Of a stretch of DNA of 33,442 nucleotides, positions 1 to 33,442 are shown piece by piece. Within the stretch, counting starts at the first letter, position 1. The number at the start of each line of letters is the position of its first letter. The stretch is from Sedimentisphaerales bacterium (GTDB lineage Bacteria > Planctomycetota > Phycisphaerae > Sedimentisphaerales > Anaerobacaceae). Under the pieces are notes generated by a model that was given only the letters and a program-made list of their open reading frames with translations, did not search any database and was not told the DNA's origin. A program made the translations under genes and the position numbers. The stretch spans positions 1-33,442 of the forward strand of contig JAFGDN010000090.1 in the NCBI GenBank assembly GCA_016932095.1. Reading direction: 5' to 3'.

Positions 1-32
1 AGTGAGAACACAATGTTGAATGAAAAAAAGAG

Positions 33-64
33 AAGAAAAAAATGGCAAGCCGCTTGACACGGCT
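33..64 (-). terminator. probable intrinsic terminator of the leftmost gene
   Basis: Read on the minus strand, AGCCG and CGGCT (positions 64-60 and 52-48) form a five-pair stem around a seven-base loop. About five bases later comes a run of T (the A-run at 35-42). It lies about 70 bases beyond the stop of the minus-strand membrane protein. The stem is short and the gap to the T-run is imperfect, so this is tentative. Confidence 0.35.
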
Positions 65-135
65 CTGCTTCATAGGATTGACACTGTTTTTTAAGGAAAA
101 AGGGAAACAGGTAACCGGATTGCGTATTTATGGCA

Positions 136-1122
136 TTAATGCTGACGGGACCAATTGAGATTTGGGATATCTTCCGTTTTTATGAAAGCACAATGACCAT
201 CGTTGAATAAAATATTGCAGCCCTTTCGACTTTGGTGTCTTTGTTGTATTAGTTCCTGACCGCCGGAACTATTCCATCCGCCTGCACTTTCGAACAAAAG
301 GACCATATCCGGTGGTGAATTTGGTTCACAAAAAGGATTAAATGTAAAACTGCAACTGTTTTTTCTATCTTGTGGGCATTTGAACTGTTCTGAAGAAGCT
401 GCACAGTATTCCACGAGCATATCACACCATTTATCTGCCGGCGGATAGGTCCCATCAAATTGTTCAGAATACGAACGCATTGCTATACCAAGCGCGCACA
501 AATGTGACCCACATCTCATTTGGTCACTGGGGTATCTTGTTCTTCTCACAGCCAGAGCAGGTAGCAAAACACCCATCACAAGACCAAAGATTGCCGAGAT
601 AACAAGCACTATCGGAAGTGATATTACCTTACGTTTCTTTCTATCCGGTGTCTCGCGTCCGTATTTTCCTTCAAGGAGTTTGCCGCTTCCGATAAGCCCA
701 AAAAACAAGAAAATGACAGAAAGAGCCCATAGCCAGAAGGTCTGCCAAAATTTAATCTCAAAATCGATAAACGGTACGGAACTTAATTCTTCATCAAAAA
801 ATAACAAATAATGTTGAATAAATACCGCAAGAAACAAAAAAAGGAAAGTCCAGCAAACAACTGCAATATAAGCTATATAAAAGGCCCAAACCTTTCTAAT
901 GGCGACACCGAGAAAATATAATGGTAAGATATAAATTGCTAACTGGTAGGGTATGATACCCCAAAAAACACTTTGGCTCTCAGATATATAAAAGTTACAG
1001 GCAAGGGCAAATATAAAAACAACCATTAATAACGACAAAGCAACGAACAATTTTGCCCAAGCGAGTCCCTTACTTGATTGTTCTGATTTATTTTTTGAAA
1101 GGGATATATTTGTGTCGTCCAT
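136..1122 (-). CDS. polytopic membrane protein with pseudopilin-like C-terminal domain
   Basis: This predicted 328-residue protein is of unknown function. Four hydrophobic segments fill the N-terminal half. A fifth (about residues 170-192, LPIVLVISAIFGLVMGVLLP) is followed by the pattern of planctomycete pseudopilins: a basic stretch, then 'CGSHLCALGIAMRSYSEQFDGTYPP', several cysteines and near the C-terminus HQSRKGCNILFNDGH, matching an H-X9-DG motif. There is no GFTLIE-type prepilin leader, so the pilin domain appears grafted onto a multi-span membrane protein. I chose the ATG at 1122 because an upstream in-frame GTG (1176) lies inside a good promoter. The fold assignment is inference from motif resemblance; the membrane topology is directly visible as hydrophobicity. 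No functional partner is adjacent. Confidence 0.7.
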   Translation of the reverse strand: MDDTNISLSKNKSEQSSKGLAWAKLFVALSLLMVVFIFALACNFYISESQSVFWGIIPYQLAIYILPLYFLGVAIRKVWAFYIAYIAVVCWTFLFLFLAVFIQHYLLFFDEELSSVPFIDFEIKFWQTFWLWALSVIFLFFGLIGSGKLLEGKYGRETPDRKKRKVISLPIVLVISAIFGLVMGVLLPALAVRRTRYPSDQMRCGSHLCALGIAMRSYSEQFDGTYPPADKWCDMLVEYCAASSEQFKCPQDRKNSCSFTFNPFCEPNSPPDMVLLFESAGGWNSSGGQELIQQRHQSRKGCNILFNDGHCAFIKTEDIPNLNWSRQH

Positions 1123-1155
1123 AGTATATAATGTTTTATTATTATTATGATATAA

Positions 1156-1184
1156 ACAATACGAATAAGGATTCACAAAGTCAA
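1156..1184 (-). promoter_or_regulatory. sigma70-type promoter for the pseudopilin-like membrane protein
   Basis: On the minus strand TTGACT (1184-1179) and TATTGT (1161-1156) are separated by 17 bases. Transcription would start near 1149, leaving a leader of about 27 bases before the ATG at 1122. The GTG at 1176 would fall inside the promoter, which supports the shorter protein. Confidence 0.5.
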
Positions 1185-1389
1185 TCGCATAGAATAAAAA
1201 AGATTTCCTGGATTACCGCTTTCCGAAAAGGGCTCGTCGCTTTGCTCCGTGTGCGATTGCCAATTGCCGATTTAAGGCGCGGATTGACACGGCTTTTTTA
1301 GACATGGATTATCAGTATAAGCCGAAGGACGCACCTGAAGATATTGTATATTCACCCAACGATACTAATGAATAAAGTGTAATAAATCT

Positions 1390-1414
1390 GAATCCGCTTG
1401 CGCGGGAATGACAG
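1390..1414. repeat. short palindromic repeat ending in GGAATGAC
   Basis: CCGC TTGC GCGG forms a small hairpin followed by GAATGACAG. It is of the dispersed 'cgcgggaatgacag' type found in many bacterial chromosomes and shares the GGAATGAC end with the copies at 1440-1477, 1949-1986 and 2006-2043. Confidence 0.55.
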
Positions 1415-1439
1415 TAATGCGATGGTCCGGATAAAAAAA

Positions 1440-1477
1440 CAGATTCCTCGGCTCGCTTCGCTCGCTCGGAATGACGG
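1440..1477. repeat. 38-base palindromic repeat, copy 1
   Basis: This 38-base unit matches 1949-1986 at 36 of 38 positions in the same orientation. It contains a palindromic core built on CTCGCTTCGCTCG and ends in CGGAATGACGG. The two copies lie on either side of the GIY-YIG gene. The differences are single substitutions, one in the hairpin loop. Confidence 0.8.
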
Positions 1478-1557
1478 TTTGTCTTAAGAACAAAGGGACT
1501 CACTCGGAACGACGTTTACGAATTGATGCGAGATGAGATACAAGGTAAAATCAAGAC

Positions 1558-1845
1558 GTGAAAACCTTCTACGTTTATATTATGGCGAGTAAAACAGGGA
1601 CACTTTATGTGGGATTGACCAGCAATATCAAAAAACGGGTATGGGAGCATAGAAATCACGTTGTCCCCGGATTTTCCGATAAATATAAAACCGACCGTCT
1701 GCTCTACTTTGAAACTATTGGCGATTCACTGTCCGCCATCGGCAGAGAAAAACAGATAAAGAACTGGAGACGTGAAAAGAAAATAAAGTTAATCGAATCC
1801 ATCAATCCCAAATGGCGCGACTTGGGTTGCGACTGGTATGATTGA
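1558..1845 (+). CDS. small GIY-YIG (URI domain) endonuclease
   Basis: A 95-residue single-domain protein of the GIY-YIG superfamily (COG2827 type). The 'GIY' strand is V6-Y7-I8 and the 'YIG' strand Y17-V18-G19. The catalytic arginine is probably R27 in KKRVWEH and the metal-binding glutamate E64 in IGREKQIKNW. The tail NPKWRDL is typical of this subfamily. Its length is normal for the family and no second DNA-binding domain is present. The start is GTG with a weak AAGG about 11 bases upstream. The cellular role of these small proteins is not established. The gene sits alone between two sets of GGAATGAC palindromes, a context which suggests, but does not prove, a link between nuclease and repeats. 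Confidence 0.9.
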   Translation: MKTFYVYIMASKTGTLYVGLTSNIKKRVWEHRNHVVPGFSDKYKTDRLLYFETIGDSLSAIGREKQIKNWRREKKIKLIESINPKWRDLGCDWYD

Positions 1846-1889
1846 AAGCAACGATGTCAGGATTCGCCGATGTTTTATTGAAAAGTCCA

Positions 1890-1939
1890 GATGTCATTTC
1901 GACCGGAGCGACGCCTTGCGTCGCAGAGCGGAGAAATCT
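1890..1939. repeat. palindromic repeat with seven-base perfect hairpin
   Basis: GCGACGC (1908-1914), loop CTT and GCGTCGC (1918-1924) form a perfect hairpin inside the motif 'gtcatttcgacc ... ggagaaatct'. GTCATTTC at the left end is close to the reverse complement of the GGAATGAC end of neighbouring repeats, so this unit may be an opposite-facing relative. Confidence 0.65.
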
Positions 1940-1948
1940 ATTAACAAA

Positions 1949-1986
1949 CAGATTCCTCGACTCGCTGCGCTCGCTCGGAATGACGG
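1949..1986. repeat. 38-base palindromic repeat, copy 2
   Basis: Direct copy of 1440-1477 with two mismatches, placed about 100 bases beyond the end of the GIY-YIG gene. The distance between the copies is 509 bases, so gene and repeats together form a compact unit. Confidence 0.8.
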
Positions 1987-2005
1987 TCGGGATAGACAAG
2001 GTCTC

Positions 2006-2043
2006 CCCTGAACCAAAATCGGTTCAGGGTCGCTCGGAATGAC
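2006..2043. repeat. nine-base inverted repeat followed by GGAATGAC
   Basis: CCCTGAACC (2006-2014) and GGTTCAGGG (2021-2029) are perfect inverted repeats around AAAATC, followed by TCGCTCGGAATGACG. It is a third hairpin type sharing the same 3' tail as the 38-base repeats. Confidence 0.65.
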
Positions 2044-2099
2044 GATATGGTTCGCCAATATGAGCATCGCTAAATGATGCGGAATCGGGGGGCAAATAT

Positions 2100-2609
2100 T
2101 CAGTCCCACCAGAAGCGGTGTGATTCGGTCTGCCGGCCAACAGAGGGGTCGGTCAAATAAAGGGAAGTAATGACAATCTCCACCTTGAACTCGCCGGCTC
2201 GGGTCCATTTCGAGAAGGCGGAATCGAAGGTCTGCTGGGCGGCCGAGAGGAGATGTCTGCGTATCGAAGGGAGGTCTTTAACGGATACGGGGCCGAAATC
2301 GAGGAGCTTCTCGACGGTAACAGCGGATAATCTCGAACCTGAACGGCGAATCGCGTCGGCCACATCATAGAGGTCCCAAATTGATTTTTCGGCGCCGATT
2401 ACCGCGGAGAAAAAGACGTGGAGGTTTTAATACTGGTCGGGCTTATCGACGACGGGGACCGAAACAACGACCTCGCCTAAAGAGACCGAGCGCCGGTCGC
2501 CGACCTGGGAAGCGTATGAAGTTTTGTCAAGGTCGGCGGACACACTCAGGCAACCCGCAAGAAACAAACACGCAAGAACGCAACATAATATTTTATACGC
2601 AATACTCAT
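2100..2609 (-). pseudogene. lipoprotein gene interrupted by an in-frame TAA
   Basis: From the ATG at 2609 the frame encodes a lipoprotein signal peptide with lipobox LAGC (residues 17-20), then about 40 residues ending ...VVDKPDQY before a TAA at 2429-2427. The same frame then continues without interruption: NLHVFFSAVIGAEKSIWDLYDVADAIRR ... to a TGA at 2102-2100. Because both halves lie in one frame and read like one folded protein (168 residues in total), a point nonsense mutation explains it better than two genes. The start has AAAGG upstream (positions 2624-2620). The family was not recognised. The 3' end lies next to palindromic repeats. An expressed short N-terminal lipoprotein remains possible. 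Confidence 0.6.
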
Positions 2610-2708
2610 AGTTTCGGCCTTTCAATTGAATCGTTTTTATTATCAGGTTAAGCGGTAATATATCTGATTATAGGTAAATGTAAAACGAAAAAGGGGACGG
2701 CCTTTTAC

Positions 2709-2736
2709 TTGACTTATGGGGAGGTGTTATTATAGT
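2709..2736 (+). promoter_or_regulatory. sigma70-type promoter ahead of the dprA remnant
   Basis: TTGACT (2709-2714) and TATAGT (2731-2736) are 16 bases apart. Transcription would begin near 2743, about 30 bases before the ATG at 2773. It may therefore still drive transcription of a broken gene. Confidence 0.4.
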
Positions 2737-2772
2737 TTTGCGCGAATTTTTGAATGATTTAACAGGATAAGG

Positions 2773-2946
2773 ATGTCAAAGGTACAACAAAATTCGCCAG
2801 AAATTGAATACTGGCTTCAACTTCCGGGCGCGGAGGGCGTCGGGTCGGTTACTTTCGGGAAATTACTGAATTATTTCGGCTCGCCGGAAAAGGCGCCGGG
2901 CGGGACGACGAAGCAAGCTCAATTTTTTCAACAGCCCCCAAAATAA
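2773..2946 (+). pseudogene. dprA: N-terminal remnant of dprA
   Basis: The 57-residue frame MSKVQQNSPEIEYWLQLPGA..., continuing VGSVTFGKLLNYFGSPEKA, strongly resembles the start of DprA (DNA processing protein A), whose N-terminal helix-hairpin region typically reads 'YWLxLxxxPGVGxxTFxKLLExFGSPExA'. In intact DprA a Rossmann-like domain that loads RecA on single-stranded DNA during transformation follows, giving about 300-380 residues. Here similarity stops at about residue 42 and the frame ends at TAA 2944-2946. The gene is therefore truncated by a deletion or rearrangement. Assignment rests on motif recognition over some 35 residues. Confidence 0.6.
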
Positions 2947-3508
2947 GACCTGTCAATCCCATTTGTGAAAATTCAGAGATTAACGGCTATGCAGCAATTG
3001 CGGATGTATTGTTTCATCCGGTTGATTGTCTCGTTCCCAAAAAGCAGACAACTGTCCTATTTAAAGCCAATTAGCTCGTAATAACGACCTTTCGATTCGT
3101 CGCTACAAGGGGGCAGGCAGGACAATACAAGGAGCAAAATAATAGCGTGGCTCCCCTTTTTTCTGAAAGCGCAACTCCTTAATAATCAAGAAGATACGTA
3201 ATTTTTCAAGAAAAAGCAAAAAATATTTAACAATTTTGACAAAATATTTGACGTGGCAGAAACGTTTAGTATTATAGAATATGCAATAAAGTTTCTTTAA
3301 AAATACGAAAACAGAAAAAATTATTAGGGAAGAGCGAATAATGAAAAGGCCTTGCAGCGTGAATAATCTTATCTACAAAACAGGATTTCATATTATCGGC
3401 AGATAAAAAAAGTTTGTGTCCCATTGTCTGATATAATAAAAAATAGCGAAGAGCAGGGAAATGCGTTAATCATGAAGAAAGAGGAATAAAATTGAGGAGA
3501 CACCCAAA
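2947..3508. other. intergenic region with possible gene fragment and the GLUG gene leader
   Basis: A second frame overlapping the dprA stub reads ...APKIRPVNPICENSEINGY..., ending at TAG 3072-3074. It lacks a start and may be the far side of the deletion that cut dprA, or chance. From about 3160 the sequence becomes AT-rich and carries a promoter at 3248-3275. A 21-codon frame at 3341-3406 (MKRPCSVNNLIYKTG...) lies in the leader but shows nothing diagnostic. No RNA gene was recognised. Confidence 0.35.
3248..3275 (+). promoter_or_regulatory. sigma70-type promoter for the first GLUG gene
   Basis: TTGACG (3248-3253) and TATTAT (3270-3275) are 16 bases apart in an AT-rich stretch. Transcription would start near 3283, leaving a leader of about 225 bases before the ATG at 3509. 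This length leaves room for leader regulation, but no known riboswitch was recognised. Confidence 0.45.
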
Positions 3509-5839
3509 ATGAAACGGTCATTGTTTGCAATTTTTGTAATCACTGTTATTTCCATATCTGCGCAAGCCAAATATTCAGGTGGTGCAGGCACATCCGATGA
3601 CCCGTACCAGATAGCTTCAGCCGACGACCTTTTGGCACTGGGTGCAGACACCAACGACTACAATAAATGCTTCATCCAGACCAACGATATCGACCTTGAC
3701 CCCAACCTGTCAGGCAAAAAGGTTTTTACTACAGCGGTAATTGCACCAGACACAAGCAATTCTTCTCCAGATTTCCAAGGAGCTGCCTTTAACGGTGTTT
3801 TCGATGGAACTGGGCATAAAATCAGTAACCTGACCGTAAATACCATCGGCACCGGAAACTCTTATTTGGGTCTTTTTGGTTATGTTTCCGGCGGCGAGAT
3901 AAAAAATCTCGGTATCGAAAATGTATCTATAACAAATGAAAATGAGGCGGTGTTCATTGGCGGACTGGCGGGACAAAGCAACGGAGCTATCAGTAATTGT
4001 TATTCGACAGGCAACATCAGCGGAGACCTTTCGTGCCAGATTGGCGGGCTCGTAGGAAATAACGGCGGCTCCATCAGCAACTGCTATTCGACTGGCAACA
4101 TCAACGGCAGAAATTCCACGTGTCAGCTTGGCGGACTAGTGGGATATTCCTCTGGTGACATTTACGATTGCAATGCTACAGGTACTGTTAAAGGCGGGGA
4201 TTCCTCAATGGAATTGGGGGGACTTGCAGGTTATACAGATGGTAAAGTTTCTCATTGTTTTTCGACGGGATCCACAATTAATGGAAATCTTTCAAGCTAC
4301 ACCGGGGGATTGGTAGGTATGGCTTATGGCAGTATCAATGATTGTTATGCTTCAGGTAACATCACTGGCGGAGACAATTCTCAACAACTCGGAGGGCTGG
4401 TGGGTTATACCGAAGGCGATGTCAATCGCTGCTTTGCCACAGGCGATGTAACTGGCGGATTCGATTCACATTGGCTTGGAGGACTGGTGGCTTATGCTCT
4501 TAACGACATTAAAGATTCCTTTGCTACAGGCGATGTTGTCGGCGGAGACTCTTCGGCAGTATATGGAGGTTTGGTGGGTGTTACAACCCATAGAATTGAC
4601 CGTTGTTTCTCAACAGGCTCGATAACCACCGGGAGTAATTCGCAGTATCTCGGCGGGCTGTTAGGAGCTACCGGCGGCAGCGTAAGTGATTGTTATTCGA
4701 CGGGAAACGTCACCAGCGGGAATGCTTCAGAGACGATTGGCGGGTTGGTGGGATCTTTAGGCAACGGAGTCATCAACAATTGTTACTCCACGGGTATCGT
4801 CAGTAGCGGCGCCTATTCATATCAGCTTGGAGGATTAGTGGGCTATGATTTTCAGGGAGACGGAAAAGTCTACAATTGTTTCTTCCTCGCAACCAGCGGG
4901 CCGGATAATAATTTGGGAGAGCCGTTAACTAATGAGCAGATGAAACAGCAAACCAGTTTCGTCGGCTGGGACTTTACCGGTGAAACTGCCGATGGGCCTA
5001 ATGACATCTGGACAATATGCGAGGGTGTCGATTATCCAAAGCTTGCCTGGTATTTCAACGGCAAGTATCCGCTGGTTATCTCAAAATGTGCTGTTAAATC
5101 GGGCCATACTGACTCGATTTCTATTTCAGGATTTATAGGCGCAACGGCAGATGATTTGAATAACTCAAGCATCATTGTCGTCAGTATAGATTCTGATGAT
5201 ATGAATATGCCCTGTATCCTGACCTTCCCGGCTGACGGCAATACGTTTCAAAAAGGCAAATTCAATTATTCAGGAACAGAGGAGGGCATAAAGAAAACTT
5301 TACGCATAAATACAAGAAGTCATAAATTTTTCTTTTCAGCAAAGAAACTCGACCTGTCAGGTCTGTCTAATCCTGTGACCATTTATATTGAAATCGGAAA
5401 TTATATTGGCAAAGCCGAGATTAACGAGGAAATAATCAACGGCAGAAGACCGACACCCATAAAATTACTGATGGGAATTAAAGACGCAATGAGGATTGAT
5501 AGAGTCAGGGTAAGGCGCCGCTCGACTGACAGATTGTCTATCAAAGGCGGCTTCGCCGTCGAAAACACAGATGTAAATATGGTGGATGTGCCATTATCTA
5601 TTACACTCGATTCACAAACCTTTACCACACCCGCCGGCAGTTTCAAGGCAGGCAATAATAAATTCAAATGCTCAAATGTAATCATCGAAGGTGGTATTGC
5701 CAGCGCACGGTTTAACTACCGAAAAGGCACTTTCTGGCTTGCAATAAGAAATAGCACCATAACGGCCGAATCCGGCGATTGCGATTTTAGAATGGAATTC
5801 GGCGACTTTAGTGAGATTAAAGAAGTTACCCTGCCGTAA
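3509..5839 (+). CDS. secreted GLUG-repeat protein (long paralogue)
   Basis: A 776-residue exported protein. Residues 1-20 are a Sec signal peptide with probable cleavage at AQA|KYSGG. A short N-terminal domain (GTSDDPYQIASADDLLALG) common to GLUG proteins follows. Residues about 150-455 hold ten repeats of 26-29 residues with the pattern GGLVGxxxGxIxxCYSTGxxxG, expected to stack as a beta-solenoid; nearly every repeat keeps one cysteine. After 'NEQMKQQTSFVGWDF' comes a beta-rich C-terminal region (about 510-776) ending VTLP. The same architecture and C-terminal region recur in the protein at 21554-23395. The start has GAGGAG about ten bases upstream. GLUG proteins are often surface or adhesion proteins; a specific ligand cannot be inferred. 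Confidence 0.9.
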   Translation: MKRSLFAIFVITVISISAQAKYSGGAGTSDDPYQIASADDLLALGADTNDYNKCFIQTNDIDLDPNLSGKKVFTTAVIAPDTSNSSPDFQGAAFNGVFDGTGHKISNLTVNTIGTGNSYLGLFGYVSGGEIKNLGIENVSITNENEAVFIGGLAGQSNGAISNCYSTGNISGDLSCQIGGLVGNNGGSISNCYSTGNINGRNSTCQLGGLVGYSSGDIYDCNATGTVKGGDSSMELGGLAGYTDGKVSHCFSTGSTINGNLSSYTGGLVGMAYGSINDCYASGNITGGDNSQQLGGLVGYTEGDVNRCFATGDVTGGFDSHWLGGLVAYALNDIKDSFATGDVVGGDSSAVYGGLVGVTTHRIDRCFSTGSITTGSNSQYLGGLLGATGGSVSDCYSTGNVTSGNASETIGGLVGSLGNGVINNCYSTGIVSSGAYSYQLGGLVGYDFQGDGKVYNCFFLATSGPDNNLGEPLTNEQMKQQTSFVGWDFTGETADGPNDIWTICEGVDYPKLAWYFNGKYPLVISKCAVKSGHTDSISISGFIGATADDLNNSSIIVVSIDSDDMNMPCILTFPADGNTFQKGKFNYSGTEEGIKKTLRINTRSHKFFFSAKKLDLSGLSNPVTIYIEIGNYIGKAEINEEIINGRRPTPIKLLMGIKDAMRIDRVRVRRRSTDRLSIKGGFAVENTDVNMVDVPLSITLDSQTFTTPAGSFKAGNNKFKCSNVIIEGGIASARFNYRKGTFWLAIRNSTITAESGDCDFRMEFGDFSEIKEVTLP

Positions 5840-5853
5840 GCAAATCAAGCAAT

Positions 5854-6618
5854 TTAGAGGTTTACTTCAATTCCCCTGTCGCGGAGGTATTCTTTTATCT
5901 GGTTAATGGTGTAATTTTCGAAGTGGGTAATCGAGGCCATAAGGACGGCTTCGGCGCGGCCTTTGATGATGGCGTCGTAAAGGTGTTCGAGCGTGCCTGC
6001 ACCGCCGGAGGCGATGACGGGAATTGTAACGGCATCGGCGACAGCACGGGTCAATTCGATATCGTAACCGGTTTGCGTGCCGTCGGCATCCATACTGGTA
6101 AGAAGGATTTCGCCCGCGCCGCTTTTAGCGCCTTCGACTGCCCATTCGACGGCGTCGATATCGGTCGCCTCGGTGCCGGCCTTGATTGTTACCTGCCAGC
6201 GGCCGGCCCGTGTTTTTGACCTGCGGGCGTCAATGGCGAGCACGACGCACTGGTTGCCGAAACGCTGGGCGGCCCGGGTGAGGATGTCGGGGTTTTTAAC
6301 GGCGGCGGTATTGAGGGAGCATTTTTCGGCGCCGCAGCGTAAAAGCTCATCCATCTGCTCGACGGTGCTTATGCCGCCCCCTACCGTGAAGGGGATAAAG
6401 ACGTTTTTGGCGACCTTTTCGACAAGAGCAACGATTGTCCTGCGGGAACGAATCGTCGCGGTGATATCGAGAAAGACCAGCTCATCGGCGCCATCGTCGC
6501 TGTAACGTGCGCCAAGCTCGACGGGGTCGCCGGCGTCGCGCAAGTTTTCAAAATGAATACCCTTAACTACCCGGCCGTCTTTAACGTCGAGACAGGGAAT
6601 GATTCTTCGAGCAAGCAT
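5854..6618 (-). CDS. hisF: imidazole glycerol phosphate synthase, cyclase subunit HisF
   Basis: A 254-residue (beta/alpha)8 barrel that, using ammonia from HisH, converts PRFAR to imidazole glycerol phosphate and AICAR in histidine biosynthesis. The general acid/base aspartates are in CLDVKDGRVVKG (Asp11) and VLAIDARR (about Asp130). The phosphate-binding loops FTVGGGI and IASGGAG are present. Length is normal. Its ATG shares one base with the TGA of hisH (TGATG), so the two are translationally coupled, which suits a one-to-one complex. No other his genes are in the window. The stop lies 14 bases from that of the convergent GLUG gene with no visible terminator between. Confidence 0.97.
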   Translation of the reverse strand: MLARRIIPCLDVKDGRVVKGIHFENLRDAGDPVELGARYSDDGADELVFLDITATIRSRRTIVALVEKVAKNVFIPFTVGGGISTVEQMDELLRCGAEKCSLNTAAVKNPDILTRAAQRFGNQCVVLAIDARRSKTRAGRWQVTIKAGTEATDIDAVEWAVEGAKSGAGEILLTSMDADGTQTGYDIELTRAVADAVTIPVIASGGAGTLEHLYDAIIKGRAEAVLMASITHFENYTINQIKEYLRDRGIEVNL

Positions 6619-7229
6619 CAGGTCTGCCCTCCTCTGGCAATTTGGGCGAAGTTACGCAGTATTTGTAATCCCTGCGGGCCGCTTTTTTCGGGGTGGAACT
6701 GCGTCCCGTAAATGCTGCCTTTCTGGATAGAGGCGGGCAGATTGAAGCCATAGTCGGCACAGGCGATTTTAGCGGCCTTATCGGTTACGTCGGCGTAAAA
6801 AGAATGTGCAAAGTAGAAATGCTTTTCACTTTCGAGGCCGGCAAATAAGGCCATATCCTCAGGCAGAGCAACCTTGTTCCAGCCCATATGGGGTATGACC
6901 CGGCCGGGCGGGAGCGGCACGACCTTGCCTGAAACAAGACCAAGACCCTTGTGCGCGCCGAACTCGCAGCTTTCGTCGAAAAGCATCTGGTAGCCGACGC
7001 AAATACCAAGAAGCGGCTTACCCGCCAATGCAAGGTCTTTAATGAAATCAGCGAGGTTGCCGAGCGCTTTGGCAGCGAAACCAAATGCGGCGACGCCCGG
7101 CAAAACCAGCGCGGCCGCCTTCTCGATTTTTTTGCGGTCGCAGCTCAGCCCGACCTCGCAGCCGACGTATTGAAAGGCATTACAGACGCTTTTTACATTT
7201 CCAACATTATAGTCGATAACTATTATCAT
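6618..7229 (-). CDS. hisH: imidazole glycerol phosphate synthase, glutaminase subunit HisH
   Basis: A 203-residue class I glutamine amidotransferase that hydrolyses glutamine and channels ammonia to HisF. The nucleophile is the cysteine of GICVGYQMLFD and the catalytic His/Glu are in GTQFHPEKS. The start at 7229 gives MIIVIDYNVGNVKSV, the normal N-terminus; the upstream TTG at 7271 would add a non-conserved tail. A ribosome site is weak (AGGA about 16 bases upstream). It is the first gene of the hisHF pair and is divergent from glmS. A TATAAT sequence at 7285-7280 on this strand could be its -10 box, but no good -35 box is evident. Confidence 0.96.
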   Translation of the reverse strand: MIIVIDYNVGNVKSVCNAFQYVGCEVGLSCDRKKIEKAAALVLPGVAAFGFAAKALGNLADFIKDLALAGKPLLGICVGYQMLFDESCEFGAHKGLGLVSGKVVPLPPGRVIPHMGWNKVALPEDMALFAGLESEKHFYFAHSFYADVTDKAAKIACADYGFNLPASIQKGSIYGTQFHPEKSGPQGLQILRNFAQIARGGQT

Positions 7230-7342
7230 ATAAGAATTTAACAACCAATCCTCACAGCGGTCAATTAACAAAATCTTATATTATAGTTAAGTTAAATTCA
7301 ATTGCCGGGGAAAAACAATTGCTCTACAATAAATACAATGCC

Positions 7343-7361
7343 CGCTTCGACGAGCGAAGCG
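7343..7361. repeat. perfect seven-base hairpin in the glmS leader
   Basis: CGCTTCG (7343-7349) and CGAAGCG (7355-7361) pair around ACGAG. It lies 55 bases before the glmS start and is followed by GAGGCGAGCAACCCGTTGCC. It resembles the dispersed palindromes around the GIY-YIG gene in style but lacks their GGAATGAC tail. No features of the glmS ribozyme were recognised. Confidence 0.5.
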
Positions 7362-7415
7362 AGGCGAGCAACCCGTTGCCTGTCAAAACCGATACCTTGA
7401 ATCGAGGGAAAAAGA

Positions 7416-9314
7416 ATGTGCGGAATAGTGGCGTATCTGGGCAAAAAGACGGCACAGCCGATACTCATCGAAGGTCTCAAGCGTCTCGAATACCGGGGTT
7501 ACGACTCCGCGGGCGTGGCGCTGATGAGCGACGGCACAATCAAAGTCAAAAAAACAAGCGGCAGAATAAGCGCCCTCGAATCGATTCTCGACCTGCCCAA
7601 CAACAACGAGACAACAGGCCTAGGCCATACTCGCTGGGCGACCCACGGCCAGCCAAACCAGGTCAACGCGCACCCACACGCGGACTATACCGGCAAAATA
7701 GCGGTCGTCCACAACGGGATTATCGAAAACTACGCGACGCTGAAAACCTGGCTTCAAAACGAAGGGGTTACATTCGCGAGCGAGACCGATACCGAAGTTG
7801 CAGCAAATCTTATCGGGTATTTCTACGAAAAGTGCGGCGCGGGGGAGTCAGCATCACCGAGCGGCAAGGGAGGCGATGAGAACAAAAAGCCGGCGGGTCA
7901 AAACCGGTTCGAATGGGCGGTTCAGCGGGCGCTACGCGAGGTCCACGGCACATACGGATTCGGGATACTTTGCGCGGACTGCCCCGGTATGCTCATCGGG
8001 GCCAAAAAGGGAAGCCCCCTGATTTTAGGCGTCGGGGACGGGGAATACATACTGGCCTCTGACGCCGCAGCCATCGTCGAGCATACCACCCGCGCGGTTT
8101 ACCTTGCGGACAATGAAATGGTTACCGTAAGCGCCGGCGGCTTTTACACCAAGACCATAAACAACGTCGCCGTGACCAAGCAACTGCAGGACATCGAATT
8201 TTCCCTCGAGCAGATAGAGCTCGACGGATTTACACACCATATGCTCAAGGAAATCTTCGAGCAGCCAAAAGCGCTATCCACCTGTATGGGGGGCAGGGTT
8301 GACGTCAATAACAACAAAATCCGCTTAGGGGGCATCGAGGAATACTTTCGAGAGCTGACGCGTGCGCGGCGGCTGATTATCACGGCCTGCGGAACGGCCT
8401 TTCACGCGGGAGTTGTCGGCGAATTTCTTTTCGAGCAGCTTGCGAGGATACCCACTGAAACCGAATACGCCAGCGAATTTCGCTACCGCAACCCGATAAT
8501 CGAAGACGGCACGGTCGTATTGGCGATAAGCCAGTCGGGCGAGACAGCCGACACGTTAGCGGCCGTCGAACAGGCAAAAGAGCGGGGCGCAACCGTTCTG
8601 GGCATAGTCAACGTCGTCGGCTCGACGATAGCCAGGACAACCGACGCGGGTGTATATCTGCACGTAGGCCCTGAAATCGGCGTGGCCAGCACCAAGGCGT
8701 TTACCGGGCAGGTAACGGTGCTTACAATGCTTGCAATAGAGCTCAGCAGGAGAAGACATATCTCTACCGACGAAGCGTCAAGATACATCAGGGAGCTCAG
8801 CGAGATACCGGACAAGATATCCCGTATTCTCGAACAATCGGAGCACATCAAAAAAATCGCCGAATCCAACCTCGACAAGAACAACTGGCTGTTTTTGGGC
8901 CGGGGCGTAAACTACCCCGTAGCGCTGGAGGGCGCTTTAAAGCTCAAGGAGATAAGCTATATTCACGCCGAGGGGCTTCCGGCGGCGGAAATGAAACACG
9001 GGCCGATTGCCCTGATTGTGGACGGTATGCCGGCGGTTTTTATCGCAACGGCAGGCCCGCAATACGAAAAAATCATCGGCAACATAATGGAGGTTCGCGC
9101 ACGCGGGGGTAAAACCATCATCGTCGCAACCGAGGGCAACGACCATATCAGACAATACGCCGACTGCCTGATAACCATACCTGATGCGCCGGAATTATTG
9201 CAGCCGATGCTTACGGTCATACCGCTTCAGCTATTAGCTTACCACGCCGCAGTCCTCAGGGGTCACGACGTTGACAAACCGAGAAACCTGGCGAAAAGCG
9301 TAACAGTCGAATAA
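7416..9314 (+). CDS. glmS: glutamine--fructose-6-phosphate aminotransferase (isomerizing)
   Basis: A 632-residue enzyme that makes glucosamine-6-phosphate from fructose-6-phosphate and glutamine, the first step towards UDP-GlcNAc for cell-wall and lipopolysaccharide precursors. The class II glutaminase domain begins MCGIVAYLG, with Cys2 as the N-terminal nucleophile after Met removal, and has RLEYRGYDSAG and GHTRWATHG. Two SIS domains follow, with ISQSGETADTLAA and the C-terminal DKPRNLAKSVTVE. It is about 20 residues longer than the E. coli enzyme, mainly from a low-complexity insert near residues 143-165 (GESASPSGKGGDENKK). GAGGG sits eight bases before the ATG. The gene stands alone, divergent from hisH. 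Confidence 0.97.
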   Translation: MCGIVAYLGKKTAQPILIEGLKRLEYRGYDSAGVALMSDGTIKVKKTSGRISALESILDLPNNNETTGLGHTRWATHGQPNQVNAHPHADYTGKIAVVHNGIIENYATLKTWLQNEGVTFASETDTEVAANLIGYFYEKCGAGESASPSGKGGDENKKPAGQNRFEWAVQRALREVHGTYGFGILCADCPGMLIGAKKGSPLILGVGDGEYILASDAAAIVEHTTRAVYLADNEMVTVSAGGFYTKTINNVAVTKQLQDIEFSLEQIELDGFTHHMLKEIFEQPKALSTCMGGRVDVNNNKIRLGGIEEYFRELTRARRLIITACGTAFHAGVVGEFLFEQLARIPTETEYASEFRYRNPIIEDGTVVLAISQSGETADTLAAVEQAKERGATVLGIVNVVGSTIARTTDAGVYLHVGPEIGVASTKAFTGQVTVLTMLAIELSRRRHISTDEASRYIRELSEIPDKISRILEQSEHIKKIAESNLDKNNWLFLGRGVNYPVALEGALKLKEISYIHAEGLPAAEMKHGPIALIVDGMPAVFIATAGPQYEKIIGNIMEVRARGGKTIIVATEGNDHIRQYADCLITIPDAPELLQPMLTVIPLQLLAYHAAVLRGHDVDKPRNLAKSVTVE

Positions 9315-9320
9315 TCACGG

Positions 9321-9362
9321 ATGACGGAAGACAGATGACGGAAGACAGAGGACAGAGGACGG
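9321..9362. repeat. short tandem repeats around the prepilin start
   Basis: ATGACGGAAGACAG occurs twice in tandem (9321-9334 and 9335-9348) and is followed by two seven-base units, AGGACAG and AGGACGG (9349-9362). The second 14-base unit supplies the ATG of the prepilin-like gene, and the repeats encode its first residues TEDRGQRTE. Confidence 0.8.
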
Positions 9363-10075
9363 AAAAGCCAGTAATCGGTCTTCCGGGCTTTAGTTTAATC
9401 GAGCTGCTTGTCGTTATATCGATAATCGCGGCGGCGCTGGCGATACTTATGCCGGGACTTGGAAAGGCAAGGTCGGTCGCGAGACGAACCGGTTGCGCCT
9501 CAAACCTTCGTCAAATCGACGTCGCAATAAGCTCATACCTCAACTCAAACGACGATAAATATCCCGCCGCCCAGGACCCGCTATACCCCAACATCTGGCT
9601 GTGGATGGGCCGCGGCTGGAGGGGTTTTATATCGCCGCATCTCGGCGGGAACATTGACGCCAATAATCCATCGGTGCTTCTATGCCCGGCAGACCGCACC
9701 GAGCCAAACAGATTTGAGCAGACAAGCTATTCATACTCAATGGCCCTCTATCATAGTCCAGAGCAAATCGACGATATGAACAGCATCCAGCACGCTTACA
9801 ATCCGGCGTTAGTAAAGCCATCCATCGGACAAAAATGCGTAAACGTCGCAAATCCCGCCGGGAAAATAATTATCGGTGAATGGTACAGCAATCACAGGCC
9901 CATCATGCAGGGAAATGACCCCGGCTGGTGGGGATTAACGGGCCAGCGAAATTTTTTATTTGCTGACGGCCAGGTGAAATTCCTTAAAGCCGTGGACATT
10001 CGCACAGCCAACGATGGTAATCCCAACCCCAACCTGACAAAAAACGGCATAAAAGGCACCGACTGGCCGAAGTAA
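9335..10075 (+). CDS. type IV prepilin-like protein (type II secretion pseudopilin family)
   Basis: A 246-residue protein with a class III leader: PGFSLIELLVVISIIAAALAILMPGLGKARSVAR. Prepilin peptidase should cleave after Gly18 and methylate the new Phe; Glu+5 is present. The next segment, CASNLRQIDVAISSYLNSNDDKYP, and the C-terminal GQRNFLFADGQVKFL are typical of the large planctomycete pseudopilin-like families (DUF1559-like and relatives). Function is probably in an envelope pilus-like or secretion assembly, but dozens of such proteins per genome make the role unclear. The start lies in a tandem repeat with GGAAG five bases upstream. It follows glmS by 20 bases, which may mean co-transcription by position only. 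Confidence 0.85.
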   Translation: MTEDRGQRTEKPVIGLPGFSLIELLVVISIIAAALAILMPGLGKARSVARRTGCASNLRQIDVAISSYLNSNDDKYPAAQDPLYPNIWLWMGRGWRGFISPHLGGNIDANNPSVLLCPADRTEPNRFEQTSYSYSMALYHSPEQIDDMNSIQHAYNPALVKPSIGQKCVNVANPAGKIIIGEWYSNHRPIMQGNDPGWWGLTGQRNFLFADGQVKFLKAVDIRTANDGNPNPNLTKNGIKGTDWPK

Positions 10076-10122
10076 TTATCCGGCTGGGGTTTTCCGCCAC
10101 TGATTGCCGATATTCAAAAGTG

Positions 10123-10611
10123 ATGGCAACTCATAATCAAATAAGCCGCAAGAGCACAAGCGCACAAGTCGGCGGTCACAAGTGTAAAAATCAAGCGCTG
10201 CTGTGTTTCTGTGCTCTTTGGCTTTTATTGGCCGGCTGCAAGGACGACGGGAAGAAAGAGGCGCTCGCGGAAGCGGCGAAGGCAAGGGCCGAGGCCGTTA
10301 AGCTCAAAGCCGAGATTATCCGGCTCGAAGGCCAAAGAAGCAACCTCATATACAGACTTCAAGCCAACGAACTGGAAAAGGAAACCATCACAGAACAGCT
10401 TCACCAGCTCTTCGACGAGCAAGACATTTTCTTTGAGGAAGCACACGAGACGCAAAAAGAGATTGAGGACCTCGAAAAGAAGTTAGCGGAACAGACCAAA
10501 AAGGCGGCGGAGCTTGAGAAGCAGGTCGAGCAGCTAAAAGCCGTCATTCGCGAGCTCCAGTCAACAACCGGACATTCCGCCGAGGATGAGCAGTTAAAAG
10601 AGGAAATTTAG
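10123..10611 (+). CDS. coiled-coil lipoprotein
   Basis: A predicted 162-residue protein. An unusually long polar N-terminus (about 22 residues) precedes a hydrophobic segment and the lipobox LAGC (ALLCFCALWLLLAGCKDDG). After the lipidated cysteine the rest is almost entirely charged heptad-like sequence from about residue 45 to 150 (EALAEAAKARAEAVKLKAEI ... LEKKLAEQTKKAAELEKQVEQL), a long coiled coil. It should sit as a rod on the periplasmic face of a membrane. The ATG at 10123 is preferred to the GTG just before it; the ribosome site is weak. It converges on the bat operon with 16 bases between stops. The family was not recognised. Confidence 0.75.
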   Translation: MATHNQISRKSTSAQVGGHKCKNQALLCFCALWLLLAGCKDDGKKEALAEAAKARAEAVKLKAEIIRLEGQRSNLIYRLQANELEKETITEQLHQLFDEQDIFFEEAHETQKEIEDLEKKLAEQTKKAAELEKQVEQLKAVIRELQSTTGHSAEDEQLKEEI

Positions 10612-10627
10612 CAGGATAAAGCCACCG

Positions 10628-11443
10628 TTAAATAATCTCGGCGCCGGACTGGGGAATCCAGCCGTCGCTGCCGTCGGCGAGCTTGATGTGAAACCAGCCG
10701 GTGCGACGCTCAATGAGGTCAAATTCAGTGCCTGCGTGCAGGGGCTGCTTGAAACTGGGCGGGTAATTGTGGCCGTCGCCCTGATAGGCGACAGCTTCAG
10801 GGGCAATTATCACGCCGGACAGATTGGCGCCGTTTTGATAACTTTCGACGAGAATCGAGCCGAAGAAACACACAAAAAAGATTATAGAAACGACAGCAAT
10901 CGTTGTTAATGACGCCCGGCGGCCAAACCAAATTGCCGCGGTCAAAGCGAGGCAAAAGCCCGCGAAGGCAATACAGGCAAGAGTAAACCTGGTCCTGACG
11001 GAAAAATCGTAATGCCAGAAAGCGAGCGTCCGAAGGATTCGTTTTTCGGTCTTTATCTCGACCTTATCGACTCTCCTGCCTCGTGCAAAGGCGAGATTTT
11101 TCCGGATATCCGAATCGGAGCTGTCTAATTTTTCTGCCCTTCGATAATTGAGAATCGCCCTGCCGATATCATCCCGCAGCAAGTAAGCATTTGCGAGATT
11201 GTAATACAGCTTAGGGTTTCTGACGCGGCCATTCTGAATGATTTTTTCATATCCGAGAATTGCTTTTTCATACAGGGCATTTGCCTTGGCGACATCATCA
11301 GTAACCGCATTTGCCCGGCGAAAGGCGTCGTTGGACTGGTAGAAAAGAGCGACGACCTGCTCTTTCGACAATTTTTCTTCAGCCGGCGCTTTTGCGGCAA
11401 TCAACAAACCAAACAAAATAACAAGCGACAGTCGAATATTCAT
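10628..11443 (-). CDS. batE: BatE-like TPR and SH3-domain protein
   Basis: A 271-residue membrane protein and last gene of the MoxR/Bat operon. It has a signal peptide (about 1-21), a TPR region (about 30-115, including NPKLYYNLANAYLLRDDIGRA), two membrane segments (about 145-165 and 172-195), and a C-terminal bacterial SH3 domain (ERRTGWFHIKLADGSDGWIP). This order is typical of BatE proteins, thought to scaffold other Bat proteins at the cytoplasmic membrane. Its ATG overlaps the end of batD by four bases, indicating translational coupling. Gene names follow the Bacteroides/Leptospira Bat scheme; the functional role (aerotolerance or envelope stress) is by analogy only. Confidence 0.85.
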   Translation of the reverse strand: MNIRLSLVILFGLLIAAKAPAEEKLSKEQVVALFYQSNDAFRRANAVTDDVAKANALYEKAILGYEKIIQNGRVRNPKLYYNLANAYLLRDDIGRAILNYRRAEKLDSSDSDIRKNLAFARGRRVDKVEIKTEKRILRTLAFWHYDFSVRTRFTLACIAFAGFCLALTAAIWFGRRASLTTIAVVSIIFFVCFFGSILVESYQNGANLSGVIIAPEAVAYQGDGHNYPPSFKQPLHAGTEFDLIERRTGWFHIKLADGSDGWIPQSGAEII

Positions 11444-13221
11444 AGTTTCGATTTTTTGTCAATAGTCCTGACAAAGCTGATAACGTTTTCAACCGCAGCG
11501 GCATCAAAACGCCGCCGGACGGGCGCATAACGCGAGGCCTCACAATCGCCGATGATATCCCTGAAACGGCCGGCCGATTCAGAATCGCCGGTATATGAAA
11601 CAATTACCTCGAAACAGTCGTCGGCGGTAAGCGACCCTGCAACCTTATCGAACCTGTCGCCGATATATTGCTTCATCGTTTCGGCGAGAATTTCAGGATT
11701 GCTCTGCAATTGCGCCGCTGAAATTTTCTTTAACCGGCCGACGGCCTTACCCGCGGCGCGGCGTCTTCGCTTTTTCGCCTCCTGCCCGGGGGTCGTATGC
11801 AGCAGCGTCTTTGTTATGACGCTAACCATAAGCGCCGTCAGGGGCAGCCCCCAAATCGCCAGATAACCCGGCAATACCAGCGCCGGCAGGAGCGAGAAGC
11901 TGACATCCTGCAGACAATCCGGACCTTCATAATTCGCCGACAGGCCATACTTAACCGCCTCCACCTCCCTGCTCAGGGGCGAAAAATCCCGGCCCTCGAC
12001 GTCGGCGGTCGTCAGTATTTTCGTAGGCGATACTTCAAGCTTTATCGGTTCGGTTTTCGCGACGACATATTTACCCTGGTCGGCGTCAAAATAGGCAAGG
12101 GGTATTGACGGTATCTCGGTTACTTTGTCATTGGAGGCGCGTATTGTCTGCGTGAATAGCTTGAAGCCATTCTCGATTGTCGGCGAGGCCTTCTGCGAGG
12201 GTATTTTGAAGTTGTCGGCCAGGGCAGGTATCTGCTCAAGCCCCGGCCATTGAACGGGCTTTAGATATTCACCGCCGATTTTGATTGTCAGTGTGATGGG
12301 GTCGCCAACGCTGACTTCCGTCGGGCCGGCATCAGCCGAAATCGTGTATCGTCCGACCAGCCCGTAAAAGCCCTCCGGCACTTCCTGCTGAGGCAAAGGC
12401 AATACAGTTAATTTAAGGGGCTTCGCGTTTACCGCAAAACGTTTGTATTGGACGTTTCTTCCAAAAAAGTCGTCGAAGAATGCATCTCTCGAACGGGCGC
12501 GTCCTACCGCAACGTCAGCCGACACCGCAGCCGTGCCCAAATCAATTTCGCCTGTGCGTCTTGGTATGAGCACCTTGCTGAAAGTCAACATCACCGCCTG
12601 CCTGTTTCTGCGATTGACCCGATACTGCTTTGGCTGACCGGCGCCTTCGGGGTCTTCAACATAAAACGCGTCGCTGCTAAGGGCGGGAATATCAAACTGG
12701 TAATCGCCTATACCGGTATATATGTAGAATTTAACGGTCAAAACAACCGGCTGGCCCACGTAACATTTCTGCTCGGAGAGCGTTGTTTCAAGCTCAAGCT
12801 GGTCTGTCGTGCCCGGCTGAACGATATTCATTTCGACCGGATTGGTCTGGTATCTTGTGCCGTCAACCGTGACGGTAAGCGGGGGTATGCTTACGGGGCC
12901 TGCCTTAAAGGCGGTGAGCGTGTAATTCATCACATATCGTTTAATAACGTTGGTCGTTGTCCGGCCGTTGATAATGCTTATTGAAGTTTGAGAGGTGTTT
13001 CCGCCGCCTGCGCTTTGAGGATTGAACATCGCCAGCGGCGACAGGTCAACTTCGCCTGGCTGGTCGAAACCGTCTATGATTACCTGCAAAGTAAATGATT
13101 CGCCGGCGTAAATATCTTTGGATGCATCCACGCTGGCAAAAACCTTCACATCGGCCGCACCCGCGACCCCGACAAAAGTCATCGCAATCAATGCCAATAT
13201 GTAAATCCAGTATTTCAGCAT
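11440..13221 (-). CDS. batD: BatD-like membrane protein
   Basis: A 593-residue protein with a signal peptide (cleavage near GAA|DVKVFASVD), a long beta-rich periplasmic region of Ig-like folds (about 25-430; typical strings are IYAGESFTLQVIIDG, CYVGQPVVLTVKFYI and VSVGDPITLTIKIGG), one membrane segment around 445-470 and a cytoplasmic helical tail. Each Ig-like module begins with the 'xxVGxxxxLxxxI' pattern of the BatD family (oxygen-tolerance protein domain). BatD is thought to form a complex with the VWA proteins BatA and BatB. It begins one base after the stop codon of batC and overlaps batE by four bases. Confidence 0.9.
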   Translation of the reverse strand: MLKYWIYILALIAMTFVGVAGAADVKVFASVDASKDIYAGESFTLQVIIDGFDQPGEVDLSPLAMFNPQSAGGGNTSQTSISIINGRTTTNVIKRYVMNYTLTAFKAGPVSIPPLTVTVDGTRYQTNPVEMNIVQPGTTDQLELETTLSEQKCYVGQPVVLTVKFYIYTGIGDYQFDIPALSSDAFYVEDPEGAGQPKQYRVNRRNRQAVMLTFSKVLIPRRTGEIDLGTAAVSADVAVGRARSRDAFFDDFFGRNVQYKRFAVNAKPLKLTVLPLPQQEVPEGFYGLVGRYTISADAGPTEVSVGDPITLTIKIGGEYLKPVQWPGLEQIPALADNFKIPSQKASPTIENGFKLFTQTIRASNDKVTEIPSIPLAYFDADQGKYVVAKTEPIKLEVSPTKILTTADVEGRDFSPLSREVEAVKYGLSANYEGPDCLQDVSFSLLPALVLPGYLAIWGLPLTALMVSVITKTLLHTTPGQEAKKRRRRAAGKAVGRLKKISAAQLQSNPEILAETMKQYIGDRFDKVAGSLTADDCFEVIVSYTGDSESAGRFRDIIGDCEASRYAPVRRRFDAAAVENVISFVRTIDKKSKL

Positions 13222-13222
13222 A

Positions 13223-14323
13223 CTACCAGTCCTTATCGACCTTCTGGAATCCGGGGCTTTGCATTAATTGGCGCTGCTCCTTTTGGCGCTGCTCCTTTTC
13301 CAGGATTTCTTCGGCTGTCGCGTCAGGCGCCTCGACCTGCTCGGGCTGCTGCTGTGGTTGATTGGGTTCAGCCGGCTGATTCGGCTCCTGCTGCGCCTGC
13401 TGCTGCTCTTTTTGCTGCTGCTGCTGTTGCTGTCCTTTCTGCTCCGATAACTCCTTGAGCGCCTCTTCTATATTTTTGGCCGCCTCATCCTGCGATTTTT
13501 TTGCGTCCTCAGCGTCGGCCTTTTCTAATTTTTCCGAAGCGTCCTTCTGTTTTTCAACTGCCTTTTCCAGCTTTTCATCGGCTTTTCGACCCTGGTCATC
13601 CGGATTATTCGGGTCGGCCTGCTGCTGAAGCTTCTGCTTCATTTGCCCGGTGCGGTCTTTGAGCTGCGATTGCTGTTTTGCAATGTCGTTATAATCGGGG
13701 GATGGCTTTTGCTGTTCCTGCCCGGTTTTGTCGGCGAGGGCTTTTTGCTGTTCGAGAAGCTGCTTGAGATCTTCCTGATTTTGTTTTTGCTGCTGCTGCT
13801 GCTGTTTTTGCTGTTCTTTTTGCCTGTTAATCCGGTCAATGATGTCCTTGATGGTCAGGCGGGCGACCTCGATATTTTTCGCGGCGTTTTCATTTTCGGG
13901 ATTGATATCGAGCGTCTGTCTCCACCAGCCAACGGCCGTCTGCATATTTTCGAGGGCCTTCTGCAAATCAGAATCGAACAGCTTTTGCCCCTGGTTAAAG
14001 TAACTGTTGCCGAGATTATATTTGGCTTTTTCGACGAGGCGCATATCCCTGCTTTCGGCGGCCACGACCTTATAAAGGTCAATCGCCTGCTGAAGGTCAT
14101 CAAGCCGGTAATAGCTGTCGGCCTTGTTGAATTCCGGTTCGACGGCTTTCGGCGACTGCGTCAATGCACGCTCATATTCATCGAGGGATTCCTTGAACCG
14201 CCCCTGCCGGTATAACCTGTTGCCTTCATTTACAACCTTACCGACCGACTCGGCCCGCGCAGGCCGTGCCGTAACCACCGACAGAAATAAAAACACCGCT
14301 ATTTCAACTTTTTTTCCGCTCAC
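13223..14323 (-). CDS. batC: BatC-like TPR protein with Q/E-rich tail
   Basis: A 366-residue protein with a signal peptide (about 1-24), TPR repeats (about 28-150: VNEGNRLYRQGRFKESLDEY, AEPEFNKADSYYRLDDLQQA-like units and AKYNLGNSYFNQG) and a long charged, Gln-rich coiled region (about 160-335). The C-terminus ILEKEQRQKEQRQ ... FQKVDKDW resembles the conserved tail of BatC proteins. In related systems BatC binds the VWA partner BatB. The start is GTG and overlaps the last 20 bases of batB. Runs of Gln codons make a CTG/TTG-type microsatellite (about 13380-13436 and 13780-13815). The antisense strand has long hydrophobic open frames purely because of this composition. Confidence 0.87.
   Translation of the reverse strand: MSGKKVEIAVFLFLSVVTARPARAESVGKVVNEGNRLYRQGRFKESLDEYERALTQSPKAVEPEFNKADSYYRLDDLQQAIDLYKVVAAESRDMRLVEKAKYNLGNSYFNQGQKLFDSDLQKALENMQTAVGWWRQTLDINPENENAAKNIEVARLTIKDIIDRINRQKEQQKQQQQQQKQNQEDLKQLLEQQKALADKTGQEQQKPSPDYNDIAKQQSQLKDRTGQMKQKLQQQADPNNPDDQGRKADEKLEKAVEKQKDASEKLEKADAEDAKKSQDEAAKNIEEALKELSEQKGQQQQQQQKEQQQAQQEPNQPAEPNQPQQQPEQVEAPDATAEEILEKEQRQKEQRQLMQSPGFQKVDKDW
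13380..13436. repeat. trinucleotide (Gln-codon) microsatellite in batC
   Basis: Repeats of CTG/TTG on the plus strand, which are CAG/CAA codons on the coding strand, encode polyglutamine in the tail of the BatC-like protein. A second, shorter tract lies at about 13780-13815. Such tracts can change length by slippage without shifting the frame. Confidence 0.6.
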
Positions 14324-15317
14324 TTATCAAAACCTCACAAATTAAAAACACGATTCCAATGGCAATAAATATCTGGAACCTCTCATCATAAGCAATCATA
14401 GTCGCCGATTCGAGCTCTCGCTTCCCGGCAGAATCCACGAGCTCCTTATAAATCTCGCCGAGGTCAAGCGTCGTTCCCGGCTCGACTCCCACGTATCTGC
14501 CGCCCTGTGTCGCGGCGGCAACCTTGCGAAGCGTATCGGCGTCGAGTTTCGACCACACCTCCTGCCCCTTATATTTCAAGAACGTCTTTTGCCCATCGGG
14601 GCCGGTAATCGGTATTCGCGAACCCTCACTTTCATCGCCCAGTCCGATTGCTATTATCCTTATACCTTCAACCGCCGCTTTTTGGGCCGCTTCAACGGGG
14701 AAGCTGTCGTGGTCTTCTCCGTCGGTAATGATAATCAGGTCTCGAAATTCGCGCGACTGCTTGTCGAAGACGTCTTCCGTTGCCTTGCGTATGGCGTCGC
14801 CGATAGCCGTGCCGCCGCGTGTAGAGCTTTCCGTTGATATGTCAGCGAGAGCCATTCTAACGAAGGCATAGTCCTGTGTAAGGGGGCACTTGACGGTGCT
14901 GCTGCCGGCAAAGGTGATTATGGCGATTCTATCGCCGGTTAATTGTTCGAGCAGGTCGCCGATTGCTATTTTGGCCCGCTCGAGGCGGCTGGGCCTAATG
15001 TCTTCTGCCAGCATCGAACGGGAAGTATCGAGCAGAATCACAACGTCTCTGCCGCGGCTTTTTATTTCGAGAGGTCTTGCGTTCCATCTCGGCTGTGTAA
15101 GCGCAATTACGATTGCTATAAACGCAGAAATAACCATAAACGCCTTCAAAATTTGTCTTCTCAAGCTGACGGAAGTATTAATCTGTTTGAGCATTTCGAT
15201 ACTGGCCAAAACCTTTAACGCCGATGCCTTTTTCCAGAAACACCACAGGTATGCCGGCAGTAAAACCGCCGGTATCAAAAACAGCAGCCACAACGCCTTG
15301 TCGTTTCCAAGATTCAT
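14304..15317 (-). CDS. batB: BatB-like von Willebrand factor A membrane protein
   Basis: A 337-residue inner-membrane protein with membrane segments near 8-27 and 58-75, a VWA domain (about 90-285) and a C-terminal membrane segment (FQIFIAIGIVFLICEVLI). The MIDAS motif is D97-T-S-R-S101 with ITDGED further on; a phenotype with all metal ligands seems intact. VWA domains bind partners through a metal ion. The order batA-batB-batC is that of other Bat operons. There are 16 bases between its start and the end of batA. The MoxR partner encoded upstream is expected to remodel VWA complexes using ATP. Confidence 0.92.
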   Translation of the reverse strand: MNLGNDKALWLLFLIPAVLLPAYLWCFWKKASALKVLASIEMLKQINTSVSLRRQILKAFMVISAFIAIVIALTQPRWNARPLEIKSRGRDVVILLDTSRSMLAEDIRPSRLERAKIAIGDLLEQLTGDRIAIITFAGSSTVKCPLTQDYAFVRMALADISTESSTRGGTAIGDAIRKATEDVFDKQSREFRDLIIITDGEDHDSFPVEAAQKAAVEGIRIIAIGLGDESEGSRIPITGPDGQKTFLKYKGQEVWSKLDADTLRKVAAATQGGRYVGVEPGTTLDLGEIYKELVDSAGKRELESATMIAYDERFQIFIAIGIVFLICEVLISERKKS

Positions 15318-15333
15318 AAAATTATAAAATCCG

Positions 15334-16419
15334 TTACGGTATCTTCCTTAATATCGTGCAGCCGGCCAGTATTTCAGCGAGCAAAAACGCCAGCGCCGTA
15401 AACGTCCAGGGGCCGAACTTTTCGGCGTACTGGGTATATTGAACGGCCCTGACCTCGGTTTTTTCGAGCTTATCAATTTTTTCCATGATTTCGTGCAGCG
15501 CCTCGGCGTCATCAGCCCTGCCGTAGAAGCCGCCGGTGGTCTCGGCGATTGCCCTGAGCAGCGGCTCATCGAGGTCCTGCTCTGTCGGGATTTTGAAAGC
15601 GCCCATCATTGTCTGAATCGTCGTGAACGCCTGGCCTGAGCCGATGCCAACGGTGTAAATTTTTATGTCCCACTTTTTGGCGAGTCCCGCCGCCTGCATC
15701 GGGCCGTATTGGCCGGCGTTGTGCCGGCCGTCGGTGAGCAGTATGATTGCCTTGCTTTTGATTTTGAAGTCGTCTTTTTGTGAGACGCCGGCCTTTTCGG
15801 ACCCAATCCCGGCTTTTCTTTGCTTGAGTTCCTCTTCGGCTTTATGCAGTCGTGATGCGGCCAGGGCGAGGGCGTCGCCTATGGCCGTGCCGTCTTCGCT
15901 TCGCAGACGGACGATATCAGTCGTTTTCAAAAATTCCAGCAAAACGTTATGGCCGAGCACAAGCGGGCAAACGGTATCGGGATAACGCGCAAAAGTAACC
16001 AGGCCAAGCAGGTCTCCGCTCCTGCCTGCAAGCCCGCCTTTACCGCCGATTACAAAATCAGCGAGAACTTTTTTAAGGGCCTCGAGTCGATTCAATTTTT
16101 CGCCGTAGTAATCCATCTCGGCGCCCATACTGCCCGAATGGTCAACGACGATTTCTATGGCGACGCCCTCGGCGCTGATTTCCGAAAGCACCGTGCCTTT
16201 ACGGGGCCTGGCCAGTGCGATTATCAAAAGCGCCAGGCAGGCGAGCCGGGCAAAAACCAGCAACGGGCGCAAACGCAATCTCAATGAAACCGGGCAGTTC
16301 TGTACGGCATTGAGCGACGAGAACGTTACCGCGGCCGTGTTCTTTTTGCGAAAGCCAAGCCACCCCAGGACCGGGATTATCAAAAGCAACAACAATATCC
16401 ATGACGAATACAACTGCAT
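15334..16419 (-). CDS. batA: BatA-like von Willebrand factor A membrane protein
   Basis: A 361-residue membrane protein: two N-terminal hydrophobic segments (about 5-23 and 54-70), a VWA domain (about 88-315) with MIDAS D93-H-S-G-S97 and LLTDGRHNAG, and a C-terminal membrane segment (WTFTALAFLLAEILAGCTI). A charged insert (about 190-215, KAEEELKQRKAGIGSEKAG) is present between VWA strands. It is a paralogue of the BatB-like protein beside it. Its ATG begins three bases beyond the stop of the preceding lipoprotein gene, so both are probably translated from one message. Confidence 0.92.
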   Translation of the reverse strand: MQLYSSWILLLLLIIPVLGWLGFRKKNTAAVTFSSLNAVQNCPVSLRLRLRPLLVFARLACLALLIIALARPRKGTVLSEISAEGVAIEIVVDHSGSMGAEMDYYGEKLNRLEALKKVLADFVIGGKGGLAGRSGDLLGLVTFARYPDTVCPLVLGHNVLLEFLKTTDIVRLRSEDGTAIGDALALAASRLHKAEEELKQRKAGIGSEKAGVSQKDDFKIKSKAIILLTDGRHNAGQYGPMQAAGLAKKWDIKIYTVGIGSGQAFTTIQTMMGAFKIPTEQDLDEPLLRAIAETTGGFYGRADDAEALHEIMEKIDKLEKTEVRAVQYTQYAEKFGPWTFTALAFLLAEILAGCTILRKIP

Positions 16420-16422
16420 TTA

Positions 16423-17502
16423 TCAAACCCTGTTTGTTACAAGCTTCTCTTCCGTGTTATCTGTTACGTCGATTTTCCGCTCTTCGGATTTCGTCTGCTC
16501 GATGAAATTTTTCGCCAAATCAAAGGTGTGCTGAATCTGCTCCGTTGTCGGGCTGTGTCTGGCGAACTTGACAAGGTCGCAATGCGTCAGGAATTCCGTC
16601 AGGGCTCGCCTGTCGTTGTCTGAAAGGACGCTTGTGTTCCGGATTTCCGACAAAAATTCTTCAGTCGTTCTTTCAGGGGCTCTCAGCTCGAAGCGGTCCT
16701 CGATATAGCGCCGAAGTATATCGCTGATGGCCTCGTAAAATTCCTTGACCTTTGCCTTCTTTATCAAATCGCGCCGAATAAGCCGCTCAAGACGCTCGTA
16801 TGCAATTTCGTGAGGCGCCTTGAAAATTCTCACTATCTCTCTGGCTTTCTTCCTGCGAGAATACAACCATACCCCTCCTGCCGAGGCGACAATCACAGCC
16901 ACAGATAAAATCCACCATAAAGCGGTATTGGTCGGCATATCAACAACGTCTTCGATATCGGATATAACCAGCTTGCCTCGCTGCTCGCCCAAAAGCGACG
17001 TTACCTCTATATCAACCGGCTCCGTCGCAAGCTGGTAGGTCTTTCCGTTCGACTCATTAGCGTCACGAAACTCGAAGGTAAACTCCGGGATTGAAAATTT
17101 TCCCGACAAAAACGGCTCAAGACGATAGCGATACGTGCTGACGACGTTGTCATTCGCGTCAAGCCGGTCGCCGGGATTCTGCCAGTCAACTATGCCGAAA
17201 TGTTCCAGCAGTCCTTCGACCTTCGGCATATTCACTTCGTAACCGGCTTCGATGACCGTCTGAAACTCAAGCCACAGTGTGTCCGCGATGGTTATCCTGC
17301 TTTTGTCAATCCTTATATGCGCGGTCAGAGGTCCCCTGCTGTAGGATTTATCAATCTCGAAAGCCGCTGCGCCTGAGGGGGCCTGGTCGCTTTTTTTGCA
17401 GCCGGCAAAACTCAGGAAAATCACACAGGCAAAGCCGGCGCAAATCCCCATCGCAATTTTACTCGACCGGCCATTGTAGTGATTACTCAAGCGGTTACTC
17501 AT
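16423..17502 (-). CDS. BatD/DUF4381-like anchored lipoprotein of the MoxR/Bat operon
   Basis: A 359-residue protein with a lipoprotein-type signal (lipobox FAGC|KKSDQ, around residue 35), a beta-rich periplasmic part (about 45-185), one membrane segment (ALWWILSVAVIVASAGGVWLYSRRK) and a cytoplasmic helical domain (about 225-330, with KVKEFYEAISDILRRYIEDRFEL). The helical part resembles the DUF4381-like proteins and BatD tails often found between DUF58 and batA genes. A lipidated N-terminus combined with a second span is slightly odd, so the lipobox may be fortuitous. Its start overlaps the upstream gene by eight bases, and batA follows at once. Function is inferred only from the operon. Confidence 0.8.
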   Translation of the reverse strand: MSNRLSNHYNGRSSKIAMGICAGFACVIFLSFAGCKKSDQAPSGAAAFEIDKSYSRGPLTAHIRIDKSRITIADTLWLEFQTVIEAGYEVNMPKVEGLLEHFGIVDWQNPGDRLDANDNVVSTYRYRLEPFLSGKFSIPEFTFEFRDANESNGKTYQLATEPVDIEVTSLLGEQRGKLVISDIEDVVDMPTNTALWWILSVAVIVASAGGVWLYSRRKKAREIVRIFKAPHEIAYERLERLIRRDLIKKAKVKEFYEAISDILRRYIEDRFELRAPERTTEEFLSEIRNTSVLSDNDRRALTEFLTHCDLVKFARHSPTTEQIQHTFDLAKNFIEQTKSEERKIDVTDNTEEKLVTNRV

Positions 17503-18589
17503 CAGGGTCCTGCTTACCTGTTCCCATTACTGAATAGTGAATAATAACGCCGTATTTATCCATCATTTCTTCGATGAACTGCTGCTGCACGTCCCTGCGT
17601 TTTTCGTTCATCAGCGACATAGCTGCCTGCTGTCTCGCCTCGTCGAAGGTCTTTTGACGCGGCGGAATGTTGGGGTCATTGACGTCCTCGACGAATTTGC
17701 CCTTGTTCGCCTCGTAATATGTTTTCAGGTCGGTCTCAGTAATGTGAATTTTCGAGGCAAGCTGCTGGTCCATCATTTGCTGGCTCAATACCTCTCTGCC
17801 GAGGTCGTCTAACAGCCGTTTTGTTTCGGGTTTGTCGCTTAATCCCTGCTCAATCGCCTGCCGATACAGCACCTCCTGCGCCAGCCGCTTGTGAAGAAAC
17901 TGCTGCCTTAGCTGCGGTTTTTTGTATTGCTCCAGGGCCTTTTTCTTCTGCTCGCTCAACTGCTCCGGCGGCATAAACTGCGACAGCGACAGCAACTGGT
18001 CGTCTATGCTGTTTTCGATAAGCGCGTCGAGGTCGGCAGCGGTAATCTTTTCGGGACCTATTTCAGCAACGACCTTCTGTTCCGGCCCGGCGTCCTTTTT
18101 TAAGCTGGTCCGCTCCATCAGCTCATAACGCAGCGCCGAGAACCTGCCCAGCTTCTCCAGGCAGCCCGCCACGCCCGATTTAATGCTCGATTCGAGCTCC
18201 GGTATCCTCGCAGCCGATTCGCTGCGATAATAATACTCAACCGCGTCGCCGTATGAACCATCCTTTTCCAGCAGCGTCGCGATATGAAACAACGTCTTAG
18301 CGCGTTCGGCGTCCGTCAAATTCGCGCCTGCCAAATACCCCTGCCAGACCTTCACTGCCTGGGCATACAGGTTCCTCTGCGCAAGTTTCGTCGCCAGCTC
18401 CTCCGCCTGTTTTGCGGAAAACCTTGACGGCAATCCCGATGAAACCGTCTGCCTGCCGGCTAACGTTACATATAAATTGAAAACTACCAGCCCGAGCAGA
18501 GCAATGAGAATCGCCGTCAACGCGACGACGGCAGTATTTCTGGGCGCTTTCTTTTGCGGCAGTGAAAAATCAAGTTTTTGCTCTTCCAT
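17495..18589 (-). CDS. membrane-anchored TPR / SurA-N-like protein without a PPIase domain
   Basis: A 364-residue protein with a short cytoplasmic tail, one membrane anchor (about 21-45), a TPR-like region (about 58-150: EELATKLAQRNLYAQAVKVWQGYLAG ...) and a region resembling the chaperone part of SurA/PpiC proteins (about 170-345). The latter starts VVAEIGPEKITAADLDALIE and has KPQLRQQFLHKRLAQEVLYRQAIEQG, the usual order before a parvulin domain. The parvulin catalytic domain itself is missing: the protein ends soon after the SurA-like helices (KGKFVEDVNDPNIPP ... RDVQQQFIEEMMDKYGV). It may act as a non-catalytic chaperone for Bat proteins. It overlaps the next gene by eight bases. This is not a usual member of MoxR/Bat operons to my knowledge. 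Confidence 0.75.
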   Translation of the reverse strand: MEEQKLDFSLPQKKAPRNTAVVALTAILIALLGLVVFNLYVTLAGRQTVSSGLPSRFSAKQAEELATKLAQRNLYAQAVKVWQGYLAGANLTDAERAKTLFHIATLLEKDGSYGDAVEYYYRSESAARIPELESSIKSGVAGCLEKLGRFSALRYELMERTSLKKDAGPEQKVVAEIGPEKITAADLDALIENSIDDQLLSLSQFMPPEQLSEQKKKALEQYKKPQLRQQFLHKRLAQEVLYRQAIEQGLSDKPETKRLLDDLGREVLSQQMMDQQLASKIHITETDLKTYYEANKGKFVEDVNDPNIPPRQKTFDEARQQAAMSLMNEKRRDVQQQFIEEMMDKYGVIIHYSVMGTGKQDPDE

Positions 18590-18634
18590 ATATCTTTCCC
18601 CGACCTTATTACATTTTCATAATCCCGAAATTAA

Positions 18635-19510
18635 TCAATAACGCCTGTGTCTCAAATGAAAGAACTGAATCAAATCTTGTATATAGGGTTTGCCTGTGTT
18701 TATATTGATGCAGTCAACGTTTATCGAGGCAAGCTCGTTTTTCAATCGGCTGAATCGTTCCGCATTTTTTCCTTCGTATTGCCTGTGAAAATCGCCGCTG
18801 GAGGTATCAATAATTATCGTCTCGCCCGTTTCTGCGTCGGTAAATTCGATAATCCCCACTTTTGGCAGCGCCGCCTCAGCCGGGTCTCTTACGGGAACCG
18901 CGATACAATCGTGCCGCTTGTTCAAAAGGCCCAGCGACCTCTTGAAGTCGGCCTGAATAAAATCCGACACTACAAACACCGTCGCCTTCTTGCGAATAAC
19001 CTTCGCGAGGTAATCGAGGGCAAGCGGGAGAGCGGTCTGCCGTCTGGGTGTCTGGAAGTAAAGCAATTCGCGAATCAATCTTAAAACGTGCCTGCTGCCC
19101 TTCTTGGGCGGTATGAATAATTCGATTCTGTCGGTGAAAATCAAAAGCCCGACCTTGTCGTTATTTTTCGCCGCCGCGAACGCTAATACTGCGCAAAATT
19201 CCGCGGCAAGCTGGTTCTTGGTCTTATCCAAAGTACCGAACCGTCCAGATGCGCTCAAATCGACGGCGAAAATCACCGTCATTTCCCGCTCCTCGACGAA
19301 CCGCTTGATATATGGCTTACCCGTCCGTGCGGTAACGTTCCAGTCAATCGTGCGAATATCGTCGCCGGGCATATACTCGCGGACCTCATCGAACTGCATC
19401 CCCCTGCCCTTAAAGACGCTCTCATACTGCCCTGCGAAGCTGGCGTTGACCGCCCGCGAGGTGTAAATCTGTATCTGCCTGACTTTTTTCAGTAATTCCT
19501 GGGGTATCAT
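18635..19510 (-). CDS. DUF58 protein of the MoxR/Bat operon
   Basis: A 291-residue soluble protein with the DUF58 signature YMPGDDIRTIDWNVTARTGKPYIKRFVEERE (about 49-78), preceded by GRGMQFDEVREY. The region after it (VIFAVDLSASGRFG ...) forms a VWA-like fold with the MIDAS-like DLSAS. Proteins of this family almost always follow a moxR gene, and probably serve as its cytoplasmic partner. The start ATG matches the usual N-terminus MIPQELLKKVRQIQI. It is separated from moxR by 94 bases containing a repeat, so the two might be less tightly coupled than other genes of the operon. Confidence 0.93.
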   Translation of the reverse strand: MIPQELLKKVRQIQIYTSRAVNASFAGQYESVFKGRGMQFDEVREYMPGDDIRTIDWNVTARTGKPYIKRFVEEREMTVIFAVDLSASGRFGTLDKTKNQLAAEFCAVLAFAAAKNNDKVGLLIFTDRIELFIPPKKGSRHVLRLIRELLYFQTPRRQTALPLALDYLAKVIRKKATVFVVSDFIQADFKRSLGLLNKRHDCIAVPVRDPAEAALPKVGIIEFTDAETGETIIIDTSSGDFHRQYEGKNAERFSRLKNELASINVDCININTGKPYIQDLIQFFHLRHRRY

Positions 19511-19604
19511 AATTCGTCGTTCGTTGCTTGTGGCTCGTCACTCGAAACCGAAACGCGATAGGCAATTTGCGAATCACGAGGGCCGAGTCACGAGTCACGT
19601 CTTG
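19511..19604. repeat. dispersed repeat between moxR and the DUF58 gene
   Basis: This 94-base gap has GTGGCTCGTCACTCG and, further on, GAGTCACGAGTCACG, partly inverted copies of the same TCACGAGTCAC-type motif. The 14 bases at 19511-19524 (AATTCGTCGTTCGT) recur exactly, in reverse complement, at 21457-21470. It looks like an inserted dispersed repeat within an otherwise tightly packed operon. Confidence 0.5.
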
Positions 19605-20594
19605 TTACGGCACTTCGATATTATCGAAAATGGTCTTGATTACGTCTTCGCTGGTCTTGTTCTCCGCTTCTGCCTCGTAGCTGACAATCACCCTGTGCCT
19701 GAGCACGTCCATACCGATACTCTTTACGTCCTGGGGCGTAACGTAGCCGCGCTGCTGGATGAAGGCGTGTGCCTTGGCCGCGACGGCCAGGTATATTGTC
19801 GCTCTCGGCGAAGCCCCGTAGTTAATCATATTAGTGAGCTTCAGCCCGAACTTCTCCGGCTCTCTTGTAGCGGTAACGACGTCAACGATATAATCCTTGA
19901 TTTTCTCGTCGATATATATCTCATCGACGACCGCCCTGACCTCGGCAATATCCTTGGGGCTGATGACCGGCCTAATATCGAACGTCTTGTTCGTAACCGC
20001 CATCCGGTCAAGAATCTGTCGTTCCTCGGTTTTATTGGGGTAATCAATTTTGAGCTTGAGCATAAACCTGTCTAATTGCGCCTCCGGCAGCGGGTATGTT
20101 CCCTCCTGCTCAATCGGGTTTTGCGTCGCTAATACCATAAACGGGACGGGCAGCGGGTGGGTTTCCTCGCCTATCGATACCTGCCTTTCCTGCATCGCCT
20201 CCAATAACGCACTTTGCACCTTCGCGGGCGCCCTGTTGATTTCGTCAGCCAGTATTATGCTGGCGAATATCGGGCCCTTGCGGGTATAAAACCGGCTGTC
20301 GGAAGACCGGTAAATCTGTGTGCCAATCAGGTCAGCAGGCAGTAAATCGGGGGTAAACTGTATCCGGCGAAACTCGGCGTTTATCGCCCTGGCCAAAGTC
20401 GTTACTGCTAACGTCTTTGCCAGGCCGGGAACCCCCTCAAGCAATATATGCCCGTTCGACAATAGTCCGATAAGCATCCTTTCGAGCATATACCGCTGGC
20501 CTATGATGACCTTGTCGATTTCCGAAAAAAGCGCCCTTACAAACTCACTTTTCTGCTGCACCAACGCCCCAATCTGCTTAACGTCTGCCGTCAT
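19605..20594 (-). CDS. moxR: MoxR-family AAA+ ATPase
   Basis: A 329-residue ATPase, first gene of the nine-gene operon. Walker A is G54-VPGLAKT61, Walker B is IILADEINRA, sensor 1 is VLATQNPIEQEGTYPLPEAQLDRF, all typical of the MRP subfamily of MoxR. A C-terminal lid domain (SPRATIYLAVAAKAHAFIQ) completes it. Such proteins use ATP to remodel or activate VWA-domain partners, here most likely the DUF58, BatA and BatB proteins. The start is the ATG at 20594, seven bases after AGGAG; an in-frame TTG six bases upstream lacks the spacing. The 200 bases upstream hold no strong promoter match. Confidence 0.95.
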   Translation of the reverse strand: MTADVKQIGALVQQKSEFVRALFSEIDKVIIGQRYMLERMLIGLLSNGHILLEGVPGLAKTLAVTTLARAINAEFRRIQFTPDLLPADLIGTQIYRSSDSRFYTRKGPIFASIILADEINRAPAKVQSALLEAMQERQVSIGEETHPLPVPFMVLATQNPIEQEGTYPLPEAQLDRFMLKLKIDYPNKTEERQILDRMAVTNKTFDIRPVISPKDIAEVRAVVDEIYIDEKIKDYIVDVVTATREPEKFGLKLTNMINYGASPRATIYLAVAAKAHAFIQQRGYVTPQDVKSIGMDVLRHRVIVSYEAEAENKTSEDVIKTIFDNIEVP

Positions 20595-20720
20595 AAACAA
20601 TCTCCTATAAAAACCTATCTCCTCAATTACCCCCCCGAATCGAGGCCAACAAAAAGCCCCTGTATGGTTAAAAATTATTTGTTTTTTTACGTTTAACTGT
20701 CAAAAAAGTTCGGCCATTTT

Positions 20721-20791
20721 ACCGCAAAGACCGCAGGGCACGCAGAGTTTTTTAATTTGTTTTTCTCTGCGGTCTCGGCGTGCTCGGCGGT
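20721..20791. repeat. large imperfect palindrome (dispersed 'gcagag' repeat)
   Basis: ACCGCAAAGACCGCAGGG... at 20721-20747 and ...CGGCGTGCTCGGCGGT at 20765-20791 are imperfect inverted copies around an AT-rich loop. It is the dispersed 'accgc.gag...gcagag' repeat seen in many environmental bacterial genomes. Its position, a few bases beyond the acyl carrier protein gene and upstream of moxR, could allow it to act as a transcription terminator on the minus strand. Confidence 0.65.
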
Positions 20792-20795
20792 GAAA

Positions 20796-21185
20796 TTATT
20801 TCAGCTTGCCTGATACGTAATTTACAATCGAATCGACGGTGAACAGGTCGCCTAATTTATTTATGTCCGGGTTATTTTCAAAGCCGGCCAGGTCGGTATG
20901 GGGCATTTTTTGCTTCAATTCCGCTAATCCCTTAGCTGTCAGCTTGCCGTTACTGACGTATTCTGGGTTATTCATCAGGGTTTCAGCAGGGAAAAGCTCA
21001 TCACGCGGTATCTTTATGCCGAACTGCTTTTCCAAGCGAAATACGATATCCAGAAAGTCAATGCTTTCCGCTCCGAGGTCCCCCATCAGCGTCGAAACGC
21101 CCGCCACTTCCTCCTCATCGACCCCCAGCGCATCGACCAGCACTTCGCGCACCTGCTCGAAAACTCGCTCTTTATCCGCCGCCAT
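20796..21185 (-). CDS. acyl carrier protein, long variant
   Basis: A 129-residue acyl carrier protein. The phosphopantetheine site is Ser41 in GAESIDFLDIVFRLEKQFG. The usual four-helix core is recognisable, but between helix II and the last helix is an additional 40-residue segment (NNPEYVSNGKLTAKGLAELKQKM and onward), so the protein is 50 residues longer than the fatty-acid synthesis ACP (about 78). This longer form resembles ACPs tied to specialised lipid or pigment pathways in environmental bacteria. No synthase or transferase gene is adjacent, so the pathway is unknown. The start at 21185 follows GAGGGAG six bases upstream; a GTG at 21239 lacks such a site. Confidence 0.9.
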   Translation of the reverse strand: MAADKERVFEQVREVLVDALGVDEEEVAGVSTLMGDLGAESIDFLDIVFRLEKQFGIKIPRDELFPAETLMNNPEYVSNGKLTAKGLAELKQKMPHTDLAGFENNPDINKLGDLFTVDSIVNYVSGKLK

Positions 21186-21553
21186 AATCAGCTCCCTCTG
21201 CAATGATAAATAATCATAAAACCACGTCCCACCGAACACCAGTTTACCCCGGCAAGGCCGAGCGATAGATTATATTATTTGAGCCGCAGATGCAACACTT
21301 TGGGCAACGGCTAAAATATGAAGTTCCAGGTTTTGTCCGTTCAAGATTATGCTTGAAATCGGGCATACCGAGCTTGACATATAACAGATGAAGCGGCGAA
21401 AGCTATTCCGGCGACTTAAGAATTGAAATACGCTTCCCTGTCCTGAGGAACAAGATACGAACGACGAATTTCACGGCATAGCGAAACAGAACAATAAGCC
21501 CTTCGGGCGAAGTTTTTTACCGAATGAATTAGTTGCTGCTTCGCCGGCTCGGC
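21186..21553. other. intergenic region between acyl carrier and GLUG genes
   Basis: About 370 bases without a convincing gene. It holds the 14-base inverted copy (21457-21470) of the sequence at 19511-19524. A short hairpin, GCCC-TTC-GGGC (about 21499-21509), lies beyond the GLUG gene on its own strand, with TTATTGTT following; it could be a weak terminator. No clear promoter for the acyl carrier gene was found. Confidence 0.35.
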
Positions 21554-23395
21554 TCAAGGCAGGACAATCTGGCCTGCCTCATAGAACCCGCCGAATTCAA
21601 TGCCCAGATTGACAACGCCGGGGTTTTCGGTAATCTTCATTTTCTTAATCGTCAGCGTGAAGGTGCACCTGCTGAAATTGAAATTGGCGGTGGCGAAGCC
21701 GCCGCCCGCAAGAGCGGCATTTTTACAAACAAAGCCACTCTTGCTCGCTTTGAAGCTACCAATGGGAACCGTGAAGGTCTGCTGCGAGCCGAGGGTTACG
21801 ACGAATTCCTCGCCTGCCATATCCACCATATTTTTAACGGCGAAGCCGCCCTTGACGCTCAACTGGTCGCCGTTCGACTTCTTGCTGCGTTTGACCACGG
21901 ACTTATCGACTCTGAGCATATTTTTGATGCCCATCATCAGGTTTATGGGGATGGGCTTTTTCGGGCCGTTGGCTATCGATTCATCAATTCCACCTATCCC
22001 GTGGAAACTGTCGACAATTATCTCAAAATCCATCGGGCAGGTCAGGCCTGTCAAATCGATTTTGCTCGCCGAAAAAGTAAATTTACTGGTTTTAGTGTCG
22101 TACTTGAAAGAAATCTTCGCCCCGTCTATGCCCCCGGAAAACTTGTATCTGCCGTTCTTGTAGGTCTTTTCATCGATGGGCATCTCAATAATACACGGAT
22201 CCATCTCACCCGACCCAATATTGGCCTTGACAACATTGGTATTTTCAAAATCATCAGCTAAGATGTAGGCTAGGCCGGAAATGGAAATTTTGTCGTTATC
22301 AATCTTGGAGCCGGCGGCAACCTTACATTTGGCCGCCTCAATCACAGTCCGTAACCAGGAAAGTTTGGGATAATCAATACCTTCGTTTATCCACCAGATA
22401 TCTTCGGTGCCGTTGGCGGTCTCGCCGATGAAATCCCAGCCGACGAAACTGGCCTGCTGCTTCATTTGTGTACGGGTTAACGGCTCTCCGTAGCCGTTGT
22501 CAGGCCCGCTGCCGAGAAGAAAATAGCAGTTGTAAACGTTGCTGCTGTTGTTGGCTCCCAAAAGCCCGCCGATGTATTGCCCTCCCCCGCGGATTGTGAC
22601 GTCTCCAGTTGCATAGCAATTGCTAATATCGGTATAAACACAACCGCCCGTCAGCCCGCCTAAAACATCGCCTTTGTGGGCAGTAACGTCTCCTGTTGCA
22701 CAGCAATTGCCGATGCTGCTATCGCCACAAAAACCTATCAGCCCGCCGAGGCCAACCCCTTCACCGCTTGTTACTGTCACACCGCACGACGAAGCGCAAC
22801 TGACCACGCTGCATCCAGAGATCTCTCCTATAAGCCCGCCGATGTTGTATGAACTACTTCCGCTTTCGACGGTCCCTTGCGAGGAACAGTTGGAAATGTT
22901 GGAATATATACAACACCCCGCCAGTGCCCCGAGTTGATACGAGCCGTCCCCGCCGGTTACCCTCGAATTTTTAAGATGAACGCCTTTTATCTCGGCGTTG
23001 AGAACATATCCGAACAGACCAAGCCAATCCGCGCCGTCACAATCGATGGTCATATTGAGAATCTTATGGCCGCCGCCATCGAATTTGCCGGTAAATTCAG
23101 TGTCATCGAATGTAAAGTTCGAACTGTTCGAGTCCGGCGCGATGACGGCTGTGGTGAAAATCTGACCGCCGGGAAGGCCCGGGGCGAGGTCGATATCCGC
23201 GGTCAAAACAAAGCATTGGTCATAATCGTTTGTATCAGCCGACAAGGCAAGCAAGTCGGCGGCCGTGGCGATTTGGTAAGGGTCGCCGGAAGAACCCGAA
23301 CCACCCGAGTATTTGGCGAAACTCGCGCCCGGCAAAACTGAAAATACAGCGAAAAAGACCAAAGCCGATGTTACAAAATTTCTTAAAGTATCCAT
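21554..23395 (-). CDS. secreted GLUG-repeat protein (short paralogue)
   Basis: A 613-residue exported protein, paralogue of the one at 3509-5839. Residues 1-27 are a signal peptide cleaved before KYSGG, as in the paralogue. About five GLUG repeats fill residues 125-300 (GGLIGxxxxSSIGNCCATGDVTA and similar) with extra cysteines (CC and SCASSC) absent from the long form. The linker TRTQMKQQASFVGWDFIGETANG and the C-terminal region (KKPIPINLMMGIKNMLRVDK ... IVLP) match the paralogue well. So the two differ chiefly in the number of repeats. A ribosome site GAGGAG lies five bases before the ATG and a promoter at 23448-23476. Confidence 0.9.
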   Translation of the reverse strand: MDTLRNFVTSALVFFAVFSVLPGASFAKYSGGSGSSGDPYQIATAADLLALSADTNDYDQCFVLTADIDLAPGLPGGQIFTTAVIAPDSNSSNFTFDDTEFTGKFDGGGHKILNMTIDCDGADWLGLFGYVLNAEIKGVHLKNSRVTGGDGSYQLGALAGCCIYSNISNCSSQGTVESGSSSYNIGGLIGEISGCSVVSCASSCGVTVTSGEGVGLGGLIGFCGDSSIGNCCATGDVTAHKGDVLGGLTGGCVYTDISNCYATGDVTIRGGGQYIGGLLGANNSSNVYNCYFLLGSGPDNGYGEPLTRTQMKQQASFVGWDFIGETANGTEDIWWINEGIDYPKLSWLRTVIEAAKCKVAAGSKIDNDKISISGLAYILADDFENTNVVKANIGSGEMDPCIIEMPIDEKTYKNGRYKFSGGIDGAKISFKYDTKTSKFTFSASKIDLTGLTCPMDFEIIVDSFHGIGGIDESIANGPKKPIPINLMMGIKNMLRVDKSVVKRSKKSNGDQLSVKGGFAVKNMVDMAGEEFVVTLGSQQTFTVPIGSFKASKSGFVCKNAALAGGGFATANFNFSRCTFTLTIKKMKITENPGVVNLGIEFGGFYEAGQIVLP

Positions 23396-23447
23396 TTCTT
23401 CTCCTCTCTAAAAAGCGCCTATTTAATTTCGTTGCCCCAGCGGATAT

Positions 23448-23476
23448 ATTCTATATTATTTCACCCTCCAAGTCAA
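23448..23476 (-). promoter_or_regulatory. sigma70-type promoter for the second GLUG gene
   Basis: On the minus strand TTGACT (23476-23471) and TAGAAT (23453-23448) are separated by 17 bases, giving transcription from about 23441 and a leader of about 46 bases. An alternative -10, TATAGA, starts two bases earlier. Confidence 0.5.
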
Positions 23477-23689
23477 CCTCCCTGCTATAGGTGAAACGAA
23501 TATCTCGACGTCCCTCCTGTGTTTTTTTCGGGCTGGAATGACAGGTGAACAGTTGAGCCGGTGACCGCAGTGGAACAATCCTTCCAATAACCGCGCCGAC
23601 TCAGAATATAGTAGGTCTTCTAACTTCATCAATTGCCCTACTGTTCAATTGTTCTACTGCTCCATTTTTCGTGCTATTCGCCCGAAAAA

Positions 23690-23765
23690 TCGGGGTGACT
23701 GGATTCGAACCAGCGGCCTCTTGGTCCCAAACCAAGCGCTCTAAGCCAAGCTGAGCTACACCCCG
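23690..23765 (-). tRNA. tRNA-Pro (anticodon UGG)
   Basis: The minus strand folds as a full tRNA: acceptor CGGGGTG pairs with CACCCCG, the D arm begins TAGCTCAG, the anticodon stem CTTGG/CCAAG encloses TTTGGGA with anticodon TGG and G37, and the T arm is CTGGTTCGAATCCAG. The discriminator base is A and CCA is not encoded. It lies alone between the GLUG gene and the Tat-signal gene. A T-run after the gene (23689-23685 on this strand) may help termination. Confidence 0.97.
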
Positions 23766-23851
23766 TAGTCAAACAGGCAACATTCTATATGATACGAGAA
23801 TACTTGGCAATAAGACACAAAGCAAACGGTTGAAATTGAAGGAAAACAACA

Positions 23852-23879
23852 TTGCATAGGGAAAAATTGTTGCTATAAT
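23852..23879 (+). promoter_or_regulatory. promoter for the Tat-signal gene and rpmB
   Basis: A perfect TATAAT at 23874-23879 is preceded, at 16 bases, by TTGCAT (23852-23857). The -35 is only partly consensus. Transcription would begin near 23886. This rules out the ATG at 23878, which overlaps the -10 box, as start of the next gene. Confidence 0.45.
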
Positions 23880-23910
23880 GGTGCGTTCTTTGGATTGGCA
23901 CGGTTTGGCT

Positions 23911-24138
23911 ATGGACAGGCGTGATTTTCTGAAAAGAACGATAGCGGTGTTGCTATTGGCCGCGTTGAGCGTTGAAAACAATGATTTTGAAGCGATTTTG
24001 CGGCGGGCGAAAGGCGAAATTAAGCCGAACAGGTCAGTCAAAGGTTTACCGGCGGGCAAGGTGGTATTCGGCGGCAACCTTTTCACCGCTTACGCCCGCG
24101 GAAGGTTCTCGGTGGACGACGCTGAAGTAAGAGTATAG
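23911..24138 (+). CDS. small protein with twin-arginine signal
   Basis: A 75-residue protein starting MDRRDFLKRTIAVLLLAALS, which matches the twin-arginine export signal (RRDFLK plus a hydrophobic stretch). The remainder is only about 50 residues: NDFEAILRRAKGEIKPNRSV, then VVFGGNLFTAYARGR and a short acidic end. The segment VVFGGNLFTAYARGR faintly recalls the N-terminus of Tat-exported aldo/keto reductase-like proteins of planctomycetes, so a truncated larger gene is possible. No frame continuing the similarity was recognised. The start is preferred over 23878 because of the promoter. The ribosome site is weak. It lies 36 bases ahead of rpmB and may be co-transcribed with it. Confidence 0.55.
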   Translation: MDRRDFLKRTIAVLLLAALSVENNDFEAILRRAKGEIKPNRSVKGLPAGKVVFGGNLFTAYARGRFSVDDAEVRV

Positions 24139-24174
24139 AAAACCGGCCGTTTTATTTGGAAAGGAGCATATTAG

Positions 24175-24441
24175 ATGTCGAGAGAGTGTTTCTATACGGG
24201 TAAACGAGTATCGTTCGGAAATAGAATAGCCAGACGCGGCAAGGCCAAATACTTAGGCGGGGTGGGGCGAAAAATTACCGGCATAAGCAGAAGGAAATTC
24301 AAGCCGAATATCCAGAAGGTTCGCGCGATTGTCGATGGCAAAGGCGTGCGAATCAGGGTATCGGCAAAGGCGCTGAAAATGGGTCTTGTCGTGAAAAGGC
24401 AAAAGCGAAATTATAAGCCCGCCGAGAAGAAGGCCGGTTAA
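24175..24441 (+). CDS. rpmB: 50S ribosomal protein L28
   Basis: An 88-residue basic protein of the large ribosomal subunit. The N-terminus MSRECFYTGKRVSFGNRIARRGKAK fits the L28 pattern (usually CxxTGKxxxxGNxxSHSxxxT), with only one cysteine retained, and the core is SRRKFKPNIQKVRAIVDGKGVRIRVSAKALK. It is slightly longer than most L28 proteins (60-78) because of a Lys-rich tail. A strong ribosome site AAGGAG lies about nine bases before the ATG. A good terminator follows at 24471-24498. The gene is not beside rpmG as it often is in other phyla. Confidence 0.93.
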   Translation: MSRECFYTGKRVSFGNRIARRGKAKYLGGVGRKITGISRRKFKPNIQKVRAIVDGKGVRIRVSAKALKMGLVVKRQKRNYKPAEKKAG

Positions 24442-24470
24442 TATAAACAGCCGGTAAATGAACCATTAGA

Positions 24471-24498
24471 GCGAGGCGGGTTTGCGCCTCGCTTTTTT
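24471..24498 (+). terminator. intrinsic terminator after rpmB
   Basis: GCGAGGCG (24471-24478) and CGCCTCGC (24485-24492) form a perfect eight-pair GC-rich stem around GGTTTG, followed directly by six T (24493-24498). It sits 30 bases beyond the rpmB stop and 44 bases before gatC. Confidence 0.9.
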
Positions 24499-24541
24499 GA
24501 TTTACGCTGAATTAAGTCGAAGGATTGACAGGCCAGGCAAA

Positions 24542-24844
24542 ATGCAAAAAAAGATAGATGAAGCGCAGGTGAGAAAGGTCGCCAAATTAGCCCGGCTGGA
24601 GCTAAACGATAAAGAGGTCGAGGAATTCGCGGGCCAGCTTAGCGCGATTCTGGATTACGTTGCGAGAATGAATGAGCTGGATACCAATGACGTCGAGCCG
24701 CTGGCGCACTGCCTGCCGATTCATAACGTGTTTCGCGAAGATACCATAAAAGAATCCCTCGGAACGGAAAAAACACTGGCAAACGCGCCTCAGCAGGACG
24801 GCTCCTTTTTCAAAGTGCCCAAAATTTTAGAAGAACCGTCATAA
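24542..24844 (+). CDS. gatC: Asp-tRNA(Asn)/Glu-tRNA(Gln) amidotransferase subunit C
   Basis: A 100-residue subunit of the GatCAB complex that turns misacylated Glu-tRNA(Gln) or Asp-tRNA(Asn) into the correct form. It has the typical start, VRKVAKLARLELNDKEVEEFAGQLSAILDYV, and the conserved middle NELDTNDVEPLAH ... FREDTIKESL. The C-terminus DGSFFKVPKIL is also family-like. The ATG at 24542 is chosen; a TTG at 24482 lies inside the upstream terminator. An esterase gene separates it from gatA, breaking the usual gatC-gatA adjacency. Confidence 0.95.
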   Translation: MQKKIDEAQVRKVAKLARLELNDKEVEEFAGQLSAILDYVARMNELDTNDVEPLAHCLPIHNVFREDTIKESLGTEKTLANAPQQDGSFFKVPKILEEPS

Positions 24845-24897
24845 TTTATGATTTTTGGTTGCTGATTTTTGATTATATGAATTCAGGTGCACTGACA

Positions 24898-25647
24898 ATG
24901 AGAAAAGAATTTATCGGGCTGGTGATTTGTATTTGGTTAACGGGGTGTGCGGCGATGGGTTCTAAGGAAGTGAAACCGGGCAAGCAGAGACCACAGTCGT
25001 TCAGCAAAAAAATAACAATGACGGTGGATTGCAACTATCTTTTATACCTGCCGGTTGATTACGGCAAAGACGCGAAAAAGAAGTGGCCAATGATAATGTT
25101 CCTGCACGGCGCTGGAGAACGGGGCAATAACCTCAATCTTGTTACAAAACACGGACCGCCGAAAATGATTGCACGAGGGAAAAACTTCGAGTTCATCATC
25201 GTTTCTCCTCAATGCCCTGATAATATCTGGTGGCCGGAGCAGGCCGACGTCCTGATTAATTTGCTGGATGATGTTGAGGCAAGATACAAAGTTGATACAG
25301 ACAGGGTATATCTGACGGGCCTGAGTATGGGCGGTTTCGGGACGTGGATGCTTGCTTCGCGGTTCCCGCAGAGATTCGCGGCAATTGCCCCGATTTGCGG
25401 AGGCGGAGAACGATACGCGGCGAACCACCTTAAAAACGTCGGCGTATGGGCGTTTCATGGTGAAAAGGACAAGGTTGTGTCCGTTGAAAAATCGAAGGAA
25501 ATGGTCGAAGCGATAAACGCCTGCGGCGGAAATGCAAAACTCACAATTTACCCCGACGCTGAGCACGATTCCTGGACGCAGACCTACAATAAGCCGGAAC
25601 TTTACGAATGGTTTTTATCGCATCGTATAAGCGACAGAAAGAAATAA
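24898..25647 (+). CDS. lipoprotein alpha/beta hydrolase (phospholipase/carboxylesterase type)
   Basis: A 249-residue enzyme of the alpha/beta hydrolase fold, of the predicted-peptidase/esterase group (COG4099-like). A signal peptide ends in the lipobox LTGC|A. The oxyanion hole is probably in MFLHGAGERG, the nucleophile Ser143 in GLSMGG, the acid probably Asp191 (GEKDKVV) and the base His223 (AEHDSW). It is expected to act on the periplasmic side of a membrane, on an ester or peptide substrate not known here. The ATG at 24898 has AGGTG eight bases upstream. It lies between gatC and gatA, 10 bases ahead of gatA, so it is probably co-transcribed with tRNA-amidation genes although unrelated in function. 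Confidence 0.85.
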   Translation: MRKEFIGLVICIWLTGCAAMGSKEVKPGKQRPQSFSKKITMTVDCNYLLYLPVDYGKDAKKKWPMIMFLHGAGERGNNLNLVTKHGPPKMIARGKNFEFIIVSPQCPDNIWWPEQADVLINLLDDVEARYKVDTDRVYLTGLSMGGFGTWMLASRFPQRFAAIAPICGGGERYAANHLKNVGVWAFHGEKDKVVSVEKSKEMVEAINACGGNAKLTIYPDAEHDSWTQTYNKPELYEWFLSHRISDRKK

Positions 25648-25657
25648 CCTCTCCGAA

Positions 25658-27124
25658 ATGAACCAGCTAAGCGCAAAAGAATTGAGAGATAAAATCAAGG
25701 CCGGCGAAATAAAAAGCGTTGAGGCGACGAAGGCGGTATTTGAACGCATCGCAAAGGTTGAGCCGACGGTCGGGGCTTATATAAGCATATTTGAAGAGCA
25801 GGCGCTCGCCAAAGCGGCCCAGGTCGATAAGCGAATTGCCGGAGGTGAAAAGGTCGGGGAGCTTGCGGGTTTGCCTGTGGCTGTAAAAGACAACATGTGC
25901 ACAACGTTCGGGACGACGACGTGCGCATCGAAAATATTGGCCAACTTTCACGCGCCGTATAACGCTACCGTGGTTGAGAAATTATTGTCGTCTGACGCGA
26001 TTATAGCGGGCAAGACCAACCTCGACGAGTTTGCGATGGGTTCGAGCACCGAAAACTCGGGGCTTAAGCGCACCGTCAATCCCTGGGATATAGAAAGAGT
26101 GCCGGGGGGAAGCTCGGGCGGCTCGGCAGCGGGCTTGGCGGCGGGGCTTTGCTTTGCGGCTCTTGGTTCGGATACCGGCGGGTCGATACGGCTGCCGGCG
26201 AGCTTTTGCGGCGTCGTGGGTTTGAAGCCGACTTACGGCAGGGTATCACGTTACGGCCTTGTCGCCTATGGCTCAAGCTTGGACCAGATTGGGCCTGTAA
26301 CACAGACGGTCGAAGATTGCGCCCTAATGATGAACGTCATAGCAGGTTATGACCCGGCTGACAGCACGAGCGTCGATGAAAAAACCGCCCCTTTATGCGA
26401 CTACCTCGCAAAATTAGACGAGCCGGTTAAGGGATTGAAAATCGGCATTGCGCCGAAATTTAACGCAGGGGCAGATGAACAGGTGCGAAAGGCAATCGAT
26501 GAGGCGATAAACACATATCGAAACCTCGGTGCAGCCATAATAGAAATTGATATGCCCCACTTCGATTACGCAATAGCGGCTTATTATATGGTCGCTACGG
26601 CTGAGGCGTCGAGCAACCTGTCCCGTTACGACGGCGTGCATTACGGCCACAGGACACGCAATCCGAATGATTACATCGAGGTTTACACAAAATCGCGGGC
26701 AGAGGGCTTCGGCAAAGAGGTCAAACGCAGAATAATGTTAGGCACATACGCCCTTTCGAGCGGCTATTACGACGCTTATTACCTCAAGGCGTTAAAGGTA
26801 AGAAACCTGATACGCGGGGATTTCGTCAGTGTTTTCGAGAAATGCGATTGTATTATGATGCCTGTCTCGCCGACGACCGCCTTCAAAATGGGTGAAAAGC
26901 TCGACGACCCCCTGAAAATGTACCTGTCGGACATATACACAATAGCTGTGAACCTGGCTGGTATCCCCGGAATAAGCATTCCCTGCGGCTTTGACGATAA
27001 AAACCTGCCAATCGGATTACAGATACTGGCACCGGCGTTCGGCGAGGAAAACCTATTGAGAATAGCTCGTATGTACGAGAAACAAACTGACTGGCACAGA
27101 AAACGGCCTAATTTGAATGGGTAA
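25658..27124 (+). CDS. gatA: Asp-tRNA(Asn)/Glu-tRNA(Gln) amidotransferase subunit A
   Basis: A 488-residue amidase-signature enzyme that releases ammonia from glutamine for transamidation. The catalytic Ser-cisSer-Lys triad is in place: Lys in PVAVKDN, cis-Ser in PGGSSGGSAAG and the nucleophilic Ser in SDTGGSIRLPA. The length is normal for the family. A Ser-rich core and the C-terminal GIPGISIPCGFDDKNLPIGLQ are typical. Its end overlaps gatB by eight bases, which couples production of the two subunits that must be present in equal amounts. Together with gatB and gatC this implies the indirect route to Gln- or Asn-tRNA. Confidence 0.97.
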   Translation: MNQLSAKELRDKIKAGEIKSVEATKAVFERIAKVEPTVGAYISIFEEQALAKAAQVDKRIAGGEKVGELAGLPVAVKDNMCTTFGTTTCASKILANFHAPYNATVVEKLLSSDAIIAGKTNLDEFAMGSSTENSGLKRTVNPWDIERVPGGSSGGSAAGLAAGLCFAALGSDTGGSIRLPASFCGVVGLKPTYGRVSRYGLVAYGSSLDQIGPVTQTVEDCALMMNVIAGYDPADSTSVDEKTAPLCDYLAKLDEPVKGLKIGIAPKFNAGADEQVRKAIDEAINTYRNLGAAIIEIDMPHFDYAIAAYYMVATAEASSNLSRYDGVHYGHRTRNPNDYIEVYTKSRAEGFGKEVKRRIMLGTYALSSGYYDAYYLKALKVRNLIRGDFVSVFEKCDCIMMPVSPTTAFKMGEKLDDPLKMYLSDIYTIAVNLAGIPGISIPCGFDDKNLPIGLQILAPAFGEENLLRIARMYEKQTDWHRKRPNLNG

Positions 27125-28580
27125 TTTAGAATATAAAGTATTGGTTGGCCTTGAAATACACGTGCAGCTTTGCACGCAGACGAAGATGTTCTGCGGCTGC
27201 GCACTGAGTTTCGCCGAGGAACCAAACAGCAGGGTTTGCCCAGTTTGCCTCGGTATGCCGGGTTCGCTACCGGTGATGAACAAGCAGGCGGTTGAGTTTG
27301 CGATTTTGGCGGGAATGGCGCTGAATTGTCAGATTGCCCAATTTACCAAATGGGACCGCAAAAGCTATTATTATCCAGATTTACCGAAGAATTATCAAAT
27401 AAGTCAATACGATTTACCCTTGGCCATAAATGGTTATATCGAAATACCAACGGATAATGGAATAAAAAAAATCAGAATCATACGAGCACATTTAGAGGAG
27501 GATGCAGGTAAGAATTTGCATACGGCAGGTAATTTTTCACTTGTGGATTTAAATCGCGCGGGAACTCCACTGCTTGAAATTGTTACTGAGCCGGATATGA
27601 ACAGCGCCATCGAGGTGCGGGCGCTTGCGGAGGAACTGCAGCGAATCGTCAGATACTTGGGCGTCTCGGAAGCGGATATGCAAAAGGGGCATATGCGCTT
27701 CGAGCCAAACGTCAACCTTGTTATTACAAGAGCAGGCCAGGAATTCAAAACCCCGATTGTCGAAGTCAAAAACCTCAACAGCTTCAAGGCGCTGGAAAAC
27801 AGCATCAATTATGAAATCGGCAGGCAGCTCGACCGCTTCAACGAAACAGGTGAAGTTATGGAAATGGGCAACAAGAGCACACGCGGCTGGGACGATGCAA
27901 AAGAAGTTACGGTTTTACAGCGGGAAAAAGAGGAGGCCCACGATTATCGCTATTTCCCCGACCCCGACCTTGTGCCGGTTGAGACGAATGAAGATTGGTT
28001 AATCCCGATACAGGAACGACTTTGCGAGCTGCCATTGAAAAAACGGTTGCGTTACGTCAAAGAATACGGCTTAAGCGATTATGACGCCGGGGTATTGACA
28101 AGTGAGCGGGCAACCGCCGACTTTTTTGAGAATGCCGTGAAATCAGGCGGCGAGCCAAAACGTGTTTGCAATCTGCTAACCCAATATTTTCAGAAACGTG
28201 CAAACGAAAGAGGGTGCAATCTGACCGAATTGGGAGTCAAACCGCAACAAGTTGCCGCTTTGGCAAAAATGTTGGAGAAAGAAGAAATCAGTGCAACTGC
28301 TGCCGCTGCAATAAGCGATGCGGTTGTCCTATCTGAAGATTTGGACCCCGGTAAGTATGCTCAGGAACACAACCTGTTGCAAAAAAGCGACGCAGGTGAG
28401 CTTGAGGCAATTGTCGAGGAGGTCATTAAGGCCAATCCGCAGGCGGTTGAGGATTTCAAGGCGGGCGGCAAAAAGAGCGGCAAAGCGAAGGGCTTTTTGT
28501 TAGGCCAGGTTATGCAAAAAACAAAAGGCAGGGCAAATCCCAAAGTGGCCGCGGAAATCCTTGACAGGAAACTTGCCTGA
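27117..28580 (+). CDS. gatB: Asp-tRNA(Asn)/Glu-tRNA(Gln) amidotransferase subunit B
   Basis: A 487-residue subunit that binds the misacylated tRNA, phosphorylates its side chain with ATP and accepts ammonia from GatA. The N-terminus YKVLVGLEIHVQLCTQTKMFCGC is canonical; the zinc ligands are C-x-C (FCGC) and C-x2-C (VCPVC). The Yqey-like tail domain (about 340-487) ends GRANPKVAAEILDRKL, typical of a tRNA-binding helical tail. It starts inside the last codons of gatA. No terminator hairpin is evident after it. Confidence 0.97.
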   Translation: MGNLEYKVLVGLEIHVQLCTQTKMFCGCALSFAEEPNSRVCPVCLGMPGSLPVMNKQAVEFAILAGMALNCQIAQFTKWDRKSYYYPDLPKNYQISQYDLPLAINGYIEIPTDNGIKKIRIIRAHLEEDAGKNLHTAGNFSLVDLNRAGTPLLEIVTEPDMNSAIEVRALAEELQRIVRYLGVSEADMQKGHMRFEPNVNLVITRAGQEFKTPIVEVKNLNSFKALENSINYEIGRQLDRFNETGEVMEMGNKSTRGWDDAKEVTVLQREKEEAHDYRYFPDPDLVPVETNEDWLIPIQERLCELPLKKRLRYVKEYGLSDYDAGVLTSERATADFFENAVKSGGEPKRVCNLLTQYFQKRANERGCNLTELGVKPQQVAALAKMLEKEEISATAAAAISDAVVLSEDLDPGKYAQEHNLLQKSDAGELEAIVEEVIKANPQAVEDFKAGGKKSGKAKGFLLGQVMQKTKGRANPKVAAEILDRKLA

Positions 28581-28668
28581 TATTTATAATAAGATGTTTG
28601 TCGCTGATTTACAAATAAATCATCACTAAAAAACAGGATTTTAAATATCTCCACAAATTTTTCTGGAC

Positions 28669-28842
28669 ATTTGCCCCCGGCTCATTAATATTACCTGATA
28701 GAGTTGGGAGAAAAAAGATGCCGATAAGTGTATGTAATTTTGGCATGCAACTCTGGCGTATGTCGAATGGGGGTGTTGGAGAGGGAAGTTTGTTTGTCTA
28801 TCTAAATGGGGTCGAACATATAAATCAGCGATTTGCCCCCGG
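28669..28842. repeat. pair of 12-base direct repeats upstream of the kinase gene
   Basis: ATTTGCCCCCGG occurs at 28669-28680 and again at 28831-28842, 162 bases apart and in the same orientation. The repeats bracket a possible small gene (28718-28903) and precede the histidine kinase. They could be binding sites for the regulator next door, but nothing else supports that. Confidence 0.4.
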
Positions 28843-28903
28843 ATTATCGGTTTACATAATTGTGATTAAAATCTGTTTATATTTAGATGACAGATGGAGA
28901 TGA
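28718..28903 (+). CDS. possible small protein ahead of the histidine kinase
   Basis: A 61-residue frame, MPISVCNFGMQLWRMSNGGV... to LDDRWR, of no known family. Support comes from a good ribosome site (GGGAG, seven bases before ATG) and from the stop, which lies four bases before the preferred kinase start, as in a coupled operon. The amino acid composition includes a hydrophobic run (SVYIIVIKICLYL). It may also be a chance frame, as it is short and has no recognised relatives. Confidence 0.35.
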   Translation: MPISVCNFGMQLWRMSNGGVGEGSLFVYLNGVEHINQRFAPGLSVYIIVIKICLYLDDRWR

Positions 28904-28907
28904 TACC

Positions 28908-31457
28908 ATGCCCAGAGCAGGGAAAAGCAGTGAGTTGAAAAAACCGGTTAGAAAAGGACAAAAACAATCGGTTAAGATAAAGCTGCTTCGCCGGCAGGCA
29001 CAAAAGAAGACGGCCGATATCCCCGCCGCTCAAATCAAAACATGGTTCGTAGATATTCTGCGGAACATGAGCGATTTGATATGGGAGGTCGATGAGAACG
29101 GCGTTTTCACCTGGTGCACGGGCGCTGCCGAAGACATTTTCGGCGTAACCAGCGGGGAATTGACAGGTAAAAGCTTGTTTGATTTTATGGATGCCGGAGA
29201 AGCACAGCGGGCGAAAAACCTTTTCGAGGACAGAGCCATTCGGAAAAAACCCGTTAAAGATGTAGAAGTGTGCCTTGAAGACAGGCAGGGAAAACGACAC
29301 TGGTTATATATAAACGGCGTTCCCGTAATCGACAACAAAGGACTGCTGAAAGGTTACTCAGGCATATACAGAGACATCACCACACTCAAAAAAGCCGAGG
29401 AGTCGCTGCGTGAAAGCGAGCTTAAATTCAGAACCCTGGCGGACGAGGCGTTCAATGGCGTCGCGATACACGACGGCCAAAGGATAATCGAGATAAATAA
29501 AGCTTTCGGCCTGATGTGGGGCTACGACACCGCGGAAGCCGCCGGTATGAAAATTGATGAATTCTTCGCTCCTGAATGCCGTGCGGATATGAAAAGTAAG
29601 GTCCAATCCGATTATGACAAACCGTATGTAACAACCGCGGTCAGAAAGAACGGGACAAGATTCCGGCTGGAAGTAACGGGCAAATTCATAACATACAAAG
29701 GCCAAAAGGTGCGTATTGCGACAGTTAGAGATATAACCGAACAGAGCACAGTGGAGAACGCATTACAGGAGAGTGAAGAACGGCTAAAGACGGCTGTGGA
29801 CGCGGCGGAACTCGGAATATGGGACTGGAACCTGGTCAGCGGTCAAATCGTCTGGGCAGGTCATAATGCCCGGCTGTTCGGCTACAAAAAGGGAGAGTTT
29901 GACGGACGCTACGAGACGTTCGAAAAAAGAATTCACCCGGATGACATCGCCGGATTGAACGCGGCAATTAAAAAAGCCAAAAAAGAAAAATCGGAATATT
30001 TCCGTGAATATCGCGTGATTTGGCCCGACGGGACGCTGCGCTGGATAGCCGGCAGGGGCCGGTTCATCTATGACGCGACCGGTCGAGCAGTCAGAATGGT
30101 CGGCGCCGCCCAGGATATCACTATGCATAAAAGCATAGAAGAAAGCTTAAGAAAAGAACGGCAGGAAATCAGGACCATTATCGACTCTTTACCAATAATA
30201 GTTTTTTATAAAGATAAAAAAGGAAGATTTGTGCGCGTCAACAAGACACTTGCTGAATCGCTGAACATACCCGAAGAAAAATTTTTGGGAAAAACCGTTT
30301 TTGACCTTTATTCCGCCAAGATTGCACAAGGTATGACAAAAGACGACAACGAGGTTTTTAATTCAGGACAACCCAAGCTCAACATAATCGAGCAATATGA
30401 ATCCGCAAGAGGCCCAAGATGGGTGCAGACAGATAAGTTTCCGATTTTCGATAAAGACGGCGTTCTGGTTGGTCTAGTTGGTTTTGCCCAAGACATCACT
30501 GAGCGCAAACAGGCTGAGGAGGCACTGATAAAGGCAGAGAATGAAAAAGCGACAATTTTAAATACCATGTCGGAACTTGTGGCATATCAGGATGCCGAAC
30601 ACAGAATCATATGGGCAAACAGAGCTGCGGGTGAATCGGCCGGTTCCGCTGCGGAAGAGCTGCTTGGACGTTATTGTTATGAGGTATGGCAAGGACGCAA
30701 CAAGCCCTGCGTAAATTGTCCTGTTGAAAAGGCGTGGAAAACCGGCCGATTAGAAACCGAAGCAATTCACAGTCCAGATGGCAGAGTGTGGTCTATACGT
30801 GCTAATCCCGTCAAAAATAAAACGGGCGATGTCGTAGGGGTGGTAGAGATAACATCAGACATCACCGAGCGCAAGCAGGCGGAACACAAGCTCCTTGAGT
30901 ATCAAAAACAGCTCAAGCGTCTGGCGGCGCAATTGGCTTTGACCGAGGAGCGGGAGCGCCGACGAATAGCCGGCGAACTCCACGACCACGTAGGCCAGTC
31001 GCTTGCACTGGCAAAAATCAAAATCGATACACTGCACGCCTCGGCGACGTCTCAGCCGTTGCCCCAGGCCCTCGAAGATATAAGCGGCTCGCTTGAAAAG
31101 GCAATCCAAGAAACAAGGTCGCTGACGTTTGACCTTAGCAACCCGATACTTTATGAATTGGGATTTGAGGCGGCAGTCGCTGAATGGCTCAACGAACACG
31201 TCAAACCAAAATACGGCATCTCAATCGAGTTTAACGCGGACGACAATCCCAAACCCCTCAACGACGATATGAAAGTAATGATATTCAGAAACGTCCGCGA
31301 GCTGCTTATTAATATAATCAAGTATGCAAAGGCCGACAAGGTCAAGGTTTCGATTAGCAGAATCGACAATTCAATGCAGGTTCTGGTCGAAGACAACGGC
31401 GTCGGCTTCGACCCGGCAGAAGTGAAAAAGACGTCCGGAAAAAAGGAAAAATTCTGA
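28908..31457 (+). CDS. multi-PAS sensor histidine kinase, cut short by an in-frame TGA
   Basis: An 849-residue cytoplasmic kinase with five PAS domains (about 50-165, 174-286, 292-414, 421-541, 548-665). The fifth has clustered cysteines (GRNKPCVNCPVEKA) that might bind a metal or cofactor. A HisKA_3 domain follows, with the phospho-acceptor His692 in GELHDHVGQSLA, then a HATPase domain with N box FRNVRELLINIIKYAKA and G1 box DNGVGFD. No membrane segment is present. At codon 850 a TGA replaces the first residue of the G2 box; the frame goes on at 31458-31586. The ATG at 28908 has GGAG eight bases upstream; ATG at 28887 is an alternative. Without the G2 box ATP binding should be impaired. It is paired with the regulator downstream. 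Confidence 0.8.
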   Translation: MPRAGKSSELKKPVRKGQKQSVKIKLLRRQAQKKTADIPAAQIKTWFVDILRNMSDLIWEVDENGVFTWCTGAAEDIFGVTSGELTGKSLFDFMDAGEAQRAKNLFEDRAIRKKPVKDVEVCLEDRQGKRHWLYINGVPVIDNKGLLKGYSGIYRDITTLKKAEESLRESELKFRTLADEAFNGVAIHDGQRIIEINKAFGLMWGYDTAEAAGMKIDEFFAPECRADMKSKVQSDYDKPYVTTAVRKNGTRFRLEVTGKFITYKGQKVRIATVRDITEQSTVENALQESEERLKTAVDAAELGIWDWNLVSGQIVWAGHNARLFGYKKGEFDGRYETFEKRIHPDDIAGLNAAIKKAKKEKSEYFREYRVIWPDGTLRWIAGRGRFIYDATGRAVRMVGAAQDITMHKSIEESLRKERQEIRTIIDSLPIIVFYKDKKGRFVRVNKTLAESLNIPEEKFLGKTVFDLYSAKIAQGMTKDDNEVFNSGQPKLNIIEQYESARGPRWVQTDKFPIFDKDGVLVGLVGFAQDITERKQAEEALIKAENEKATILNTMSELVAYQDAEHRIIWANRAAGESAGSAAEELLGRYCYEVWQGRNKPCVNCPVEKAWKTGRLETEAIHSPDGRVWSIRANPVKNKTGDVVGVVEITSDITERKQAEHKLLEYQKQLKRLAAQLALTEERERRRIAGELHDHVGQSLALAKIKIDTLHASATSQPLPQALEDISGSLEKAIQETRSLTFDLSNPILYELGFEAAVAEWLNEHVKPKYGISIEFNADDNPKPLNDDMKVMIFRNVRELLINIIKYAKADKVKVSISRIDNSMQVLVEDNGVGFDPAEVKKTSGKKEKF

Positions 31458-31586
31458 TTATTCAGCACACGCGAAAGCATCGAACAGTTAGGCGGACGTT
31501 TCGAAATTGCTTCGAAACCAGGCGCCGGCTGCAGGGCCGTAATGACAGTTCCTTTGAAACAACGGGACCTCGAAAAGGAGGAATAA
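31458..31586 (+). pseudogene. detached C-terminal end of the histidine kinase
   Basis: After the TGA at 31455-31457 the same frame continues for 42 codons, LFSTRESIEQLGGRFEIASK..., ending VPLKQRDLEKEE and TAA at 31584-31586. This is exactly the G2 box and last strands of HATPase domains, which usually read F-G-L-(F/Y)-S-x-R-E-R-I-E-x-L-G-G. Only one residue, the glycine, is missing, and GGA to TGA is a single base change. The TAA is two bases before the response regulator ATG, the expected place for the end of a coupled kinase gene. Confidence 0.85.
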
Positions 31587-31588
31587 TT

Positions 31589-32242
31589 ATGACCGTAAAA
31601 ATTTTACTGGCTGACGACCACGCGATTATCCGCCAGGGCCTATGTGCTCTTCTGGAGAAACACCCCGATTTTGAGGTGGTAGGCGCCGTCGAAAATGGGC
31701 TAAAAGCAATCGAGCTTGTCGGAGAGCTTAAACCAAATATTGTGATTATGGACGTAACTATGCCCAACCTCAACGGCATCGACGCTGCCCGCAGGATACT
31801 TGAGAAATCGCGCAGTGTAAAAATCATAGCGCTATCGATGCATTCGAATCGACGGTTCGTGGCTGAAATGCTCGAGGCGGGCGCACTGGCTTATATCCTG
31901 AAAGAATGTCTGTTCGACGAGCTGGTCGAGGCGATAAGAACTGTCTTAAACGGAAGAATCTACCTGAGCCCAAAAATCACGGGCATCGTCGTCGATGATT
32001 ATATCAAACGTATGTCGCCCGAATATCAGCAGGAAACAGTCCCCCTGACCGAACGAGAACGGGAGGTCCTACAGCTTTTAGCCGAGGGTAAAAGCACAAA
32101 ACAGATTGCCCTGCGGCTTCACGTCAGTGATAAAACCATCGAATCAAACAGGCGAAATATTATGGAAAAGCTTCAAATTCACAGTATAGCCGAGCTTACA
32201 AAATACGCCGTCCGCGAGGGAATAACGCCTTTAGATTCATAG
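31589..32242 (+). CDS. NarL/FixJ-family response regulator
   Basis: A 217-residue transcription factor. The receiver domain (about 3-120) has the acidic pocket at ADDH and the phospho-acceptor Asp55 in IVIMDVTMPNLNG, the switch Ser/Thr in IIALSMHSN and the Lys in AYILKEC. A LuxR-type helix-turn-helix follows (about 152-212: LTEREREVLQLLAEGKSTKQIALRLHVSDKTIESNRRNIMEKL). A strong ribosome site, AAGGAGG, lies nine bases before the ATG and within the end of the kinase gene, so the pair is translationally coupled. If the kinase is dead, this regulator may depend on other phosphate donors. No target promoter is known. Confidence 0.95.
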   Translation: MTVKILLADDHAIIRQGLCALLEKHPDFEVVGAVENGLKAIELVGELKPNIVIMDVTMPNLNGIDAARRILEKSRSVKIIALSMHSNRRFVAEMLEAGALAYILKECLFDELVEAIRTVLNGRIYLSPKITGIVVDDYIKRMSPEYQQETVPLTEREREVLQLLAEGKSTKQIALRLHVSDKTIESNRRNIMEKLQIHSIAELTKYAVREGITPLDS

Positions 32243-32588
32243 TTTTTTGTTAATTTAGGCAAATCCAGAGAGTTTTGAAACTCTTTAGTGTCATTTTATG
32301 ACAATGAATTATTCCTTTTCCCTATGTGTTCTTGCGGTTTTCCGAAGCAATTATTCAGAAACTTCCTAATTGGCTTTCATTGTCAATAGGCCGATAAAAT
32401 ATGTGAATACAGGATTAGGTCTTAATGTTCGGATTATGGGGGGCATAGACGTTGAACGTAAGCTTACCGATTTGGGGCCTGTTTTTGTAGAGGTCACCTT
32501 AGTCAGGGATGACCGACAGCTGTCTCGCCGAGGAAAGCAATTCTAACTAACCGCCTGCGAATTTAATCGTCGCGGCGGCTGTCTGAAC
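32243..32588. other. intergenic region with a possible gene remnant
   Basis: About 345 bases between two convergent genes. One frame from TTG 32370 (or GTG 32403) to TAA 32544-32546 encodes ...TGLGLNVRIMGGIDVE... and VEVTLVRDDRQLSRRGKQF, which reads like protein but has no ribosome site and no recognised family; it could be a remnant. No clear terminator hairpin was seen for either neighbour. Confidence 0.3.
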
Positions 32589-33233
32589 TCACGCCTGCTT
32601 ATTAAATACCTTGCTTTCGGTTCCTGCCAGCAAACGTTTTATATTTTCACGATGTCGAACAAAGACAAGGATTGGGATGCAAACCGCCGCTATCATCAAT
32701 GGCCATAACTGCGTCATATTCCAGTCGGGCATAAACGCTATCGCCAGCATTAAAGCCGCCGGAAAAGCAATCGCCGCCGCCAATGACGCCAGCGATACGT
32801 ATCGCCAAATCAATACAAATACGACCCAAACCGCCAGTCCAACAGCCGCACAAACCGTGAAATACGGCCATAAACCCAGCGCCACGCCGAAGCTTGTCGC
32901 GACGCCTTTGCCGCCTTTGAATCGAAGATATACCGGAAAAATGTGGCCTATAATGGCGGCACAACCGACGGCCAGACGAGCCAAAAGCCCCGTCGGCCCC
33001 GATAATTCGCTTAGCCAAAAGTTTGCCGCTATCGTGGGTATCAATCCCTTCGCCAAATCCAGAATAAAGCACAGGCAACCCCATTTCTTGCCTAAAGCCC
33101 GCGAAAGGTTGGTCGCGCCGATATTGCCGGAGCCGACTTTGCGAAGGTCGATTCCGTAACCGGCCGCTATAATCAGACCGAATGGAATCGCCCCAACCAA
33201 ATAAGCGGTCAGCATCATCACCGTTAATTTCAT
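32589..33233 (-). CDS. plsY: acyl-phosphate:glycerol-3-phosphate acyltransferase PlsY
   Basis: A 214-residue integral membrane enzyme that transfers an acyl group from acyl-phosphate to glycerol-3-phosphate, the first step of phospholipid synthesis in most bacteria. The three conserved motifs are visible: near the N-terminus VGSGNIGATNLSRALG, in the middle RFKGGKGVATSFGV, and late in the protein RHRENIKRLLAG. Five to seven hydrophobic segments fit the family. A ribosome site GGAGG lies seven bases before the ATG. Its ATG overlaps the stop of the upstream gene (ATGA), so the two are coupled. Confidence 0.96.
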   Translation of the reverse strand: MKLTVMMLTAYLVGAIPFGLIIAAGYGIDLRKVGSGNIGATNLSRALGKKWGCLCFILDLAKGLIPTIAANFWLSELSGPTGLLARLAVGCAAIIGHIFPVYLRFKGGKGVATSFGVALGLWPYFTVCAAVGLAVWVVFVLIWRYVSLASLAAAIAFPAALMLAIAFMPDWNMTQLWPLMIAAVCIPILVFVRHRENIKRLLAGTESKVFNKQA

Positions 33234-33442
33234 TTTATCCTCCTCGCCAGAGGCGGACGTTTGTCAATTATGGCATCATACACATCTTTAAGCCGGCCTG
33301 CCACGCGCGTTATCGAAACCTCCTGCCTGATATTATCCTGCATAATCGCCTGCGACGCCTTTTGAATATTCGTCGTTTTGTTAAAATAAGCAAGAGCGTC
33401 GGCTAACTCGTCAATATCTTCGGGGCTGCCAACCACCCTGCC
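33230..33442 (-). CDS. C-terminal part of a probable glycosyltransferase (gene runs off the window)
   Basis: The last 70 residues of a protein whose start lies beyond the right edge. The sequence GRVVGSPEDIDELADALAYF ... RQEVSITRVAGRLKDVYDAII resembles the C-terminal helix region of GT4-type glycosyltransferases, which often ends 'x-x-d-x-e-x-l-a-x-a-l-x-x-l' followed by 'x-x-x-x-y-x-x-l/i'. The assignment is made from this short end only. Its TGA overlaps the plsY start, suggesting an operon devoted to envelope lipid or glycan synthesis. Confidence 0.6.
   Translation of the reverse strand, partial: GRVVGSPEDIDELADALAYFNKTTNIQKASQAIMQDNIRQEVSITRVAGRLKDVYDAIIDKRPPLARRIK

Follow-up and report, generated by a model that had tools for sequence, protein, structure and literature searches.

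A probable recent nonsense substitution truncating an otherwise intact sensor histidine kinase at an invariant glycine codon in a Sedimentisphaerales bacterium

The locus raised the question of why the reading frame of a sensor histidine kinase carries a TGA at a position where its homologues encode glycine: by a mutation that disabled the kinase, by a wrong base in the consensus, or as a stop that is bypassed during translation. The window, that is, the whole stretch of DNA analysed (33,442 nucleotides), is one whole contig of a 94-contig draft genome. The features on which the analysis rests were as follows.

28887 to 31457, + strand: open reading frame of the truncated sensor histidine kinase (856 amino acids), with PAS, HisKA_3 and the N-terminal half of HATPase_c, ending at the TGA.
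28908, + strand: ATG, an alternative possible start of the kinase.
31439 to 31445, + strand: in-frame heptamer A AAA AAG, separated from the TGA by 9 bases; from it the -1 frame continues without a stop into the response regulator.
31455 to 31457, + strand: in-frame TGA at the glycine column (glycine in all 41 of the other homologues inspected).
31458 to 31586, + strand: rest of the kinase frame (42 sense codons and TAA), encoding the end of HATPase_c and matching both the Pfam profile and the orthologues.
31573 to 31580, + strand: putative ribosome-binding site (Shine-Dalgarno-like AAGGAGG) within the final codons of the kinase frame, preceding the regulator's ATG at 31589.
31589 to 32242, + strand: intact NarL-type response regulator (217 amino acids), with a receiver domain and a LuxR/GerE helix-turn-helix.

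The kinase frame consisted of DNGVGFDPAEVKKTSGKKEKF, the TGA at 31455-31457, then LFSTRESIEQLGGRFEIASKPGAGCRAVMTVPLKQRDLEKEE and a TAA at 31584-31586; two bases separated this TAA from the response regulator ATG at 31589, as the preliminary description had reported. The frame length of 892 codons given there was correct when counted from the ATG at 28908; counted from the ATG at 28887 it was 899 codons, in which the TGA was the sole internal stop. Pfam detected PAS domains, HisKA_3 and HATPase_c in the truncated kinase, with HisKA_3 (PF07730) at 2.4e-12 and the conserved histidine in ELHDHVGQ. HATPase_c scored 29.8 bits under the standard code (profile positions 7-56 of 111), and 54.0 bits with the TGA read through (7-110 of 111). 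Under the standard code the kinase therefore lacked a complete HATPase_c with N, G1 and G2 motifs. The match almost to the profile end upheld the claim that the domain after the TGA is conserved; the accompanying claim that only the glycine is lost did not hold, as the standard code loses 43 residues, the glycine included. The kinase resembled the HisKA_3/HATPase_c group (NarX, NarQ, UhpB, DesK, VraS) in its PAS sensors, its HisKA_3 motif, its N and G1 motifs and the NarL-type partner regulator adjacent to it, and differed from that group in that a TGA interrupted its ATP-binding domain at the G2 glycine.

A search of the organism's own genome and 60 relatives returned homologues in 54 of the 61 genomes. 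Glycine, encoded by GGN, stood at the TGA column in 35 of 35 homologues aligned with the window (2 paralogues from the own genome, 29 homologues from relatives and 4 from genome_contigs), and also in 6 further distinct homologues, which had been picked for a stop reported inside the match or nearby. The placement of the TGA at the G2-box glycine of a histidine kinase was thereby confirmed; the description of this glycine needed one correction, because in the genus KxxF precedes it, which makes it the single conserved glycine of the G2 box (the G of 'FGL') and not the first of several. Together with the rise in the HATPase_c score on read-through, the glycine in every homologue inspected places the frame downstream of the TGA beyond chance. 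The nearest orthologues had GGG, GGG, GGA and GGG at the site; the GGA, in orthologue L007, is one base from TGA. A stop recurring in the family at this column was rejected, since the fetched homologues with in-match stops all had glycine there. Where the stops of these fetched homologues could be placed, they coincided with the usual end of the HATPase_c domain or were close to it.

The order gatB, kinase, response regulator and plsY was found in two loci of the same genus (L108 and L110). A third locus of the genus (L109) had gatB, kinase and response regulator, plsY being unmatched in the stretch examined, and a locus of another genus (L111) had the end of gatB, the kinase, the response regulator and plsY. 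At L111 (G032 C103, 9081-9152) just the last 24 GatB residues were matched upstream of the kinase, in a stretch long enough for a whole gatB. The kinase was uninterrupted in all four syntenic orthologues, so the comparison with relatives for which the preliminary description had called excluded a family sharing the same short protein. The nearest kinase had 64% identity over the 228-residue query. A plasmid search returned distant kinases only, with at most 35% identity among the matches listed. The same genome also contained two intact paralogous kinases, at C80:14886-15524 (46% identity to the kinase end) and C41:9549-10202 (44%).

The response regulator was intact (Response_reg 3.3e-27, GerE 2.2e-20) and shared 71-74% identity with those encoded next to the orthologous kinases. 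The AAGGAGG ahead of its ATG would, to judge from its sequence and position, let it be translated on its own; the regulator could then still be made, and could be phosphorylated from elsewhere. The paralogues at C80 and C41 might act on the orphaned regulator. Upstream, a perfect 12-of-12 sigma-70 consensus was observed at window positions 28561-28590 (TTGACA, an 18-base spacer and TATAAT); it overlaps the end of gatB and precedes the kinase start by about 300 bases. Elsewhere in the window, two similar large predicted proteins with repeated GGLVG/NCYATG-type units were found at 3509-5839 and 21554-23395; both start near the same 'AKYSGG.G..DPYQIA' stretch.

Production of a full-length kinase by read-through or recoding of the UGA, as glycine, selenocysteine or tryptophan, would agree with the conservation of the downstream frame to its end, but is extremely improbable on the other evidence from the genome and its relatives. 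Release factor 2 (prfB) was present (485.6 bits, over the cut-off), and TGA ended 38% of the long open reading frames sampled (58 TGA, 75 TAA and 19 TAG among 152 long non-overlapping frames in 324 kb of the assembly). None of the 44 tRNA matches checked had a UCA anticodon; the glycine tRNAs had UCC, CCC and GCC and tryptophan CCA only, and two tRNAs left uncalled by ARAGORN were assigned by visual inspection to Leu(CAA) and Ser(GGA). A UGA=Gly code, wholesale or local, was rejected on the basis of release factor 2, this tRNA set and the use of TGA as a terminator, in line with the earlier view that a code change is unlikely. In bacteria, such a code is reported in Gracilibacteria and Absconditabacteria (PMC8629427, PMC4032931), which the present locus resembles in a UGA standing at a glycine position and from which it differs in the presence of release factor 2, the common use of TGA as a terminator and the failure to find a tRNA-Gly(UCA). 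Selenocysteine was rejected as well: all matches to tRNA-Sec and SelB were below the family cut-offs in the own genome and in the genus (4 genomes), and the RNA after the UGA gave no hairpin signal, being no more structured than shuffled sequences (z -0.37). No relative had a stop at the site. A tRNA-Trp acting as a leaky reader of the UGA was likewise set aside, the sole tRNA-Trp having the anticodon CCA. Ordinary near-cognate misreading of UGA inserts mainly tryptophan, and such insertion would leave the invariant glycine unrestored. The recoding branch of the preliminary description was accordingly not sustained. A -1 frameshift at the A AAA AAG heptamer, which would bypass the TGA and fuse the truncated kinase to the response regulator, was given very low probability. 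The heptamer is of the canonical dnaX type, is in the right phase (codon context GGA AAA AAG), and its -1 frame runs without a stop across a 48-residue linker, whose last residues are GII, and on into the regulator (MTVKILLADD). Both properties are infrequent: 20 in-frame A AAA AAG occurred in the 79,205 codons of the sample, and a -1 frame was open over 46 codons at just 12% of long-gene positions. The heptamer was nevertheless found in none of the 12 homologues read, whose -1 frames close after 1-21 codons, and the Lys-Lys codons at this spot are conserved in the genus, so that the heptamer needs little beyond a silent change. Downstream structure was not significant (z -0.64) and no clear Shine-Dalgarno-like stimulator lay upstream; the site thus shared with dnaX-type sites the in-phase heptamer and the open -1 frame, and differed from them in stimulatory structure and conservation. 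Even a fusion protein would have neither the G2 box nor the last part of the ATP-binding domain. Since the heptamer is not conserved in relatives and its product would have no G2 box, its position before the TGA is probably a coincidence noticed after the fact. A working switch built of the TGA and the heptamer, yielding mostly a kinase-dead sensor and in a fraction of cases a sensor-regulator fusion, was likewise judged very improbable; if true, a system of two genes would have become one hybrid protein that has no kinase domain. A literature search for kinase-regulator fusions made by frameshift returned nothing relevant.

The codons after the TGA appeared to be under selection. In this stretch, differences from the closest orthologue (L005) still fell most often at the third codon position (6, 6 and 16 at codon positions 1, 2 and 3), although these numbers are small. 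Amino-acid identity to the closest orthologue was 26/36 after the TGA and 114/185 before it, and identity to the orthologues of the genus after the TGA (24-26 of 36-41 residues) was like that before. Stop-creating changes made up 4.6% of the single-base changes in the 899-codon frame, so that at a neutral divergence of about 0.024 substitutions per site about 3 more stops should have arisen. The lack of a second stop in 899 codons and the selected appearance of the codons after the TGA indicate that the lesion is either very recent or a consensus error. In the latter case a true glycine codon would have had one base miscalled or misassembled, or the base of a minority strain would have been taken; this is the less probable of the two explanations. 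It is favored by the single base that separates the TGA from the GGA of L007, by surroundings that are all intact and look selected, and by the draft state of the genome; a wrong consensus base would give the same picture as a real mutation. Against it, the kinase TGA was the one internal stop among the HATPase_c (n = 27) and ABC (n = 23) matches of the genome, leaving 49 other matches without any. No other clear stop-broken long frame was seen in 324 kb, window included, in a scan that was ab initio, by eye and insensitive, with a codon score that does not flag the kinase site; consecutive genes in the same frame were seen in it. The absence of other stops from the domain matches and from the scan indicates that such errors are not common in this assembly, and an error-ridden assembly was rejected on the same 50 conserved domain matches and 324 kb. 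A recent nonsense substitution at the invariant glycine codon, truncating an otherwise intact and conserved kinase, is regarded as the probable explanation of the TGA, and we infer a genuine change of recent date and not one wrong base of the consensus.

With a nonsense substitution, a NarX/DesK (HisKA_3)-type kinase located between gatB and a NarL-type regulator would have been cut by a single change. Translation would end at the TGA, and the product would keep the PAS sensors and the phospho-acceptor helix. Without the G2 glycine and the remaining ATP-binding domain, it would not be expected to autophosphorylate, and the regulator, retaining its own putative ribosome-binding site, would stay translatable. 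Alanine at G2-box glycines abolishes autophosphorylation in Hik2 and in EnvZ, ArcB, EvgS and BarA (PMC4751278, PMC4734776). Because the protein stops short of the G2 glycine and has none of the residues beyond it, its kinase activity should be lost.

The locus is an ordinary nonsense lesion or an artefact. It is like an ordinary single-lesion pseudogene in having one disabling substitution in a gene that is otherwise intact and syntenic, with the distinction that the substitution, read from one draft assembly, may not be real or fixed. Draft genomes often contain isolated nonsense lesions, whether real or only called, and this one is of little importance as such. It is of use as an illustration: once the code, the tRNAs and the relatives have been checked, a stop in place of an invariant residue is no evidence of recoding. 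If the lesion is real, a two-component system that the relatives keep no longer signals in this lineage.
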